A DNA stretch of 64,000 nt from Candidatus Saccharimonadota bacterium (GTDB lineage Bacteria > Patescibacteriota > Saccharimonadia > Saccharimonadales > Saccharimonadaceae), in the NCBI GenBank assembly GCA_017431465.1, contig JAFRLA010000014.1:1-64000 (forward strand), read 5' to 3'. The notes beneath the pieces are model-generated. The model saw only the letters and a list, made by a program, of their open reading frames with translations. It ran no database searches and had not been told where the DNA came from. This document shows positions 1 to 64,000 of this stretch, piece by piece (within the stretch, counting starts at the first letter, position 1; every line of letters starts with the position of its first letter). The position numbers were made by a program, and so were the translations under genes.

Positions 1-708
1 TCCGTTTTCATCGGTATCCGAGTTTTCGTCCTCTTCTTCTGCCGGATCGGCTACGTCTTGGCCGGCAGCTCTACGCTTGGCAATATCAGCTTCTTGAATA
101 CGCAAAGAGGCTCGGTAAGCCAAGGCGAGCTGACAATCTGTAAAGGCATCTGGGTTCATCTCTATCTCAGACATAACGCTTTCCATTTCATCAGCCGCAG
201 TTTTCAATAGACCAGAATTGACTAACGCATCTATGTAATTAACTTGCGCTGCTACATAGTCTACGATATTTATGCCTTTGTCAGTCTGGTCGGGTTTTAG
301 CGTAGATATTTCCTCCGGAATGTTCTCGGTATAAGCCTCTTCTTCTTCGGTATAAGCCGGCTCGTCGATTTCTTCTCCCTCAACGGTCTTAGCAGAATCG
401 TCTCGATTATTATTGACTAGTAGGATGACGATCGTTGTACCGCCGATTAAGAGCAAAATCGAAAAAACAATTATCGCTACTCTCAGGAGTTGTTTCTTGT
501 TGACTGATTTAAAACGGCTGCGAGTAGACTTAGGGATAGACGTAAAATTATTGACAGGCTTCTCTTTTCGTTTCAGAAATAGCCTCGATTTTTTTACTCT
601 AGTAAACAAGCTGTCCTTTTTCCCAGCAAGCGATTTATTCAAAATGTCTTGCGAAGAATAGGATATGCTCTCGGACTGGTTATTTTTTCCCTCCACAGAA
701 TTGTCCAT
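1..708 (-). CDS. Partial single-pass membrane protein, function unknown
   Basis: The reading frame is open from an ATG at 708 to the window edge; 236 codons are visible and no stop is reached, so the C-terminus lies outside. The N-terminal ~73 residues are polar and Lys/Arg-rich (cytoplasmic by positive-inside). One hydrophobic segment follows at about residues 74-98, then an acidic Glu/Asp-rich outer region with a Cys and a run of acidic residues at the edge. There is no clear Shine-Dalgarno sequence; a TTAAAT lies 6 nt before the ATG, fitting the leaderless pattern seen elsewhere. I do not recognise a family. Confidence 0.75.
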   Translation of the reverse strand, partial: MDNSVEGKNNQSESISYSSQDILNKSLAGKKDSLFTRVKKSRLFLKRKEKPVNNFTSIPKSTRSRFKSVNKKQLLRVAIIVFSILLLIGGTTIVILLVNNNRDDSAKTVEGEEIDEPAYTEEEEAYTENIPEEISTLKPDQTDKGINIVDYVAAQVNYIDALVNSGLLKTAADEMESVMSEIEMNPDAFTDCQLALAYRASLRIQEADIAKRRAAGQDVADPAEEEDENSDTDENG

Positions 709-745
709 AGTTATATTTAAGCACAAGAACAACAAAATAGCAAGA

Positions 746-770
746 AAAGCCCCGCCAAAACGGCGAGGCT
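746..770 (-). terminator. Intrinsic terminator after the SH3 protein gene
   Basis: On the minus strand AGCCTCGCC, a GTTTT loop and GGCGGGGCT form a GC-rich hairpin followed by TTTTCTT. It lies 14 nt past the stop of the SH3 gene and ahead of the next minus-strand gene, separating the two transcripts. Confidence 0.8.
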
Positions 771-783
771 AATCTACGGAGGG

Positions 784-1431
784 TTAAACGGCATACTTCT
801 TAATATAGCTTAAAAGCGTGTCAAAATTATGGCCGACATCCGATTTTTTTTCTACGCTACCTTTATAGACATGACTATCATATTCGAATACCCCATCGTA
901 GAAATAGCAACTTGCATACATTTCGTAAGTGTACTTAGCATTCTTTATTGTAACGTAGAACTCAACTCTGGTAAAATAGATGCCGTCTTCATCATCATAG
1001 ACAATTAGCTCTGGTTCAGTCGCGAATTCAACGGACCAGCCATACTCTTCGACAATAGACAGGATCTTTTTGCGTTGCTTTTTCGCGAGCGCTAAAAGCC
1101 CAGCCTTACTCATGTGCGTCTTCAGATTGGTCTTCTTCACATAGCCATACTTGCCAGATGCATAGCGGATCTTTACCCAGCCTTTTTTATTGGCCGAGCC
1201 GTACTGCGTGACTTTTTTGTCCTTTTTTAGCGTCGCAACAACTTTGCTAGAGGCAGACGCTTTTTTGTAGACCTTCAACGTAGTTGGTTTTACAAATCGC
1301 GTATACTTCGTCGCAGCCTTAGCTACGGGTGAGCCGGTAGTGTTGGCGATTTCCGGAGCGAGTCCTACGCCCCCGAACAGCAAACACAAAACGACCAGAA
1401 TAGCAGTTACCTTCTTTGATGACCTCTGCAT
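784..1431 (-). CDS. Secreted bacterial SH3-domain protein
   Basis: A 215-residue protein with a signal peptide: basic MQRSSKK start, hydrophobic core at residues ~9-25, and a plausible AKA cleavage site near 37-39. Residues ~40-105 look like an SH3b/SH3_3 repeat (pattern TLKVYKKASASSKVVATLKK ... GWVKIRYASGKYGYVKK), a fold that usually binds peptidoglycan. The C-terminal ~110 residues are not recognised. An AAAGGAGGG sits 8 nt before the ATG, which fixes the start. It is probably exported and wall-associated, with its own promoter and terminator (monocistronic). Confidence 0.8.
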   Translation of the reverse strand: MQRSSKKVTAILVVLCLLFGGVGLAPEIANTTGSPVAKAATKYTRFVKPTTLKVYKKASASSKVVATLKKDKKVTQYGSANKKGWVKIRYASGKYGYVKKTNLKTHMSKAGLLALAKKQRKKILSIVEEYGWSVEFATEPELIVYDDEDGIYFTRVEFYVTIKNAKYTYEMYASCYFYDGVFEYDSHVYKGSVEKKSDVGHNFDTLLSYIKKYAV

Positions 1432-1479
1432 AAGCCATCCCTCCTTTCAAAGAGCTAGGACGATCTGTCCTCCGAGACC

Positions 1480-1510
1480 TGTACACTATGTACAAGATAC
1501 TCTTATTTTA
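1480..1510 (-). promoter_or_regulatory. Promoter with palindromic operator-like site for the SH3 gene
   Basis: On the minus strand a TAAAAT (1505-1510) is followed just downstream by the palindrome TGTAC-N5-GTACA (1480-1494). The palindrome falls at the expected transcription start, where a repressor dimer could bind. The leader to the ATG is about 50-65 nt, long for this genome. No regulator is identified. Confidence 0.4.
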
Positions 1511-1576
1511 GCACATTCGGGGCGATTTTGCAAGCATGAGCAGAATCAACAGGGGCGGCGCGGCGCTATAAATAAG

Positions 1577-2176
1577 CTACTTTGTCTCTGATTTGTTGTA
1601 GTTGATCAAGCCGTCGACATTGCGGTTTGCAACGATTTTAACTTCGCCGCTATTGTTTTTGATCTCAGTAGTTCTGAGACCAATACTGATAACCGTCCCT
1701 TTAAAGCCATCAAGCACGACCGTGTCGCCAACACAAAATTGCTCTTCGATAATGATTGTTACGCCGGCGATCAGGTCTTTGATCATGTCTTGGAACGCAA
1801 GACCAACGACAGCGGTCAAAATGCCGAGACCGGCGATTAGCGAGGTAACGTTGACGCCAAGGTCTGCTAGGACGACCAGAATCGTCAAAACTATCATCAG
1901 ATACTTCAAGGCACTGCTGAGAAGTTGGGAGACGGTCTTAATGCGCTGGCGCTGAACCTTTGTCAACTGTTTCCGCTTAATTAAACCGGCCTTCGTGACC
2001 TTGGCGCCTTTACTGTTCGCGGCGGCGCTAGCGCTATTGGCGTTCTTACTCGCACGCGTAAAGGCAACCTTCAAAATCCGGCGAAGGATTAGGTAGATCA
2101 CGAAAATCAGGAGTAGATAAACTGCTAAACCAACAAGTTTTTTCGTGCTAATATGAAGACCGAGGATGTCGAACAT
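1577..2176 (-). CDS. Short MscS-family mechanosensitive channel
   Basis: A 199-residue MscS-type protein. There is one N-terminal membrane helix (~10-32), a basic linker, then a helix near 90-108 and the pore-type helix (Gly/Ala-rich, LIAGLGILTAVVGLAFQDM). The beta-domain follows (FCVGDTVVLDGFKGTVISIG, ~147-166) and ends in the NRNVDGLINY segment. The C-terminal alpha/beta cage domain of E. coli MscS is missing, so this is a minimal form. It would release osmolytes under membrane tension. It starts 4 nt after the stop of the upstream hydrolase gene with no strong SD, suggesting translational coupling. Confidence 0.85.
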   Translation of the reverse strand: MFDILGLHISTKKLVGLAVYLLLIFVIYLILRRILKVAFTRASKNANSASAAANSKGAKVTKAGLIKRKQLTKVQRQRIKTVSQLLSSALKYLMIVLTILVVLADLGVNVTSLIAGLGILTAVVGLAFQDMIKDLIAGVTIIIEEQFCVGDTVVLDGFKGTVISIGLRTTEIKNNSGEVKIVANRNVDGLINYNKSETK

Positions 2177-2180
2177 AATT

Positions 2181-3134
2181 CTAAGCGGTGATTAACCCCG
2201 CGCTATTGACGTCGTAATCGTCGAGCTTAGCGGATTTGATTGCTGGGTCTTCGTAAGTATTGTAATAGTAGGTCTTGGTCGCAGCGGAATAGCCGCCGGT
2301 ATAGACGGTCTTCTCGAAGTTACCGTCGGCCATTGCGGCAGCGCCGTCGATCATCGCAACACCGGCCAAAGTATGGAAAAGTCTGGCGACGTTTTCTTCT
2401 TCAGTAGATTTTTCCGGATAGTGAGTATTTAAGTAAGCTACACGGACAAAACGAGATGGCGAGTAGTAATCGCCTGGGATGCCGCGCATCAGCGAACCAG
2501 AACCGAACGGAGTCATTACGGTCTTCTCGCCCCAAGTAACTTTCTTAGGCTGGAGGCTCATCAAGTTTAGATAGTTTCTCATATTTTCTTGGTGCCAAGC
2601 GTAACCTGGCTGGTTCGTCAGGACGTCTGGATCGTTATGGAAGATCTCCATGCCGTCTTTAGTATATTCGACAACAATGCTGCGGTCCTTATCGCCAATT
2701 AACCAGTGGAGCATAGAGACTGGATATTTCTCGTTGATCGGCTTTGCGATAATTGCAACGTTCTTTAATGCTTCTTCCACCTCGTCGACAGTCGTAAAGT
2801 TCGCCACAACCCAAAGCGGAAATTCGTAAGCGGCAATATTGGTTTTATCGGAGACTGCATCTTTTTCGTATTCAGCATAGCCTGGGAAATTCAGGCCTGC
2901 GATCGCGAGACCCGCCTCATTGGCGCAGTCGAAATAGAGCGGCGTGTTTTCTTCAACAATGCCCATGCCAATAACGGCGTATTTTGGATTCATTGGCCCG
3001 TCAGCAAAAGCTGGTTTATATTGGTAGCCTTTTGGCGTGACTACGATTTTTTGGCCATAGCCAGTCGACCAGTCTAGGTTTCGGCCGAAATACATATTGT
3101 TTTTATCGTCAGTAAAGCGAATGCCCGTACACAT
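2181..3134 (-). CDS. Choloylglycine (bile salt) hydrolase / penicillin V acylase family enzyme
   Basis: A 317-residue Ntn hydrolase of the C59 family, which cleaves amide bonds of conjugated bile salts or related N-acyl substrates. I start at ATG 3134, not at an in-frame ATG 21 nt upstream: AAGGAG lies 6 nt before it, and this start gives Met-Cys-Thr-Gly, exposing the catalytic Cys2 after Met removal. Active-site residues match the family: Cys2, Arg18 and Asp21 in GRNLDW, the Asn in AGLNFPGYAEY, the Asn in VLTNQP, and Arg in PGDYYSPSRFVR. There is no signal peptide, so it is probably cytosolic. It lies between ftsB-like and mscS-like genes in one transcript. The exact substrate is unknown. 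Confidence 0.88.
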   Translation of the reverse strand: MCTGIRFTDDKNNMYFGRNLDWSTGYGQKIVVTPKGYQYKPAFADGPMNPKYAVIGMGIVEENTPLYFDCANEAGLAIAGLNFPGYAEYEKDAVSDKTNIAAYEFPLWVVANFTTVDEVEEALKNVAIIAKPINEKYPVSMLHWLIGDKDRSIVVEYTKDGMEIFHNDPDVLTNQPGYAWHQENMRNYLNLMSLQPKKVTWGEKTVMTPFGSGSLMRGIPGDYYSPSRFVRVAYLNTHYPEKSTEEENVARLFHTLAGVAMIDGAAAMADGNFEKTVYTGGYSAATKTYYYNTYEDPAIKSAKLDDYDVNSAGLITA

Positions 3135-3176
3135 AAAATACTCCTTTTTGTCCACTTTATTTTATCATAAGCGTAA

Positions 3177-3599
3177 TCAAATAGCAAGCAAGAACGAAAG
3201 CCATTGGCGGAAGTTTGATGGCTCAGCGTAAGAAATTTGAATCTCGGAGTTTTCATGCTTCTTCTTGGCTTCTTCGGAATTTTTTGGAAGATATACTAAG
3301 CTCTCGCCAGGCAAGATTTTATTCTCCTTATCGCGAGCGGCAAGCTCTTGATATTCTTCGGAGGCATAATACTGGTTTTCCAAAGCAAGGGTTTCGACTT
3401 CCAGCTCTAGAAGCCTTACTTCTCTGCGCTTGCCGATCAGGCGCTGTTCTAATTCCCAATTACGGCTCAGGGATACGATTGCGCCATAAGTCCACGCCAA
3501 ACAGGCTGCAACAAAAATCAATACTGCTGCGCGTTTGCCGGTCATGCCGCGAGTCAGTTTATATTTAGTCCGCCTGACTTTCTGCTTAAGGTTACCCAT
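3177..3599 (-). CDS. FtsB/DivIC-type septum formation initiator protein
   Basis: A 140-residue bitopic protein: a basic cytoplasmic tail (1-22), one transmembrane helix (~23-43), a coiled coil rich in Glu/Leu/Arg (~45-85), and a short extracytoplasmic tail. This is the FtsB/DivIC plan; the family links FtsL and FtsQ in the divisome. The hydrophobic Trp/Leu-rich C-terminus is atypical. A TATAAT lies 8 nt upstream of the ATG (near-leaderless). The hydrolase and MscS genes follow on the same strand. Confidence 0.75.
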   Translation of the reverse strand: MGNLKQKVRRTKYKLTRGMTGKRAAVLIFVAACLAWTYGAIVSLSRNWELEQRLIGKRREVRLLELEVETLALENQYYASEEYQELAARDKENKILPGESLVYLPKNSEEAKKKHENSEIQISYAEPSNFRQWLSFLLAI

Positions 3600-3651
3600 C
3601 TGACCCTATTATAGCATTTTGTGGTTTTATGGTAAAATATAGGTATGGTCC

Positions 3652-3727
3652 GGGGGCGTAGCTCAGTGGTTAGAGCAGGCGGCTCATAACCGCTTGGTCG
3701 CTGGTTCGAGCCCAGCCGCCCCCACCA
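3652..3727 (+). tRNA. tRNA-Ile2 (CAT anticodon, lysidine type)
   Basis: A full cloverleaf: acceptor GGGGGCG/CGCCCCC, D stem GCTC/GAGC, anticodon loop CTCATAA, T stem GCTGG/CCAGC with TTCGAGC loop, discriminator A and encoded CCA. The anticodon CAT alone could mean Met. The D arm, anticodon-arm context and T stem resemble bacterial tRNA-Ile2 much more than elongator tRNA-Met, so C34 is probably modified to lysidine by TilS to read AUA. Confidence 0.88.
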
Positions 3728-3769
3728 ACAACAAAAAGGGCCCCCTAAAGGGACTCTTTTTGTTGTTGG
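3726..3769. terminator. Bidirectional terminator between tRNA-Ile2 and the 67-residue protein gene
   Basis: The inverted repeat CAACAACAAAAAG ... CTTTTTGTTGTTG encloses a GGG/CCC-rich apex. The A tract and T tract make it usable on both strands, and it lies between two convergent transcription units. Confidence 0.8.
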
Positions 3770-3778
3770 AAATACCAA

Positions 3779-3982
3779 TTATTTCTTCTTGAGGGTCAAG
3801 AAACCGTTGCGTGGGTTTTCGTTGACGGTGCGATCTGCAGGAAGGTCACAAGGGGTACCTTTGCCGCCTTCAGCAGTCTTAGTGAAGAAGTAAATAGTTT
3901 GCTGTTTGCCACCGCGAAGGGTAACTTCAGATTTACGTAGATAGTAAGTGATGCCTTTGCTATTGGTATGCTCGTAGGCCAT
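3779..3982 (-). CDS. Small basic protein, function unknown
   Basis: A 67-residue soluble protein (MAYEHTNSKGITYYLRKSEV...), Lys/Thr/Tyr-rich, ending in LTLKKK, with one Cys and no membrane segment. AAGGAGG lies 5 nt before the ATG, and the coding frame sits between a terminator and its own promoter region, so it is likely a real gene. I do not recognise a domain. Confidence 0.7.
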   Translation of the reverse strand: MAYEHTNSKGITYYLRKSEVTLRGGKQQTIYFFTKTAEGGKGTPCDLPADRTVNENPRNGFLTLKKK

Positions 3983-4018
3983 TTTTCCTCCTTAGTTTGT
4001 TATATCCTTATCTTACGC

Positions 4019-4048
4019 CCTCTTGAAGAAGTAGTCAAGAGGTTTTTT
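4019..4048 (+). terminator. Orphan hairpin with T-run
   Basis: CCTCTTG, a 10-nt loop and CAAGAGG followed by TTTTTT has the form of a plus-strand intrinsic terminator. No plus-strand gene precedes it except tRNA-Ile2, which already has a terminator. It may stop antisense read-through, or as a minus-strand structure sit just upstream of the 67-residue protein's promoter. Confidence 0.45.
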
Positions 4049-4107
4049 AAATTTTCTGGGGTTTCTCAGATAGCAACAGAGGTAATGTTGTATTTTCTAC
4101 AACGTCT

Positions 4108-4815
4108 TTATTTCACAAAAATGATGGCAATTCTGATGAACAACCAGATAAAGAACTTAACGATTATTGTAATAATTACAACAAGATCCAGGATCATCAA
4201 GAAGCCGGAGAGAGTCGGGGTCCACATCGGCGACGCGAAATCGTAGCGATAAAGAGTCGTATCTGGGAGAGCGACGGCATATTTGTCCTCAATTCGCTCA
4301 GAAGTCGGGAATTTATTGATCTCAGTCATATAGCAATTAATATAGTTTGGGTCATTCCAAGCCCAGCGGTTGGCCTGCGCCTGCGGCTGACAGACGGCCA
4401 TGGCAGCGGCATAGACATTGCCGTTTGGGTTATCGTCAGTCGGCGGGTTCGCTGCGGCCTGCTCGAGAATCTCTCCAGTCTTTCTTAAGTATTGATTTTC
4501 AAGGTAAAGTGGTCCCGTGCCAAAAGTAACGTAACTATCGCCATTTCGCTCAACGACATTAATAACGGTGTGTGTCGTGGTGAACTCTTTTAGCTCGCTT
4601 AGCGTCTTCGCAATTTCTGCGTCATTCCCTGCCTCGTCGGCCTTAACGACCGCTTCTTTTAGCTCGTTCATTTTCAAATGATCTAGACGCATTGCGGTTG
4701 CAGTCAAGAATAACAGCGGCACTAGAATTATGGCGAGCTGCCAAATCTTGACCGTACCGAATTTTTTCAGGGTCTTTTTGAGGTTGAACTTCGTTTTTGA
4801 GATTTTACCCACCAT
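4108..4815 (-). CDS. Two-TM membrane protein with large extracytoplasmic domain, unknown
   Basis: A 235-residue protein starting at ATG 4815 (MVGKISKTKFNLKK). The frame runs further upstream, but that extension overlaps the start of divergent murC and lacks a ribosome site. It has a basic N-terminus, a TM helix at ~24-43, an outer domain of ~150 residues with two Cys (possible disulfide) and Asn/Asp-rich stretches, and a strongly hydrophobic C-terminal helix ending in FVK. A TATAAT lies 10 nt before the ATG. No family recognised. Confidence 0.7.
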   Translation of the reverse strand: MVGKISKTKFNLKKTLKKFGTVKIWQLAIILVPLLFLTATAMRLDHLKMNELKEAVVKADEAGNDAEIAKTLSELKEFTTTHTVINVVERNGDSYVTFGTGPLYLENQYLRKTGEILEQAAANPPTDDNPNGNVYAAAMAVCQPQAQANRWAWNDPNYINCYMTEINKFPTSERIEDKYAVALPDTTLYRYDFASPMWTPTLSGFLMILDLVVIITIIVKFFIWLFIRIAIIFVK

Positions 4816-4835
4816 AACTGGTATAATTATAACAT
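4816..4835. promoter_or_regulatory. 20-bp divergent promoter between the two-TM protein gene and murC
   Basis: The only space between the two start codons is 20 bp. It holds TATAATTATA, giving a -10 on each strand (plus-strand TATAAT at 4822-4827, 8 nt before the murC ATG). The mRNAs in both directions would have almost no 5' leader, and each -35 would fall inside the opposite gene. Confidence 0.65.
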
Positions 4836-6119
4836 ATGAATATATATATTTCAGGTATTTCTGGAACTGGTATGGGGCCGCTAGCGTTAATGGCGAAATC
4901 GGCTGGTTTTTCAGTTTTTGGGTCAGACCTTTCTGAGGGGGCAATTTCTCGAGAACTTTATAATGCTGATATTCCGTTTGAAACTGGGCCCAACGCCCAG
5001 AACGGCGATTTTTTGCAGAAGTGTTTTGATGAGAACGGAGTGGACTGGTTTGTTTATACTTCGGCCTTACCTCCGAATCACCCAGAACTTGTCTTAGCTC
5101 AAAAACTCGGGCTTCGCGTGTCTAAAAGAGATGAGCTGATTGCGTTTTTGGTCGATAAACTAGGGCTTAATATGGTCGCAGTAGCGGGGACGCATGGCAA
5201 GACTACTACTACTTCGATGATTATTTGGGCTTGTTTGGAGCTTGATATTCCAGTCTCGTATCTTGTTGGGACGACCTTACCGTTTGCGGCCTCGGGCGTT
5301 TATGATACTTCGTCGCAATTTTTGATTTATGAGGCTGATGAATATGATCGGAATTTCTTACACTTTTCGCCGTGGCTTTCGGTAATTACGGTGATTTCAT
5401 ATGACCACCCAGATATTTACCCAACGCGCGAGGACTACCAAAAGGCGTTTCGAAGGTTCGAGGGACAAAGCGACCGGGTTGTTCGGATATCAGACGAATT
5501 TCCGGCTTCGGATTTCCAGATTTCTGGCGCGGCCCGACGCGAGGATGCAAGTTTGGCGGCGCAAGCGGTGCTTATGATGGCCGAGGAAGTCGGGACGACG
5601 ATTCCATACGAGCAAGTAATCGAGGTTCTGAATCGTTTTCCGGGTAGCGGACGGCGATTCGAGCGAATCTGTTCGGGAGTTTATTCAGACTACGGGCATC
5701 ATCCGGAGGAGATTTCTGCAACTATAGATCTTGCGCGCGAAGAAGCTTCGCGGCTAGGCCTTAAGGGCGTTGTAGCGATTTATGAGCCCCACCAAAATAC
5801 TAGGCAACACGAAGTTTTTGACGATTACGCCCGAGCATTTGACGGCGTGTCCCATCTTTACTGGTTGCCAACATATCTCACGCGAGAGAACCCGGAGCTT
5901 TCGATAATCTCGCCGAAAGAGTTTATTTCATCGCTGTCGCCAGAGGTTTCGCAAGTCGCTGAGCCGGCCGAACTTGATTCGACGTTCGGGCTAGAGTTGC
6001 AAAAATGGCGCAGCGAAGGCTATTTGATTTTACTACTTACGGCCGGTCCGGCGGACGCGTGGTTGCGCGAGGTGTTTGCGGGGATGGACGATCTCGTCCC
6101 AGAAAATGCCGACGAGTAG
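4836..6119 (+). CDS. murC: UDP-N-acetylmuramate--L-alanine ligase
   Basis: A 427-residue Mur ligase that adds L-Ala to UDP-MurNAc using ATP in the cytoplasm. It has an N-terminal nucleotide-sugar domain opening with GISGTGMGPLA (residues ~6-16), P-loop GTHGKTTTT (~117-125), the metal/carbamate-region motif YEADEYDRNF (~165-174), and a C-terminal domain with SDYGHHPEEI. The GTHGKTT form and the YGHHP motif point to MurC rather than MurD/E/F; Mpl is a less likely alternative. The last 87 nt overlap, tail to tail, the O-antigen-ligase-like gene on the other strand. Confidence 0.88.
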   Translation: MNIYISGISGTGMGPLALMAKSAGFSVFGSDLSEGAISRELYNADIPFETGPNAQNGDFLQKCFDENGVDWFVYTSALPPNHPELVLAQKLGLRVSKRDELIAFLVDKLGLNMVAVAGTHGKTTTTSMIIWACLELDIPVSYLVGTTLPFAASGVYDTSSQFLIYEADEYDRNFLHFSPWLSVITVISYDHPDIYPTREDYQKAFRRFEGQSDRVVRISDEFPASDFQISGAARREDASLAAQAVLMMAEEVGTTIPYEQVIEVLNRFPGSGRRFERICSGVYSDYGHHPEEISATIDLAREEASRLGLKGVVAIYEPHQNTRQHEVFDDYARAFDGVSHLYWLPTYLTRENPELSIISPKEFISSLSPEVSQVAEPAELDSTFGLELQKWRSEGYLILLLTAGPADAWLREVFAGMDDLVPENADE

Positions 6120-7490
6120 CGGCGGAATAAGATAAATATGGAAGGCATTCGGGAGGCCGGAGAAGAAGAATAAGGTTAGTGCATAAGCGATGATAACGGC
6201 GGTTATGCAGGCGTTAGATGCGCACCTCATATAACCTGCAATCATCACTACCGCTAACCCGATTCCTATGAGGCCAAGCTCAAGGAGAAGCGAAGCGTAT
6301 TCGTTTTGGACAATTTGTTTTCTGGTACCAACTTTGTCAGGAAATTTCTCGTTTAGTATCGTACCAGCAGAGCCAAGACCTGAGCCAAAAATCAAAATTT
6401 TTGGATCGGAAGTTGCTGCTTCCAGCGCCAGGTTAGTGAAATTCACGCGCACATCTGTAGATTCGGAAACGTAGCCATTGTAGGACGAGGATGGGGATGT
6501 CGGTCCCGAGGACTGCTCAGGCTGCTCGGATTGCCCAGACTCAGTGCCTGCCTCATCGTCGGGCGACTGTTCAGGGTTCTCGATGCTATTTTCCTCGGTC
6601 GGGCGAAGATCGAGATGGCCGAGCGTCAAATGGTGTAGTGCTTTAGTTGTGCCGGAGATAAAGTTGTCAGAAGTCGGAGATATGACCGACATTGTTCCCT
6701 GCGCAGTAAGCGTTATCATAAAAGCGGCTAGAACCGCCGGGAAGATCAGTAGCGGTTTTTTAGATTTTTTGGCAAAACTTAGCGAAATTGCCAGGAAAAT
6801 TATCGCAACGATAAATGAGTAAATCGCCCCACGTGAAAAAGTTAGAAAGAGTGTCGTCGAGAAAAAACCGGCGAGCAAAAAGTAGGCTCGTTTGTGGTTG
6901 GTTTTTGTGGCGAAAGCAAGATAAAAACTAAGCAACGCCGGCGCGATCAATAGCCCGCCCATAAACTGCGGCTCCAAAGTAAAGCCGTTCGGGTGCGGAA
7001 AGCCAAAAGAAGTATATGAACAACCGGCGCACATCAAAGAGTCTGCACGCGAAACTCCTGCTAAATCAAGTAAGCATTGAGCCCAGCAAAAAACGCTAAC
7101 AACTGCGCTGGTGATAATCAGAACTTGGAGAAGTTTATGCCTAAGTATGCCATCGTCTTTCAGAAGGTAGAGCGTGTTTAGAGCCGCAAAGATAATTAGC
7201 GTAAGCAGACCGGCAGTTAGAACTGCACGAAAAGGGTTGCCGGACCAGAAAACTGAACCAAATGCATAAAGCGGAAACAGCGCGACTAGGATAAGTTTTT
7301 TTGGCGTAAAGAATTTTATGAGCTTGCCTAAATTCGGAAGACTAACAATGGCGAATAATATTAGCCAAATTTCTGGGAGAGAAATTTCTAGATACATTGA
7401 ATCGGTTTCGCCTAGTCTAATTACTGGGAAATTAGTAAAAAACACAACTATCGGCAAAAGAAACAACGAAAGCCTATTTAATTTTTTCAT
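6033..7490 (-). CDS. O-antigen ligase / Wzy-type polymerase family membrane protein
   Basis: A 485-residue polytopic protein with about ten hydrophobic helices, a large extracytoplasmic loop with Ser/Glu/Pro/Gln-rich low complexity (~residues 290-345), then a conserved-type segment (FGSGLGSAGTI ... QNEYASLLLELGLIGI) typical of the Wzy_C/O-antigen ligase family. It would polymerise or transfer lipid-linked glycans outside the membrane. I start at ATG 7490, with AGAGG upstream, rather than a TTG 3 nt before. It overlaps the upstream glycosyltransferase gene by 17 nt and the convergent murC by 87 nt. Confidence 0.82.
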   Translation of the reverse strand: MKKLNRLSLFLLPIVVFFTNFPVIRLGETDSMYLEISLPEIWLILFAIVSLPNLGKLIKFFTPKKLILVALFPLYAFGSVFWSGNPFRAVLTAGLLTLIIFAALNTLYLLKDDGILRHKLLQVLIITSAVVSVFCWAQCLLDLAGVSRADSLMCAGCSYTSFGFPHPNGFTLEPQFMGGLLIAPALLSFYLAFATKTNHKRAYFLLAGFFSTTLFLTFSRGAIYSFIVAIIFLAISLSFAKKSKKPLLIFPAVLAAFMITLTAQGTMSVISPTSDNFISGTTKALHHLTLGHLDLRPTEENSIENPEQSPDDEAGTESGQSEQPEQSSGPTSPSSSYNGYVSESTDVRVNFTNLALEAATSDPKILIFGSGLGSAGTILNEKFPDKVGTRKQIVQNEYASLLLELGLIGIGLAVVMIAGYMRCASNACITAVIIAYALTLFFFSGLPNAFHIYLIPPLLVGIFWDEIVHPRKHLAQPRVRRTGRK

Positions 7491-8592
7491 CAATAAACCT
7501 CTTTAATTTTTCTTTGAAAAATCTTTCGTCAAACTTTTCGGCAGATTTTTGAATCTTTTTATAGTTAAAGGCTTTTGGATTTTCAGATTTTAGATCTTTG
7601 AATTTCTTGATTGCATAGGCCAGCGATTCTGGAGTTTGGGATTCGAAGAAAATACCGTTCTCGTTAGGCTTAACGTAGTCTAAAGCTCCGCCTTTCCCGT
7701 AGGCTATGACTGGGCAGCCGGCAGCAAGCGCCTCGACTGGCGCAATCCCAAATGGCTCAAGACTTGGGAAAAGATAGGCGTCGGCGTTGGCTAAATAAGT
7801 TTTTAATTCATCCTGATCCATGCGCGGATAGAATGAAATTAATGGCGATCCGGCGGCAAGTTCTACTAATTTTTTATGCTCTGGGCCTTCGCCAATAATC
7901 GTTAAGTGGCTACCAATTTCTAGACAAGCCTCCACGCAAAGATCCAGGCGCTTCCAGGTAACTTGCCTGGAAGTAGTGATAAACCCGACCCCTGTTTTTC
8001 CTGTGGAAAACCCCTTGCTGGCTGTGGAAAACTTTTTGACGTTTACTGGCGGGTGGATGATGGTTGATTCCCTGCCGTAATATTTTTTGATTTGTTCTGC
8101 AGCATACTCGCTGATTGTCACGAACTCATCTGGGTCTTGGGCGGCGGCATAGTCCTTTTTGCGCTGAGGCTTGATAAATAGTCTCAGGCCAAGCCGCGCG
8201 AGTGGATCGAAAATACCAAATCCTGGATTCCTGATATATTCATCGTACATCTGCCAATAATATTGCGTCGGGACGTGACAATAGCAGATATGTTTTTTAG
8301 CCTTTACAGCTTTAGCTTCGGCGCCAGTGACGGAAATTACAAGATCGTATTCGGAAAGATCGAGTTTTCTAAAATAGCGCTGGCGTAATGGCCCGAGAAA
8401 GCGGCGCAACCCTGTTGGGAAAATCTGCAGCCAGCCAGTCCGGACATCGGCGTCTTTAAACCAACCAATTCCCTTTTTGTTATATTTCGAAGTATAGATC
8501 GGAGCGTCTGGATACATTTCATGAATCGCGAGTAATACGCGTTCAGCGCCGCCAACGTTAGTTAGCCAATCGCAAACAATAGCGATTTTCAT
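7474..8592 (-). CDS. GT4-family glycosyltransferase (WbaZ/mannosyltransferase-like)
   Basis: A 372-residue GT-B enzyme. The N-terminal domain opens MKIAIVCDWLTNVGGAERV with the Gly-Gly acceptor-side loop. The C-terminal Glycos_transf_1 domain carries the EX7E motif in EPFGIAPVEALAAGCPVIAY. It would transfer a sugar from a nucleotide donor to a lipid-linked intermediate on the inner membrane face. Its start overlaps the stop of the initiating sugar transferase by 1 nt (TAATG), so the two are coupled. The specific sugar cannot be read from sequence. Confidence 0.87.
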   Translation of the reverse strand: MKIAIVCDWLTNVGGAERVLLAIHEMYPDAPIYTSKYNKKGIGWFKDADVRTGWLQIFPTGLRRFLGPLRQRYFRKLDLSEYDLVISVTGAEAKAVKAKKHICYCHVPTQYYWQMYDEYIRNPGFGIFDPLARLGLRLFIKPQRKKDYAAAQDPDEFVTISEYAAEQIKKYYGRESTIIHPPVNVKKFSTASKGFSTGKTGVGFITTSRQVTWKRLDLCVEACLEIGSHLTIIGEGPEHKKLVELAAGSPLISFYPRMDQDELKTYLANADAYLFPSLEPFGIAPVEALAAGCPVIAYGKGGALDYVKPNENGIFFESQTPESLAYAIKKFKDLKSENPKAFNYKKIQKSAEKFDERFFKEKLKRFIDEKIK

Positions 8593-10019
8593 TACTTGGC
8601 GCCTTTCCGGAATAAGACTGTGCCGATTGTGCGGAGCATGATTTGGAAGTCGCGAAGGAGCGACCAGTTCTGGATGTAATATAAGTCAAGCGCGCGGCGT
8701 TCCTCAAAAGAAATGTCGCGACGCCCAGAAACTTGAGCGAGACCGGTCAAGCCGGACTTCACTGAAAGTAACAATGAGCGATCGCCATAGTCTTTCAGCT
8801 CGCCTGGGACTAGCGCGCGTGGGCCGACTAGCGAAATGTCGCCTTTGATTACATTCCAAAGTTGCGGCAATTCGTCTAAGGAAGTTTTGCGAAGAACCCG
8901 ACCGATCTTTGTAATGCGTGGGTCGTTTTTTAGATAATCGCCGTTACTGCGATATTGTTCAATCAGCTCGGGCTTGCCCATCTTTTCGAAAGCCTTTTCT
9001 GGGCTCATGCCGGAATACTCTGGCGACATCGAGCGGAATTTGTAGATTTTAACTCTTTTGTTATAGCGAGAAAGGCGATATTCGGAATAAAGCGCCGGGT
9101 TCTTCGGGTCAGAAAGTTTGACGATAATCCAGATAATCAACATCGGGATTAGAGCGATGGCGAAAGCGATTGTGCCGAGAATGATGTCGGTCGCACGTTT
9201 CGCGATTCGCGCTCCACCCATTAATGGCGTAACTTTAACTAAAATTGCTGGCGTGTCGCCGATTAGTTCCATACTGCCAATGTGCGAAGTAATTGTCGAG
9301 TCGGTCGGGACAAAATAGTAAAGCATATGGTTTTTAACGGCTTCGCTATATGTGTTTTCGGTCTTTAATTCATCAGTTTGGAAGATAATGTCGGCAGAAG
9401 TATGTTCTAGAGTTTCTTTCAAAGAATTTCGTTTTAGATGCTGATATTCTTCCGGAATGTATTTACTGTTTGCGATAATCGCAACTACCCGGTATCCTTC
9501 TTCCGGCGAGGTAGAAATAAAGTTCAGAAGATTTTCGGTATTTTTGCTATTCCCTATGATAATCACGCGGCGAGTAGCGCGTTTGGTTTTGACAATAATT
9601 AAATAGCGAATCCGGCGAATGATAGCGCGGAAAAGTACTAATGAGATAAAGCAGAGCACAAGCGCCCAAAGCGCGACCGGACGGACTGGGAAAAGGTCGG
9701 TACGGAAAAAGAAATCGTAAGTAATAATAGTCATCATGCCGATGATCGCGGCGAAAAAGATTCTACCAAATTCAGCAGACCGCGAACGGCCGAGGATGAT
9801 TCGTTTGCGGTATAGCCCTAAAGTGGCGAGAATTAGCCACCAAAGCGGGACAAAAAGCAGCGCAGTCAGGGTAAATTCCCAGATGTTTGGATCGAAGTGG
9901 TACGGGCGATCGTCGAGATGTGTGCGGATGAAATAGGCGGCTGCAAAAGAGAGCACAATCGCCGTAGCATCCCCTAGCATTAAGAATAGTCGGTAGATAG
10001 AGCCCGAGTCTTTTTTCAT
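8592..10019 (-). CDS. Undecaprenyl-phosphate sugar phosphotransferase (initiating glycosyltransferase)
   Basis: A 475-residue polyprenol-phosphate hexose-1-phosphate transferase of the WbaP/WcaJ type. It has about five N-terminal membrane helices (~10-135), a Rossmann-like CoA-binding-type domain (~150-240), and a C-terminal bacterial sugar-transferase domain after a membrane helix (~275-300). Family motifs are present: YKFRSMSPEY, DPRITKIGRVLRKTSLDELP, NVIKGDISLVGPR. It loads the first sugar of the surface glycan onto the lipid carrier. A TATAAT sits exactly 6 nt before the ATG, so the message is probably leaderless. Confidence 0.92.
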   Translation of the reverse strand: MKKDSGSIYRLFLMLGDATAIVLSFAAAYFIRTHLDDRPYHFDPNIWEFTLTALLFVPLWWLILATLGLYRKRIILGRSRSAEFGRIFFAAIIGMMTIITYDFFFRTDLFPVRPVALWALVLCFISLVLFRAIIRRIRYLIIVKTKRATRRVIIIGNSKNTENLLNFISTSPEEGYRVVAIIANSKYIPEEYQHLKRNSLKETLEHTSADIIFQTDELKTENTYSEAVKNHMLYYFVPTDSTITSHIGSMELIGDTPAILVKVTPLMGGARIAKRATDIILGTIAFAIALIPMLIIWIIVKLSDPKNPALYSEYRLSRYNKRVKIYKFRSMSPEYSGMSPEKAFEKMGKPELIEQYRSNGDYLKNDPRITKIGRVLRKTSLDELPQLWNVIKGDISLVGPRALVPGELKDYGDRSLLLSVKSGLTGLAQVSGRRDISFEERRALDLYYIQNWSLLRDFQIMLRTIGTVLFRKGAK

Positions 10020-10033
10020 GTTATAATTATATC
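10020..10033. promoter_or_regulatory. 14-bp bidirectional promoter between the sugar transferase gene and galE
   Basis: The two divergent start codons are 14 bp apart. The plus-strand TATAAT (10022-10027) and the minus-strand TATAAT (10031-10026) overlap by 2 bp, and each ends exactly 6 nt before its own ATG. Both transcripts would begin at or next to the A of the start codon. Confidence 0.75.
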
Positions 10034-11038
10034 ATGGATAAGATTTTAATAACAGGGGGGACTGGGTATATTGGCTCACACACAGCGGTTGAGCTAATTA
10101 ACGCAGGCTATGAAGTCGAGATTTTGGATAATCTCGCGAATAGTAAGGCCTCGGTTATTGACCGGATTTTTGAGATTACTGGCGTTCGCCCAGTTTTTCA
10201 TCAAGTAGATCTACTAGATTCTTCAGCGGTTTTGAAAGTATTTAAAGAAGGGTCATTCTCGAGCGTGATTCATTTTGCAGGGCTCAAAGCAGTTGCCGAG
10301 AGTGTTGAAAAACCATTGCTTTATTATGAAAATAATGTCGGGGGGACTTTGAATTTACTTAAAGCGATGTATGAGACTGGCGTTTCACGAATAGTCTTTT
10401 CTTCTTCAGCAACGGTTTATGGCGATATTCCGATTGGTGGACACGGATTTACAGAAGATATGCCTACTGGCCGCGGGATCACGAATCCTTACGGGCGTAC
10501 AAAGTACATGATCGAGGAGATCTTGAAAGATATTTGCATTTCCGATCCGACATTTTCAGCAACAATTTTGCGATACTTTAACCCAATTGGAGCACATCCG
10601 TCGGGGTTAATCGGAGAGGATCCAAATGGGATACCGAATAATTTGATGCCGCTGGTTATGCGGGTGGCACGCAAAGAGATGCCAGAACTTAGTGTCTTTG
10701 GGAACGATTATGAAACCCCGGATGGGACTTGTATCCGCGATTATATCCATATAGTTGATCTGGCTAAAGGACACTTGGCCGCATTGTCGCACGCTGAGCC
10801 GGGCGTCGCAATTTATAATCTCGGCACAGGGCGCGGAACTTCGGTCTTGGAAATGGTCGCAGCATTTGAAAAAGCAAGCGGAGAGAGCCTGCCTTATAGA
10901 ACCATGCCGCGACGAGCGGGCGATTTGCCAATTGTGTTTGCAGATGTATCGAAGGCTTTTTCGGAATTAGGCTTCAAGGCTACGCTTTCGGTTGACGACG
11001 CGATGAGAGACACGCTCAAGTTTTTGCGTAATCAGTAG
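10034..11038 (+). CDS. galE: UDP-glucose 4-epimerase
   Basis: A 334-residue extended SDR enzyme interconverting UDP-glucose and UDP-galactose (or the GlcNAc pair) with bound NAD. The NAD motif GGTGYIGSH is at ~7-15; the catalytic Tyr153-x3-Lys157 is in PYGRTK; FSSSATVYG and LRYFNPIGAHPSGLIGEDP are typical of GalE. Length is standard. It supplies galactose-type donors to the surrounding glycan locus. It reads opposite to the neighbouring cluster, and its last 72 nt overlap the 3' end of a convergent glycosyltransferase gene. Confidence 0.93.
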   Translation: MDKILITGGTGYIGSHTAVELINAGYEVEILDNLANSKASVIDRIFEITGVRPVFHQVDLLDSSAVLKVFKEGSFSSVIHFAGLKAVAESVEKPLLYYENNVGGTLNLLKAMYETGVSRIVFSSSATVYGDIPIGGHGFTEDMPTGRGITNPYGRTKYMIEEILKDICISDPTFSATILRYFNPIGAHPSGLIGEDPNGIPNNLMPLVMRVARKEMPELSVFGNDYETPDGTCIRDYIHIVDLAKGHLAALSHAEPGVAIYNLGTGRGTSVLEMVAAFEKASGESLPYRTMPRRAGDLPIVFADVSKAFSELGFKATLSVDDAMRDTLKFLRNQ

Positions 11039-11683
11039 CGGCTTGTTAATAGTAATGAAGGTCTCGATTTCTCCGACCCTGATGTATTTTTTGATGAACT
11101 TCAGCTCGGAAGTTTCTTCGGCGCCTTTTTTGACTTTTTCAAATTTTAGATCGTGATCTTTAATAATTTTCGCGTTAAATAATTTATTATTTATAAAATG
11201 TAGGCGCTTGTCTTTTTTAAACAAACGTTCGCGATAAAATCTAGTAGTTTCTTTAGGTTTTTTCGTCGCTGTTAATGAACTATAAAGCACCCTCTCCTTT
11301 TCGGTGCCGAGTTTTTCCATAATTCCGGTAAGAGCGAGGGCTTGTTCCCCATTCTCGACAGTAAGCATTAGGGCAGTAATAAAATTCGCATCAATTTCAT
11401 CTTTAGGATTTAAGAAGATTATATATTCGCCAGTAGATTTGTCGATGCCGATATTTCTGGCCGTTTCGACGCCCTCTGAATCTTCGCGGAATAGTTTTAC
11501 GTTTTTTAATTTTTCGCTAAGGACGTACTCTTTGATCTCGTCAGCAGAGTTGTCTTTCGAGCCATCATCAACAAGAACAATCTCCAGATTTTTATATTTA
11601 TCTTTTTCTAATGCTTTCAATAACCTCAGCGCATAAATCCCATCATTTTTCATAGCGATTACGATCGAAACTTTAGGGCTCAT
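10967..11683 (-). CDS. GT2-family glycosyltransferase, short
   Basis: A 238-residue GT-A enzyme. VSIVIAMKNDG opens the domain, LVDDGSKDNSAD gives the first Asp pair, and NPKDEI occupies the DXD position (normally DSDD or similar). It is shorter than its GT2 neighbours, and the C-terminus is basic. The start overlaps the upstream GT2 stop by 4 nt. Its 3' 72 nt are antisense to the end of galE. The sugar and acceptor are unknown. It is the last gene of the minus-strand glycan operon. Confidence 0.78.
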   Translation of the reverse strand: MSPKVSIVIAMKNDGIYALRLLKALEKDKYKNLEIVLVDDGSKDNSADEIKEYVLSEKLKNVKLFREDSEGVETARNIGIDKSTGEYIIFLNPKDEIDANFITALMLTVENGEQALALTGIMEKLGTEKERVLYSSLTATKKPKETTRFYRERLFKKDKRLHFINNKLFNAKIIKDHDLKFEKVKKGAEETSELKFIKKYIRVGEIETFITINKPLLITQKLERVSHRVVNRKRSLEA

Positions 11684-12669
11684 TTTTTTCTCCTTTTCTC
11701 GTAGATTTGCCAGCTTAATTTGAACAGTTTTTCGTTTGTTAGGAAAGTCCTCAAAGCAATGCGGTCGCGTCGAGTAGCTTCAGGGTTTTTTGCAATGTCG
11801 TCTTTGTGGGTTTTAATATACTCAGCAATTTCCTGCTTCGTCTTTTGCTGGGATTTTGTCAAAGTCTCTTCATCTTTTAACATTTGACGCAGAACACTGA
11901 AGCGCGCGTGGAGTCTCCTGACTTTGGTGATCTCATCAAGATCGCCTTTATATTTTTTGTCGATTGCATCACACATCTTGTCAGTTAGTTCAATAATGTC
12001 GAGTTTTTGGTCAGTGTATTTGCTGTGCGCTAGAGAATTTTCGCGACGCATATAGTGGTAACTCGGCGATGGAATATAGGCAATTTTATTGCATTTTAGA
12101 ATTAAGCGATAGGTCGTACCGAGATCCTCGTGAATTTTACCCTCGGGAAATCGGATATTTTTCCATAGAGCTCTGTTATAAATCTTGGCATAAGCAGAGA
12201 CATTAAAACTCTGGTCTTTGAGTAGGCGCTTTAAGCAGGTACGCTGATCTAATAATTTTGATTTATAGCCGGCGCCATAATTTATGCGCTTCTTTTTGGG
12301 GTAAATTTCTTCGATTGCGCAGATCGCCATGTTTGCGCCCTGGCCTTTTGCGGCATTGTACAGCTCTTTAACGTGGTTTTTTGCAATCGTGTCGTCTGAA
12401 TCGACAAACACGATCCATTCGCCGGTAGCATTTTTCAGCCCAGTGTTGCGCGCGTTCGACAACCCGCCGTTTTTCTGGTGAATGACTTTAATGCGTTTGT
12501 CGTGACGAGCGTACTCGTCGCAAAGATTCCCAGAAAAATCAGTCGATCCGTCGTCGATGAGTATAACTTCGATATCCTCATAGGATTGGTCCAGAACTGA
12601 TTTCATGCAGGCGCCGAGATATTCCTCGACATTATAGACTGGGATTATGATTGAGACTCTTTCGTTCAT
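11680..12669 (-). CDS. GT2-family glycosyltransferase
   Basis: A 329-residue enzyme of the WcaA type: VSIIIPVYNVEEYLGACMKS at the N-terminus, LIDDGSTDFSGNLCDEYA, QKNGGLSNARNTGL, and the metal-binding FVDSDDTI. It would extend the lipid-linked glycan. It overlaps rfbD by 4 nt (ATGA) and the following GT2 by 4 nt, indicating translational coupling within the operon. Confidence 0.9.
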   Translation of the reverse strand: MNERVSIIIPVYNVEEYLGACMKSVLDQSYEDIEVILIDDGSTDFSGNLCDEYARHDKRIKVIHQKNGGLSNARNTGLKNATGEWIVFVDSDDTIAKNHVKELYNAAKGQGANMAICAIEEIYPKKKRINYGAGYKSKLLDQRTCLKRLLKDQSFNVSAYAKIYNRALWKNIRFPEGKIHEDLGTTYRLILKCNKIAYIPSPSYHYMRRENSLAHSKYTDQKLDIIELTDKMCDAIDKKYKGDLDEITKVRRLHARFSVLRQMLKDEETLTKSQQKTKQEIAEYIKTHKDDIAKNPEATRRDRIALRTFLTNEKLFKLSWQIYEKRRKK

Positions 12670-13550
12670 TGTTCCTTGAGATAGCGACTTAGAGCGTCCT
12701 GCCAGGTCGGCAATAAAGCAAAGCCGTTTTCCTTTAATTTTGATTTATCCAGCCGGGAGTTAAATGGTCTTTTGGCTTTAGATAGGCCATATTCTGCAGT
12801 TGTTACTGGCGTTACCTTTGAATCGATACCGGCCTGTTTGAAGATCTCTTTGGTGAAATCGGCCCAGGAGATATATCCGCCCTCGTTTGTTGCGTGATAA
12901 TAGCCGTACTTGTCGGTCTCAATCATATCAACGAGGAGCCGCGCAAGATCTGGACAGTAGGTCGGGGTGCCAATTTGGTCATCAACAACTTTTACCTCGT
13001 CATGGGTTTTCCCAACGTTTACCATGGTCTTTACAAAGTTGTTGCCATTCTTGCCAAAGACCCAGGCGATGCGCACAATGAAATATTTATCTAGCGTATT
13101 TGCTACGGCAAGCTCACCGTCTAATTTCGACTGACCATAAACATTTAGCGGAGCATAGTTTTTATCGTCCGGCTGCCAAGGGTCGGTTCCCTGTCCATCA
13201 AAAACATAATCGGTCGAGATGTAAACCATTTTTGCGTCAATTTCTTTACAGGCTCTAGCGATGTTTTTTGTACCGTCGACATTTACGGCTTTTACTTTCG
13301 GGATGTTTTCTTCGTCTTCGGCAGCGTCAACTGCGGTCCAAGCGGCACAATGAACAACGGCGTCTGGTTTTAACTCGGTTAAAAGCTTGTGAACTTTTTC
13401 TTCGTCGGTAATATCTAGCGCCACGACTTCAAAAGAAGCATTTTCATCGCCAGCGCGATCGCTGCCGATAGCCTCGTAACCGCGCTTTTCTAGTTCTAAC
13501 ATTACATCATGGCCGAGCTGCCCAGAAACTCCTGTAACAAAGACTTTCAT
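12666..13550 (-). CDS. rfbD: dTDP-4-dehydrorhamnose reductase
   Basis: A 294-residue SDR enzyme that makes dTDP-L-rhamnose in the last pathway step. NAD(P) motif GVSGQLGHDV (~7-16), VVHCAAWTAVDAAE, catalytic YGQSK with Tyr and Lys, and the RiaWVFG-type segment. Length is normal. It sits directly after rfbB (adjacent stop/start), completing rfbA-C-B-D in transcription order. Confidence 0.95.
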   Translation of the reverse strand: MKVFVTGVSGQLGHDVMLELEKRGYEAIGSDRAGDENASFEVVALDITDEEKVHKLLTELKPDAVVHCAAWTAVDAAEDEENIPKVKAVNVDGTKNIARACKEIDAKMVYISTDYVFDGQGTDPWQPDDKNYAPLNVYGQSKLDGELAVANTLDKYFIVRIAWVFGKNGNNFVKTMVNVGKTHDEVKVVDDQIGTPTYCPDLARLLVDMIETDKYGYYHATNEGGYISWADFTKEIFKQAGIDSKVTPVTTAEYGLSKAKRPFNSRLDKSKLKENGFALLPTWQDALSRYLKEQ

Positions 13551-14579
13551 TTATTTATCTCCGTACATTTTTTCGTAATAGTTTTGGTAATCGCCAGAGA
13601 TAATTTCTTCCCACCATTCTTTATTGTTTAAGTACCAATCAATGGTTTTTTCGATGCCATCTTTGAATTTGGTCTCTGGAAGCCAACCGAGTTCGTCATG
13701 AATCTTAGTTGGGTCGATCGCATAGCGACGATCGTGGCCTTTGCGATCCTCAACGTAAGTGATTAGACTTTCTGGCTTTCCTAGTTTCTCGCAAATCAAT
13801 TTTACAATATCGATGTTGCTCATTTCGTTATGGCCGCCAACATTATAAACTTCACCAATCTTGCCGTTATGGATAATCAGGTCAATTGCACGGCAGTGGT
13901 CTTCGACATAAAGCCAGTCGCGGACATTTTTACCATCGCCATAAACTGGGAGCGGCTTATCGTTCAAAGCATTGATGATCATCAGCGGGATTAATTTTTC
14001 TGGAAAATGGTATGGACCGTAGTTGTTCGAACAGCGCGAGATTGTAGCTGGGAATTTGAAAGTACGGCAATATGCCAAAACCAGCAGATCGGCGCCAGCT
14101 TTTGAAGCAGAATACGGGCTGCTGGCGTGGATCGGAGTTTTTTCAGTAAAGAATAGGTCTGGACGATCCAAAGGCAAATCGCCGTAAACCTCGTCGGTCG
14201 ATACTTGATGGTAGCGCGGAATATTTAGTTCGCGGCAAACGTCCATTAAAACCTGGGTTCCGGAAACGTTGGTCTTCACGAAAAGATCTGGGTCTTTGAT
14301 TGAGCGATCGACGTGGCTTTCCGCGGCAAAGTTTATGACGATGTCTGGATTTTCTTCCTTGAATAATTTTGTGATTTCTTCGCGGTCGCAGATGTTCGTT
14401 TTTGAAAAACGGAAGTTGTCATTTTCTAAGGCCTTTTTTAAGGTCGAGAGATTGCCAGCGTAAGTCAAACAGTCAACGCAAACAATGCGGTAATCTGGAT
14501 ATTTGTTTAACATATAATAAACAAAGTTTGAGCCGATAAAGCCAGCGCCACCGGTTACAATAATAGTTTTTTTAGCCAT
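13551..14579 (-). CDS. rfbB: dTDP-glucose 4,6-dehydratase
   Basis: A 342-residue extended SDR. NAD motif GGAGFIGSNF (~9-18), FAAESHVDRSI, STDEVYGDL, catalytic YSASKAGAD, and SNNYGPYHFPEKLIP are diagnostic for RmlB. It converts dTDP-glucose to dTDP-4-keto-6-deoxyglucose. It overlaps rfbC by 8 nt. Confidence 0.97.
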   Translation of the reverse strand: MAKKTIIVTGGAGFIGSNFVYYMLNKYPDYRIVCVDCLTYAGNLSTLKKALENDNFRFSKTNICDREEITKLFKEENPDIVINFAAESHVDRSIKDPDLFVKTNVSGTQVLMDVCRELNIPRYHQVSTDEVYGDLPLDRPDLFFTEKTPIHASSPYSASKAGADLLVLAYCRTFKFPATISRCSNNYGPYHFPEKLIPLMIINALNDKPLPVYGDGKNVRDWLYVEDHCRAIDLIIHNGKIGEVYNVGGHNEMSNIDIVKLICEKLGKPESLITYVEDRKGHDRRYAIDPTKIHDELGWLPETKFKDGIEKTIDWYLNNKEWWEEIISGDYQNYYEKMYGDK

Positions 14580-15147
14580 TTAATACCTCCTTTTTGAATT
14601 TAAAATCTAGCTCTTTTAATGTAGGATGTTTTTGATCCTTCTCACTAAAAATGTGTTCGCAGTCAATTTCTGGCCATTCAATTGCCACATCCTCATCATT
14701 GTACATTAGACCGCCCTCGTCTTCAGGATGATAGAGGTCGTCACATTTATATGCGAACTCAGCGTAATCGGAAAGGACCAGAAAACCATGGGCAAATCCA
14801 CGCGGGATCATCAACTGCTTATGGTTTTCTTCAGACAGGATAGTGCCGACCCATTCGCCATAAGTTTCGCTGCCTTCGCGAAGATCGACGGCGACATCAA
14901 AAACTTCGCCTTTTAGGACCCGAACTAGCTTCGCTTGCGGATGGGTTTTTTGGAAATGAAGCCCGCGAAGAACACCTTTTTTCGAGCTAGACTGGTTGTC
15001 CTGGACAAAGGTATAGTCTAAGCCCGCCTCTTTGAAAGCCTGCTCATTATAGGTTTCCATGAAATAACCGCGCTCGTCGCCAAAATGTTTCGGGGTGACA
15101 ATATAAATGCCTTCAATTTTAGTTTTTTCAAAAACAAAGTTGCTCAT
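14572..15147 (-). CDS. rfbC: dTDP-4-dehydrorhamnose 3,5-epimerase
   Basis: A 191-residue cupin enzyme. GVLRGLHFQ with the catalytic His, KLVRVLKGEVFDVAVDLR, and MIPRGFAHGFLVLSD are RmlC signatures. It acts between rfbB and rfbD in L-rhamnose donor synthesis. The start overlaps the rfbA stop by 1 nt. Confidence 0.96.
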   Translation of the reverse strand: MSNFVFEKTKIEGIYIVTPKHFGDERGYFMETYNEQAFKEAGLDYTFVQDNQSSSKKGVLRGLHFQKTHPQAKLVRVLKGEVFDVAVDLREGSETYGEWVGTILSEENHKQLMIPRGFAHGFLVLSDYAEFAYKCDDLYHPEDEGGLMYNDEDVAIEWPEIDCEHIFSEKDQKHPTLKELDFKFKKEVLNG

Positions 15148-16034
15148 TAGTCTTTAATTTTCCCTTCCGCGACATTTTTTAAGTGCTGGCCGTAAGAAGA
15201 TTTGCCGTATTTTTCAGCGGAAGTAACTAGTTCTTCTTTAGAAATCCAGCCATTTTTATAAGCAATTTCTTCTGGGGCAGAAATCTGAATGCCCTGGCGT
15301 TTCTGAATTACGCGAACAAAGTCGGAAGCGTCAGCAAGAGAGTCCATCGTACCAGTATCGAGCCAGGCGAAACCGCGGCCAAGAAGCTGGACGTCAAGAC
15401 GGCCTTCGTCAAGATAAAGTTCGTTTAAGCTAGTAATCTCTAGCTCACCGCGGGCAGACGGTTTAATCGTGGCGGCTTTTTCGGAAACGCCGGCCGGATA
15501 GAAATAAAGCCCAGTTACTGCATAATTGCTCTTCGGGCTCTCCGGCTTTTCTTCAATCGAGATCGCTTGCCAGTTTTTGTCAAATTCGACAACGCCAAAG
15601 CGTTCTGGATCGTTTACGTAATAGCCGAAAACCGTGGCACGACTGTTTTCTTCAGCATTTTTTGCGGCAGCTTTCAAAGATTCGTCGAAGCCAAGGCCGT
15701 AAAAGATGTTGTCGCCAAGCACCATGGCGCAAGCTTCGCCAGCGATAAATTCTTCGCCAAGCGTGAAAGCCTGAGCGAGCCCGTCTGGAGAAGGTTGGAT
15801 TTTGTACGAAAGGTTAATACCAAAATTTTTGCCATCGCCAAGTAAGCGTTCGAAATTCGGCAAGTCGTTCGGAGTCGAAATAACTAAAATGTCTTTAATT
15901 CCGGCCATCATTAAAGTAGATAGCGGGTAATAAATCATCGGTTTGTCATAAACCGGCAGCATTTGTTTCGAGGTTGCCAAAGTCAGCGGATACAAGCGCG
16001 TGCCAGATCCCCCAGCGAGAATAATTCCTTTCAT
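15147..16034 (-). CDS. rfbA: Glucose-1-phosphate thymidylyltransferase
   Basis: A 295-residue nucleotidyltransferase forming dTDP-glucose. The signature [11 protein letters not shown] is at residues 8-18 with the catalytic Lys in [21 protein letters not shown] and the WLDTGT segment match RmlA. I start at ATG 16034, with AAGGAG upstream, rather than a TTG 9 nt earlier. It is the first gene of the rhamnose block and lies 24 nt after the preceding glycosyltransferase stop. Confidence 0.96.
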
Positions 16035-16058
16035 AATTATCAAAACTCCTTTTTTCTA

Positions 16059-16964
16059 TTATACCATAGTATCGGGGGTTTCAACAGAGATTTCCTCGGG
16101 TATTTTCCAAGCCTTCCGAAGTCTTTTTTCTTGAGCTTTGATTTTATTTTTTGCGTTCGGGCTAAGTTTGACGTCGCTTTTAATTTTTTGGTGCATAAAT
16201 TGAATTTCCTGGAATAGACGCTCCTTTTTCGTCTTCTCAGTTACGCTAGACTTGTGTACGCGATGGATATTCAATGGTTTTTTAAAATAAGCAATCCTGC
16301 CGTTTAATAAAAGTTCACTATAAAAATACCAATCGCCGGCAACTTGGAATTTCGAAGCAGCATTTAAGATTTTTTTGAAATCAATGTTTGGATCTTTTTT
16401 AAAAACTACTGCCGAGACATTTGGAATAGTATTATAAACCGACAGCGCGCGCGAAAGCTCTTCTCGGCCATCGCGAGTATAATCTCGCGCAGGACGATCT
16501 TCGCGAACAAAATTCAGCGGTTTTCTCAAAGCCGATTTTAGATCTGGGCGATTTTTGTCGTTGATAATTTTTGAATTCGTATAGGATAAAATTGTTTTTG
16601 GGTTCTTAAAGCCGTTCATTGCAGTTTCCAAGAAGTTAGGCTTCACCTCGTCGTCTAGCTCGCAAATCCAAATATAATCTCCCTCGGCAAGTTCAATCCC
16701 CTTCAACCATTGACGAAACACGCTGCCAGAATTTTCTTTATTGACTTTTGCCTTAATTTTTAGATCAGGATAAGCATTGCTTAGCTTGAGCAATTTTTCT
16801 TTCATAACTGTCAAACTGCTATCAGTAGAAGCGTCGTCTAAAATAATCAGTTCATAAATCGGATAAGTCTGTGCAAGAATACCGTCTACTCTTTTGGAAA
16901 AATATTTGGCATAGTTATAGTTTGGCAAAATTACGGAGACTTTTTTAAATTCTTTGGGGGTCAT
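16059..16964 (-). CDS. GT2-family glycosyltransferase
   Basis: A 301-residue GT-A enzyme: VSVILPNYNYAKYFSKR at the start, LDDASTDSSLTVM, then NSGSVFRQWLKG and WICELDDEVKP, where ELDDE fills the metal-binding DXD position. It starts within the ATGA overlap with the upstream gene. Probably a rhamnosyl- or hexosyltransferase; the specificity is not readable from sequence. Confidence 0.88.
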   Translation of the reverse strand: MTPKEFKKVSVILPNYNYAKYFSKRVDGILAQTYPIYELIILDDASTDSSLTVMKEKLLKLSNAYPDLKIKAKVNKENSGSVFRQWLKGIELAEGDYIWICELDDEVKPNFLETAMNGFKNPKTILSYTNSKIINDKNRPDLKSALRKPLNFVREDRPARDYTRDGREELSRALSVYNTIPNVSAVVFKKDPNIDFKKILNAASKFQVAGDWYFYSELLLNGRIAYFKKPLNIHRVHKSSVTEKTKKERLFQEIQFMHQKIKSDVKLSPNAKNKIKAQEKRLRKAWKIPEEISVETPDTMV

Positions 16965-18127
16965 TTTTTAAACCTTTTTAAAATTTCGTCGAAAACTTTA
17001 TCAATTTTTTCAGTCATTGTTTCTGGTGAATATTCTTTTAGGCAAGCTGCTTTTGCGGCTCTGACAACTTCGTTATTCAACCCACGATTTTTATAAAGTT
17101 CCAAAATCGCATCGTACCATTCGCCTGGCTGGCAAAGGAATCCGGTCTTGCCATTTTTGATCGAGGTCTCGAACGTAAATGTTGGGGAGGCGATAGTCGG
17201 AGTTTCTACGATAGCCGCCTCAAAATACTTTAATTCGGATTTACAATTTGTAAAAATGTTGTCAGCCAATGGAGCAAGATTCACATCAACTTCAGAAATC
17301 AATCTCTGGAGTTCCATAAAATCGACTATTGGGTAAAATTCAATTTGGCCACGCTTGATAAACGGCGTTGCGGACTCTGGCAAATGCATCTCGCCGACAA
17401 TACGGAGCCGAATATCCGGGAAATCCGCGAGTAACTGCAAGATTTCTGGATAAATCACGCCTAAGTCGACAGCATGGGTGGCTGAACCAGAAAAATAACC
17501 TAGCGTGAAGTTTTTCTGTTTTTTCTGATGGTGCTTTTTTCTTACTAAAAATTCAGAATATTCGATTTGCTCTTTATTTAAAGAATTTTGAATCACAAAA
17601 TATGGCTTCTTGTCATGGTCGTTTGATAACAATTTGCCAAGATATTCGTTGGTGGCGATGAAGCCGTCCGCCGCATAAGATACTAGCTCGAAATTTGCGC
17701 AAGTATTAATCCAATAATCGCGATCAATTAAATCTGGCGAGACCGTGTTGAACATTTGTTTGACATGCTTCAGCCCGCAGACGCAATCGTCTAGATCGTT
17801 TAAAATTGGCAAACCATAGTTATGGGCGAGCATTGCTAAATCGTCCAAGACATAGTCCCAATGGTTTAGGCGCGAGAAAATTAAAATATCGCTATCTGGG
17901 ATTAAGGATTTTAATATTTCAATCTCGTCTAGGAAAAAGTAGATAAGCTGCCATTTTTCTGATTTTTTTGTTGCGCAAAAAGTGTTGTAGCCACGATAAC
18001 GAAAAGTCGAAGCGTCCGGCGAAGGATAAAGCATCAGCGCGACTTTCTTCCCTGCTTTTTTAGCATTTTTAGCTATCGCTTTCCGTTCTTCAGACGGGAT
18101 CTTCCAGGGTTCTAGGTTTATTTTCAT
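16961..18127 (-). CDS. GT4-like glycosyltransferase (GT-B)
   Basis: A 388-residue protein with ALMLYPSPDASTFRYRG near the start, a DLDDCV segment, YFSGSATHAVDL, and a C-terminal part ending in the Glycos_transf_1-type YFEAAIVETPTIASP (the E..E region) and NGKTGFL. It is a clear paralog of the N-terminal half of the 722-residue protein two genes upstream: DxDD, GYFSGSxTH, VDxNLAP and NGKTG all occur in the same order. AAAGGAG precedes the ATG. It overlaps the previous gene's stop by 4 nt. Confidence 0.85.
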   Translation of the reverse strand: MKINLEPWKIPSEERKAIAKNAKKAGKKVALMLYPSPDASTFRYRGYNTFCATKKSEKWQLIYFFLDEIEILKSLIPDSDILIFSRLNHWDYVLDDLAMLAHNYGLPILNDLDDCVCGLKHVKQMFNTVSPDLIDRDYWINTCANFELVSYAADGFIATNEYLGKLLSNDHDKKPYFVIQNSLNKEQIEYSEFLVRKKHHQKKQKNFTLGYFSGSATHAVDLGVIYPEILQLLADFPDIRLRIVGEMHLPESATPFIKRGQIEFYPIVDFMELQRLISEVDVNLAPLADNIFTNCKSELKYFEAAIVETPTIASPTFTFETSIKNGKTGFLCQPGEWYDAILELYKNRGLNNEVVRAAKAACLKEYSPETMTEKIDKVFDEILKRFKK

Positions 18128-18723
18128 AGTTTTACTCCTTTCGGGGTCGGGAGATTGAGCTCTTTAACTAAATTTCTTCCAGATTTCCCGGTTACCACAA
18201 AAACGTCATTTCGTGAAATCTCTAAACGATGCACCGGCGGAGCAAGTCTTTGTTCTATGTCGGAATAAAAACTATAGTCTTTCGGGGCTGGGGTATTCTT
18301 TTCTTTTAGAATATCTAGGTAATTTTTTGGGTTGGCAAGGCTATTTCTAGTGATAATTCTAAGTGCAAAATCATTTTTGACCGCAAACTTGGTAACAAGA
18401 ATCAGAATATCTGGCTCCATTAAATCATCGAAAATTAAATTTAAACGCTTCGGTCCGTCGTTGATCAAAATCATTTTCAGAGGGCCCGGGTTGGTTTTTA
18501 GCGCGTGCGTGACGGCGCCTTCTAGGGCGGGAGTCTTTTTACGCTGCGCTTTTCGATAGAAAGATTTGGCGGCGTCATAAAGATGTTTATGGCGAGTTTT
18601 AGTATTATAGACAAAGCGGTCTACGGAGCGTACGGAATTATAGATGGCGTTATACTTGGCTTTTGCAGCATCAAGCTCTTGCTCAAGCTCGACAATATAT
18701 CTTTCTAAATCAGGTTCACCCAT
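18124..18723 (-). CDS. Glycan-locus protein, possibly a partial GT-B domain; function unknown
   Basis: A 199-residue protein. An N-terminal helix with coiled-coil character (LERYIVELEQELDAAKAKY) is followed by a basic stretch and an alpha/beta region from ~82. That region vaguely resembles the N-terminal Rossmann half of WsaF-type glycosyltransferases, but there is no nucleotide-sugar-binding C-terminal domain. It could partner one of the adjacent enzymes. It lies 6 nt after the 722-residue gene and overlaps the next by 4 nt. Confidence 0.6.
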   Translation of the reverse strand: MGEPDLERYIVELEQELDAAKAKYNAIYNSVRSVDRFVYNTKTRHKHLYDAAKSFYRKAQRKKTPALEGAVTHALKTNPGPLKMILINDGPKRLNLIFDDLMEPDILILVTKFAVKNDFALRIITRNSLANPKNYLDILKEKNTPAPKDYSFYSDIEQRLAPPVHRLEISRNDVFVVTGKSGRNLVKELNLPTPKGVKL

Positions 18724-18729
18724 TACCTC

Positions 18730-20898
18730 TTAATTATATAACCTTAAGACCTCTTTTTCAAGATTACTCCAGCTGCGCGCTTTAACTGTCTCGGCGGAAA
18801 ATCTTTCAAGTTTTTCGCGAAGTTTAGGGTCAGACGACAGCTCTTCAATTTTTGCAACTGCATCGGAGATGTTGCCTGGCTCATAGAATAGGCAATTCTT
18901 TTCATTTTTTAGATATTCAATATTCCCTTCGTTTGGACGCACGACTACAAAGCCACCAGTTGCCATCATCTCTAATGGCGGGTAAGAAAAACTCTCCAAG
19001 ATACTGGTTTTTAAAAGAATGTCGCAGCTTTGGTAAATCTTCCCTACTTCATCATGCGGGATGTTTTGGTGGAAGCAATCAACATGGTACCAGCTTTTTG
19101 GCTTTCCGTTGTATGAAAGATAATGAATTTCGTATTTTTCCTTATCAAGTTTTTCGACAATGCGGAAACTCTCGTCGACGTTTTTATAGTGACTTTTACT
19201 GTCTCCCTCGATGAGAATTTTAATTTTCTTCGAGGGGCTAAACTTTCGCGTTTTGTACGGGAAAATTTTTGAGTCAATGCCGTTTGACGCGAACTTCACA
19301 TTTCTGTTGCCAAAATCTTTCTCGAGCCAATTTTTACACCACTTGGAGATGGTAACGTATTCGACTCCTGGGGCTTGATTATAGGTCGCGTTTGCGTCGC
19401 CTTTTTCTTTGGCTTTGCCATACTCGTAAAAATCCGTTTCAAAATTTTGGACCAGATACTTTCTGTGGTCACAGTTAGCGAGAGTAGTAATCGCGCCGAG
19501 CGTAGTCCAAAGCGTAGCGACCGCCGTATCGATATGTGCGGTGATCTCGTGTTTCACGATAGAGACCACCAGCAAAGTCCCTTCTCGCTGGACAATATCG
19601 GCTTCATCAGCGTCGGCGTTGCCGATAATAACGTCGTAGCCAGCATCCTTCAGCATAAACGCGTGTTTTAAGATTACCATTACCCCGCCGCTGACATTAG
19701 TCGTCGGGAGAATAAACATTATACTTTTTTGTAATTTCTCTGAGATAAAGTCGGCGAGGCCTTTGCCGGAGTAGGTCGTGATATATTTTCTCATTGCTTC
19801 GCTGTATGCATTTTCAGCAATTTCTTCGCGTAGTTGTTTATCCTCGATTAATTTCTCGAGCGAGTTCAGCCATTCTTTCTCGGTCGTGCAAAGCAGTCCG
19901 GTCTTACCATTTTGTATGGCGGCCTTAAACGCTCCAACATTAGACGCTACGGTTGGGACTTTAACCAGCGCGGCCTCTGTCCATTTATTTTCTGATTTAG
20001 CTTCATTGAAAATCGTATTTTCGATCGGAGCAAGGTTAATATCTACCGAATGAACTAGCTCTGGGAGTTTTTCCCAATCACAAAACGGAGCAACAAGAAC
20101 CTTGTCTTTAACGACCTCCATTTCACTCGGTAAATCTAAAATCCCAACAATTTTTAGATAAAGATTGTCGTGTTTTTTCAGAAGATCAATAATCGTTGGC
20201 ATAATTAGTTCAAAATCGCTATTATGCGTAATCGATCCAGAAAAATAGCCCATAATGACCTTATTTTCATCCCGACTTTTTTCGAGCGCAAGCTGAGAAA
20301 GTTCGACCATTCGTTCTGAAGCGACATTTCGATTGACAAATACCTCATCGAGCGCAGTCTTTTCCATTTCGGTTTTTAACCGTTCAGTTGTTGTAATGCC
20401 GTAATCGCAAAGGGCTAAAGTTTTACCCATACGGACAACTCCATCGTCGTAGGTCTTTTTTTCTTCTTTTGGCATATCCCGAACATACGGAATTTGGTTG
20501 GTGTATTTAGTATCATAAACTAAGTCGTCAATGTCGTAGAAAACTGTTTTGTTGTTTTCTTTTGCAAGTTTGATAAATTCCTCTACTATGGGCGTGACCG
20601 GGCAACGATAGAAAACAAAGCCCCTGTAAAACTTAAGGATGTCTAGCGTTAAATCTTCGTAGAAAATTTTGTCACAACGAATGCCGTAGGCTTCTAATTG
20701 CTCAATTTGATGATCGACGCGATAACGCTGAGGGTGTGGCAAAGTACAGCCGTTAATAAATAGGATGTCTTTAAAATCTTGGCCATCGCCAAAACCGTTT
20801 TTTAAATGAAATCCAATAAAGTTTTTACTTTTTTTGGCAAGGGCTAAAGGCCCTTCGTTTTTCAAAGTTCTTGCTACTTTTTTACTTAAATTATCCAT
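18730..20898 (-). CDS. Bifunctional tandem glycosyltransferase (two GT-B units)
   Basis: A 722-residue protein with two glycosyltransferase units. Residues ~40-375 contain YDIDDLVYD, GYFSGSITHNSD, VDINLAPIEN and NGKTGLL, and are paralogous to the 388-residue enzyme downstream. Residues ~390-720 begin MFILPTTNVSGGV and carry LVQNFETDFYEYG and ESFSYPPLEMMATGGFVVV (EX7E type), related to the WsaF-like enzyme upstream. Each half could add one sugar, coupling two transfers. GAGGAGG precedes the ATG, which overlaps the upstream gene by 8 nt. Confidence 0.87.
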   Translation of the reverse strand: MDNLSKKVARTLKNEGPLALAKKSKNFIGFHLKNGFGDGQDFKDILFINGCTLPHPQRYRVDHQIEQLEAYGIRCDKIFYEDLTLDILKFYRGFVFYRCPVTPIVEEFIKLAKENNKTVFYDIDDLVYDTKYTNQIPYVRDMPKEEKKTYDDGVVRMGKTLALCDYGITTTERLKTEMEKTALDEVFVNRNVASERMVELSQLALEKSRDENKVIMGYFSGSITHNSDFELIMPTIIDLLKKHDNLYLKIVGILDLPSEMEVVKDKVLVAPFCDWEKLPELVHSVDINLAPIENTIFNEAKSENKWTEAALVKVPTVASNVGAFKAAIQNGKTGLLCTTEKEWLNSLEKLIEDKQLREEIAENAYSEAMRKYITTYSGKGLADFISEKLQKSIMFILPTTNVSGGVMVILKHAFMLKDAGYDVIIGNADADEADIVQREGTLLVVSIVKHEITAHIDTAVATLWTTLGAITTLANCDHRKYLVQNFETDFYEYGKAKEKGDANATYNQAPGVEYVTISKWCKNWLEKDFGNRNVKFASNGIDSKIFPYKTRKFSPSKKIKILIEGDSKSHYKNVDESFRIVEKLDKEKYEIHYLSYNGKPKSWYHVDCFHQNIPHDEVGKIYQSCDILLKTSILESFSYPPLEMMATGGFVVVRPNEGNIEYLKNEKNCLFYEPGNISDAVAKIEELSSDPKLREKLERFSAETVKARSWSNLEKEVLRLYN

Positions 20899-22117
20899 CG
20901 TTAGACCTCCTCAGTATACTTTTTGCTTTGTTTACTACCCGTCGCGGGACGCTCGGTTTTGGCGGAGGCGCCGGAGCAACCAGAGGAATTGGGTTATACG
21001 ATACTTTTTCTGGGAGATTGGCTGAGACTTCGACAATGGCGGCCTTAGGTTTAACTGCGGCTCTCCGATAAATTCTCTTTGGCGGGACGATGGTCTTTTT
21101 AGCGGATTTGTTGGAAAGATTTTGGTTAACAAACTTGAGAAATTGCTCGTATCCTTTTTCTAATGGGAATTTTTGCATATACCGATAACCGAAGCTGCTC
21201 ATTTCGTCTCGCAGAGCATTGTTCTCGAGCAATTTTAAAAGCGCAGTAGCCACAGCCTCTGGGGAAGGCTCGGCCAAAAAGCAGCCTTGCTCCGGCAAAT
21301 CATAGAGATTATTCTCGCGGTACAACTCCACTACCGGTAGACCAGCGGCCATCATTTCGAATGGAATTCTAGAAGGATTCGACAGGCTCATGCAAAGCCC
21401 AACGGTACATTTATTATATAGCTCGTTGCATCTTTCTACTGGTATAACCCCGAGATTTTCTACTTGAAGATTATGGAATTCCTGTTCCTCAGATCCATAC
21501 AAATAAATTTTTACGTCTGGGTGGATTTTCTGGACAATTTGTAGCGCACGAAGGGCAATTTTATGACCACGACGCGGTTTGTTTGGCTGAAAAATATAGC
21601 AGATGGCCTTTTCCTTCTTAATGCTTTTTAGCGGCCTATACTTAGTCAGATCTGCGCAAAAATCGAAAGAGCTTGCATTCATCGGATAGTTTGTGCCAAT
21701 TTTATTAGCAAGCCAATGCCCAATAGTGATACCCTTTAATCCATAAGTGTACGAGCGCTCCGCCGAAAGATAGTCATCGCTCATTGGGAAGAACCATGGC
21801 TCAAAATCCTGGATAAAGTAGAGCTTTTGGCCAGCGCTTTGGCCAGCGACCGCTTCGACGGTATCCCAACTAGTAGCCACAATTGCGTCATAATTACCTT
21901 CCAGCTCATAGCCGGTATGAACCGTACCTTTTAGTGCGCCGTAATCTTTGCTAATTCGAGCTACGATTAACTCTGGGGATTCATGAGTTAGGCTATTGAC
22001 GTATAAATCGCAGATATATCCTTGGGAAACTAAATAATTAAAATTTGAGAAAATTGTACGGTGGCCACCAGAGACGTTATTGAAGTCTGGCACCAGCCAG
22101 GCAATTTTAGATTTCAT
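20891..22117 (-). CDS. WsaF-like glycosyltransferase with basic C-terminal tail
   Basis: A 408-residue protein beginning MKSKIAWLVPDFNNVSGG; the frame extends upstream, but TATAAT lies exactly 6 nt before ATG 22117, fixing this start. LYFIQDFEPWFFPMSDDY and PFEMMAAGLPVVELYREN match rhamnan-type WsaF glycosyltransferases. After residue ~330 there is a Pro/Lys/Arg-rich tail that may be disordered or bind the membrane. It is the first gene of the long minus-strand glycan operon, divergent from the ABC exporter genes. Confidence 0.85.
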   Translation of the reverse strand: MKSKIAWLVPDFNNVSGGHRTIFSNFNYLVSQGYICDLYVNSLTHESPELIVARISKDYGALKGTVHTGYELEGNYDAIVATSWDTVEAVAGQSAGQKLYFIQDFEPWFFPMSDDYLSAERSYTYGLKGITIGHWLANKIGTNYPMNASSFDFCADLTKYRPLKSIKKEKAICYIFQPNKPRRGHKIALRALQIVQKIHPDVKIYLYGSEEQEFHNLQVENLGVIPVERCNELYNKCTVGLCMSLSNPSRIPFEMMAAGLPVVELYRENNLYDLPEQGCFLAEPSPEAVATALLKLLENNALRDEMSSFGYRYMQKFPLEKGYEQFLKFVNQNLSNKSAKKTIVPPKRIYRRAAVKPKAAIVEVSANLPEKVSYNPIPLVAPAPPPKPSVPRRVVNKAKSILRRSNDG

Positions 22118-22175
22118 CTTTATATTATACCATAAAACTTGCCAGAAACAGGTAAAATATGCTAAAATAAACCTT
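22118..22175. promoter_or_regulatory. Divergent promoter region between the glycan operon and ABC exporter
   Basis: The minus-strand TATAAT (22129-22124) is 6 nt before ATG 22117. On the plus strand a TAAAAT sits 7 nt before ATG 22176. Both messages look leaderless. The 58-bp space is large enough for both -35 regions or a regulator site; I see no clear operator. Confidence 0.6.
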
Positions 22176-22976
22176 ATGAGTGTTATAGCACACAAGAACA
22201 CAATTCTGTTAAAAGAACTTGTAAAAACTGATTTTAAATTGCGTTATCAAGGCTCGGTATTGGGGTATTTGTGGGCAGTTTTGAGACCGCTTTTAATGTT
22301 TGCAATTTTGTATATTGTCTTTGCAAAAGTTTTGCGCTTCGGTGGGGATATTCCACATTATCCAGTGTATCTGCTCGTCGGCACGGTACTCTGGAGTTTC
22401 TTTGCGGAGTGTACCGGACAAGGCATCCATTCTATCGAACAGCGCGGAGATTTAATCCGAAAGATAAATTTTCCGAAGTACATTGTAGTGGTTAGCGCGA
22501 CCTCTACAGCCGTAATTAACCTCTTGATTAACCTCTGTGTTGTAGTAGTCTTTGCGTTACTAAACGGAGTGGAGATTAGTTGGAGTTGGCTTTTAGTTTT
22601 ACCCTCTGTTATTGAACTTTATGTCTTGGCGCTCGGCATTTCCTTATTGCTCGGGACTATAAACATTAAGTTCAAGGATATTGGTTCGATTTGGGATGTT
22701 CTCCTGCAGGCAATGTTTTATGCTGTGCCAGTAATTTATCCTATCACGATGGTGACCGCAGTATCTCCAGCAATTGCAGGAATTATCTTGACCAATCCAA
22801 TTGCCCAAGTGATCCAAGATGTTCGCTATAATATGATCACTAAAGAAACCGTGATCAGCTGGGGATACACCGGGATATGGTGGAGCCTAGCATCTATTCT
22901 CATCGTGGTGGTCGTAATGGTTTTGGCTGTTTTATATTTCCGGAAGAAATCGCCATATTTTGCGGAGGAGGTTTAG
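22176..22976 (+). CDS. wzm: ABC-2 type polysaccharide export permease (Wzm/TagG family)
   Basis: A 266-residue polytopic protein with six hydrophobic segments. The start ATG 22176 gives MSVIAHKNTILLKELVKTDF; the frame upstream of it is non-coding. LRYQGSVLGYLWAVLRPLLMF and RKINFPKYIVVVSA are family hallmarks. It forms the channel that flips a completed lipid-linked glycan outward, powered by the ATPase encoded next. Confidence 0.92.
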   Translation: MSVIAHKNTILLKELVKTDFKLRYQGSVLGYLWAVLRPLLMFAILYIVFAKVLRFGGDIPHYPVYLLVGTVLWSFFAECTGQGIHSIEQRGDLIRKINFPKYIVVVSATSTAVINLLINLCVVVVFALLNGVEISWSWLLVLPSVIELYVLALGISLLLGTINIKFKDIGSIWDVLLQAMFYAVPVIYPITMVTAVSPAIAGIILTNPIAQVIQDVRYNMITKETVISWGYTGIWWSLASILIVVVVMVLAVLYFRKKSPYFAEEV

Positions 22977-22977
22977 G

Positions 22978-24147
22978 ATGGAAAAAACTGTAATTAAAGT
23001 TACTAATCTATATAAAAGTTTTAAGCTCCCAACTGAGCGTGCTTGGGGAATTAAGCAGGCTTTATTTAACCGACTGCGCGGAATTAAAGGTTTTAAGCGG
23101 CAAAAAGTCTTGCGCGGGATTGATTTAGAGATTAAAGAAGGGGAGTTTATTGGTATTGTTGGTAAAAATGGTAGCGGTAAATCAACGCTACTTAAATTGC
23201 TGGCGAAAATTTATGAACCAGACAAAGGCTCGGTCGAAGTTAATGGTCGCCTCGTTCCCTTCATTGAGCTCGGCGTAGGATTTAACCCGGAGTTAACTGG
23301 TCGCGAAAATATCTACATGAATGGAGCATTGCTAGGGTTCTCTAACAAAGAAGTCGATAAGATGTATAAAGAAATCGTAGAGTTCGCCGAACTAGAAGAG
23401 TTTATGGACCAAAAATTGAAAAACTATTCTTCTGGGATGCAGGTCCGTTTGGCCTTTTCGATTGCGATTCGAGCGAATGGCGACATTCTTCTACTGGACG
23501 AGGTCTTAGCCGTTGGCGACGAAGCTTTCCAGAGAAAGTGTTTTGCTTATTTCGCAAAGCTAAAAAAGGAAAAGAAAACTGTTATTTTAGTTACTCACTC
23601 AATGGATTCAGTGCAACAGTTCTGTTCGAGAGCGATTTTAGTAAACGATGGGAAAATCGAAGCGGATGGTAGTCCAATTGAAATTTCTCAAAAATATCGC
23701 GAGCTAAATTTTGAGAACGGCGCGCAGTTATCTACAGAAGAAAAAGCCCTCGTTAATCAATTTATCGAAGTGTCCGGGGACGCAAAAGTCGAAAAGAACA
23801 AAGTCTTGCTAAACGTCCATTTAAAAGAGACTGCAAAGATGGATGACCCGGCAGCGGTAATCCGAATTTACCAAGAAGACGGAGTAATGGTTTATCGCTG
23901 GGCATCAGACGAGAAATTAAAAGAACCGCTAGATTTATCAAAAAAGACCACCATTAAATTAGAACTTGATAATATTTTGCCAGATGGCAACTTTACGGTG
24001 TCTGTAGCGGTAAAATCTCACGATCGTGCATCTGACTATGGAACCTTCAATAATATAACTTCGTTTAGAATTAACCCGAGAAATGCCTATATTTACGATA
24101 CTTTCTGGAAAATCCCTGAGAAATTCAGCATAAAGAAAGGAAAGTAG
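22978..24147 (+). CDS. wzt: ABC polysaccharide exporter ATPase with C-terminal domain (Wzt type)
   Basis: A 389-residue protein. Walker A GKNGSGKST, signature YSSGMQV, Walker B LLLDEVLAVGDEAF and H-loop LVTHSMD lie within residues 1-245. Residues ~265-389 form an extra beta-rich Wzt_C-like domain that in relatives binds the glycan terminus and sets substrate choice. GGAGGAGG lies about 6 nt before ATG 22978, 1 nt after the permease stop. Confidence 0.92.
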   Translation: MEKTVIKVTNLYKSFKLPTERAWGIKQALFNRLRGIKGFKRQKVLRGIDLEIKEGEFIGIVGKNGSGKSTLLKLLAKIYEPDKGSVEVNGRLVPFIELGVGFNPELTGRENIYMNGALLGFSNKEVDKMYKEIVEFAELEEFMDQKLKNYSSGMQVRLAFSIAIRANGDILLLDEVLAVGDEAFQRKCFAYFAKLKKEKKTVILVTHSMDSVQQFCSRAILVNDGKIEADGSPIEISQKYRELNFENGAQLSTEEKALVNQFIEVSGDAKVEKNKVLLNVHLKETAKMDDPAAVIRIYQEDGVMVYRWASDEKLKEPLDLSKKTTIKLELDNILPDGNFTVSVAVKSHDRASDYGTFNNITSFRINPRNAYIYDTFWKIPEKFSIKKGK

Positions 24148-24150
24148 GCA

Positions 24151-25200
24151 ATGCAGAAATACGGCCTATTATCCTATAAAACCGAAAACCTGGGCGATGA
24201 AATACAGTCGATTGCAGCACGAAGATTTTTGCCTAGGATAGATTATTATTTTGATCGCGATGACATAGATGCGACGAAGATTAAGGCGGGCGACAAAGTG
24301 AAGTTAATTATGAATGGCTGGTATACTCATCGCCCAGAAAATTGGCCGCCTAAAAACCCTGCAATTGAGCCTTTATTAGTTGCAATACACGTTGAGCAAG
24401 ACGCTTTAGAAGGTAGGCCAAAAGAAGCCTTTTTATCCGAAAAGAGCCAAGAATTTTTAAAAAAGTATGGGCCAATTGGGGCAAGGAACTTGCCAACTTT
24501 GGAACTTTTGAAATCATCCGGGATCGATAGTTACTTTTCTGGCTGTCTAACGCTTACTCTATTGCCAGACAAAAGTGTAAAAAAGCGAGATTTTATTTTA
24601 GCGGTAGATGTTTCTGACGAGGTCTTTTCGGAAATGAAGAAGCGCACGAAGCGAGAAATCATCCGCTTGGATGCTTACCGAATTCGCTCGTTAAGCCAAG
24701 AGCAAAAAATAGCCTTGGCGGAGTATTGGCTTTCGCTTTATCAATCTGCTCATGCAGTCGTCACTACTCGGCTCCATTGTATGTTGCCTTGTTTAGCGTT
24801 AGGAACCCCAGTACTAGCAATTTCTGGTAATGACCCAAAGCGTTATGCCGGCTTAATAGAATTAACTAACAATGCTACAGAAGCTGAATTCTTAAAGAAC
24901 TCTTCCCTGTTTAATCTAGACCAGCCGCGCCCTAATCCAGAAAACTTTAAGAAGTTGGCAAAGGAAATTGCGGAAAGTTGTAGTAAATTCACGGGGTACG
25001 ATTCGAAGAAGTCATACCTCGGAGATAAAGATATTGACGCCCTGTATACTGGTACTGATTTTATCGGGCTGATTGGCGAACTTTCCCGCGAAGCATACAA
25101 GACTGAGCGAATGGAACAAGAAATAATTGCTCTGAAAACTCCAGGCATCAAAATGGCTTCTAGAAAACTTGCGGAAGCTGTCAAAAGAAAATTTAATTAG
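24151..25200 (+). CDS. Polysaccharide pyruvyltransferase family protein (CsaB-like)
   Basis: A 349-residue protein: YKTENLGDEIQSIAARR at the start and TTRLHCMLPCLALGTPVLAISG near residues 207-228 are typical of the PS_pyruv_trans fold. The C-terminal ~60 residues are helical and basic. Relatives place ketal-pyruvate on wall polymers, while others in this fold act as glycosyltransferases. It begins 3 nt after wzt, so it is probably co-transcribed with the exporter. Confidence 0.82.
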   Translation: MQKYGLLSYKTENLGDEIQSIAARRFLPRIDYYFDRDDIDATKIKAGDKVKLIMNGWYTHRPENWPPKNPAIEPLLVAIHVEQDALEGRPKEAFLSEKSQEFLKKYGPIGARNLPTLELLKSSGIDSYFSGCLTLTLLPDKSVKKRDFILAVDVSDEVFSEMKKRTKREIIRLDAYRIRSLSQEQKIALAEYWLSLYQSAHAVVTTRLHCMLPCLALGTPVLAISGNDPKRYAGLIELTNNATEAEFLKNSSLFNLDQPRPNPENFKKLAKEIAESCSKFTGYDSKKSYLGDKDIDALYTGTDFIGLIGELSREAYKTERMEQEIIALKTPGIKMASRKLAEAVKRKFN

Positions 25201-25208
25201 TAATAGAA

Positions 25209-26933
25209 CTAGACCGACGACGCGTCTACTAGCACGCTGGCTGGCAGGGCTGCGTTTATGCCGTAAGTAGTGTTGTGCTCAGTGCGATAGTACCATTCTC
25301 CGTTGACGAAGATCTTTGAGGTAAATTTGAGGACTCTTCCCTTGGCGAGAGTGTCATAATAACTGCCCGTAATTGGATTGATGCGATTGGCGTCTTTGAC
25401 GAGTTTAAACTCTCGCGGATTTATAAGCGGCTCGTAGGAAGGTAACTTTTCTAGCACGCTGGCTGGCAGGGCTGCGTTTATGCCGTAAGTAGTGTTGTGC
25501 TCAGTACGATAGTACCATTCTCCGTTGACTGAAATCTTGGAAGTGAATTTTAGTTCTCGCCCTTCGCCGAGCGTGTCATAGTAGTTACCAGTAATCGGGT
25601 CGATACGGTTAGCAGTTTTAGTAAGCTTATATTCTTCCGTAGAGTTCAAGGCACGGTAACCCTCGCTTAAGTATTCCTCCGGAATACCATAAGCAGCGCC
25701 AGAGTTAGCATCGTCAAACGCAGTAATATAATAAACTTTGCCGTCGAACAGTTTGACTTTCTTTGTAAATTTGCGCTCGACAGGCAAAGTAAATGTCGCC
25801 GGGATCGATAGACTCCTTAGATGGAACTTTTGCGCGCCTTTAGCAATGATCATAGATTGTTCACTTGCAGGAATCTCCTCATAGTCTAGTGGGATATCTT
25901 CTAGGTCGCGCATTCGGACACAGGCCATAATATCATTATTCGTATTATGTTCGGTGCGGAGACAAGTGCTACCATCTATCGCCGTAGTTTTAGAAGTAAA
26001 TTTTAGTACGCGACCTTTTTCTAACGTATCGTACAGCTCCAGACTATATGGATAAATACGGTTGGCGTTGCGCACTAGTCTCATGTAGCGCGGATTGCTC
26101 ATTGAGACGAAGTTACGATGAGTATCGCCAAACCAATCGGTGAAGTAAGCATAGAAGTTGCGGTTGCCGTAGGCGCCACAGTTGCAAGTCCCCCAGCCGG
26201 CAGCGAGGGCGCCAGCGTTTGGCTGATACGGAGTATAGCGATATAGCGCAGAAGTTGCGCGGTTTTTGATGTCTACCCATGAGCCACCGCAAGCCGCGTT
26301 CGGATTATATTGGATGTAGTTTCTGCCTAGTGGATAGTTTGTCCAGCCGCCGTTTAAGACCGTACGGAAGAGTTTGGCAGCCTGACGGACCTGATTCTTG
26401 AAGCCATAATATTCAGCATCGCAAGGGGCAGTATCTGGACAGCCGAAGCCGGCCGCAGCGCGATATTGACCCGAGCGCGGAAGCGTATCAGTAACGAGAC
26501 CTTGCTCCTTCTGGAGGAGAACAATTAGAACCTGCGGGTTGATCTTGTAATCTTGGGCGGCCTGCCAGATGATATGTGCAGCAGATTCGCCGTTAAATGA
26601 CTCGTCTGCCATACAGACAAAGTGGCCATTACTGACGTGCCAGTTCATTGTCCCGCTCATGTCGAGCGAGGATGTTTTATTCCCCACTAGGTGGAGCCGG
26701 GTGTCATTACAAGAGTTCTTAGATTTCAGGAAGCTTTGAATGCTAGCCTCGTTCATCGAGGTATAGTCAGACATCACACCGTCACTCATAATATCGCCAG
26801 CATCAAATTTTGAAAGATTTGCGGCGAAAATTGTGTTGAGGTTTTTCATCAGAAGAAAGCCGAGCGTCGCCGTAAAAGCGAAGGCAAAAACGCAGGCTAA
26901 AGCCCGACGATGACTAGCTAGTTTGCTTCTCAT
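25209..26933 (-). CDS. Secreted cell-wall protein with lysozyme-like domain and C-terminal repeats
   Basis: A 574-residue protein with an N-terminal membrane/signal segment (~9-36). Residues ~95-275 form a domain with SAAHIIWQAAQDYKINPQVL and LQKEQGL, whose Glu sits where lytic transglycosylase/lysozyme folds place the catalytic acid, and several Cys. From ~280 there are four repeats of roughly 70-75 residues (pattern NRIxPxTGxYYDTL ... GREL KFTSK ... EWYYRTEHNTTYG), the second degenerate. The repeats are probable wall- or glycan-binding modules. It overlaps the upstream gene by 4 nt. The enzymatic activity is inferred, not certain. Confidence 0.75.
   Translation of the reverse strand: MRSKLASHRRALACVFAFAFTATLGFLLMKNLNTIFAANLSKFDAGDIMSDGVMSDYTSMNEASIQSFLKSKNSCNDTRLHLVGNKTSSLDMSGTMNWHVSNGHFVCMADESFNGESAAHIIWQAAQDYKINPQVLIVLLQKEQGLVTDTLPRSGQYRAAAGFGCPDTAPCDAEYYGFKNQVRQAAKLFRTVLNGGWTNYPLGRNYIQYNPNAACGGSWVDIKNRATSALYRYTPYQPNAGALAAGWGTCNCGAYGNRNFYAYFTDWFGDTHRNFVSMSNPRYMRLVRNANRIYPYSLELYDTLEKGRVLKFTSKTTAIDGSTCLRTEHNTNNDIMACVRMRDLEDIPLDYEEIPASEQSMIIAKGAQKFHLRSLSIPATFTLPVERKFTKKVKLFDGKVYYITAFDDANSGAAYGIPEEYLSEGYRALNSTEEYKLTKTANRIDPITGNYYDTLGEGRELKFTSKISVNGEWYYRTEHNTTYGINAALPASVLEKLPSYEPLINPREFKLVKDANRINPITGSYYDTLAKGRVLKFTSKIFVNGEWYYRTEHNTTYGINAALPASVLVDASSV
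25229..25307. repeat. Direct repeat copy 1 (222-bp period)
   Basis: This 79-bp stretch matches 25451-25529 at 78 of 79 positions, 222 bp (74 codons) apart. It lies inside the last repeat module of the cell-wall protein. The nucleotide identity is higher than protein selection alone would require, suggesting recent duplication or gene conversion. Confidence 0.9.
25451..25529. repeat. Direct repeat copy 2 (222-bp period)
   Basis: Partner of 25229-25307, one mismatch at the 56th base. It encodes the same EWYYRTEHNTTYG segment in the preceding repeat module. Confidence 0.9.
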
Positions 26934-27478
26934 AGACTTGCCTCCCCAGCGATCAAACCGCTTTTGTCTCCAGATGAGATTGCAATGCTAATATTCCATT
27001 TTTTGCTTGCGGAAAGTTCAGAAAGCGGGATGTCAAAACCCTCACAAGAAGAGGTGGTCGAACCAGATTGGATAACCGGAGCTTCAGCAGTATAAGTTTT
27101 TGCGTCGGAACTCATAGTTAATTTACAGGTACCCGAACCAAGCGTTTGATCAATAGAAATACGGATTGAATAGTTATCGCCCGCGACGGCAGAGTAATTA
27201 ATCACGCCGGTTAGTTCGTGGAGAGTATTTGGGCTTTCGCCTTCATATTGCGGGACTTCGTTGAAGTTATCTGTTTCAGTGTCTTTTTCTGTGTCCCTTG
27301 CTGGGCTTTCTTCGGTCTCGGCCGGCGCAACGATTTCATCTTCGGAAGAAGTGTCCGCTTTATGCGTCAGCAGGGCAAAGGCGACTCCGCCACCGACGCA
27401 AAGGATAATAATTGCGAGAATAATTAGGCCGATTTTACAGTTTCGGCGACGTTTAATAGAGAGCTTTTTTTCTACCAT
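26930..27478 (-). CDS. Membrane-anchored protein, function unknown
   Basis: A 182-residue protein starting at ATG 27478 (MVEKKLSIKRRR), with TATAAT exactly 6 nt upstream. It has a basic cytoplasmic tail, one TM helix (~16-38), a Glu/Thr/Asp-rich spacer (~42-75), and a beta-rich outer domain with two Cys that could form a disulfide. It overlaps the cell-wall protein gene by 4 nt (ATGA), suggesting a joint role at the envelope. Confidence 0.75.
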   Translation of the reverse strand: MVEKKLSIKRRRNCKIGLIILAIIILCVGGGVAFALLTHKADTSSEDEIVAPAETEESPARDTEKDTETDNFNEVPQYEGESPNTLHELTGVINYSAVAGDNYSIRISIDQTLGSGTCKLTMSSDAKTYTAEAPVIQSGSTTSSCEGFDIPLSELSASKKWNISIAISSGDKSGLIAGEASL

Positions 27479-27501
27479 GTGTATATTATAGCACAAGTTC
27501 G

Positions 27502-28560
27502 TTACTTAAACAAGCCGAGGTGTTTTTTGCCGTTGTAAATTAGGGTCGGGATGCCTTTTGGTTTGACTTGGTTTTCTACGACTTCAGCGATTTTGTCCAT
27601 GCGGGCTTTAACTTCTTCGCTGTCCGTATAATCCGCGACACGCTCGACTTCGTCGTCAGAAAGGTCCCATTCTTTAAGCCATGACTTTAGCGCCTCTTCG
27701 GCGATCTCTTCAGAGTAGGTTTCGTTAAAAGCAGACTGGTAGTTCACGCCGTCTTTATTTTCCTCGGTAAAGATGCGGTTAATAATCTTTAAGTCTAAGC
27801 CTTTATACGGGTTTTTGGCGGCAGTTTCGGTGTCTTTAGAAAGTAAAGTCAGGGCGTTAAAGTATTTTGCAACGATGCCAGAATTTCTAAATTTATAGCT
27901 ACCATCGCTGAGCTTAATCGGATAAACCATTAGATAAATTTTGTGACTGTTTAAGAAATTTTGATCCTTGAGCTGATTCTTATAAGACTGCATGCAAACG
28001 GCGCAGCCTGGATCGAAAATGTCGAGGGCAGAAGTCGATGGATTTTCAGCTTTATTTAGTGAAACCATAGGGTCGACGAAATAGTCTTCCGCATTCCAAT
28101 TTTTCAAGCGATCGGGGATGGCACCAATAATCTCTCCCCACTCCTCGAACCAGTTCAGCTTCGTTTCTTCTAGGCTGCAAATTTCCGACCCCAGCGTGCA
28201 ATTTGCTGGTTGGTTCACGTTGCATGTTCCGAGCGTCCAGAGAGCAAGACCGGCTTTTACTCCTTCAACTAGAGACCAGACAGTAATGACGACAATTAGA
28301 ATGCTGCCAACTTCGAGAGCCACAGAGAGCGGCTTGACTAGTTTCGGTTTTTTTATCACAACTTTTTTCAACAGTGTCGTTTTTACGTCTTCCGAAAAAC
28401 TAGTGTCGCATTTTCGGAAACTTATGCGACGAGTAAAGCAATGCCAAGATTTTTTTAATACCTTTAAATATTTCCGGCCAAGATTGCGATTGAAAATCGA
28501 AAGAAAAGCAATAGCTATACCGACTATAATCAAGATAATAAACGCTGCAATACAAACCAT
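27502..28560 (-). CDS. Membrane protein with DsbA/thioredoxin-like domain
   Basis: A 352-residue protein. It has two N-terminal TM helices (~1-22 and ~80-105) flanking a basic loop, then an outer domain with a CxxC in DPGCAVCMQSY (~183-193) and a cis-Pro-type KGIPTLIYNG near the C-terminus. These are thioredoxin-fold features. It probably forms or isomerises disulfides in exported proteins; two further Cys pairs sit before the domain. TATAAT is exactly 6 nt before the ATG. Partner oxidants such as VKOR are not seen here. Confidence 0.78.
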   Translation of the reverse strand: MVCIAAFIILIIVGIAIAFLSIFNRNLGRKYLKVLKKSWHCFTRRISFRKCDTSFSEDVKTTLLKKVVIKKPKLVKPLSVALEVGSILIVVITVWSLVEGVKAGLALWTLGTCNVNQPANCTLGSEICSLEETKLNWFEEWGEIIGAIPDRLKNWNAEDYFVDPMVSLNKAENPSTSALDIFDPGCAVCMQSYKNQLKDQNFLNSHKIYLMVYPIKLSDGSYKFRNSGIVAKYFNALTLLSKDTETAAKNPYKGLDLKIINRIFTEENKDGVNYQSAFNETYSEEIAEEALKSWLKEWDLSDDEVERVADYTDSEEVKARMDKIAEVVENQVKPKGIPTLIYNGKKHLGLFK

Positions 28561-28572
28561 ATATATATTATA

Positions 28573-29745
28573 CTACAAATTCTTGAGGGCCTTAATGACC
28601 TTGTTGACGTCCTCTTCGCGGGTATGATAGCCGAGCGAAAAACGAACTAAAGGTGGGTAATGTTTAACATGATCGAGATAGTAATGGACACAGAAATATC
28701 CGGTCCGAGCCATAATTCCCTGGTCCGCCAGCGCGGCACCAAGCGTATGGCTATCAAAACCAATCTCTTTTTTGTCAACATAAAACGAGATCGTCGGGCG
28801 AGCAACCTCGTTTATGACGTGGATTTTTTCGTGTGATTTTAGCGCATCGAAAAGTTTTTGGGATAGTTTATTCAAACGTTCATGGTCGGCCTTAGTGCGC
28901 TTTTCAAGCCAATCAATTGCACTGCCTAACGCTATGATCTCGCCCCAAGCTTGCAGGCCAGCTTCGAATTTTGTATAAGCGTGTTCTTTGCTCTCAGCGG
29001 AGAGAAAATATTTATTTTCAAGGACGTCGTCGACCATACCTCCGCCAACAAAAGTCGTTTTGACGAATGGTAGGAGCTTTCGTTTCATGATAATTCCACC
29101 AAGGGATGGTGCATACATTTTATGCGCAGAAAAACAGATCACGTCAGCATCGGTTTTTTCAAGCAAATCTTTGTCGTGCGCTAAGCCCTGTGCTGCATCT
29201 ATAATCAAGATACCTTTCTGTTTATGCACAAGTTTTGTTAAGGCTTTGATATTTTCTAGACGACGTCCGTCAAAATTGCAAACGCTATTTACGACGACAA
29301 CGGCGTTTTTGTAGTTATAGTCTTCCGGCATTTCACCGCTCACCGCGCGCGGGATGACTTCGCGCTTTATTTTATGGGTCTCTGCAAAGGCCATCGTTGA
29401 TAGAAACGGCGAATTATGCTCAATATCACTAGTGACGACCTTCTTAATGCCGAGTTTTTTCACGTCAAGTTGGGACAAAACCAGGTTAAGGCCATAAGTT
29501 GTGTTTAGAGTAAATGAAACAAAATATTCGCGATCTTTCAACTTTAAATATTTCAAGATTTTTTTGCGCGTGGCTTCAACCTTTTTGTCGGTTATCTCTC
29601 CCCATTCATATTTTACGCGTTCGCCACAAGAGTTGTGTTTCTCATAGTATTCATTCAGAGCCTTTATAACCGGGCGTGGTCTTAAAGACTGGCAAGCACT
29701 ATCTAAATATACTTCGTTTTTCCCAAGATAATCAAAATCGTTCAT
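28573..29745 (-). CDS. Class V aminotransferase / cysteine desulfurase (SufS-like)
   Basis: A 390-residue PLP enzyme. YLDSACQSLRP at the start, DAAQGLAHD for cofactor binding, the Schiff-base Lys in SAHKMYAPSLGG (~196), and a Cys in ARTGYFCVHYY (~364) at the place of the persulfide Cys of group II desulfurases. It would take sulfur from cysteine for Fe-S or tRNA thiolation; no suf or isc partner is adjacent. TATAAT is exactly 6 nt before the ATG. Confidence 0.85.
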   Translation of the reverse strand: MNDFDYLGKNEVYLDSACQSLRPRPVIKALNEYYEKHNSCGERVKYEWGEITDKKVEATRKKILKYLKLKDREYFVSFTLNTTYGLNLVLSQLDVKKLGIKKVVTSDIEHNSPFLSTMAFAETHKIKREVIPRAVSGEMPEDYNYKNAVVVVNSVCNFDGRRLENIKALTKLVHKQKGILIIDAAQGLAHDKDLLEKTDADVICFSAHKMYAPSLGGIIMKRKLLPFVKTTFVGGGMVDDVLENKYFLSAESKEHAYTKFEAGLQAWGEIIALGSAIDWLEKRTKADHERLNKLSQKLFDALKSHEKIHVINEVARPTISFYVDKKEIGFDSHTLGAALADQGIMARTGYFCVHYYLDHVKHYPPLVRFSLGYHTREEDVNKVIKALKNL

Positions 29746-29776
29746 ATATATATTATACCATAGGCGAGGTAACGGG

Positions 29777-31384
29777 CTAATTGTTGCTCGAGGCGGTTTC
29801 TTTTTTGCCGATGATAATGACTATGTCGTAATTTTTAGCTTGGATGCCTTCTGGGAGCTTGTCTGCGGCCTTAGCTTTTATGTCGTAGCGTTTTTCTAGA
29901 GACTCAACCGTCGCTGGAGTTTCGGTAGACATGTCATAAACATAATATGCGCGCTTGTATTTGCCTTGCGGGGCATCTCCGACTCCGGCAACATTAAACC
30001 CAGCTTTCTCTAACTTTTCCTTTTCTTCCGCTGCTGCGCCCGTTATGCCCGATCCGTTCAATACGAGAATTTTTGCTTCCTCGCGGGTTGCTGGATCGGA
30101 AGAGAAGGCTTTCGCGATATACTTATGAATTTCCGTATAATTCCCTACTCCCGCAGAAGGGACAACGTAGGAAATTCCACCGATAGAAGAGGTCGTCACA
30201 TAATTTTTATGCTGGTCGCCAACGTCAGTTAGCGGCACCTGACGAATATTCTCTTCCGAGAAATCGCCGGATATATTTACAATAGTTTTGATCTCGTCTG
30301 CGTTGAAGTTCATTCTTACATTATCGCCAAGCGTATCAAGCAGGCCAATAGCGTCAGTAACGCCAAGCCCTTTCTCATGGAAGCGGTCTTTTAGGGCAAC
30401 CAGAATTTTCTGTTGGCTGTTTCCACGAGTAAAATCGCCGCCCGTTGTACCATGTCGTGCTCTGGCTAGGCCTAATGCTTTCCCGCCATCTAGCCAGGTT
30501 GGTTCGCCGGCCTTAATCTTTGTTTTTGTCATCGGATCATTAATGCTCTCATCTAGCGTTACTGTAATTCCTCCAAGTGAATCAACGATGTCAACTAGAG
30601 CCGCCCAGTCAAGATGAATATAATACTGGAAATCGATGCCGAGAATTTCTGAGACCTTATCTTCCAGAGCTTTTACCCCTGCCGCTTCGTTATTTCCTTT
30701 CATGTTTGCGCACCAATAGACCTCGTTCACTTTGGCAGTCGCTGTACAAGTCCGTTTAACATAGAGGTCTCGCGGCAACGAAATCATCGCTACGTCTTTG
30801 GTCTCTTGGTCTAAGGAAATTACCATGATTGAGTCGGTTAGCTGCGCTCCGTCATGCGTGCCCTTACCTTCTTTTCCACTCATGTCATAACCGGAAGTCC
30901 CGAAGGCTAGAATATTTGTTCGTCCGTCTTCGCCCTTCTTAAGTTCTACATCTTTTGCCATAATAAAGTCAAAGAGCCCAGCATTCCCATCTGTGATTTT
31001 GGAGATAATACCGTTCAGCCAAAGATAGGCAAAAATCCCGCCGCCAAGCAAAAGTACGAGGATGATCGTAATAATAATTTTGGCTTTCTTATGTTTTTTC
31101 TTACCACCTTTGGCTTTTCTAGCCTTTTTTGCTAGTTTTTTCTCTTTTTTAAGATCCTTTTCAAAATCTTTCTCGTCAAATTCAAAATTACTAAAAGTCC
31201 CGACTGGCTTCAAAAAATCTTCCGTTGTAACTTTGCGTTTTTTCGCTGAAGTTTTTACCGGAATCGGCGTGCTAGGTCTAAGACCTTTGCCGGCCCTGGC
31301 CAGCTTTTCCGCCTGTTTTCTAGTCATGACCGAGCCTTTTCTTGGCCCGCCTTTAAATCCATCAATCGATTTTTTATTAGGCAT
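29777..31384 (-). CDS. LytR-CpsA-Psr (LCP) family glycopolymer ligase
   Basis: A 535-residue protein: a Lys-rich cytoplasmic region (1-98), a TM helix (~99-122), the LCP catalytic domain (~150-400; TDSIMVISLDQ, SLPRDLYV, GLARARHG with catalytic Arg residues), and a C-terminal LytR_C-type domain (ILVLNGSGITGAA). LCP enzymes move lipid-linked wall polymers onto peptidoglycan, so it is the likely attachment step for the glycan made by the upstream locus. It is divergent from the lexA-like gene over only 18 bp. Confidence 0.92.
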   Translation of the reverse strand: MPNKKSIDGFKGGPRKGSVMTRKQAEKLARAGKGLRPSTPIPVKTSAKKRKVTTEDFLKPVGTFSNFEFDEKDFEKDLKKEKKLAKKARKAKGGKKKHKKAKIIITIILVLLLGGGIFAYLWLNGIISKITDGNAGLFDFIMAKDVELKKGEDGRTNILAFGTSGYDMSGKEGKGTHDGAQLTDSIMVISLDQETKDVAMISLPRDLYVKRTCTATAKVNEVYWCANMKGNNEAAGVKALEDKVSEILGIDFQYYIHLDWAALVDIVDSLGGITVTLDESINDPMTKTKIKAGEPTWLDGGKALGLARARHGTTGGDFTRGNSQQKILVALKDRFHEKGLGVTDAIGLLDTLGDNVRMNFNADEIKTIVNISGDFSEENIRQVPLTDVGDQHKNYVTTSSIGGISYVVPSAGVGNYTEIHKYIAKAFSSDPATREEAKILVLNGSGITGAAAEEKEKLEKAGFNVAGVGDAPQGKYKRAYYVYDMSTETPATVESLEKRYDIKAKAADKLPEGIQAKNYDIVIIIGKKETASSNN

Positions 31385-31402
31385 ATGTTATAATTTTACC
31401 AT
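31385..31402. promoter_or_regulatory. 18-bp divergent promoter between the LCP and LexA-like genes
   Basis: The plus-strand TATAAT at 31389-31394 is 8 nt before ATG 31403. On the minus strand a TAAAAT is 8 nt before the LCP ATG. There is no space for SD sites. The LexA-like protein could bind here and control both genes, but I see no consensus operator. Confidence 0.6.
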
Positions 31403-31741
31403 ATGAGCGTGAAATTGACCAAAAAACAGACTCTTGTTTATGATTTTATTAAGGACTTTATTGCTGAGCATAATTATTCGCCGTCGTATCGTGATATCTG
31501 TTCTGGGCTAGGCCTTTCCTCTGTGGCCGGGGTAGCTGAGCACGTGGATAATTTAGTTGCACTGGGGGCCCTTAGGAAAAATCCTGGCGAAGCCCATTCT
31601 CTCGAGATCGTAGATATTAGTTTTCCGGAAACCACAGAGCTATTTCGTGCAAAAATGGCACAAATCACTGACGAAGAAAGCCTGGAAACGCTTCGCAAGG
31701 CTGCGATTATCCTTGGTATAGATATTACTGACGGGGTTTAA
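31403..31741 (+). CDS. LexA-like DNA-binding protein lacking the peptidase domain
   Basis: A 112-residue protein. Residues 1-65 match the LexA winged-helix domain (LTKKQTLVYDFI, YSPSYRDICSGLGLSSVAGV, HVDNLVALGALRK). The remainder is a short helical tail with no Ser/Lys S24 peptidase or cleavage site, so it cannot undergo RecA-stimulated self-cleavage. It would regulate without classic SOS release. It abuts the convergent khpB gene with no gap. Confidence 0.85.
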   Translation: MSVKLTKKQTLVYDFIKDFIAEHNYSPSYRDICSGLGLSSVAGVAEHVDNLVALGALRKNPGEAHSLEIVDISFPETTELFRAKMAQITDEESLETLRKAAIILGIDITDGV

Positions 31742-32203
31742 TTATTCGGCGATCTTGCTGATAATAAGTTTTCGCTCTCTGCCTTCACCTTCAGAGTGGG
31801 TCGTAATGTCAGAGTAGTCGTCGGCAAGTTTGTGAACAACGCGACGATCGGCCGGGTTTAAATCTAGGGTCATTGGCTCGCCAGTTTCGCGAACCTTCTT
31901 GATCCAACCTTCGGCCTTTTCAGCAATGCGGTCGGCGCGAGCACGCTTATAGTCGGCAACGTCAACGTTGACCCTGGTAACTTCGGCTTCTTTTGCGCTC
32001 AAAGTCATGCTCACGATAGTCTGGAGAGCACGCAGATTGTCGGCATTACGGCCGATCAAAAGCGAATTCATACTTGTAGATGGGACAGAGAGCTGGATAA
32101 CTTCATCATCAATTGTTGAGTCAACGGCGACGTTAATTCCAAAAAAGCTAAGTAAATCTTCTAGGTATTTAGTGGCAAAACGTACGGCTTCGTCTTTGTT
32201 CAT
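31742..32203 (-). CDS. khpB: KhpB/Jag RNA-binding protein (KH + R3H)
   Basis: A 153-residue protein with a KH-type domain containing LIGRNADNLRALQTIV (~47-62) and an R3H domain around NPADRRVVHKLADD (Arg-x3-His). The N-terminal Jag_N domain of longer relatives is absent. In Firmicutes it pairs with KhpA and affects cell division and wall synthesis. It sits 2 nt after yidC, the classical order. AAGGAG precedes the ATG. Confidence 0.92.
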   Translation of the reverse strand: MNKDEAVRFATKYLEDLLSFFGINVAVDSTIDDEVIQLSVPSTSMNSLLIGRNADNLRALQTIVSMTLSAKEAEVTRVNVDVADYKRARADRIAEKAEGWIKKVRETGEPMTLDLNPADRRVVHKLADDYSDITTHSEGEGRERKLIISKIAE

Positions 32204-32205
32204 AA

Positions 32206-33297
32206 TTATTTTCTCCTTTTCTTATTATTTCCCTTTCCACTTGAGGCGGAAATACGGGTTATGTGCGCTTTTTCGGTTTTTTTAGCGCCGGCACCACCCT
32301 TTTTGCCGTTTTTATTTTTCACAACTTCTGCTTCTTTAATATTACGGAGTTCTTTTAAGACGGCTTTATCAGCAAGTTCTTCCATTTCGTCCTCGTCGCG
32401 ATTTAGAACAATCTTCTGTTGGACAGCAGTGATAATATTGGAAAGAAGATAGTAGAAAACAAGGGCGCCAGGAAGACCGAACATGATGAAGAACATCATG
32501 ATTGGCATCATATAGCCCATTTGGCGAGAAGCCATGGCGTTAAGGTCGGCCTGATCTGGGTCTTCGCCTTTCTTCGCCTGGGCGATCATCTCTTTAAAGC
32601 TGCGGCCCTTCTTTTTCTTGTTCGGGAGCTGTTGGCGAGAAAGCAGCATTTGAACTAAAGCTGCGGCAACCGCAAACAGGAAGATGACGATTGTAGAAAT
32701 CGTTACTTTACCAGAAACGAGCTGGGAGGCCGTCGCGTCAAGCTCAACTGTGCCTAAGAGCTTTGGGTGGAAATCATAACTAGCGTCAGGGGCGGCAGTT
32801 TTATTATCCCCCTTCTCGGCGAGATACTTATCTTGGATATCAGAAATTTCTTTAATACGGCTTAGATTCTTAATCGGCTCATAGGCACAGTTAGAAACGC
32901 TGGTATAGCCACAAGTATCCCCGTTTGGAGCCGGGTTATTCGGATTCGAAAAAGCGCGGATGCCCGAGAAAAGGGCGATAAAGATCGGGAGCTGAATAAG
33001 GAGCGTCAGAACTGAGCCCATCGGTTTGACATTGTACTTCTTATAGAGCGCCATCATTTGGATCGATTCCATCTGGCGGTTACCCTTACAACGCTTTTTA
33101 ATCTCGGCCAGTTCAGGCTGGATTTTACGCATTAGTTTAGTCTGGTGTAGCTGCTTCTTAACAAGTGGCCACATACAAATTTTAACTAAGACTGTGAAGA
33201 TGATAATAGCTAAACCAAAATCGCCAACAAAGTTATAGATCAAGAACAAAATGTTCATAATCGGGCGAATAATAACAGCATCAATTAACCAAAACAT
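32206..33297 (-). CDS. yidC: Membrane protein insertase YidC/OxaA
   Basis: A 363-residue Oxa1-family insertase with about five hydrophobic helices: GLAIIIFTVLVKICMWPL with its Lys near the hydrophilic groove, the KKYNVKPMGSVLTLLIQLPIFIAL region, and the QMGYMMPIMMFFIMFGLPGALVFYYLLSN pair. A large outer loop lies at ~115-185. The Lys-rich tail (~320-363) suits ribosome contact. It inserts membrane proteins alone or with Sec. No large periplasmic domain, as in Gram-positive forms. Confidence 0.95.
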   Translation of the reverse strand: MFWLIDAVIIRPIMNILFLIYNFVGDFGLAIIIFTVLVKICMWPLVKKQLHQTKLMRKIQPELAEIKKRCKGNRQMESIQMMALYKKYNVKPMGSVLTLLIQLPIFIALFSGIRAFSNPNNPAPNGDTCGYTSVSNCAYEPIKNLSRIKEISDIQDKYLAEKGDNKTAAPDASYDFHPKLLGTVELDATASQLVSGKVTISTIVIFLFAVAAALVQMLLSRQQLPNKKKKGRSFKEMIAQAKKGEDPDQADLNAMASRQMGYMMPIMMFFIMFGLPGALVFYYLLSNIITAVQQKIVLNRDEDEMEELADKAVLKELRNIKEAEVVKNKNGKKGGAGAKKTEKAHITRISASSGKGNNKKRRK

Positions 33298-33307
33298 ATT
33301 GATGAAA

Positions 33308-33652
33308 TTATATCATACTTTGGGAAATAAGAGAAGCGATCATCTCTTTAACTTCCGAAAAATCACAAGTCAAAAAGTCTTTAGAATAAATGATGAAAAT
33401 AAAGTCGTATGGGATATCTAAGTTTTGTTCTTTCTTGTATAGGCGAATTGCTTCATAAACACGTCGGCGGATTCGGTTTCTACCAACAGCGGTTTTTTCA
33501 ACTTTTTTTGAGACAACGACGGCGAAGCGCTGAAAGCCACGCGTGTTTTTTGTATAAACAAGCGAGGCTTTAGCGGAGCGAATGGTTTTTCCATGACGAT
33601 AGACATATTGGACGCCGCCGCGAGAGTGAAATCGAAAGCGTTTGTTTAGCAT
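33308..33652 (-). CDS. rnpA: Ribonuclease P protein component
   Basis: A 114-residue basic protein: LNKRFRFHSRGGVQYVYRHG at the start, FAVVVSKKVEKTAVGRNRIRRRV with the conserved RNR motif, and a typical length. It binds RNase P RNA for tRNA 5' processing. It is 10 nt upstream of yidC. Unlike most bacteria, rpmH is not directly adjacent: two ABC transporter genes lie between. Confidence 0.95.
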   Translation of the reverse strand: MLNKRFRFHSRGGVQYVYRHGKTIRSAKASLVYTKNTRGFQRFAVVVSKKVEKTAVGRNRIRRRVYEAIRLYKKEQNLDIPYDFIFIIYSKDFLTCDFSEVKEMIASLISQSMI

Positions 33653-33667
33653 ATATTATATATTATA

Positions 33668-35371
33668 CTACACCTGGAGCGTCTTATAGACTGCGGATTT
33701 TTTGAGGAGCGTTTTGTGCGAGCCCCGCGCGACGAGCCGGCCTTTATCGATGACTAAAACATCGTCGGCGAGTCGCATTAAATCTGGTTTGTGAGTGATA
33801 ACTAGCACGGTATGATTTTTGCTTAGTTTCTGAAGTACCTTAATAATTTCGGCAGTAGCGCGATCGTTCAGGGATGATGTGACCTCGTCGAATAGTAAAA
33901 TTTCGGATTTAGAAAGCAGGGTGCGGGCGAGCGAGAGTAGCTGCTTTTGGCCGGCGGAAAGGTTTGCGCCGTCATTGATCAGCGGAGTGTCATATCCTCT
34001 TTCTAGTCGCATGATGTCGTCATGTATTCCAACGACCTTACAGGCTTCAATTTGATGTTCGTGGTTGGAATCGACAAGATCGAGGTTCTGGCGAATTGTC
34101 ATGTCAAAGACAAATGGCTTCTGTGTTACAATGCTGACATTGGTCGAATAAACGTCCTTCGTATAATCCTCGGCGTTTTTGCCGTCAATCAGAATCTGGC
34201 CCTTTGTTGGCTGATAAAGGCGCAGCAGTAGCCGGAAAATCGTGGATTTCCCAGAGCCGGATTTGCCGACGATGGCAGTAAAGGTATTTGGCTCTATCGC
34301 AAAATTTAGATTCTTTACAGAGTTTTTACCGTCATAAGTAAAGCTGACGTTTTTGAACTCGACGTGGCCTTCGATGTCGTCGGTGGCGTCGGTACCATAA
34401 TCCTGCATTTGCTCGGTTTTAAAGTTTAAGAAACGGTGCATACGATTGACTGCAATCATGTTTTTTGACAGATTATAAATAGTGTCGGTAGCGCTGTCAT
34501 AATTATCTAGCATATCGTCATAGTAGCCAACGACCAAGACGAGGATGGCGATGTTCGCTTCGCCTTTCAAAATCAGGTAGGCTGACAAAAGGTAGATGAT
34601 AATGCGACCAAGGCCGAGAATGACCGGGACGGCAGAGTTAGCGATATCGTGATGGAGCCTTTTTCTTAAATTTGCGCGACGCCAAAGCCCGACAGTATGC
34701 TCAAAATATTCGTTTAAGTTACTCTTCATATCGAAAGCGTGAATCTCTTTATGTCCATCTAGAGTCTGGCTATACAGATCGGCAACTGCATCTTGTTGTT
34801 CCCTTTCTAGTCCGCCATAATAGTCGCGTCGTTTCATATGGAAGAGGAAGAGCGCGCCAGAAACGAGAATGCAACCGAGCGAAATTAGCCCAATGTTTAG
34901 ATCGACGGTAAAGAGAATTACAGCAGAAATAATAATGGCGGTAAAGCAGTTTAGGCAGTCAAAGAAATAGTCTGGGAGGGTGCGACACTCATTGATGTCG
35001 CGGAAAGCAGTGTTGATAATCGCAGCGCGCGGAATATCTTCGGAGAAGTTGGCTGGCAAGGTAGAGATCTTGGCGAGCACTTTTTGCTGGAGGTCGTTAT
35101 GAATATAGTTAGCGTTTTTGGCGTAGGCCCAGTAATTATAATGATAACAAACAATGTAAAGCACTGCACCGCCGGCAAAAGCCCCTACCATAATGAAGGC
35201 GCCATGGAAATCGCCGTCGGTTGCAAAATTAATAATTTCAGAGGCAATAAATGGCAGGGCGAGAAAGATACTAACGCGGAGTACTGCGGAAAAGTAAAGA
35301 TGGAATAGTAGGCTCTTTTTTGTTGAGCCGAAGCTAAAGAAGCGCTTCATCAGACGAACATATCTAAACAC
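33668..35371 (-). CDS. ABC exporter half-transporter, catalytically intact NBD
   Basis: A 567-residue protein with a six-helix TM domain (~1-310) and an ATPase domain. I start at GTG 35371: GGAGG lies 5 nt before it and the GTG overlaps the preceding stop; the ATG further upstream lies inside the previous gene. Walker A GKSGSGKST, Walker B ILLFDEVTSS with catalytic Glu, H-loop ITHKPD; the signature is LSAGQ instead of LSGGQ. It overlaps its partner gene by 8 nt and probably forms a heterodimer with it. The substrate is unknown. Confidence 0.88.
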   Translation of the reverse strand: MFRYVRLMKRFFSFGSTKKSLLFHLYFSAVLRVSIFLALPFIASEIINFATDGDFHGAFIMVGAFAGGAVLYIVCYHYNYWAYAKNANYIHNDLQQKVLAKISTLPANFSEDIPRAAIINTAFRDINECRTLPDYFFDCLNCFTAIIISAVILFTVDLNIGLISLGCILVSGALFLFHMKRRDYYGGLEREQQDAVADLYSQTLDGHKEIHAFDMKSNLNEYFEHTVGLWRRANLRKRLHHDIANSAVPVILGLGRIIIYLLSAYLILKGEANIAILVLVVGYYDDMLDNYDSATDTIYNLSKNMIAVNRMHRFLNFKTEQMQDYGTDATDDIEGHVEFKNVSFTYDGKNSVKNLNFAIEPNTFTAIVGKSGSGKSTIFRLLLRLYQPTKGQILIDGKNAEDYTKDVYSTNVSIVTQKPFVFDMTIRQNLDLVDSNHEHQIEACKVVGIHDDIMRLERGYDTPLINDGANLSAGQKQLLSLARTLLSKSEILLFDEVTSSLNDRATAEIIKVLQKLSKNHTVLVITHKPDLMRLADDVLVIDKGRLVARGSHKTLLKKSAVYKTLQV

Positions 35372-37118
35372 TGCCGCCTCCTTTTTCGTTATGCACACTT
35401 GGGGCATTAGCCTGGAGGTGTCGATAAATTGCGCTTCGCTTTAGTAGCCCTTCGTGGGTGCCGGAATCGGAAATTTTACCGTTATCGAGGACAATAATAC
35501 GATCGGCAAGCTTCATCAAATCTGGTTTTTTGGTAATCATCACGATGGTGCGCTCGCCTTCAAGTTTTCTGATCAGGCGTGGGACGAGTTTTGCCGTGTC
35601 GGGGTCAAGACTAGTCGTGATGTCGTCTAAAAGCAGGACTTCAGCTTCAGTTAAAATTGTGCGAGCAATAGAAATCATCTGTTTTTGGCCACCAGAAATA
35701 TTGGTGGCATTTTCGCGAAGAATGGTATTATAGCCCTGAGGCAGGGTCTCAATGAAATTATGGATGCCGGCGATTTTACAAGCTTCGATTTGATGGCGGA
35801 TATCCGGATCAACAAAGTCAAGGTTTTTCCTAATTGACATATTGAAGATAAACGGCGACTGGTTTGCCACGGCGATGTTTGAGGCATAAACGGCGCGCGA
35901 GAATTCGGAAATTTCGGTATGGTCAAGATAGATTTTGCCTTTCGTCGGCTTATTCAAGCGGAGGAGCAAATTGAAAAGCATGGTCTTCCCTGCTCCGGGA
36001 TTTCCGACGATAGCAACGCATTCGTGGCGCCGAATTTTAAAGTTAATGTCTTTTAAGATGGTTTGGCGATCAAGGCTTAGTGAAACATGGTCAAAGGTAA
36101 TCGTTCCGTCTAGATCGTCGAGGGCGAGATCGCCAAATTGTAACTCCTGGGCTGATTTATATTCTAAGATAGATTTTACTCGTTCAACCGAAGCGGAGAC
36201 TAGGCGAATCTCAGCAATAGAGTCGGAGAGTTTTTCAATACCGTCAATAACCTGGGTGTGGTAAGCGAGGAGGAGAATGAGGATGTCTAGTTCGAGATGT
36301 CCATGCGACATCAAAGATAACAATAATATATATAATACAACTTGAAAAAAGTAATAAATAAACCTAATATCTACTCCACGAATGTTGGCATAGTGACGCT
36401 GGGTCTTATAGGCTTTGTTGTAGTTTTTCTGGATCCGCGCGGTTTTTGCCTGGAGTTTTGATAGCATATTAAAAGTGCGCACTTCTTGGATGCCGGAAAG
36501 GGTTTGGCTAACGAGGTTACTGTATTTATCGTCTGCTATCTGAGTTTTCCACCAGAAAATATTGTATTTTTTGTCGCAATAGTCATGGACTTTGACATAA
36601 ATTAAAGCGGAGGCAACCATAATTAGTGTGATCGGGAGGTTGTACGAAGCGGAAATCGCGACGATGGCGACGACCTGGGCGATAGTTGTAATATACTCGG
36701 AAATCTCGTCGTTCATTTCACCGATGGCGATGACGTCGGTATTAACCGTGTTCATCAGGCGGCCTTTACTGATTTTTTTGGTGAAATTATGGTCGACGTG
36801 GATTAGTTTTTCAAAGATACGAGATTGGATAGAGTGGTAAGTATGAGCAATATTCCAAGTGTAGGCGCGGTAGTTTAAAAAATAAGTTAGGCGGTTTAAG
36901 AAATAGATTAGAGCATAGATGGAAATTAGAAAGTAGGTTTGGCCGACGTTTTGCTCGGTTAGGGCCTTAATGATAAGCGCGGCGACGATCGGCAAAATAA
37001 TTGCAAAGGCTTTATAAAGACAAGCAGTTAAAAGGGTCAGCGCAAAAAGCGGGCGACTGACTTTGGCTAATTTAAAATAGTCGCGAATTAACCGAGCATG
37101 ATCTTTGACCATAAGCAT
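35364..37118 (-). CDS. ABC exporter half-transporter, degenerate NBD
   Basis: A 584-residue TM-NBD protein paralogous to the following gene. Walker A GNPGAGKTM and signature ISGGQ are present, but the Walker B catalytic Glu is replaced (LLLLDDITTS) and the H-loop His is Lys (ITKKPD). This is the usual pattern of the non-hydrolysing partner in heterodimeric exporters. A TATAAT lies 7 nt before the first ATG, so the message is near-leaderless. It lies between rnpA and rpmH. Confidence 0.88.
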   Translation of the reverse strand: MLMVKDHARLIRDYFKLAKVSRPLFALTLLTACLYKAFAIILPIVAALIIKALTEQNVGQTYFLISIYALIYFLNRLTYFLNYRAYTWNIAHTYHSIQSRIFEKLIHVDHNFTKKISKGRLMNTVNTDVIAIGEMNDEISEYITTIAQVVAIVAISASYNLPITLIMVASALIYVKVHDYCDKKYNIFWWKTQIADDKYSNLVSQTLSGIQEVRTFNMLSKLQAKTARIQKNYNKAYKTQRHYANIRGVDIRFIYYFFQVVLYILLLSLMSHGHLELDILILLLAYHTQVIDGIEKLSDSIAEIRLVSASVERVKSILEYKSAQELQFGDLALDDLDGTITFDHVSLSLDRQTILKDINFKIRRHECVAIVGNPGAGKTMLFNLLLRLNKPTKGKIYLDHTEISEFSRAVYASNIAVANQSPFIFNMSIRKNLDFVDPDIRHQIEACKIAGIHNFIETLPQGYNTILRENATNISGGQKQMISIARTILTEAEVLLLDDITTSLDPDTAKLVPRLIRKLEGERTIVMITKKPDLMKLADRIIVLDNGKISDSGTHEGLLKRSAIYRHLQANAPSVHNEKGGGSV

Positions 37119-37134
37119 TAGTATTATTATATAA

Positions 37135-37166
37135 GAAAAAGACCACTTTTTAAAGTGGTCTTTTTC
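37135..37166. terminator. Bidirectional terminator after rpmH
   Basis: GACCACTTT-TT-AAAGTGGTC (37141-37160) is flanked by an A tract and a T tract, so it can end transcripts both ways. It separates the short rpmH unit from the ABC transporter promoter just downstream. Confidence 0.9.
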
Positions 37167-37177
37167 TCTGCGGCTTC

Positions 37178-37315
37178 TTAGGCACTAAGGCGAGCGCGAC
37201 CCTTAATGCGGCGGCGCTTTAAGACCTGGCGGCCAGATTTTGTAGCATTTCTTTTCATAAAGCCGTGCTCAGCTTTGCGCTGACGCTTGTGTGGCTGGTA
37301 TGTGCGTTTTGGCAT
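37178..37315 (-). CDS. rpmH: 50S ribosomal protein L34 (bL34)
   Basis: A 45-residue protein, [19 protein letters not shown]..., ending KGRARLSA, the classic bL34 sequence and length. The true start is ATG 37315; the upstream in-frame stretch is not ribosomal. AGGATT provides a weak SD. It is divergent from dnaA across the origin-proximal region, the usual bacterial arrangement. Confidence 0.97.
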
Positions 37316-37561
37316 AATTAATCCTATAATACTTTTAAAATTATTAAATATTTGTTCTAGTATAGCATAGATTTCCACTTTTTCCAAGTAGTTTTCCACA
37401 CTTTAAACAGGTTCGAGTGGGTTTTTGTGGAAAAGTCTCCCCCTGTTCTGAGTAAAACATATTATAAAATGTAAAAAATGGCGGGGCAGGGTGTGGAAAA
37501 GTCTGGTATAATTATAAGTAATAGAGATTTTAATTGGGGGAGATAAGGAGGTAAAAGCCTG
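37316..37561. other. rpmH-dnaA intergenic region with DnaA boxes and dnaA promoter
   Basis: A 246-bp AT-rich region. It holds three DnaA-box-like 9-mers of the type TTTTCCACA (37392-37400 forward; 37426-37434 and 37492-37500 reversed). A TATAAT at 37507-37512 drives dnaA, with an SD AAGGAGG at 37545-37551. The boxes beside the dnaA promoter suggest autoregulation and possibly a second part of a bipartite origin. Confidence 0.75.
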
Positions 37562-38917
37562 GTGTTTGATGTGTGGCAAAATGTTTTAGCCGAACTAGAA
37601 CAGACGATCCCGCGCGAGGCTTTTGCAACCTTCTTTAGCAATATTAGTTTGATCTCCAATTGCGACGGCGTAGTAGTAATTGGGGTTTCTAATGTTTTTG
37701 CACAAAGTACGATTAAGAGAAAGTATGATGCCCAAGTCCGAAAGGCGTTAGAAAATAATGAGATTAAGGCGACTGAGGTTACTTATGAGGTGAAGAGCGC
37801 CGCAAAAGTGCGGCCGCGAGGGCGAGAAGTCTCTCTTGAAGAAGTTAGACCTAGTATCGGGCGTGCGGCTCGAGGATCCAGAGTTCGAGATTTTTCTTCT
37901 GGGCTAAATCCAGATTATACAATGGCTAATTTTGTACCCGGCACGAGTAACGAGCTGGCGGTCAACGTCGCAAAAAATATTATTAAAAGCCCAGGAAAAA
38001 ATCGGTTTAATCCTTTCTTCCTATATGGTGGACCGGGGCTTGGTAAATCACATTTAGTTCAAGCAGTCGGCAACGAAATTGTTCGGCGAAATCCAAATCT
38101 TAAAGTATTATATACGACGACGAATAACTTTTACTCTGAGTTTATTAAATCTATTAAAAGCAATAAAGGGGATAGTTTTGCGAAAAAATATCGTAACTTA
38201 GACGTTTTAATTATTGATGACTTCCAAGCGATTATGAAAAAGGACGCTTCGCAAGAGGAATTCTTTAATACTTTTAATGATTTATATCAGCGTAATAAAC
38301 AAGTTATTGTAACTTCTGACCGATTGCCAGACCAAATTAAAACAATTGATGCGCGCCTAGCTTCGCGTTTGGCTTGGCGTGGTCCAATTGATTTACAAAT
38401 GCCGAGTTTCGAAGAACGTTGCGCGATTTTAAAGATGAAAGCTGAGCTCCAGGGTTATGATTTAGAAGACGAGGTTGTTGAATTTATTGCCGATAATGTT
38501 CGCTCGAATATTCGAGAACTCGAAGGTGAGTTGAATAAAGTTTTACTCTATGCGGATTTGAAACAAGTTACACCGCTTGAAGTAATAAATAATGGGATGG
38601 TGACAAATAAGCGCGCAGAGCGGCGCGGATCAATTACTGCGAAACAAATAGTTTCTTATACTGCAAAAGCCTGTGACTTAACTGTGACGGAAATGTGTGG
38701 CAAGAGTCGGGTCGCACATATTAAAACTGCTCGGCAGATTGCAATGTATCTCTTGTCTGAAGAATTAGAGATGAGTACCCCGAAAATTGCTCTGGAGGTT
38801 GGTGTAAAAGACCATACGACAGTTATGCATGGTATTAAGAAAATTCGCAACGATTTGAAGCTTGATTTTAAATTACGAGAAAAACTTGAAGAAATCCGGG
38901 AGAAACTTTATGTTTAA
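37562..38917 (+). CDS. dnaA: Chromosomal replication initiator protein DnaA
   Basis: A 451-residue protein starting at GTG 37562, chosen because AAGGAGG lies 10 nt upstream. Domain I is at ~1-80, a short basic linker at ~85-125, the AAA+ domain with Walker A GGPGLGKSHL (~157-166) and Walker B LIIDDFQ, and domain IV with the DnaA-box-binding KDHTTVMHG. It opens the origin and loads the helicase. It sits between two DnaA-box clusters. Confidence 0.97.
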   Translation: MFDVWQNVLAELEQTIPREAFATFFSNISLISNCDGVVVIGVSNVFAQSTIKRKYDAQVRKALENNEIKATEVTYEVKSAAKVRPRGREVSLEEVRPSIGRAARGSRVRDFSSGLNPDYTMANFVPGTSNELAVNVAKNIIKSPGKNRFNPFFLYGGPGLGKSHLVQAVGNEIVRRNPNLKVLYTTTNNFYSEFIKSIKSNKGDSFAKKYRNLDVLIIDDFQAIMKKDASQEEFFNTFNDLYQRNKQVIVTSDRLPDQIKTIDARLASRLAWRGPIDLQMPSFEERCAILKMKAELQGYDLEDEVVEFIADNVRSNIRELEGELNKVLLYADLKQVTPLEVINNGMVTNKRAERRGSITAKQIVSYTAKACDLTVTEMCGKSRVAHIKTARQIAMYLLSEELEMSTPKIALEVGVKDHTTVMHGIKKIRNDLKLDFKLREKLEEIREKLYV

Positions 38918-39141
38918 AACTATGTTTAAAAGTTTGTGGAAAATTTGTGGGAAAGTTTTCAACAATTTAAAAAATATGTTTCAATATATGCGAGTTTTCC
39001 ATATTGTGGATAAGTTTTCCCGAATGTTTTCCACGAACATTTTTTCCGTTTTTAATCTGTTTTTGGGAGGGTTTTGCACATTTTCCACATAACTTACTAT
39101 TACTACTAAATTATTAATAAATTATAAAGGAGGACGAAAAA
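38918..39141. other. oriC: Probable oriC: DnaA boxes, DnaA-trio and AT-rich unwinding region
   Basis: The dnaA-dnaN gap of 224 bp has about six DnaA-box-like 9-mers: 38934-38942, 38945-38953, 38995-39003, 39004-39012 (TTGTGGATA, the best match), 39027-39035 and 39082-39090 (TTTTCCACA). The last is followed 5 nt later by TTACTATTACTACTAA (39095-39110), matching the DnaA-trio layout of Bacillus subtilis, then an AT-only tract and the dnaN SD AAAGGAGG (39126-39133). No gene is present. Confidence 0.85.
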
Positions 39142-40263
39142 ATGGAAATTGAATTTACACAAGAAAAATTATCACGAGCTTTAAATATTGTTTCAAAAGT
39201 CGCGGCTGCACGTCCTACTCTACCGATCTTAAGTAATGTTTTGATTAGGTCTGAAGGAAAAAAAGTTTCTCTCGTTACTACAAATCTTGATATGGCAATT
39301 GTAGATTTTGTACCAGTGACAAAAGCGACAGACGGAGTAATTACAGTACCAGCAAGACTTCTGACAGAACTTGTGAATAATTTACCGAGAGATGAGAAAG
39401 TAATTTTAAAGACCAATGGTACTAAGATAGAAGTTTTGGCCGGTAATTATTCTTCGAAAATCAATGGGGCAGATGCTGCAGATTTTCCAGAATTGCCGGA
39501 GATTGATGAAAATAAAACTGTGAAATATAAGATTGGGGCGGATGAGTTTAAATCAAGTATCTCGGAAGTGATTGTAACTACGGGGACCGATACTACGATG
39601 CCGGCTTTTACAGGTGTGTATTTTAACACATATGAAGGTAAATTATATATTGCGGCGACGGACAGTTATCGATTTGCGGAAAAGGAATTTATTTCGAAAG
39701 TAGAAAGCGAAGTTCAGGCAATTGTACCGTCTTCGGCCTTACAAGAAGTTTTGCGCTCTATTTCAGAGGACATCTCGGAAATAGAAATGGTATTTGAGGA
39801 AAATCAGGTCCGATTTAGAATGGGTGAAATCGAGATCACTTCTAAGTTAATTGATGCAACTTTCCCAGATTATCGACAGATTATTCCGAAAGATACGGAA
39901 ATTAATCTAGTGTTAGATCGGGAAGAATTGACGCGGATTACAAAGATGGCGGCAGTATTTGCGAGAGAGTCTTCTAGAGTAATTTCTTTTGAAGCGGATG
40001 CAAAAGCGGGTAAATTTTATGTTTCGTCAATTGCTAATGAAGTAGGCGAGAATAAGTCGGAAATTAAAGTAAAAGCTTCTGGATCCGGTAAGATCAAACT
40101 AGATTCGCGATTCTTGATGGATGCGCTGAATGTTTTAGAAGAAGAAAAAGTAAGAATTGATTTTTCAGCTAAATTAGGGATTGATGGCAGGCCTCGACCG
40201 ATGGTAATTAAAAATGAGAAGAGCGATAAATATATTCATATGATTATGCCGTTAGACTTTTAA
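39142..40263 (+). CDS. dnaN: DNA polymerase III beta sliding clamp
   Basis: A 373-residue clamp of three repeated domains: MEIEFTQEKLSRALNIVSKV at the start, RPTLPILSNVLI, TDSYRFAEKEF, LIDATFPDYRQIIP and the C-terminal MPLDF-type end (YIHMIMPLDF), which contributes to the peptide-binding pocket. It tethers the polymerase to DNA. A strong AAAGGAGG precedes the ATG; recF follows after 12 nt. Confidence 0.97.
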   Translation: MEIEFTQEKLSRALNIVSKVAAARPTLPILSNVLIRSEGKKVSLVTTNLDMAIVDFVPVTKATDGVITVPARLLTELVNNLPRDEKVILKTNGTKIEVLAGNYSSKINGADAADFPELPEIDENKTVKYKIGADEFKSSISEVIVTTGTDTTMPAFTGVYFNTYEGKLYIAATDSYRFAEKEFISKVESEVQAIVPSSALQEVLRSISEDISEIEMVFEENQVRFRMGEIEITSKLIDATFPDYRQIIPKDTEINLVLDREELTRITKMAAVFARESSRVISFEADAKAGKFYVSSIANEVGENKSEIKVKASGSGKIKLDSRFLMDALNVLEEEKVRIDFSAKLGIDGRPRPMVIKNEKSDKYIHMIMPLDF

Positions 40264-40275
40264 AGATTCTTTGAA

Positions 40276-41271
40276 ATGATTATAAAGAGTATAAAATTAC
40301 AGAATTTTCGAAGCCATGAACTCTATAGTTTAAAGATGGGCGATAAAACTACCCAGATTTTAGGAGAAAATGGCTGGGGGAAAACTTCGATTTTAGAGGC
40401 AATTTACATTGCGCTTACTGGGAAGAGTTTTCGAGCGGTAGATCGGGAGATTGTTCGGCGTGGCGCGGATTTTTACCGAATAGAACTAGGTCTTACAGAT
40501 GGAGAGAAAGTGGCGGTAGCGTATGATTTAGAGCGTCAAAATAGGACATTTTTGGTCAAATGTTCAAAATTTGGACGTCTGCCCAAAAAATATAAGTATC
40601 CAGTAGTGTTGTTTTTGCCAGACGATTTACATTTGGTTTCTTCTTCTCCGGCTTCGCGGCGGGGATATTTTGATAAGTTTTTAGCGCAACTTTCGCCAGG
40701 TTTTTCATCGACGCTATCTCGATATAACAAGGCGTTAAAACAGCGCAATGAGCTTTTAAAAGAGGCTAGCGTCTCGCCAGATTCTTTATTTTCATGGGAT
40801 GTGATGTTGGCGAAATATGGTTGCGAGATTAGAAAGGCTCGAAAAGAGTTGGTACAACAGCTGAATAAGCGACTTACAGAGGTTTATCGAGGAATTGCTA
40901 AAAATGAAGACGAGATCTCGATTTCGTACGAATCGTATATTGATGATGTAGATGAGAGCAAGTATCTTAAGTTGCTGACGTTAGATTTTGAACGAGATCG
41001 AGCCTTAGGGCATACGAATTTTGGAGTACATAAAGATAGTTTTGAATTTGTTTTTAATAAGTCTGTGGCGGATGGAAGTGCGTCGCGGGGGGAAGTTCGA
41101 AGTTTAGTCATCGCACTGAAATTTATTGAGGCGGAGATGTTGGAAAAGGAACTCGGAAAAAAGCCGCTAGTACTTCTAGATGATGTATTTTCTGAGTTAG
41201 ATGAAGCTCGCCAGGAGGCTTTAGTTTCGAATTTTAAGGATAACCAAATTATTCTAACAAGCGTAGGGTAA
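40276..41271 (+). CDS. recF: DNA replication and repair protein RecF
   Basis: A 331-residue SMC-like ATPase: KLQNFRSHELY at the start, Walker A GENGWGKTS (~33-41), FLPDDLHLV, a signature region ASRGEVRSLVIALK and Walker B LVLLDDVFSELD. It helps RecOR load RecA at gaps. The protein is slightly shorter than the usual 360-370. It ends 3 nt before a convergent gene, and gyrB does not follow, unlike the common dnaA-dnaN-recF-gyrB order. Confidence 0.93.
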   Translation: MIIKSIKLQNFRSHELYSLKMGDKTTQILGENGWGKTSILEAIYIALTGKSFRAVDREIVRRGADFYRIELGLTDGEKVAVAYDLERQNRTFLVKCSKFGRLPKKYKYPVVLFLPDDLHLVSSSPASRRGYFDKFLAQLSPGFSSTLSRYNKALKQRNELLKEASVSPDSLFSWDVMLAKYGCEIRKARKELVQQLNKRLTEVYRGIAKNEDEISISYESYIDDVDESKYLKLLTLDFERDRALGHTNFGVHKDSFEFVFNKSVADGSASRGEVRSLVIALKFIEAEMLEKELGKKPLVLLDDVFSELDEARQEALVSNFKDNQIILTSVG

Positions 41272-41274
41272 GTC

Positions 41275-41898
41275 TTATTCGTCGCAGAGGCCTTTATAGG
41301 TAATGTCATAATCAGCTGGGTTGATTCCCTGCTTTTCTAGATGTTTTTGGACCTCGGTAATATACTTAGCCTTTAGGTCGTCAGTACAAGTATTTAAATT
41401 AGCGGTTACTTTTATTGCGCCATCTTTTTCTTCGGCGACAATTTGGAAGTGATTATTATTCTCATCGTAATATGGTGTGATCTTTAGAATTGGATCTTTT
41501 TTGGCGTAATTGCTAGCTTCGATTTCTGCTTCGCGATCGCCGATGGAGTTTAGAATCATAGAGTCGTTTTTGTGATTTAAATACCAGGTTAGGCTGCCAT
41601 CGGACTGGTTTAAGTAATGATAAAGGTGGTTCCCCTCACCCTCTTTAATAGTAATTTCGCCAGCGTAGGTATCAAAACCGTCTTTTTTAATTTCAACAGG
41701 ATAGGTTCCTGGGATGAAAGAATGAGTACCGTTTTTATAAGTACTGTTGCCGATTTTGATTTCAGAGCTGGCTGGCGCGACGAGGATTTCTAAGGTTGCA
41801 GTTTTTTTAGAATTCACAAAAATACCGACGAGACTAATTGTTAAAATTAGCAAAATGGCGGCAACTATAATAGTGATAAGTTTAGATTTTTTACTCAT
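41275..41898 (-). CDS. Membrane-anchored protein with PEGA-like domain
   Basis: A 207-residue protein: TM helix at ~7-27, then a PEGA-type beta domain (~33-80; ILVAPASSEIKIGNSTYKNG, PGTYPVEIKKDGFDTY), and a C-terminal domain with two Cys near the end (NTCTDDL, KGLCDE). PEGA domains are extracellular and often belong to surface machinery. It is the last gene of the T4SS operon, overlapping the hydrolase gene by 1 nt. Confidence 0.75.
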   Translation of the reverse strand: MSKKSKLITIIVAAILLILTISLVGIFVNSKKTATLEILVAPASSEIKIGNSTYKNGTHSFIPGTYPVEIKKDGFDTYAGEITIKEGEGNHLYHYLNQSDGSLTWYLNHKNDSMILNSIGDREAEIEASNYAKKDPILKITPYYDENNNHFQIVAEEKDGAIKVTANLNTCTDDLKAKYITEVQKHLEKQGINPADYDITYKGLCDE

Positions 41899-43130
41899 TA
41901 TTTTACCCTCCTAAAGATACGATATGTAGAGTCTGGATAATAATTCCGACCGCGGTCGCCAGTACGGTCGCAGTGAGAGGCGGAGGCGATTTTGCCGACG
42001 CCGTCTTCTTCGACATACATTTCGACGTGAGAGGACTTAGAACGAATGTCTCCTGGTTCGAGATTATCAGCGGAGCCGATGTTCTCGATTTCAATATATT
42101 TGCCGGCTTTAGTTTGCTTGATGAGGTAATTTAAGACATTGGCGGCGCCGCAACAGTAGAAATCTGGGTCAGCGCCAGAGGCGCGCATTACGGCCGTCAC
42201 GAAAGCGTCGCAACTTTTACCAATATCAGAGCAGCTGTCGCCGAGCCCGACAATACCTGTAGAGCTTAGGGCCTCGCGGTATTCTGGCTTAGGGTCGTCT
42301 GGTCCGTGGCTTCGGTCTGGCCAAGAGAATGCTAGGGCGGTGGCGTTGATGTCGCCACTATAAGTGGCGCAAATTGCGGTTATGTCGATATCATCTGGAA
42401 TTTCGGAGCCGATTGGATATTTGCCGCCTGGTTGGATATTCTCTTGTTTGGCGAGTTCAGCGGAAGACGGAAAACCATTTTTCTTGGCGGCTGGTTCGAC
42501 GATTTCTTTGATCATTTTCTCGATATTAGCGATATAGGCCGTTGGGTTATTACCATCACTGGAAGGGGCGTAAATTGGGATAACTTTGTTTAGATATTCA
42601 TGAAGATTATAGTTATTTGGATCTAGATATTGAAAAGCCTCATCATAGTAGCCAGCACGGAGAACTTTTTTACCAGCCCAGGCGTTGATACTCTCTTCGA
42701 CGCTATTAAATTTAGCAAAATAGCCGTTATTTGGAGTTTTATAGGCGTTCGGGGCGTTTTTTCTGGCGCGAATGCCAAGCCAGTTATTAGTAGCAAGGGC
42801 TAGATCACTAGTACCAGTACCAGACTCTAGTTGCATCTGAACGATTAGGACTTCCCAGGGCGTACCGAAAGTTCTTTGGGCTTCCATGGCGGCAGGGCCG
42901 TAGATTTCGACGGCTTGTCTAACGCGCTCGTAGCCTACGCCCGTGATTTGCTTGCCAGCGCTACTTCCTGAGATACAATTGCTGCCGCCATTTGGGTTGT
43001 AATAATAAATACCATTTTTATCATATTTACTCATGGTAGATTTATCAAGGATGTAGCCGTTTTCTTCGGCAGCGAAGACGGGGGTGGCGGCGAGAAGGGC
43101 GGCGAGGAGGATGAGGGCTAGGCGCTTCAT
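41898..43130 (-). CDS. Secreted bifunctional peptidoglycan hydrolase (glucosaminidase + NlpC/P60- or CHAP-like)
   Basis: A 410-residue protein. Signal peptide at ~1-21 (LLAATPVFAAEE). Residues ~60-215 are a glucosaminidase-type domain (LIVQMQLESGTGTS with catalytic Glu, NNWLGIRARK). Residues ~295-408 carry KSCDAFVTAVMRASG with the Cys nucleophile and SSHVEMYVEEDG with the His, typical of Cys peptidases or amidases of NlpC/P60 or CHAP type. It would cut glycan and peptide bonds locally to let the T4SS through, as VirB1-type hydrolases do. GGAGG lies before the ATG, which overlaps the previous stop by 4 nt. Confidence 0.82.
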   Translation of the reverse strand: MKRLALILLAALLAATPVFAAEENGYILDKSTMSKYDKNGIYYYNPNGGSNCISGSSAGKQITGVGYERVRQAVEIYGPAAMEAQRTFGTPWEVLIVQMQLESGTGTSDLALATNNWLGIRARKNAPNAYKTPNNGYFAKFNSVEESINAWAGKKVLRAGYYDEAFQYLDPNNYNLHEYLNKVIPIYAPSSDGNNPTAYIANIEKMIKEIVEPAAKKNGFPSSAELAKQENIQPGGKYPIGSEIPDDIDITAICATYSGDINATALAFSWPDRSHGPDDPKPEYREALSSTGIVGLGDSCSDIGKSCDAFVTAVMRASGADPDFYCCGAANVLNYLIKQTKAGKYIEIENIGSADNLEPGDIRSKSSHVEMYVEEDGVGKIASASHCDRTGDRGRNYYPDSTYRIFRRVK

Positions 43131-45568
43131 GCCGTAGCCTCCAATCTTCTTTTCTCGTAAAGATATTCAGTATTTATAATATATACATTACCAATATTAT
43201 TATCTAAATCAAAGAATGTCTCCTCATCTTCTTTTGGCTCGCCGAAGGCGTAGGCGATGGATGGGTCGTAGTTTTCGAGGAAGTCGTAATAGTCGATGAG
43301 GGCGATGGTTTCTTCAGCTTCAGATTTAGAAAGCCCAGAGATACGAGCGATATAACCGGCGCGGGAATTATCAAGTGGATTTTCTTCGTAGTAATGATCT
43401 TTGAAGGAGGTAACCGGGTCCTCGCTTCCCTCTTCGCGAGAAACAATGCGATTATCTTCAATATAGCGTTGGTAATACTTCATCTCTTGATCCCAGCGCT
43501 CATTCTTTGTAGAATTGACACACCAGCTGCCGTCGACCCAGCCGGAGCCGCCTTCGGCCTCCACGGAGTTTACGATGTCAACAACGTCACCGATGAACGG
43601 TAAATTGTCTACTACCGAGCCAAAGGAGGTTTCGAGCGCGTTTGCGATATTGGCATCTTGAACGCCAAACGGCGAGTCGCGTTCGGTGCAGAACATAATA
43701 TATTTAGCGAGTTCGGACCCGTCTTTGACTTTCTCTTTGCCGTTGGAGTCCTTTTCGATATTTGGATCGATAACGGAGCGGTAAGTCGCGTCATCTTCAG
43801 TGATATCGATAGTCGAGAGGTCGGTCGTGGTGATTGGATTACAATAAATGTCGCCTTTTGCGCCGATTTCTTCGAGGTTTGGACAGTTTTCACCGAAAGT
43901 AGTCATATAGGTTTCGCCTTCGCCAGTAGCGAGAGTACGAGGGAGAGAGTTTTTGGCGATATTGCTAAAAGTGTTGAGCACGCCAGAAAGTCCGGAACTA
44001 TAGTTCAGAACCATAAATTTGCGTGCTAGAGAGCCAAGGAAAGTATTTTTCGAACTTAAGTCGAATGGGCTGCGATTTTTGCGATCTTCGGCAGCCTCCA
44101 TGGCGATAACTTCTTCGTTGGCGCGATTATAAGCTAGGGCAGCTTCGGCCGAGGATGGTGATTGTCCAGATCCGGAACGACCGACGCGAGTATTGGCGGC
44201 AGAAATGCCGCGGACGACGGTTTCGCCAGCCGGAACCCCGGCTGTTCCTTCGAAGGTGTTAGTAAATAACGCTTTGGCGACATGAGGAATCATAAAGGCG
44301 AGAACGCCAGTAATGGCAATTTCGGCGCCAGCACCAATGACGGTGTCGAGGAGCATTCCTACGGCAGAGCGGATTAGACCTCCGCCAGGCGTGGCTAAAG
44401 CGACCATAGAAACGATGGCGTTAGTGGCGCGAATCATGTTGCAGGTCCGGAAAGTTGCGCCGGTAAAGGCGGCGGCGCCGATGGCTGAACTGAGTAGGCG
44501 TTCCAGCGAGAAATACCCGGCTTTTTTCTGATTCGGCGCGACTCCACCTAAGATTTCACGGTTTCCTTCGGCTTCCAACGGAGCGCCGGTAGTAGTAATT
44601 TCTTCGCCAGTATCAGGGTCGGTAATTGTGGCGGTCTTCGGTTCAGAAAAGAAATTTAAGGTTTCGTTAATCCCAGATTCTGAGCCTTTGCCGTCCATCA
44701 TTTTACTGATAGACTCCATATTATTCATGGAGTAGTTTATAGATGAGTAAAGTTCGTAGCCAGCAACAGCAACGGAGACCATGCTGCCGACTTTTAAGAT
44801 GGCGCAACCGGTATTAGTAACGTTGCCGACCTTGCCGGAAATAGAGGCGATGTAGCTCCTAGCTTTGGCATTAGCAGTGTCGCCGGCGACTTTTTTGGTA
44901 TCAACGTCTTCGCCGGTCGGGACGCGTTCAGTCTTAGTATTGCCATCTTCGTCTGTAACTGTGCGATCCTCAGCTGTATTAACACTAGAGTCGGTTTCGC
45001 CGTCGAAAACAGCTTTCCTAGTTTCGCGATAACTATCGTTATCCGCTTCGACGTCGCCGGTCTCTTTGTAATCCTTAAAAATGTTACGAGAAAGGCCGAG
45101 CCTCTGGTAAATTTTTCCAGCAGTTTTGTCATAAAAACCAGAAGCGCGACCGTATTTTTGTTTGACTTTAAGCTTCCTGGCGCGGAGAACGCTGGAGGCG
45201 TGTTGGGTATCGGTAGCCTCGGTGTAAAGCGCGGAAAGATGCGGACCTAAGAGCGAGTTGGAGCTAAAAATACCGGCGCCAGCGGCGCAGAGAAAGATAG
45301 TTAAGATTAGGGCCGGGATTTTTTTCTTGAATGGTCCGCGTTTTTTGTCGGGCTTTAGTTTTTTAAATTTGCCGCCACTGCCGGAGCCGGTGTAAAGAGA
45401 TTTTGGAGCTGACTCGCGAGTTTTCGCGGAAGCAGTGGATAGCGAGGAGAGACTGGCGGTTTCGCGATTTTTTAATACATCGCGAGCCGATTCGCGATCT
45501 TCGTTGCGCGATACAAAATCTGGCGTGATGCTATCTTCTACTGACCTCTTGTAAGAACTCTTTGCCAT
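43127..45568 (-). CDS. Large T4SS-associated membrane protein, function unknown
   Basis: An 813-residue protein. Ser/Lys/Arg-rich cytoplasmic N-terminus (~1-84), a TM helix (~85-107), a long charged region, Gly/Ala-rich hydrophobic stretches (~250-275, ~360-470) that may span the membrane, and a C-terminal ~300-residue outer region with scattered Cys and acidic residues. No family is recognised from sequence alone; its position between virB4 and the wall hydrolase suggests a structural part of the secretion channel. A TATAAT lies 8 nt before the ATG. Confidence 0.75.
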   Translation of the reverse strand: MAKSSYKRSVEDSITPDFVSRNEDRESARDVLKNRETASLSSLSTASAKTRESAPKSLYTGSGSGGKFKKLKPDKKRGPFKKKIPALILTIFLCAAGAGIFSSNSLLGPHLSALYTEATDTQHASSVLRARKLKVKQKYGRASGFYDKTAGKIYQRLGLSRNIFKDYKETGDVEADNDSYRETRKAVFDGETDSSVNTAEDRTVTDEDGNTKTERVPTGEDVDTKKVAGDTANAKARSYIASISGKVGNVTNTGCAILKVGSMVSVAVAGYELYSSINYSMNNMESISKMMDGKGSESGINETLNFFSEPKTATITDPDTGEEITTTGAPLEAEGNREILGGVAPNQKKAGYFSLERLLSSAIGAAAFTGATFRTCNMIRATNAIVSMVALATPGGGLIRSAVGMLLDTVIGAGAEIAITGVLAFMIPHVAKALFTNTFEGTAGVPAGETVVRGISAANTRVGRSGSGQSPSSAEAALAYNRANEEVIAMEAAEDRKNRSPFDLSSKNTFLGSLARKFMVLNYSSGLSGVLNTFSNIAKNSLPRTLATGEGETYMTTFGENCPNLEEIGAKGDIYCNPITTTDLSTIDITEDDATYRSVIDPNIEKDSNGKEKVKDGSELAKYIMFCTERDSPFGVQDANIANALETSFGSVVDNLPFIGDVVDIVNSVEAEGGSGWVDGSWCVNSTKNERWDQEMKYYQRYIEDNRIVSREEGSEDPVTSFKDHYYEENPLDNSRAGYIARISGLSKSEAEETIALIDYYDFLENYDPSIAYAFGEPKEDEETFFDLDNNIGNVYIINTEYLYEKRRLEATA

Positions 45569-45588
45569 ACAGAGATATTATAACATTT

Positions 45589-47400
45589 TTATTGCTTGTT
45601 GTCAGTAGGGTTGGTAGTAATCAGGTTCTCTTCAGTATCAGAGGCGATGATTTGGATATGGACATGGTTTTGGCCAGCGAAGAAGAGACCTTGCCCAACT
45701 GGGAAGTTAGAAAGACGCTTTTTCTCCTCCTCAGTTAATTTAAAGACATCAGACAAGACATCGACTGCGGCGGAAGACTGCTTTAAAAGTAACTGCATAG
45801 AGGAGTTTGCGACGATGGCGCGGCCCATTTTTGAGCTCATAAAGTCTTCAACATCCTGGGTAATAGTAGTTAGCCCGAGGTAATATTTACGAGCGCGTTT
45901 GGCGAGTGAGAAGAGGAAGTTTGCTGAGTCGTCGTATTTCATAAGTTGCCAGGCCTCATCAACGATTAGCAGGCGTTGTTTTTTCTGAGCGCGAACGACG
46001 TTCCAAATATGGGAAAGTACGATATACATGGCGACCGGGCGAAGCTCATCTTCAAGATCGCGAATGTTAAAGACTACCATTTGGTTGTTAATATCGACGT
46101 TGGATTGTTGCGAGAAGATACCTGCGAAGGTACCAGTCGTATATTTACGAAGACGCTGAGCGAGTTGTGGTCCAGAGCCACCCATATGGAGGAGCGTATC
46201 ATAGAGATTCGCGATGGTCGGCGGAGTGGACTGGTGGGTTAGTGGATCAGAAGTAATACCGGCGCGAGCGTAAGTATCGATCAAAGCCTGGTCGAGATCG
46301 GCCTCTTCGTTAGCGGTCAGGACCTGCTGGACGTTACCGTCTGCAGAAACTTGGTTACCACCGAGCATGAGGCGGAATAGGCCATGCAAGGTAACGAGAT
46401 TGGCGCGCAAGGCGTCGTTGGCATCTTCAGCATCAACGACTTTTGGCAAATCGAATGGGTTAATGCGGACGTCTGAGTTGAGGCTGAGGCGGATATAAGA
46501 GCCGCCGACCGCGTCGGAAAGTTTTTGATATTCATTTTCAGGGTCGATAATAATAATCTCGGAGCCAACCATCATAGAACGCAAAGCCTCGAGTTTAACC
46601 GTGAAGGATTTACCAGCACCAGACTTCGCGAAGACGACCATGTTGGCATTTTCTAGGGAGAAGCGATCGAAAATAACCAGGCCGTTGTTGTGCATATTGA
46701 CGCCGTAAAGGATACCTTTTTCTTGAGTTAAGTCGGCGGAAGTGAATGGGAAAGAAGTGGAGATCGCGCCAGTATTCATATTGCGGCGAATTTGGAGTTG
46801 GTCGGTACACATTGGCATGACCGAGTTCATTCCCTGCTCTTGCTGGGAGCTGGCGACTTTAGAGAAGACCATTTGCTGGCCGAAAATTGTTTCGATTTTC
46901 TTTTGGACGAAGTTTAGTTCATCGAGGCTGTCTGCCCAAAGAGTAACATAAAGGCCGAAGCGGAAAAATTTTTCGACACCGAGTTGGAGTTGGTCGCGAA
47001 GTTCCTCAGCGTCGCCGATAGCGGCTTCAAGTTCTGGGTCGCGAATACGGCCTTTTTCAGAGTTTACAGCGATAGAGGCTTCGAGCTGAGTAACTTTTTT
47101 CTGAAGGTTCTTCATAACAACGGTTGTGTCGACTGGGTAAATATACATAGAGAGGTCAAGTACCTCGTCGATGTTGATCAGAGGTGAAAGCCAGCCGGTA
47201 TAGAGGGAGCGAGGATAGCCATAGACATAAAGAGTGCGACCGTATTTTGTGCCAAGACGGAAATGGTCGGCATGAATTTCGATACTGGAAGGGGAAATTA
47301 GGTCGCGAAGAGTGGTAATACCCTGCTCAAAGGCGCGCTGGATTTCTTGTTCTTCGAGCTGTTGCTGGGTAAGTTGTGGTTGCTTAATTTTCTTGGCCAT
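45589..47400 (-). CDS. virB4: VirB4-family T4SS ATPase
   Basis: A 603-residue ATPase: N-terminal region ~1-230, Walker A FAKSGAGKSFT (~256-266), IIDPENEYQKL, Walker B LLIVDEAWQLM (~479-489), and TQDVEDFMSS in the sensor region. It powers pilin handling and channel assembly at the inner face of the membrane. It overlaps the upstream VirB4-N-like gene by 17 nt. A GGAGAA precedes the ATG. Confidence 0.92.
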   Translation of the reverse strand: MAKKIKQPQLTQQQLEEQEIQRAFEQGITTLRDLISPSSIEIHADHFRLGTKYGRTLYVYGYPRSLYTGWLSPLINIDEVLDLSMYIYPVDTTVVMKNLQKKVTQLEASIAVNSEKGRIRDPELEAAIGDAEELRDQLQLGVEKFFRFGLYVTLWADSLDELNFVQKKIETIFGQQMVFSKVASSQQEQGMNSVMPMCTDQLQIRRNMNTGAISTSFPFTSADLTQEKGILYGVNMHNNGLVIFDRFSLENANMVVFAKSGAGKSFTVKLEALRSMMVGSEIIIIDPENEYQKLSDAVGGSYIRLSLNSDVRINPFDLPKVVDAEDANDALRANLVTLHGLFRLMLGGNQVSADGNVQQVLTANEEADLDQALIDTYARAGITSDPLTHQSTPPTIANLYDTLLHMGGSGPQLAQRLRKYTTGTFAGIFSQQSNVDINNQMVVFNIRDLEDELRPVAMYIVLSHIWNVVRAQKKQRLLIVDEAWQLMKYDDSANFLFSLAKRARKYYLGLTTITQDVEDFMSSKMGRAIVANSSMQLLLKQSSAAVDVLSDVFKLTEEEKKRLSNFPVGQGLFFAGQNHVHIQIIASDTEENLITTNPTDNKQ

Positions 47401-48379
47401 TTTGTGGTTCTCCTTCTCCCTTTCTTACGTAAGTGGTAGCAATCTTGTTGAAATCGACGAGCGGCTCTCGGACGGCAGTATCTGGGTTGTTGAAGTTATA
47501 ATAAAGAGCAGCCAATTCTTTAGTGTTTAAACGGACGGAATGGATACCCATTTGGAATAAGCCGGCGGTAACAGTTTCAACGCGGTTGTTAATTTCGGTA
47601 ATTGCTTTATCATAAGTTGCGCGGTCAATTTTAGTCACTTCAGGAGTTTTATTTTTACTATTGCCAAAGAGCCCTTTAACTTGTTGAATAGCTTTCTCAG
47701 CATCGGCGTTTGGATAATACGGGATAACGATGAAGAAGGATTTGTCCATAATATTTGCTTCTTGGGACAAAACATCAATAAAGTTAATGTAATCGTCCAT
47801 TAAAACGCCGAGAAGCATGTTTTCATTATTACGACGAATATCGGTCAGACGCTGGAGATAAGGGCCGATATCGACGCGCTGGGAGCGGACCAGAATCTGA
47901 GTAGTAAAGTTGAGGGAGTTAATAAAACCTTGATAGGAATATTCAACGCCTTCGCGCTCGCCTTCGGACATAAGGTCGAAGTTGATGGATTGGCAAGCGA
48001 TAACAGCGCGGAAGGACCCGTCTTTCATAATTACAAGACCGTCGCGAAGTTCGGAAATCAAGAGCGTGGACTGGGTACTAGTCGGGAGGTCTGGAGTAAT
48101 ATTTTGGGGGACTTTTGGAGTCGGTTGCTCAGCGACAGGAGGTTGGCCTGGGATAGGTTGTGGGGCCGGCGTAGGCTGCGGGGCCGGTGCTGCTGGGATT
48201 GGTGTTGGAGCAGGAGCCGGTTGTGGTGCAGGTTGTGGTGTTGGGGCTGGTGTTGGAGTTGGAGTTGGAGTTGGAGTTGGCTGCGGTACAGGCTGCGGCG
48301 CGATTGGAGCAGGTGCCGGTCGTGGCGGCATCTGTGGTTGGGATAATGGCTGTTGTGGTAATGGCTGTTGTGGGTTCAT
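47384..48379 (-). CDS. VirB4 N-terminal-like protein with Pro-rich leader
   Basis: A 331-residue protein. Residues 1-90 are a Pro/Ala/Thr/Gln-rich low-complexity segment with PT repeats. Residues ~105-330 resemble the N-terminal domain of VirB4/TraC ATPases (LLISELRDGLVIMKDGSFRAVIACQSINFD ... is the style of that domain) and lack a P-loop. With the next gene it may rebuild a complete VirB4. GGAG lies 6 nt before the ATG. Confidence 0.78.
   Translation of the reverse strand: MNPQQPLPQQPLSQPQMPPRPAPAPIAPQPVPQPTPTPTPTPTPAPTPQPAPQPAPAPTPIPAAPAPQPTPAPQPIPGQPPVAEQPTPKVPQNITPDLPTSTQSTLLISELRDGLVIMKDGSFRAVIACQSINFDLMSEGEREGVEYSYQGFINSLNFTTQILVRSQRVDIGPYLQRLTDIRRNNENMLLGVLMDDYINFIDVLSQEANIMDKSFFIVIPYYPNADAEKAIQQVKGLFGNSKNKTPEVTKIDRATYDKAITEINNRVETVTAGLFQMGIHSVRLNTKELAALYYNFNNPDTAVREPLVDFNKIATTYVRKGEGEPQNGQEN
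48252..48280. repeat. Tandem GTTGGA hexamer array
   Basis: Nearly five consecutive GTTGGA units encode the Pro-Thr repeats of the Pro-rich leader (read on the minus strand). Because the unit is 6 bp, slippage would change linker length without shifting the frame. Confidence 0.85.
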
Positions 48380-48389
48380 AATTTACTCC

Positions 48390-49277
48390 TTAATGTAGTG
48401 ATACAAAAACTTCCTTCTCTTTTTCGGCTTTCTTTTCGATGCGGTTGGCTTCTTTGGCGATGGTCTCGACGGAGAAATCTTTATTATGGGCGAGGGCGTC
48501 CATTTTAGCCTTGGTTTCCGGAGATTTTATGCTTTGGTTTTCAAGACCGTTCGGACGGACGACGACAGAAGACTTTAAAGGATCGACGTAGCCTAGTGGC
48601 TTAGCGGCGGCGGTGGCGGTGTCAAGTTGTGAAGCGGCGACGCCGGCATAGGAATCGACAGTGGCTGGTTGGGCTGTCAAGGCTTGGTCGGCATTGTTAA
48701 TTGCGGTGCGCATTTGCTCAACAATAGCGGCGCGACGGGCGTTTTGCTCGCGGTTAATCATGGAATTTAGATTGGCCGAAGAATAATTATCGAACATATC
48801 CGGAGTATCAGCATTGTTGGCGATAAACTCGGCGTTTAGCGGAGTGTTAATGTTGTCACGGATAGCGTAGCCTTCAGTGTCGATGACATTAGCGAGAAAG
48901 GATAGACGAGTACTGGCCTCTTCACCGGTAATGTCGCGCTTTCTAGGATTTTCTACTTTTTTTGGAGCGGTAATCATGATAGTGCTTTCACGCTGGCCAG
49001 GATTCCAGAGACGTTTTTTGGGTTTTAGATGATAAGACACGATAGCGGCAAGATAAGTTTCCATTGGTTGATCTTTTTTTAGCGGTAGAGCGAGGATAGC
49101 AAAAAAGATAGCGACTGGCGCGGGGATGAGAATCAGCAGAGGAAAAATTTGAAACAATGCTATTGCCAGCGCGATAGCCCCACCCGTTACCATAAGGTAA
49201 ATAAACTGCCTAAAGGTAAATGGGCCGAGTAATTTGTCATCTGCCTCAACGTCTTGAGGGACTTTATACTGAGCCAT
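48390..49277 (-). CDS. PrgI-family T4SS membrane protein (VirB3-like)
   Basis: A 295-residue protein. The first ~95 residues are PrgI-like: MAQYKVPQDVEADDKLLGPF, two adjacent TM helices (~29-65), and the LPLKKDQPMETYL segment, then LKPKKRLWNPG. The C-terminal ~190 residues are soluble and Ala/Asn-rich, an extension beyond the usual short PrgI. It anchors VirB4 at the membrane in other systems and precedes the VirB4 genes here. Confidence 0.85.
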   Translation of the reverse strand: MAQYKVPQDVEADDKLLGPFTFRQFIYLMVTGGAIALAIALFQIFPLLILIPAPVAIFFAILALPLKKDQPMETYLAAIVSYHLKPKKRLWNPGQRESTIMITAPKKVENPRKRDITGEEASTRLSFLANVIDTEGYAIRDNINTPLNAEFIANNADTPDMFDNYSSANLNSMINREQNARRAAIVEQMRTAINNADQALTAQPATVDSYAGVAASQLDTATAAAKPLGYVDPLKSSVVVRPNGLENQSIKSPETKAKMDALAHNKDFSVETIAKEANRIEKKAEKEKEVFVSLH

Positions 49278-49322
49278 TACAATATAATTTTACCATAAGT
49301 GGCTAGGTTTTCGCAAGAGATT

Positions 49323-52265
49323 TTAAGGGTTTTTTGGACCCGGGGTCTTAAAGCCGAAAGCTTTGATGACAGAGTTCTTAATACCGTTGGCGGTACCGAG
49401 CGTAATGGCATTTTGAGTAGCGGCAAAGGTGTCTGGTTTGATAGCTTTGCGCATATCTTCGAAGACCTTTTCGGATGGGGCAAAGTTGCCGTTTGCATCA
49501 TAGACGCTTTCGCCGCGTTCAAAGGCGAATGTTGCCGCAACTGCGTGGAAGGCGTTAGTCTTCATGCTGATAAGGTCGTTTGCGGTAAGGGCTCCAAGGT
49601 ATTCTTGAGCCATCTTAACGTTGCCGACGGTGTCTTTGTTGCCGTTCTCATCTCGGTCAGTCCAGCGACCATCGCGATAATGGAGGTTGGTCATAAATTT
49701 CAAGGTGTTGAGGATTTGCTCGCCGTCGGTTTCCATACCAGGCAAGGCAGAAACAACCTGTGGCAAGAAGCCTTTCAGGGTTTCATCGCGGGCGGCTTGG
49801 TATTCTGCTGGGTCAGGATAGTAATTTTTCAGCAAGCCTTCGATGACACTAAAGCTGGTACGATCAATGTTCCGGATACTGGTACCTTTAAGGAGTTCTT
49901 TAAGCATGGTCTTGCCATGTTTCCCGCCATTTAAGTCTTTACCGGTAATGTATTCTTGCATAGTGTAGTATTTAGCCAGGTCGCCAGCGTCACGCTTGCC
50001 GATAGTTTGCTGCCAGGTTTGCATATTAATAGCTTTACCGAGGCGCCCAAGAGCCGGGGCGGCGTCCTTCATGCTCATGAGGTTACTAGCAAGAACATTG
50101 GCGAAGTCACTACCAAGTTCGACATATTGGTCGTTGGCAAGATCGGTAAAGTCAATACTGTTGCCTTCGTCGTCAAAGAAAGCGGAGTGGTCCATATAGG
50201 CGGTGAGGTATTGCGAGATTTTATCGTAATCGCCACGGAAGGCCAAAGTGTTTTGGGCGGCGGTGATACCGTCGATGTTGCCGGCACGAAGCATTTCTTT
50301 GTAGTTTCTAAGAACTTCTTTGGTGACCATTTTGGAGTAGTAAGTGCCGTAATTTTCAGTAGAGATTTTGCGCTCCTTTTCATAGGCAGTGTAAGCATCG
50401 GCGACTACGGAAGCAGTGGCGTTGTCGCGGACGGCGGCGTCTTCGCTAAAGATGTCATAACCAGCACCGCCCTCGACCAAGCGTTTGTAGGCCTTAGCAT
50501 CCTTGAGCGAGCCATCTTCTTCGTTACGCTCAGCTGCTTTACGCACTTGCTCAAAGTAGAAGCGTTCATCGGCGCGAGCGTTACGGCGGGCGGCAGAAGT
50601 TTCGGTACGGAAATCGATATAGTTTTGACCTTGCTGGTTAGCTCGACGACTGAGATCGAGATCGTTAATTCGATTGCTCTTCATGTAGTCGCCAAGAGCG
50701 TTCAAAGCGTTATCAGAAGCAAGGTGGGCAGCGTCGCTACGGAGCTTGGCCTGCTTGTTAGCGTAAATATCGCGCATATAATGATTTGGTTCGACCCTTG
50801 AGGAGTAGATTGGCGCGCCGTTTTCGCGGTAGCCGATGATGCGTTTACCCACGGCGCGAGCATCAAGATGCTCGTTTAACAGAGACTGGGCAGTTTCTTG
50901 GTTTTTGGCGGTACTGGCTTCGCGGACTGCTTTGCGGCGAGCGAGTGCGGCGCGGACGTTGGCCGCAGCGCTTTTGCTCTTTCCTTCTAGAGCGAGGCGT
51001 TGGGCACGGGCTTGATGCTGGGCACGATTGCCGGCTGACCAGTTTTTGGCGGCGGCGGTAGGCTTAGCGGCGAGGCCGCTGAGTTTGTTGCTGACGGTGC
51101 CGAGTACGGTGCCGGACATTTTCATCAGAGAGACCGAGAGGAAAAGCGGGACGACTTGGACGGCCATGCCAAGAATAGTCCAGAAAGTGTTGCCGTTGGC
51201 TGAGGTAATAAGCGCCATACCGGCAAGTTGGGCGGCGCCAAAGAGGAGGCTGAACATTGGGTAAAAAATGAGCATGGAGAAGAGAATATCTTTCCACTTT
51301 TTGAACCATTTTTCGGTGTTTGGTAAGAGGTAGGCGACAAAAGCGAGCGGGGCGATCATGACGAGCATGAAGACGACGGCTTGGCGCAAGGCGATGGTTA
51401 CGAGGCCGGTGAAGACGGCGAGGAGCGCGGCGATGACTGCGCCGATAAGCATCCAGAGGAAGGCGCCGAGCCCGCCAGTGGCGCCGATGGCTAAGCCGGC
51501 GACGGCGCCGCCGGTAAGCAGACCACCAACGAGATCGGTCCAACTGATGCCGCCAGAGATGTTGGCGTTAGCCATTGCACTCTCTTGGACATTAGTGAAG
51601 AAGCCCTTAATAGAGACACCGAGAATGTTGGAGGCGTCAACGGCGAGGGCGCAGATAATGAAGGAGAGGTTGACTAAGACGGCGGTGATAATTAGACGCG
51701 GGAGAACTTTTTTGATGCCGTAGTTAGTGATACCGATGCCGGTTAGTTGAGACCAGATGACCACGAGCAATAAAATGACAAAAATGATGTTAGTGATGTC
51801 GCGGGCATATTGCCAAACGGTGTAAATTGGCGAGTCGTTGCTGGCGGTTAGAGGTTGGATAGTGAGAATACCTTCGATGATGCCGTAGATGGAGTCAATA
51901 GCTTTAGCAAAAACACCGGTAGTCGGACAGACGAGCCAGCCAATGCCTTCAACCTGGTCGTAACAGGTGTTTTCGTCTTTTTCGGTATTTTCGGCGGTTT
52001 TGGTATTTTCCGTACTCTCGGTACCCCCAGCGGCGTTTTCTTCTTGACTTTTTTCTTCTTCAGTGTTCTCGTTTTTGGCTTTTTTAGTCTTTTTGGTGCT
52101 TTTTTCGGTCTTTTCTTCGTCAGTTTTAACCTCTGTTTCGCTTGTGCTTTGTTTTTCAGGCTCAGCATGGACGGATGCAGCAGGGGTGAGGATATTTGCG
52201 AGTACAAGAATCAGCCCCACAACAGGGAGAACCAGCCATTTCTGGAGTCTAGATTTTAGCTTCAT
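49323..52265 (-). CDS. VirB6/TrbL-like polytopic T4SS protein with large soluble C-terminus
   Basis: A 980-residue protein. Signal-like helix (~10-33), a Lys/Glu/Thr-rich low-complexity region (~35-98), then about six to seven TM helices (~120-400), including GGLLTGGAVAGLAIGATGG and QAVVFMLVMIAPLAFVAYLLP, the VirB6/TrbL core. Residues ~405-980 are hydrophilic and helical (Ala/Arg/Asn-rich). VirB6 forms the inner-membrane channel; the very large soluble domain is unusual. A TATAAT lies ~27 nt upstream of the ATG. Confidence 0.83.
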   Translation of the reverse strand: MKLKSRLQKWLVLPVVGLILVLANILTPAASVHAEPEKQSTSETEVKTDEEKTEKSTKKTKKAKNENTEEEKSQEENAAGGTESTENTKTAENTEKDENTCYDQVEGIGWLVCPTTGVFAKAIDSIYGIIEGILTIQPLTASNDSPIYTVWQYARDITNIIFVILLLVVIWSQLTGIGITNYGIKKVLPRLIITAVLVNLSFIICALAVDASNILGVSIKGFFTNVQESAMANANISGGISWTDLVGGLLTGGAVAGLAIGATGGLGAFLWMLIGAVIAALLAVFTGLVTIALRQAVVFMLVMIAPLAFVAYLLPNTEKWFKKWKDILFSMLIFYPMFSLLFGAAQLAGMALITSANGNTFWTILGMAVQVVPLFLSVSLMKMSGTVLGTVSNKLSGLAAKPTAAAKNWSAGNRAQHQARAQRLALEGKSKSAAANVRAALARRKAVREASTAKNQETAQSLLNEHLDARAVGKRIIGYRENGAPIYSSRVEPNHYMRDIYANKQAKLRSDAAHLASDNALNALGDYMKSNRINDLDLSRRANQQGQNYIDFRTETSAARRNARADERFYFEQVRKAAERNEEDGSLKDAKAYKRLVEGGAGYDIFSEDAAVRDNATASVVADAYTAYEKERKISTENYGTYYSKMVTKEVLRNYKEMLRAGNIDGITAAQNTLAFRGDYDKISQYLTAYMDHSAFFDDEGNSIDFTDLANDQYVELGSDFANVLASNLMSMKDAAPALGRLGKAINMQTWQQTIGKRDAGDLAKYYTMQEYITGKDLNGGKHGKTMLKELLKGTSIRNIDRTSFSVIEGLLKNYYPDPAEYQAARDETLKGFLPQVVSALPGMETDGEQILNTLKFMTNLHYRDGRWTDRDENGNKDTVGNVKMAQEYLGALTANDLISMKTNAFHAVAATFAFERGESVYDANGNFAPSEKVFEDMRKAIKPDTFAATQNAITLGTANGIKNSVIKAFGFKTPGPKNP

Positions 52266-52377
52266 AACACCAAATCACTATTTACCCTTTAATTATAGCA
52301 CACTTAAGCTTAAAAGTCAAGAGGTAGGGCACTTGATTTCTTGCGTGGTTTTTTGGCGTGTGATAGAATAAAGATAT

Positions 52378-52833
52378 ATGAAACGAATTTTAGTCTTTTT
52401 GGCAACGATTTTGGCGAGTTTTTCCCTGTTTACGGCGGCGATTGCGCCGGCGGAAGTAAGGGCGGCGGAAAGCGCCAATTCTGATAGTAACGAGGAGTGC
52501 GATAAGGGGTTTTTGGGGTTTGCGCCTTGGTACCGAGGGTTGACTGAGAAGAAGAATGGAAGATGCGAGGTTAAAAGTCCGAAAAACAGCGACGAGATTC
52601 CCACGTTTGTGATTAAGATAATCTTGAATATTTTGGCGGATCTTTCCCTGGCGGTGGGGTACTTATCGCTCGGGTTTATTATCTATGGTGGGTATCTGTA
52701 TATCATGTCGAGCGGCGATCCAGGTAAGGCGGCTAAGGGTAAGAAGACTCTGATGGCGGCGGTGATTGGGACGGCGATTGCGATGTTGGCTAGTGTGATT
52801 ATGAATCTAATCGTAGGAGCTCTGACGAGCTAG
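52378..52833 (+). CDS. T4SS pilin-like protein 1 (VirB2/TrbC type)
   Basis: A 151-residue protein: signal peptide (~1-30, ending VRAAES), a Cys-containing outer segment, and two hydrophobic helices joined by the family loop IIYGGYLYIMSSGDPGKAAKGKKT. It is the first and longest-leadered of the pilin-like proteins here. A TAGAAT lies 8 nt before the ATG. It is divergent from the VirB6-like gene. Confidence 0.83.
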   Translation: MKRILVFLATILASFSLFTAAIAPAEVRAAESANSDSNEECDKGFLGFAPWYRGLTEKKNGRCEVKSPKNSDEIPTFVIKIILNILADLSLAVGYLSLGFIIYGGYLYIMSSGDPGKAAKGKKTLMAAVIGTAIAMLASVIMNLIVGALTS

Positions 52834-52844
52834 GAAGGAGAAAG

Positions 52845-53147
52845 ATGAATTTTTTTGCCGCGGCGAGCGAGGAAGGCGTACGAGAAGCAATTGATAAGTT
52901 GCCGAACCACGATTTTGGACAAGCAAATGTTACGAATATTTTGAACACAGTTTATGCGTTTGTGGGGATTGTGGCGGTGGCGTTTATTATCTACGGGGGG
53001 ATTCAGTATATGACAGCGAATGGCGACTCGGGTAAGCTGACCAAGGCGAAAAATACGATTGCTTTTGCGGTAGTCGGGCTGATTATTGTACTGCTTGCGG
53101 CGGCGATTACTTTCTTTGTGACTCAAGCGATAACGGAGGCGAAATGA
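52845..53147 (+). CDS. T4SS pilin-like protein 2
   Basis: A 100-residue protein with no obvious cleaved signal. Two hydrophobic helices surround the loop IIYGGIQYMTANGDSGKLTKAKNT. AAGGAG lies 6 nt before the ATG; it starts 11 nt after pilin 1 and overlaps pilin 3 by 4 nt, so all three are co-translated. Confidence 0.83.
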   Translation: MNFFAAASEEGVREAIDKLPNHDFGQANVTNILNTVYAFVGIVAVAFIIYGGIQYMTANGDSGKLTKAKNTIAFAVVGLIIVLLAAAITFFVTQAITEAK

Positions 53148-53554
53148 TGAAGAGAATTAAGATAGCGATTTTAGCACTATTGATGTTTGTGATGGCCGGA
53201 GGAGCGGCTTTGACGCCGGGCCGAGTTTATGCTGAGAATGCGTTTAATCAGGAAGCTTGTGATATGATTGATGATGACGATGATGACGCGGAGGCTCAGC
53301 GTGCGGCGTTGGGCTGCGAAGAGGAGCGGACAGCCGGCGGCGTAGCGATCGGAATTATTGATGTGGTGATTGGGCTTTCGGCGGTAATTGCGGTTGGAAT
53401 GTTAATTTACGGGGGCGCGAAGTATGTGATTTCGGCGGGGCGGCCAGATAAAATGGCGCAGGCGAAGAATATTATTGCGTATTCGATCGTAGGGCTAGTC
53501 GTAGTTTTGTTGGCCTTTGCGATTGTGAATTTTGTGGTCGGGGAGATTAGCTAA
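53144..53554 (+). CDS. T4SS pilin-like protein 3
   Basis: A 136-residue protein: signal peptide (~1-29), an outer segment with a run of seven acidic residues and two Cys, then the two-helix core with LIYGGAKYVISAGRPDKMAQAKN. The acidic run is unlike its paralogs. Confidence 0.83.
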   Translation: MMKRIKIAILALLMFVMAGGAALTPGRVYAENAFNQEACDMIDDDDDDAEAQRAALGCEEERTAGGVAIGIIDVVIGLSAVIAVGMLIYGGAKYVISAGRPDKMAQAKNIIAYSIVGLVVVLLAFAIVNFVVGEIS

Positions 53555-53595
53555 GGTTTTTCTGTTTTAGGACTTGCGTAAGAAAAAAGTTGTGC

Positions 53596-53631
53596 TATAA
53601 TTTAAGTAACAATTTAAGAAAGGAAAAATAA
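53596..53631 (+). promoter_or_regulatory. Promoter and SD leader of pilin-like protein 4
   Basis: TATAAT at 53596-53601, then a 30-nt leader ending AAGAAAGGAAAAATAAATG. The same leader precedes pilin 5, so the promoter was duplicated with the gene. This SD-type leader contrasts with the leaderless geometry of many neighbours and may support high expression. Confidence 0.75.
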
Positions 53632-53958
53632 ATGTTTGAAGCTATTAGAACTTTGGCGGCTACGAGCACTGGTACGGGAAAAAACTACATCGACACAGTT
53701 GGAACCGCCGATAACGGTGGTGATCGAGATTTGATGACTACAATCACTACTATTATCAACGTTGCGCTTGGCGTAATCGGTCTTATTGCGGTCGTAATGA
53801 TCATCCTTGGTGGCGTCCAGTACACGACTTCTTCTGGCGATGCGGCTAAGGTAAAGAAAGCTAAAGATACGATTCTCTACGGTATTATCGGTTTGGTTGT
53901 AGCGCTTCTCGCGTTTGCGATTGTAAACTTCGTGCTCGGGAACGTCTTTAATTCATAG
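53632..53958 (+). CDS. T4SS pilin-like protein 4
   Basis: A 108-residue protein: a short polar N-terminus (Thr/Gly-rich), then the core GVIGLIAVVMIILGG, VQYTTSSGDAAKVKKAKDT and a C-terminal helix LLAFAIVNFVLGNVF. No classical signal peptide. It has its own promoter and terminator. It is very close to pilin 5 in the core, at both DNA and protein level. Confidence 0.85.
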   Translation: MFEAIRTLAATSTGTGKNYIDTVGTADNGGDRDLMTTITTIINVALGVIGLIAVVMIILGGVQYTTSSGDAAKVKKAKDTILYGIIGLVVALLAFAIVNFVLGNVFNS

Positions 53959-53971
53959 ATGCGATTTTAAA

Positions 53972-53995
53972 AAAGCCCCCTAAGGGGGCTTTTTG
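53972..53995 (+). terminator. Terminator after pilin-like protein 4
   Basis: AGCCCCC-TAA-GGGGGCT followed by TTTTTGTT, 14 nt past the stop codon. The A tract on the 5' side gives it some use in reverse. Confidence 0.92.
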
Positions 53996-54015
53996 TTGGT
54001 TCCCTCTCATTATGG

Positions 54016-54050
54016 TATAATTTAGGTAAGTAATAAGAAAGGAAAAATAA
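54016..54050 (+). promoter_or_regulatory. Promoter and SD leader of pilin-like protein 5
   Basis: TATAAT at 54016-54021 and a 29-nt leader ending AAGAAAGGAAAAATAAATG, nearly identical to the leader of pilin 4. Confidence 0.75.
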
Positions 54051-54524
54051 ATGCGGAAAGCGAAAATGTTGATAGCTGGACTTATGATGATGGCGGCTTC
54101 GGTATTTGGTATCTTGGCGGTAAATCAGCCGGCTTTGGCGGTGGAGTGCCCGAGCGGTACTGCGCGCGAAGGCGATGATGTGAAGAACTTGGCGGAATGT
54201 AATGTTGAGGAGACTAAGGGCGAGGACTCTCTGATGGGCCGGGCGAAAATTATTATTAATGTTGCGCTTGGCGTGATTGGCGTAGCAGCGGTTGTAATGA
54301 TTATCTTTGGGGGGTTCTTCTATACAACTTCGCAGGGCAACCCGGCGAATGTCAAAAAAGGCAAAGACACGATCCTGTACGGCATTATTGGTTTAGTTAT
54401 AGCGCTTCTCGCGTTTGCAATTGTCAACTTCGTACTTGGTAATGTCTTTGGCAACGATACTTCTGCGGCTGGCGAGACTATCGCCCTAGAGGGATCTGAG
54501 GACAAGGCCGAAGGAAAACTATAG
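54051..54524 (+). CDS. T4SS pilin-like protein 5
   Basis: A 157-residue protein: signal peptide (~1-32, QPALAVE), a segment with two Cys, the core GVIGVAAVVMIIFGG, FFYTTSQGNPANVKKGKDT, helix LLAFAIVNFVLGNVF, and an acidic ~20-residue tail absent from the others. It is a tandem duplicate of pilin 4 with added signal and tail. Confidence 0.85.
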   Translation: MRKAKMLIAGLMMMAASVFGILAVNQPALAVECPSGTAREGDDVKNLAECNVEETKGEDSLMGRAKIIINVALGVIGVAAVVMIIFGGFFYTTSQGNPANVKKGKDTILYGIIGLVIALLAFAIVNFVLGNVFGNDTSAAGETIALEGSEDKAEGKL

Positions 54525-54543
54525 AAGCATCAGCCAGCAATAG

Positions 54544-54580
54544 AAAAGATTCCGCAACTTTATAAGCTGCGGAATCTTTT
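54544..54580. terminator. Bidirectional terminator between pilin 5 and hsp20
   Basis: AAAAGATTCCGCA and TGCGGAATCTTTT form perfect 13-bp arms around an 11-nt loop, between two convergent genes. Confidence 0.93.
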
Positions 54581-54596
54581 ATTTCTAGGTGAAAAG

Positions 54597-55097
54597 TTAT
54601 TGAACTTGGATTTTTGTTGGGGCTTCGACCTTCTCTTTTTCAAAGGTAATGGTCAAAACACCGTCCTTGAGTTCAGCTTTGACGCTATTCTCGTCTTCTT
54701 TGACGGCAACAGGCAGAGCGATGGCGCGAGAGAATTCGCCCCAATAGCATTCCTGAATATGCCAACGAGTGGTGTGCTCATCTTCGCCACCCGAGAGAAC
54801 ACCAGAAATAGTAAGGATACTATCGCTAATGCTGACGTCGAGATCGGATTTGGAAATCCCGGCGGTGCGAGCCTTCACGACTAGTTTATCGGCGGTTTCA
54901 TAGACATCTACAGCGAGCTGTCCAGGGAAATCGTCAGTACTTTCCCACCCATCATCTTCTGATGGTGCTACTTCTGTATCCAAAGGAGCTTCAATAGCTT
55001 CTTCTTCGGCTTCAGGAGCAGCAGCAGCGCTTTCGTCCAAGAAAGCAGCAGCTAATTCGTCTTCCATCAGCATGTCTTCGTTATTTGTACGAGCCAT
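54597..55097 (-). CDS. Small heat shock protein, Hsp20/alpha-crystallin family
   Basis: A 166-residue protein beginning MARTNNED, with GGAGG ~11 nt upstream; an in-frame GTG 18 nt earlier overlaps the SD and is unlikely. The N-terminal ~65 residues are acidic and Ala/Glu-rich. The alpha-crystallin domain follows (~70-155; VDVYETADKLVVKARTAGI, DLDVSISDSILTISG, ELKDGVLTITFEKE), with a short tail. It would hold unfolded proteins in the cytoplasm. It has its own promoter (TATAAT on the minus strand at 55139-55134). Confidence 0.93.
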   Translation of the reverse strand: MARTNNEDMLMEDELAAAFLDESAAAAPEAEEEAIEAPLDTEVAPSEDDGWESTDDFPGQLAVDVYETADKLVVKARTAGISKSDLDVSISDSILTISGVLSGGEDEHTTRWHIQECYWGEFSRAIALPVAVKEDENSVKAELKDGVLTITFEKEKVEAPTKIQVQ

Positions 55098-55169
55098 TGC
55101 TTGAAATACCTCCACTTATAGTTATTAAGCTTTATTATAATGGAGTTTTGTGATAAAATCAAGAATATT

Positions 55170-55847
55170 ATGGCTTTTGATGTAAAAATTACAACAAGAA
55201 TAAGCATTTTAGACTTGATCATGCCGTATACCTGTAGGGGTTGTGGACACTTGGGAGAGCTTTTATGTGAGCGTTGTAAAAAATACATCATTCAGCCGGA
55301 AATGCGAGATGGGTGGATCATGGCGGTGGGGCGGAGAGAAGGCGCGTTAATGCGACTGACGGAGGAATATAAATATAAGTCTATTCGGCGGACTGCGCCG
55401 GTTTTGGCGGATTTGATGGAGCGAGCGATTGGAGAACTGACAGATAAGGATGCCTCGGCGAAAGTTGATTTGGCGGGCGAGGTCGTGGTTGTGCCATTAC
55501 CGACGATTGTTAAGCATATTCGGGAGCGAGGTTTTGATCATACTCTGCGGTTGGCAAAAGTTTTGGCAAAACGGCGAGGATGGGAGTGTCGTTCCCTGCT
55601 TACGCGGGTGAATAAGGCGGTCCAGGTTGGATCGAATGCGGAGATGCGTAAAAAGCAGGCGAAGACTGCGTATGAGCTAAAGCCGGATGCAGCAAGGTTT
55701 TTAAAGGGCGCCAAGGACAAAACCTATTTGTTGATTGATGACATTTCTACAACAGGCGCGTCTTTAGAGGCGGCGCGGGAGATTTTGCAGAAAAATGGCG
55801 CCAAAAGAGTGTTTGGCGCCGTGGTTTGTGTCGGACTTAACGATTAG
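55170..55847 (+). CDS. comF: ComF-family phosphoribosyltransferase-like protein
   Basis: A 225-residue protein. N-terminal zinc-finger-type Cys pairs (TCRGCGHLGELLCERC, ~18-33) and a C-terminal PRTase domain (VVVPLPTI, RGFDHTLRLAK, LLIDDISTTGASLE). ComF helps natural DNA uptake, which fits the DNA acquisition capacity seen in this lineage. The start is ATG 55170, with TAAAAT 10 nt upstream; an in-frame ATG 30 nt earlier overlaps the promoter. It ends in a 4-nt overlap with the convergent pilin gene. Confidence 0.88.
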   Translation: MAFDVKITTRISILDLIMPYTCRGCGHLGELLCERCKKYIIQPEMRDGWIMAVGRREGALMRLTEEYKYKSIRRTAPVLADLMERAIGELTDKDASAKVDLAGEVVVVPLPTIVKHIRERGFDHTLRLAKVLAKRRGWECRSLLTRVNKAVQVGSNAEMRKKQAKTAYELKPDAARFLKGAKDKTYLLIDDISTTGASLEAAREILQKNGAKRVFGAVVCVGLND

Positions 55848-56266
55848 CCTTGGACAGTTTGGCCTTGGCCGCCGGTAACGGCGTTGATGACGAAGTTGAC
55901 GATTGCGTAAGACAGAATCGAGATAATCAGGCCGATAATCGCATAGAGAATCGTATTCTTCGCGTCGGTAACTTTTTTGTTGTCGCCGCCGGAAAGGACA
56001 TAGCGAAGACCGCCATAAATCAACATAATAACAGAGATAATACCGACAGCGTAGAGGACAGTATTAGTAATTCTAGTAAAGACGCCGGTATCGCCTAAAA
56101 GTTCGGTCGGCATACCGTCAGCCTTAGCGGCTCCGGCGCCTTCTTGGGCGGGATTGTCGGAAGAGCCAAAATTAGCAGCGGCGACCATAGCGCGACCAGC
56201 CAGTAAGGTAAGAACGGAAGCAACTCCGGTAGAAATCTGAGCTAAAGTTTTAAAAGTCTTTTTCAT
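55844..56266 (-). CDS. T4SS pilin-like protein 6
   Basis: A 140-residue protein: signal/membrane segment (~8-32), a Gly/Ala-rich outer stretch, the core VGIISVIMLIYGG, LRYVLSGGDNKKVTDAKNT, and the C-terminal helix ILSYAIVNFVINAV. It is the same family as the five plus-strand proteins but separated from them by hsp20 and comF, and on the other strand. TATAAT lies exactly 6 nt before the ATG. Confidence 0.85.
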   Translation of the reverse strand: MKKTFKTLAQISTGVASVLTLLAGRAMVAAANFGSSDNPAQEGAGAAKADGMPTELLGDTGVFTRITNTVLYAVGIISVIMLIYGGLRYVLSGGDNKKVTDAKNTILYAIIGLIISILSYAIVNFVINAVTGGQGQTVQG

Positions 56267-56295
56267 AATATTATTATACCATACTTTTTAAATTC

Positions 56296-56388
56296 TGGCG
56301 GAGGGAGGGAGATTCGAACTCCCGCTCCAGGTTTCCCCAGACTAACGATTTAGCAAACCGTCCCCTTCAGCCACTTGGGTATCCCTCC
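56296..56388 (-). tRNA. tRNA-Ser (GCT)
   Basis: Read on the minus strand: acceptor GGAGGGA/TCCCTCC, a large class II variable arm (TCTGGGGAAACCTGGA-like stem), anticodon loop TTGCTAA giving GCT (reads AGC/AGU), T loop TTCGAAT, discriminator G and encoded CCA. Confidence 0.93.
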
Positions 56389-56476
56389 AATGTTTATATT
56401 TTAGCATAAAATGGCTTGATTTTCTAGAAAAGTTTCAGTATAATAATCATAAGTGTAATCGGAGGTTTTTAGAGTC

Positions 56477-57070
56477 GTGAAAGCAAAAACAGGTTTAATT
56501 GGGGGGACTGGGGCAGTTGTTTTTGCGGCCTTGTTGGCTTCTGCGACTTCTTATGCGGCGCCGAGTAGCTCTTCGACAATGAATGTAACTCTGAATCCGA
56601 CCTTGGCCCTGTCGATTCTGCCGACTCAAGTAGCGACGAGCGAGATTGATGAACTGACGATTGAGGTTACGCCTAACGGAGCTCTGCATACAAATAATCT
56701 GTTTGCGAGAGTGAGTACGAACTCGGCTCCTGGATATAAATTGATGCTGGAGATGGAAGGCGCTTCGACTGATTTGGAAGAAGTTACGGATTCCTCGAAG
56801 ATAATTCCGGGGACGACGACCGATAACGTAACTGCCGCCACTATGCCGATGAACTCTTGGGGCTATTCTATAGACGCGACTAATTTTTCTAAGGTGCCAG
56901 CGAACGGGAGTGCGGTAGCGATCGCGACGGGGTCTCAGACGACTACTAGCCAGAATCCGGCGGCTTACGAAGACAACGAGGTAACTTTTGGAGTTAAAGT
57001 AAATACGACAGGGGTAGCGTTCGGTACATATTCAAATACAGTAGTCTTTACGGTGGTAGTAAATGAATAA
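56477..57070 (+). CDS. Secreted Thr/Ser-rich surface protein, function unknown
   Basis: A 197-residue protein starting at GTG 56477 (GGAGG ~12 nt upstream). A signal peptide (~1-27, ATSYAAP) precedes a beta-rich, Thr/Asn/Ser-rich mature domain without Cys; the ending VVFTVVVNE and the overall composition recall bacterial surface beta-sandwich (WxL-like) proteins, but no WxL motif is seen. It overlaps the next gene by 8 nt, so the two are probably functionally linked. Confidence 0.75.
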   Translation: MKAKTGLIGGTGAVVFAALLASATSYAAPSSSSTMNVTLNPTLALSILPTQVATSEIDELTIEVTPNGALHTNNLFARVSTNSAPGYKLMLEMEGASTDLEEVTDSSKIIPGTTTDNVTAATMPMNSWGYSIDATNFSKVPANGSAVAIATGSQTTTSQNPAAYEDNEVTFGVKVNTTGVAFGTYSNTVVFTVVVNE

Positions 57071-57527
57071 GAATGGTGAGATATCCTGGGAAGCGCAAGA
57101 ATACGTCCAGACGAGTAAAAACGCTGGCTGGTATGTAGGGCTGGTGTTTATCGGCTTGGTTTTGGCCGCAGGGGCGGTTTGGCTCGGGTGGTGGAGTTTT
57201 GCGATCCTGATTGTGGTCTCGGTGTTTGCGCTGATTGTTTATACAGTGCGTCCGCCGCGGGTTTTGCGATATTCCCTGTCGGACAAAGGGCTTTCGGAGG
57301 GTACGCGACTTTATGAATACAAAGATTATAAGTCGTTCGGAGTTTTGCAGTCTGGCGAGCACTTTGCGATTGTTTTGACGCCGAGGAAGCGTTTTTCAGG
57401 ACGGATCACGGTATATTTCCCAGAGAATCAGGGCGAGGAAATTGTAGATGCATTTGGGGCGCGTCTGCCGATGGAACAGGTCAAACTAGATTTTATAGAT
57501 AAGTTGATTAAATTCTTGCGTATTTAA
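57063..57527 (+). CDS. Two-TM membrane protein with PH-like C-terminus, unknown
   Basis: A 154-residue protein: a short N-terminus, two adjacent TM helices (~20-60; rich in Trp/Gly/Val), then a soluble ~90-residue beta-rich domain (YSLSDKGLSEGTRLYEYKDY, FAIVLTPRKRF) that resembles bacterial PH-like domains. It starts inside the end of the secreted-protein gene (8-nt overlap). Confidence 0.7.
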   Translation: MNKNGEISWEAQEYVQTSKNAGWYVGLVFIGLVLAAGAVWLGWWSFAILIVVSVFALIVYTVRPPRVLRYSLSDKGLSEGTRLYEYKDYKSFGVLQSGEHFAIVLTPRKRFSGRITVYFPENQGEEIVDAFGARLPMEQVKLDFIDKLIKFLRI

Positions 57528-57586
57528 AAAGCTTATGCTATAATGGTTTGAAATAATATAAATTAATTGTAAAGGTGGGTCATATA

Positions 57587-58087
57587 ATGAATGGTCAAAG
57601 TAATACGAACGATTTGCAGAAGGCGATCGATGAGATCACCGGGGGATCTTCGGATTTAGAAACACAGATTAAGGGGCAGATGGGTGTGCCACCGGTTCCG
57701 CCAACTGCGGGTGCGGGTGTGCCAGAAATGCCAACTGCTTCGGCTCCGGCCTCGGCTCCAGCCTCGGCTGATACGTCTTCGGATGTTGCTCCGATTCCAG
57801 ACTTCACTGCGAAATCGTCCGCTCCGGCCGCGGCAGAGGTTAAGCCGGCTTCTGTGGGTGGTGATTTAGCAAAAGTAAGGGAGTCGGCGCTCCAGGAGTT
57901 AGTACCGCTTATGGACAAAGTTAATCTTTCGTCTCAAGAGAAATTCGATATTTATACTGAGGTTATCGAGAACACTAAGGATAAATCCATCGTTGAGAAG
58001 GCCTTTGAGGCGGCAAAGTCGATTGAGGATGAGAAGGTTAAGGCTGAGAGCTTGTTGAAGCTCGTTCAGATGATTGACACGCTGTAA
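57587..58087 (+). CDS. Soluble Pro/Ala-rich protein with helical C-terminus, unknown
   Basis: A 166-residue protein from ATG 57587 (MNGQSNTNDLQKAIDE), with AAGGTGGG upstream and TATAAT at ~57541. The middle (~35-90) is a Pro/Ala/Ser-rich flexible linker; the C-terminal ~75 residues are amphipathic helices (ELVPLMDKVNLSSQEKFDIY, EKAFEAAKSIEDEKVKAES). No TM and no known domain. It could be a scaffold. Its stop codon is the first base triplet of a large palindrome. Confidence 0.7.
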   Translation: MNGQSNTNDLQKAIDEITGGSSDLETQIKGQMGVPPVPPTAGAGVPEMPTASAPASAPASADTSSDVAPIPDFTAKSSAPAAAEVKPASVGGDLAKVRESALQELVPLMDKVNLSSQEKFDIYTEVIENTKDKSIVEKAFEAAKSIEDEKVKAESLLKLVQMIDTL

Positions 58088-58262
58088 AGAGCAGAGACTA
58101 CTTTCGCAAAACGGTTCTCACGCCTAATAAAAAATTGACGTTTCTTAGCGGCCGAAAACAAGCTACGGCAACTCGCTTCGCTCGTGCGCTTGTTTTCAGC
58201 CTGAAACGCCAATTTTTTATTGGGTTCGGCACATGTTTTGCAAAAACAATCTCTGCTCTTTA
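58085..58262. terminator. 178-bp palindrome, bidirectional terminator between convergent genes
   Basis: An imperfect inverted repeat whose outer 13-bp arms, TAAAGAGCAGAGA (58085-58097) and TCTCTGCTCTTTA (58250-58262), include the stop codons of both flanking genes. Nested pairs are GCAAAAC/GTTTTGC, AATAAAAAATTG/CAATTTTTTATT, CGTTTC/GAAACG and GAAAACAAGC/GCTTGTTTTC. The core hairpin is followed by a T6 run on each strand, so termination in both directions is expected; the outer arms go far beyond what that needs. Confidence 0.85.
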
Positions 58263-59876
58263 GTACATGCCCATGTCGGCAGCTGGTTGGGCGTCGGCTT
58301 TTTCAGGGATGTCGCAGATGAGGGCGCCCATGGTGATGGCCGTGGCGGCGATGCTGATCGCGTTTTGGACGGCTTCGCGCGTAACCTTGGCAGGGTCAAT
58401 GACGCCGGCTTTCTTCAAATCCTGGAGGCCTTTTTCTGGCTCCATGACGTTAATCCCCTGGCCGTCTTTGGCGCTTTCAACTTCGGCGAGGAGAGCCTGG
58501 GCGTTAAGACCGGCATTTTCCATGATTGTGATAAACGGAGCTTTAAGGGCGTTTTTTACGATTTTCGCACCGTCGGTGTCGGGCTTGATGGTCTTCTCGA
58601 TATTTAGGAGAGTGACGCCACCGCCGGTAACGATACCTTCGGAGAGAGCAGCTTTTGTCGCGGCAACTGCGTCATCAACGCGGAACTTCTTCTCGTCAAT
58701 TTCAGTTTCGGTTGCGCCGCCGACTTTAATTACGGCGACTTTCCCTTCTAGAGCCGCGGCACGCTTTTCAAATTCGCCACGCTCGTAATCTGAGGTTGCG
58801 AGGCTGGCTTGGGACTTGATTAACTCGGTCCTAGCGGCGACGGCTTTTTTGTCGCCGGCGCCTTTGATGATCGTGGTTTCATCTCTGGTCGCGAGGACTT
58901 TGGCGGCAGAGCCTAAGACTTCGAGGCCAGCTTCTTCAAGCTTTAAGCCTTTGTCTTCGGAAACAACAGTAGCGTCGGTCAAAATCGCGATGTCTTCCAT
59001 GATTTCTTTGCGACGGTCGCCGAAAGCAGGAGCCTTCAGGACGATGGCGTTAAAGGCACCTTTTAGTTTGTTTAGGACGAGCAGGCTCAAGGCTTCGCCG
59101 CTGACTTCTTCGGCGATGATGACAAGATCTTTCTTGCCGGCTTGGGCGCATTGTTCTAGGAGCGGCAAGATTTCGCTACTAGAGCTGACCTTTTTGTCGG
59201 TAATAAGAATGGCGGGTTTTTCGGAGATGGCTTCCTGGCGGTTCGTGTCGGTGATGAAGAACGGAGAGCTGTAACCCTTGTCGTAGCTGTAGCCTTCAAC
59301 AATTTCCTGCTCCATTTCGAGGCCTTGGCCAGCTTCAACGGTAACGACGCCGTCTTTGCCGATTTTGGAGATAACATCGGCGATTAATTTGCCGATTTTT
59401 TCGTCGCCAGCGGAGATGGTGGCAACTTCGGCAACCTTTTTGTCGTCGCCTTCAATTTTTTCGGCTTGTTTGTCGATGGCCTTTACAACCTCTTTACCGG
59501 CTTTTTCGATTCCCTTTCGGAGTTCCATCGGGTTAATCCCGGCGGCAATAAGCTTATTCGCCTCGTTTAAGATGTTGTAAGTTAGGACCGTGACGGTGGT
59601 GGTGCCATCGCCGGCGGCTTTGTTCAACTTCTGGGCGGCGGTCTTAATCAGTTTCGCACCGATTTGTTCGCCGAGCTTCTCGTCGTCATTCTCTAGCTCA
59701 ACGGCTTCGGCGACGGTTACGCCGTCGTGGGTAATCGTCGGTGCACCGTAGGATTTTTCAATGACGACATTCTGGCCCTTAGGACCATAGGTTACCTTAA
59801 CTGCGTCGTGTAATTTCTTTGCGCCGCTTAGGATCTTTTCGCGGGCTTCTTGTTCGTAGAAGATTTTCTTTGCCAT
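58260..59876 (-). CDS. groEL: Chaperonin GroEL (60 kDa)
   Basis: A 538-residue group I chaperonin: YGPKGQNVVIEKSYGAPTITHDGV, nucleotide-binding AGDGTTTVTVL (~86-96), ALSEGIVTGGGVTLL, and a C-terminal tail ending in MGMY instead of long GGM repeats. Family residues and length are normal. It follows groES by 21 nt, under the same CIRCE-controlled promoter. Confidence 0.97.
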   Translation of the reverse strand: MAKKIFYEQEAREKILSGAKKLHDAVKVTYGPKGQNVVIEKSYGAPTITHDGVTVAEAVELENDDEKLGEQIGAKLIKTAAQKLNKAAGDGTTTVTVLTYNILNEANKLIAAGINPMELRKGIEKAGKEVVKAIDKQAEKIEGDDKKVAEVATISAGDEKIGKLIADVISKIGKDGVVTVEAGQGLEMEQEIVEGYSYDKGYSSPFFITDTNRQEAISEKPAILITDKKVSSSSEILPLLEQCAQAGKKDLVIIAEEVSGEALSLLVLNKLKGAFNAIVLKAPAFGDRRKEIMEDIAILTDATVVSEDKGLKLEEAGLEVLGSAAKVLATRDETTIIKGAGDKKAVAARTELIKSQASLATSDYERGEFEKRAAALEGKVAVIKVGGATETEIDEKKFRVDDAVAATKAALSEGIVTGGGVTLLNIEKTIKPDTDGAKIVKNALKAPFITIMENAGLNAQALLAEVESAKDGQGINVMEPEKGLQDLKKAGVIDPAKVTREAVQNAISIAATAITMGALICDIPEKADAQPAADMGMY

Positions 59877-59897
59877 TTTCCTGGGTTCCTTTCTCTG

Positions 59898-60152
59898 TTA
59901 AACTGTCGCTAGGACATCTTTTTCATCAACGATAATATAATCTTTGCCGTCAATTTTGAGATTAGTGGTTGAGTATTCTTTATAGACGATTTTGTCGCCT
60001 TTTTTGACGGATTTTACCTCTTCGCCGACGCTTTCAACGACGGCGTAAGCTGGGGCCTCTTTGGCTTCGCCGAGCAGGATGCCAGAGGCGGTTTTAGTCT
60101 TTGGTTCTTCTTTTAGCGCAACAATGCGGTCTTTTAAGGGTTTTATTGCCAT
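59898..60152 (-). CDS. groES: Co-chaperonin GroES
   Basis: An 84-residue protein from ATG 60152 (MAIKPLKDRIVALKEEPK): AAGGAGG lies ~5 nt upstream, and the longer in-frame extension runs into the CIRCE site. ASGILLGEAKEAP is in the mobile loop region. It caps the GroEL ring. Slightly shorter than the usual 94-97. Confidence 0.95.
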   Translation of the reverse strand: MAIKPLKDRIVALKEEPKTKTASGILLGEAKEAPAYAVVESVGEEVKSVKKGDKIVYKEYSTTNLKIDGKDYIIVDEKDVLATV

Positions 60153-60187
60153 AATATCCTCCTTTACCCCTATTGTAGCACTGCGAA

Positions 60188-60214
60188 TTAGCACTGTCAA
60201 GGCGAGAGTGCTAA
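60188..60214 (-). promoter_or_regulatory. CIRCE operator (HrcA binding site) of groES-groEL
   Basis: TTAGCACTG-N9-GAGTGCTAA matches the CIRCE consensus TTAGCACTC-N9-GAGTGCTAA except one base. It lies 36 nt upstream of the groES ATG and 27 nt upstream of the murE ATG on the other strand. HrcA repression of groESL under non-stress conditions is therefore likely; hrcA is not in this window. Confidence 0.93.
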
Positions 60215-60240
60215 TTTCTCTTTTGTGATATAATGGGGGT

Positions 60241-61548
60241 ATGAGTTTTAAAGATATTCCAGGTTATAATCAGGCGGTTTTGCCGTATCATTTGGCACAG
60301 TCGGCGGCGGCGGGTGTTCGCTATAAGTTTCCTGGTCGGCGACTTCGGATCATCGGCGTAACAGGGACGAACGGCAAGACGACGACTTCGTTTATGATTT
60401 GGAAGATGTTGAATTTTGCCGGGCATAAGACTGGTCTGATGACTACAGTGGCTTGGGGTGGATTTTCTGAAGATGAGCTTGAAAAGCAGATTGAGCATAT
60501 GACGACGGTCGACGCGATGACGCTGAATCGGAGAATCACGAAGATTGCCGACCTTGGCGCAGAGTTCTTAGTTTTAGAGGTGACTTCGCACGCTTTGGCG
60601 CAGTTTAGGATCCTCGGGATTCCGATTGAGGTTGCCGTGATGACGAACGTGACGCATGAGCACCTGGATTATCACAAGACTTTTTCTCGGTACGTTAAGG
60701 CGAAGACGAAGCTGTTTTCTAGAGCACGATTTGGGGTTGTGAATGTGGATGATCCGTCTGCGGACGCGTTTATTTCGGCTTTGCCTTCGTCGTCGGTTTA
60801 TGTGACCTATGGTATTAAAAACAAGGCGGATGAGCGGGCGACCTCTGTTAAACTTGGGGCTTCGGGCGTGAAATATGTGTGCGATGATATAAATGTGGTC
60901 GACTCTAAGGTTGTGAAAGTGGATGGGAAGCTTTCGATTTCTACGCAGATTCCGGGCGAGTTTAATGTCTATAATTCCCTGGCGGCGGTGTCCGTCGGGC
61001 AGATTTTGGGTCTGACGCCGGGCCAGATTGAGAAAGGGATTTTGGCGCTGTCTGAGGTCGAGGGGCGGATGAATCGGCTAAGTTTAGGCCAAGATTTTGA
61101 GGTAATCGTGGACTTTGCGCATACACCGGATGCGTTTTTGAAGGTGTTTTCGAGCGTTTGTCCGCATCCGGAGGGGCGGGTTATTTCCCTGTTTGGCGGC
61201 GCTGGGCGGCGTGATGAGAGCACACGTGCTGAGCGGGGTGAGATTGCTGGAAAATATAGTGATTTGATCATCGTAACAGAGGACGATTCGCGAGATGAGG
61301 ACCCTTTTGCGATTGCTTCTGAGTTTGTCTCTGGCGCTAAAAAGGCGGGGCTTTCGGAGTCGAAGATTATTGTTGAGCTGGATCGGTCGAAGGCGATATC
61401 TAGGGCGATTTCTGAGGCTCGTGCCGGTGATTTGGTTCTGATTTTAGGTAAGGGCCACGAGAAAACGATTCTTCGCGCGGACGGGCCGCATAAGTTTGAG
61501 GACCTTAAGGTTACCGAGGCGGCGATCAAGAAGCGACTGAATGGTTAA
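60241..61548 (+). CDS. murE: MurE-type Mur ligase, N-terminally short
   Basis: A 435-residue ligase adding the third residue of the peptidoglycan stem peptide. P-loop GVTGTNGKTTTS (~38-49), EVTSHAL (~116-122), TNVTHEHLDYH, FAHTPDAF, and GAGRRDESTRAERG. The family domain I (~80-90 residues that bind UDP) is largely missing, so it starts almost at the central ATPase domain. The selector motif is TEDDSRDEDP near residue 346, keeping an Arg as in the DNPR of meso-diaminopimelate enzymes. TATAAT is exactly 6 nt before the ATG. Confidence 0.85.
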   Translation: MSFKDIPGYNQAVLPYHLAQSAAAGVRYKFPGRRLRIIGVTGTNGKTTTSFMIWKMLNFAGHKTGLMTTVAWGGFSEDELEKQIEHMTTVDAMTLNRRITKIADLGAEFLVLEVTSHALAQFRILGIPIEVAVMTNVTHEHLDYHKTFSRYVKAKTKLFSRARFGVVNVDDPSADAFISALPSSSVYVTYGIKNKADERATSVKLGASGVKYVCDDINVVDSKVVKVDGKLSISTQIPGEFNVYNSLAAVSVGQILGLTPGQIEKGILALSEVEGRMNRLSLGQDFEVIVDFAHTPDAFLKVFSSVCPHPEGRVISLFGGAGRRDESTRAERGEIAGKYSDLIIVTEDDSRDEDPFAIASEFVSGAKKAGLSESKIIVELDRSKAISRAISEARAGDLVLILGKGHEKTILRADGPHKFEDLKVTEAAIKKRLNG

Positions 61549-62327
61549 GCCTCAGGCTCATAGTTGGCGATGCCTTCGGTGATTTTTTCAGGAGCAATAT
61601 GAAGTGCGTTGGCGATGGCGGTCGCGGCGGCCATGTAAGAGATGACTGGCTCTCCAGTTAGGAAAGTCGCAACGGTAAAACGAGAGGTGCCGATGACAAG
61701 ATTGGCTTCGGCGCCTTTTTTGTAGAGTTTGTGGGTTAAGATCTGGACAGTGCTGAAGCGATCTTGGCCATAGGTCAGAGTTCCTTTTGTGCCGGCAAAC
61801 TGTTCAAATTGATCATAGTTCGCGTCTTCGCGGTTAAGAACGACGTAGTCCGGGTTCATCTTAAAGAGGATCGATTCCCCGCTGACGTAGTCCTCGGCTG
61901 GCTCATCGTCTAGAGAGGACGGGATGTAGTTAGTTAGAGCGGCAACATGGACCGGGAGATCATAGAAAGTGTCTTTTTCTAGGGATTCCGCAGGGGCGGT
62001 TACGACGACGTAATTCGCGCCAGCTTTCCAAGATTGGGACAGGAATTTATGCAGAGTCCCGAGCTTGATGTTGTGTTCGGAAGCTAGGAGCTCGACTGGG
62101 TGGCCAGCGGCTTTCAAGATTTCGTAGACATAATGGGCGACCTCAACTTTACCGGCGGTACCAGTGATACAAATAAGTTTCATATCCTTTAGAGGATGGC
62201 CATAATAAGTGTTTAAGAGTTTAGCTTTGATTTTCGCACCCTTGTTTTTTGCGGACTTTTTGACTGTTTTTGGAGCGGCTTTCGGAGTGTCCTGCTCTGG
62301 GGTTACTTCATTATTACTCTTTTCCAT
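61545..62327 (-). CDS. Mur-ligase-like pseudoenzyme with degraded P-loop
   Basis: A 260-residue protein. A Lys/Pro-rich N-terminus (~1-45) precedes a central-domain-like fold: CITGTAGKVEVAHYVYEILKAAGH aligns with the MurE stretch ending in GTNGKTT, but Asn and both Thr of the loop are lost. TAPAESL replaces the TSHAL motif, then ALTNYIPSSLDD and VVLNREDANYD follow in the MurE order. The C-terminal ligase domain is absent. ATP binding is unlikely; a regulatory or scaffold role is inferred. It is convergent with murE (4-nt overlap); TATACT is exactly 6 nt before the ATG. Confidence 0.75.
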   Translation of the reverse strand: MEKSNNEVTPEQDTPKAAPKTVKKSAKNKGAKIKAKLLNTYYGHPLKDMKLICITGTAGKVEVAHYVYEILKAAGHPVELLASEHNIKLGTLHKFLSQSWKAGANYVVVTAPAESLEKDTFYDLPVHVAALTNYIPSSLDDEPAEDYVSGESILFKMNPDYVVLNREDANYDQFEQFAGTKGTLTYGQDRFSTVQILTHKLYKKGAEANLVIGTSRFTVATFLTGEPVISYMAAATAIANALHIAPEKITEGIANYEPEA

Positions 62328-62658
62328 AATTTAAGTATAGCATATTTTTTAAAAATGTGTTAGAATGAAGATGTCACAGCGATGTGATGCTCATTTAATT
62401 TCTAGGTGGATGGTCGCTATAAGTTCTTTGGGCTTAGCCTGACGGCTTCTAGCGATGTCCACACCAAGTGATTAGATGAGGTGTGTGGAGTAAAGCTATG
62501 TACGGGCGCCCGAGGGTTTTGCCTTCGGGCGGTTCGTAACTTTAACATTTTTCTAAGTGTAACACCCGTAATCGTTTTCCGCCTACGGCGAAAAACGCTT
62601 TCGGGTGCGGCATTCGCGAGAAGAAGAAAAGCGAGCTTTCCTTCTTCTTCGCTCATTT
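62328..62658. other. Structured intergenic region, possible small RNA, no protein gene
   Basis: 331 bp. On the plus strand a TAGAAT (62361-62366) could start an RNA of ~170 nt. Predictable stems: TCACA/TGTGA near the start; TGGA..TCGCTA paired with TAGCGA..TCCA; and the strong hairpin CGCCCGAGGG/CCTTCGGGCG (62507-62532). Two more inverted repeats follow: 62563-62607 (CACCCG, CGTTTT, CGCC pairing back) and 62616-62652 (GCGAGAAGAAG/CTTCTTCTTCGC). It does not carry the conserved cores of RNase P RNA, SRP RNA or tmRNA that I could recognise. Confidence 0.55.
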
Positions 62659-62735
62659 GCACCCGTAGCTCAGCTGGATAGAGCGTTGGCTTGCGGAGCC
62701 AAAGGTCGCAGGTTCGAATCCTACCGGGTGTACCA
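62659..62735 (+). tRNA. tRNA-Arg (GCG)
   Basis: Acceptor GCACCCG/CGGGTGT with a G1-U72 wobble, D stem GCTC/GAGC, anticodon stem TTGGC/GCCAA with loop TTGCGGA (anticodon GCG, reading CGC/CGU), T loop TTCGAAT with one C-A mismatch in the T stem, discriminator A, encoded CCA. Most bacteria use an ACG (inosine) tRNA for these codons. Confidence 0.85.
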
Positions 62736-62758
62736 ATCGAATTGTTTAAGGAGTAAAC

Positions 62759-62839
62759 ATGGCGAAAAAAGTAAAAGTTGCGCTTCTTAATCGCAATAAT
62801 AATCACAAGCATAGCGAGAAGCGAAAACATTTAGACTAA
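62759..62839 (+). CDS. 26-residue basic microprotein
   Basis: A short frame, MAKKVKVALLNRNNNHKHSE plus KRKHLD, stop TAA. It is 38% Lys/Arg/His-rich overall, with an Asn/His cluster, resembling the tails of ribosome-associated peptides. AAGGAG lies 6-7 nt before the ATG, and a terminator begins 3 nt after the stop. It follows tRNA-Arg by 23 nt and may share its transcript. No family recognised. Confidence 0.65.
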   Translation: MAKKVKVALLNRNNNHKHSEKRKHLD

Positions 62840-62840
62840 G

Positions 62841-62862
62841 ACAGCCCTTCGGGGCTTTTTTA
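62841..62862 (+). terminator. Terminator after the 26-residue frame
   Basis: AGCCC-TTCG-GGGCT followed by TTTTTT; a compact GC hairpin with a stable tetraloop. Confidence 0.92.
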
Positions 62863-62920
62863 GTTCCCTGCTTGATAGTGAGAGAAGTATCGATACTGTC
62901 GGAAGGGTGCTGGTTTTTAT

Positions 62921-63832
62921 TTATTTACGTTTTCCTGCCGCGAGGCCATTGATTTTTTTGAAATCGACTGATTCGACTGCTTTTCTTAGGGTAGCTTTAG
63001 AGCCGTAGTGAGTGCTGGCGCCAGGGCTATCAGAGAGCATATGTTGGGCATAAGGAAAAGAGATTACTCTATCAAGTTTTGTCGTGAAGTTGAGGCCGGT
63101 CGAAGCTTTAGCCACGCGGACTTTAGATATGGGAATATCTAGGGCACGCGACATCTCCTCTGGAAAAAAGGTGAGCGAAAATAGGTCGCCATCTGGTTCG
63201 CCGGCTAGGCGACCGTAAGCTATAGAAGTGTTCCCTTCTATCCAAAAACGCTCGTCTAGGGCGCGCATTTTTGCGCCTTCTAGGTTGGCTTCGCAACATA
63301 CGGTTTTTTTATCGTTGTCGTTCATTTCGCAAACGAAATCGCCTTCGCAAGTCGTGGTCATAATTGCGCCAGTCACATCCGGAGATTTTAGACCATGCTG
63401 TTCGTCGTAACTAATTGTATCACTAATATAGTCCATCATTACCCAAGATAGCAGGCCTGTCTTGGCATTTTCGGCCATTAAATAGAATTCTGCGCGAGAA
63501 CCCCAGAATACGCTAGTATGAATTCTGAACATAGAAACTACGCCGTAATATTTCGGCGTGTCGCCGGCAAAAACGCTGGCTTTTGTTGGGACAAAATCTT
63601 GGGGCAGATATTCGGCGATTTCATCAGGTTTTTCCAATTCGTAAAACATAAAAGTGCAATACGGTTCTACAACAAACGGCATTTTATCAGCCTTTTTTGT
63701 AGCAGATTTGATAATTTTTCGTTGTAAGAAAACAGGGAGTTTTCTCAATTTTGTCTGCATATAGTGAGACTGACCGACCATCATAGGGTTGACCATTTTT
63801 TCAACACCTTTGGCATATTCTGAAACGTTCAT
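62921..63832 (-). CDS. Soluble protein of unknown function
   Basis: A 303-residue protein from ATG 63832 (MNVSEYAKGVEKMVNPMMVG); TATACT lies exactly 6 nt upstream, which excludes a 28-residue in-frame extension. No signal peptide or clear TM. It has a beta-rich middle (YYGVVSMFRIHTSVFWGSRAEF, MTTTCEGDFVCEMND), several Cys and many Met. The pattern faintly recalls acetoacetate-decarboxylase-like folds, but I cannot confirm it. It stands alone between a terminator and a divergent gene. Confidence 0.7.
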   Translation of the reverse strand: MNVSEYAKGVEKMVNPMMVGQSHYMQTKLRKLPVFLQRKIIKSATKKADKMPFVVEPYCTFMFYELEKPDEIAEYLPQDFVPTKASVFAGDTPKYYGVVSMFRIHTSVFWGSRAEFYLMAENAKTGLLSWVMMDYISDTISYDEQHGLKSPDVTGAIMTTTCEGDFVCEMNDNDKKTVCCEANLEGAKMRALDERFWIEGNTSIAYGRLAGEPDGDLFSLTFFPEEMSRALDIPISKVRVAKASTGLNFTTKLDRVISFPYAQHMLSDSPGASTHYGSKATLRKAVESVDFKKINGLAAGKRK

Positions 63833-63892
63833 GGATATAGTATAGCATAAGCAATTGCTATTTCGGGGAAGTTCTGGTAAAATATGGGCAAG

Positions 63893-64000
63893 ATGAGCTT
63901 TTTGCATAGAAAACAAGATTACGAAGAATTTGATGATAATGAGTGGGCGGATCTTGATAATTTATTACCGGAAGAGGAACGTCAACCGACACTCGAGGAT
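63893..64000 (+). CDS. Partial soluble acidic protein, unknown
   Basis: ATG 63893 opens a frame of 36 codons running off the window (MSFLHRKQDYEEFDDNEWAD...). The visible part is acidic. A TAAAAT lies 9 nt upstream, fitting a near-leaderless start, and the gene is divergent from the 303-residue protein. Too short to classify. Confidence 0.55.
   Translation, partial: MSFLHRKQDYEEFDDNEWADLDNLLPEEERQPTLED

What the first reader, a model, noticed from the sequence alone, without database searches (positions are those of the whole stretch)
10020..10033. Start codons of divergent genes only 14 bp apart over overlapping -10 boxes
The sugar transferase gene and galE share a 14-bp gap. The two TATAAT boxes overlap by 2 bp in a symmetric TATAATTATA core, and each is 6 nt from its own ATG. 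Both -35 regions must lie in the opposite coding sequence. Both polymerases would need the same melted bubble, so transcription should be mutually exclusive, giving an automatic switch between galE and the glycan operon.
Basis: partly seen in the sequence, partly recalled or inferred. Interest (0 to 1): 0.7.

Follow-up and report, generated by a model that had tools for sequence, protein, structure and literature searches.

The report
Shared 20-bp two-way leaderless promoter
Twenty DNA letters appear to hold two overlapping promoters and both start codons for two genes that run in opposite directions, an ultra-compact arrangement that recurs across one genus of tiny bacteria and looks like genome packing and not a switch.

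Summary
Between the sugar-transferase gene (-, 8592-10019) and galE (+, 10034-11038) lie 14 bp. Two perfect TATAAT boxes overlap there by 2 bp, each 6 nt from its own ATG. The T of each TG is the complement of the A of the other gene's ATG: CATGnTATAATTATAnCATG.

In this genus of Saccharibacteria, TATAAT sits preferentially 6 nt before ATG, with a pyrimidine at -1 and no -35 signal. This is the signature of leaderless mRNAs starting on the A of ATG.

The 20-mer occurs at 64 sites in 48 of 174 genus genomes (chance about 0.002), at 18 different neighbour pairs including tRNA genes. Two perfect extended -10s, each 6 nt from its ATG, fit together only at gap 14 or at gap 30 and above. Observed gaps were 14-18 and 33 or more.

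The 'automatic switch' is not supported. The gap varies from 14 to 979 bp at orthologous galE pairs, unrelated housekeeping genes share the motif, and published two-way promoters of this type do not compete at basal activity. Best reading: a minimal bidirectional, leaderless, -35-less promoter that saves space. It is a new variant of the known bidirectional promoters. Start sites are inferred, not measured.

The parts
10017..10036 (.). 20-bp bidirectional leaderless promoter CATGTTATAATTATATCATG (consensus CATGnTATAATTATAnCATG): two overlapping extended -10 elements plus both start codons
10019..10027 (+). extended -10 (TGTTATAAT) of the galE promoter; TATAAT 10022-10027, 6 nt before ATG at 10034. 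T10019 is the complement of the A of the sugar-transferase ATG
10026..10034 (-). extended -10 (TGATATAAT) of the sugar-transferase promoter; TATAAT 10031-10026, 6 nt before ATG at 10019. The T at -15 is the complement of A10034 of the galE ATG
10034..10034 (+). predicted transcription start and first base of galE ATG (leaderless); -1 is C, as in the genus consensus (pyrimidine)
   Evidence: inferred from spacing and logo
10019..10019 (-). predicted transcription start and first base of the sugar-transferase ATG (leaderless); -1 is C
   Evidence: inferred from spacing and logo
10034..11038 (+). galE, UDP-glucose 4-epimerase, 334 aa
8592..10019 (-). polyprenyl glycosylphosphotransferase (Bac_transf), 475 aa
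7474..8592 (-). glycosyltransferase family 4/group 1, next gene on the - strand after the sugar transferase, overlapping by 1 bp
6033..7493 (-). Wzy_C O-antigen ligase-like membrane protein, third gene of the presumed glycan operon

Best explanation
The 20 bp at 10017-10036 are a bidirectional, -35-less, leaderless promoter. Sigma-70-type RNA polymerase recognises one of two overlapping extended -10 elements (TGnTATAAT on either strand) and starts 7 bp downstream of the -7 T, on the A of the ATG of galE (rightward) or of the sugar transferase (leftward). Each base serves both directions: CATG is its own reverse complement, so one gene's C(-1)-ATG is at the same time the ATG(-16 to -14) that carries the TG of the other gene's extended -10. 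Polymerase can sit only one way at a time, but occupancy is probably brief, so both genes are expressed and set by one shared site; nothing here makes a bistable switch. Shown: the sequence, its recurrence, the promoter logo, the spacing rule. Inferred: start sites, leaderless translation, exclusion, co-expression.
For: Spacing of TATAAT to in-frame ATG peaks at exactly 6 nt (92 cases; 35 at 7; about 4-8 elsewhere) in 746 ORFs from 864 kb of the genus. The logo of these 92 is TRTGnTATAAT-N5-Y-ATG, with -15T 84%, -14G 79%, -1 T/C 94% and no information above 0.11 bit from -30 to -40. The 20-mer occurs at 64 sites in 48 of 174 genus genomes and none for the reversed pattern, against about 0.002 expected, and in 2 of 212 genomes of other genera of the family. 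Of 64 distinct sites examined (62 in the genus, 2 outside), 56 lie between two divergent ORFs, 7 between an ORF and a tRNA, 1 is cut by a contig end; 18 different neighbour pairs. The 16-bp core TGnTATAATTATAnCA occurs about 415 times in the genus against 0.7 expected. Enumeration shows that only gap 14 or 30 and above lets two perfect extended -10s stand 6 nt from their ATGs; observed double-leaderless divergent pairs have gaps 14-18 or 33 and above, none 19-32. Offsets of opposed perfect extended -10s show one crossed class, offset +4. At tdk/ung the crossed arrangement persists with gaps 14, 17 and 18.
Against: No transcript data exist here; start sites are inferred from consensus spacing. 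Sigma factor and extended -10 recognition were not tested for this lineage. 14 bp is not kept at most orthologous galE pairs, so nothing specific to galE is under demonstrable selection. The predicted TSS distance (15 bp) is not one of the preferred distances (18, 10, 23) at E. coli bidirectional promoters. The logo was built from exact TATAAT cases, so the box itself is not independent evidence.
Confidence: 0.82

Rival explanations
1. Mutually exclusive switch: polymerase competition at the shared bubble makes galE and the glycan operon alternate.
For: The two promoters share the melted region, and steric exclusion is accepted for bidirectional promoters (PMC12825309). Competition does appear there when one direction is activated.
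Against: At basal activity the five tested bidirectional promoters show no meaningful competition. The element recurs at unrelated housekeeping pairs. The gap is 30 or more in most galE/sugar-transferase orthologues. Both genes are predicted to serve one glycan pathway.
Confidence: 0.07
2. Only one direction is a real promoter here; the other box is a by-product of -10 symmetry, and the second gene is expressed from inside its neighbour or elsewhere.
For: Near-symmetry of -10 elements alone gives antisense starts in other bacteria (PMC10268837).
Against: Both sides carry a perfect TATAAT, TGn, 6-nt spacing and a pyrimidine at -1. The enriched element has genes on both sides at 63 of 64 sites, the last being cut by a contig end. 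In orthologues with wider gaps both genes commonly keep their own -10 next to the ATG or a leader with SD.
Confidence: 0.08
3. The palindrome is an operator for a dimeric regulator that controls both genes.
For: The 20-mer is a near-perfect inverted repeat, as operators often are.
Against: The palindrome is fully explained by two opposed extended -10s and two start codons. It lies at 18 unrelated pairs, the variable positions are just the promoter n positions, and the same elements appear singly genome-wide (81 copies of TGnTATAAT-N6-ATG in this genome).
Confidence: 0.03

Closest known systems
Bidirectional promoters with symmetric -10 elements (Warman et al. 2021; Warman et al. 2026 PMC12825309; Middlemiss et al. 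2023 PMC10268837)
   Same: Opposed, overlapping -10 elements on the two strands of one short stretch, with predicted TSSs within the defining 7-25 bp.
   Different: Here boxes overlap by only 2 bp (TSS distance 15, not 18, 10 or 23), both are perfect and extended, there is no -35, and both RNAs begin with the start codon, so the start codons are part of the opposing promoters.
Leaderless genes with a TANNNT box about 12 bp before the start codon (Zheng et al. 2011 PMC3160421; Deinococcus-Thermus PMC12340547; M. tuberculosis PMC3898074)
   Same: The -10 box starts 12 bp upstream of ATG, so transcription starts on or next to ATG.
   Different: Two such genes are interlocked head to head. The two leaderless papers searched for the word 'divergent' (PMC3160421, PMC12340547) do not use it.
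Back-to-back overlapping promoters of divergent genes in Mesoplasma florum (PMC7745072)
   Same: A reduced genome with extended -10, 5'-RACE-mapped divergent starts at overlapping promoters, and some leaderless starts.
   Different: The text read here reports a representative locus only, and does not describe start codons shared with the opposing promoter or a recurrent palindromic class.

Membership tests
Bidirectional promoter (Warman/Grainger) | -10 elements overlap on opposite strands | tested here: met
   10022-10027 (+) and 10031-10026 (-) share 10026-10027
Bidirectional promoter (Warman/Grainger) | divergent mapped TSSs 7-25 bp apart | not testable with these tools
   Predicted distance 15 bp (10019 and 10034); no RNA data
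Bidirectional promoter (Warman/Grainger) | preferred TSS distances 18, 10 or 23 bp (a preference, not a requirement) | tested here: not met
   Predicted distance 15; in the genus offset +4 (distance 15) outnumbers +1 (distance 18) 9 to 5 with relaxed boxes and 6 to 0 with perfect ones
Leaderless gene | -10 box with its first T about 12 bp upstream of the start codon | tested here: met
   T10022 is 12 bp before A10034; T10031 (- strand) is 12 bp before 10019; genus-wide peak at this spacing
Leaderless gene | mRNA 5' end at the start codon | not testable with these tools
   Inferred; -1 pyrimidine in 94% of 92 promoters supports it
Extended -10, -35-independent promoter | TGn before the -10 hexamer | tested here: met
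   TGT-TATAAT (+) and TGA-TATAAT (-)
Extended -10, -35-independent promoter | no recognisable -35 hexamer | tested here: met
   No sigma-70 type hit at the site; no -35 information in the genus logo
Mutually exclusive transcription switch | silencing one direction raises the other | not testable with these tools
   Needs reporters; analogous promoters did not behave so (PMC12825309)

The most novel reading that the evidence does not exclude
A distinct class of bidirectional promoter in which the start codon of each leaderless gene is itself the extended -10 motif of the opposing promoter (CATG serving as initiator plus start codon on one strand and as TG element on the other). This fixes the closest allowed gap at 14 bp and links translation start, transcription start and opposing promoter strength in the same four bases.
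Probability: 0.6. Interest if true: 0.62.

Novelty: new variant of a known kind. Interest (0 to 1): 0.5.

Why it matters
If the predicted starts are right, this is close to the smallest possible control region for two genes: 20 bp hold two promoters and two start codons, with no other space between the genes. It shows how far genome compaction can go in Saccharibacteria, explains an otherwise puzzling discrete distribution of divergent gaps (14-18 or 30 and above), gives a rule for correcting start-codon calls in these genomes, and offers a minimal two-way promoter part for synthetic biology. It also makes a general question directly testable: whether overlapping promoters compete when neither has a -35 element.

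Tried and rejected
The generic promoter scan did not detect the site because it requires a -35. A second kind of interlock at G000:C15:13384-13409, two TATAAT-N6-ATG sharing one CATG, proved to be chance: the - strand frame is 9 codons. The 5-codon 'ORFs' opposite a release-factor-like gene (and one other gene) in relatives are not peptides; the opposite unit is a tRNA. Strict conservation of gap 14 at galE was tested and rejected. A single origin of gap 14 at galE without later change was rejected by the tree: at least two changes are forced; one gain with later losses is not excluded. A literature search for leaderless genes in Saccharibacteria or Patescibacteria returned only incidental mentions in the papers opened. 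Warman et al. 2021 is not held in the library, so its details come from the two later papers.

Full report
OBSERVATION. The sequence at 10017-10036 is CATGTTATAATTATATCATG. The - strand gene (8592-10019) starts at the complement of CAT 10017-10019 and galE (10034-11038) at ATG 10034, leaving 14 bp. TATAAT is read on + at 10022-10027 and on - at 10031-10026; they share 10026-10027, and each ends 6 nt before its own ATG. Family scans give GalE (equivalog model above its cut-off) and an exopolysaccharide polyprenyl glycosylphosphotransferase, followed on its strand by a family 4/group 1 glycosyltransferase and a Wzy_C ligase-like protein. The start codons are credible: relatives align to residue 1 of the sugar transferase and to residues 1-4 of GalE.

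Both boxes are extended -10 elements: TGT-TATAAT and TGA-TATAAT. With the usual spacing (hexamer -12 to -7, start at +1), the start falls on the A of each ATG, so both RNAs are predicted to be leaderless. The base-by-base table shows the double use. Position 10019 is +1 of one gene and -15 (T of TG) of the other's promoter, and 10020 is -1 of one and -14 (G of TG) of the other; the same holds in mirror image at 10034 and 10033. CATG is its own reverse complement, so C(-1)ATG on one strand is the extended -10 motif on the other.

THE LINEAGE USES LEADERLESS EXTENDED -10 PROMOTERS. In 864 kb from the window and nine genus genomes, TATAAT followed by an in-frame ATG of an ORF shows a sharp peak at 6 nt (92), then 7 (35), 9 (21) and 8 (19), against about 4-8 at most other distances. 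The logo of the 92 is TRTGnTATAAT-N5-Y-ATG; -1 is T or C in 94%, and there is no -35 information. A pyrimidine before a purine start is the usual initiator preference (general knowledge), which supports a start on the A. The window's genome has 81 exact TGnTATAAT-N6-ATG and two genus mates have 86 and 100, with reversed-pattern controls of 0-1; most other families of the phylum have 0-20. Other genera of the same family range from 1 to 90. The galE genes of several other Saccharibacteria carry the same leaderless arrangement singly.

THE 20-MER RECURS. CATGNTATAATTATANCATG occurs at 64 sites in 48 of 174 genus genomes, with no reversed-pattern hit, and in 2 of 212 genomes of other genera of the family. 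A first-order Markov expectation for the genus is about 0.002. I examined 64 distinct sites: 56 lie between two divergent ORFs, 7 between an ORF and a tRNA (Val-CAC or Arg-CCT in the ones typed), and 1 is cut by a contig end. They represent 18 different neighbour pairs. The commonest are a thymidine-kinase-like gene with a uracil-DNA glycosylase (16) and a glycyl-tRNA-synthetase-like gene with an ABC-transporter-like gene (12); galE/sugar transferase has 4. Names other than galE, the sugar transferase and UDG are my reading of the N-termini, not tested. The 16-bp core without the ATGs occurs about 415 times in 174 genomes against 0.7 expected; the total was transcribed by hand from the table, 173 of 174 rows. 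Flanking ATGs are mostly 6-9 nt from the boxes.

WHY 14 BP. Enumerating all offsets, two perfect TGnTATAAT elements each 6 nt from its ATG are compatible only at gap 14 or at gap 30 and above. Observed divergent pairs with leaderless-type boxes on both sides have gaps of 14, 14, 18, 18, 18, or 33 and above, and none of 19-32. Opposed perfect extended -10s in the sample form a back-to-back series plus one isolated crossed class at offset +4, the one seen here (6 cases); with relaxed boxes there are 9 at +4, 5 at +1 (the 18-bp geometry of E. coli) and 2 at +3. Per position, the crossed class is about five times commoner than the average single linker of the back-to-back class: about 415 against 2527 spread over 31 linkers. 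So 14 is a permitted and favoured packing solution, not an accident of this locus.

EVOLUTION. At galE/sugar-transferase orthologues the gap is 14 in four genomes and 30, 35, 38, 48, 51, 54, 62, 67, 75, 138, 198 or 979 in others. On the sugar-transferase tree, gap 14 needs at least two changes, with the pairs G000/G225 and G235/G301 on well-supported separate branches. At the tdk/ung pair the gap is 14 in 8 of 30 loci, 17 in 2 and 18 in 5, wider in 8, and 7 lack the partner; in the 17-bp forms CATGn stays next to each TATAAT while the boxes move apart. The element is thus gained, kept and lost flexibly while the genes stay expressed.

MECHANISM. The best reading is a bidirectional, -35-independent, leaderless promoter. 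Exclusion of simultaneous binding follows from geometry and is accepted for bidirectional promoters (PMC12825309). It does not make a switch: for five E. coli bidirectional promoters, weakening one direction had little effect on the other because basal occupancy is low, and competition appears only when one direction is activated (PMC12825309). Caution: those promoters have imperfect elements, whereas here both boxes are perfect, so occupancy, and hence competition, could be higher. Both galE and the glycan operon are predicted to feed one pathway, which makes joint expression more plausible than alternation. That is inference.

NOVELTY. Bidirectional promoters, leaderless genes with a -10 next to the ATG, and extended -10 promoters are each known (PMC12825309, PMC10268837, PMC3160421, PMC12340547), and a case of back-to-back overlapping promoters is reported in Mesoplasma florum (PMC7745072). 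I found no report of their combination into a unit in which each start codon is part of the opposing promoter, but the library holds open-access papers only, and the founding 2021 paper could not be read. I class it as a new variant of a known kind.

LIMITS. No RNA data; metagenome-assembled genomes; simple ORF calling without a trained gene finder; the logo rests on exact boxes; sigma-factor recognition was not examined.

Noticed in passing
window 4816-4835: A second perfect core, TGGTATAATTATAACA (4819-4834), lies between a Mur ligase gene (+, ATG 4836, 8 nt from its box) and a - strand ORF whose likely start is 10 nt from its box. It is another crossed bidirectional promoter with a 20-bp gap.
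   Followed up: partly
window 31385-31402: An 18-bp gap, CAT-ATGTTATAATTTTACCAT-ATG, between a LytR_cpsA_psr gene (-) and a LexA_DNA_bind gene (+). It has the same crossed geometry with one imperfect box (TAAAAT).
   Followed up: partly
L083, L087, L141, L142, L167, L170 (centre of each locus): In relatives the same 20-mer serves a release-factor-like gene on one side and a tRNA gene on the other (tRNA-Val CAC in the two typed by ARAGORN), so the element also starts stable RNAs where CATG is not a start codon.
   Followed up: partly
L259, L261, L282: Crossed variants with the boxes moved apart by 1-2 bp or so (for example CATGCTATAATCATTATAACATG), keeping CATGn beside each box while the ATG distance grows to 9-10 nt.
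   Followed up: no
genus-wide, for example L002, L010, L012: Some galE orthologues use a leader with a Shine-Dalgarno-like AGGAGG/AGAGGA instead of the leaderless form, so the lineage mixes two start modes and switches between them at orthologous genes.
   Followed up: no
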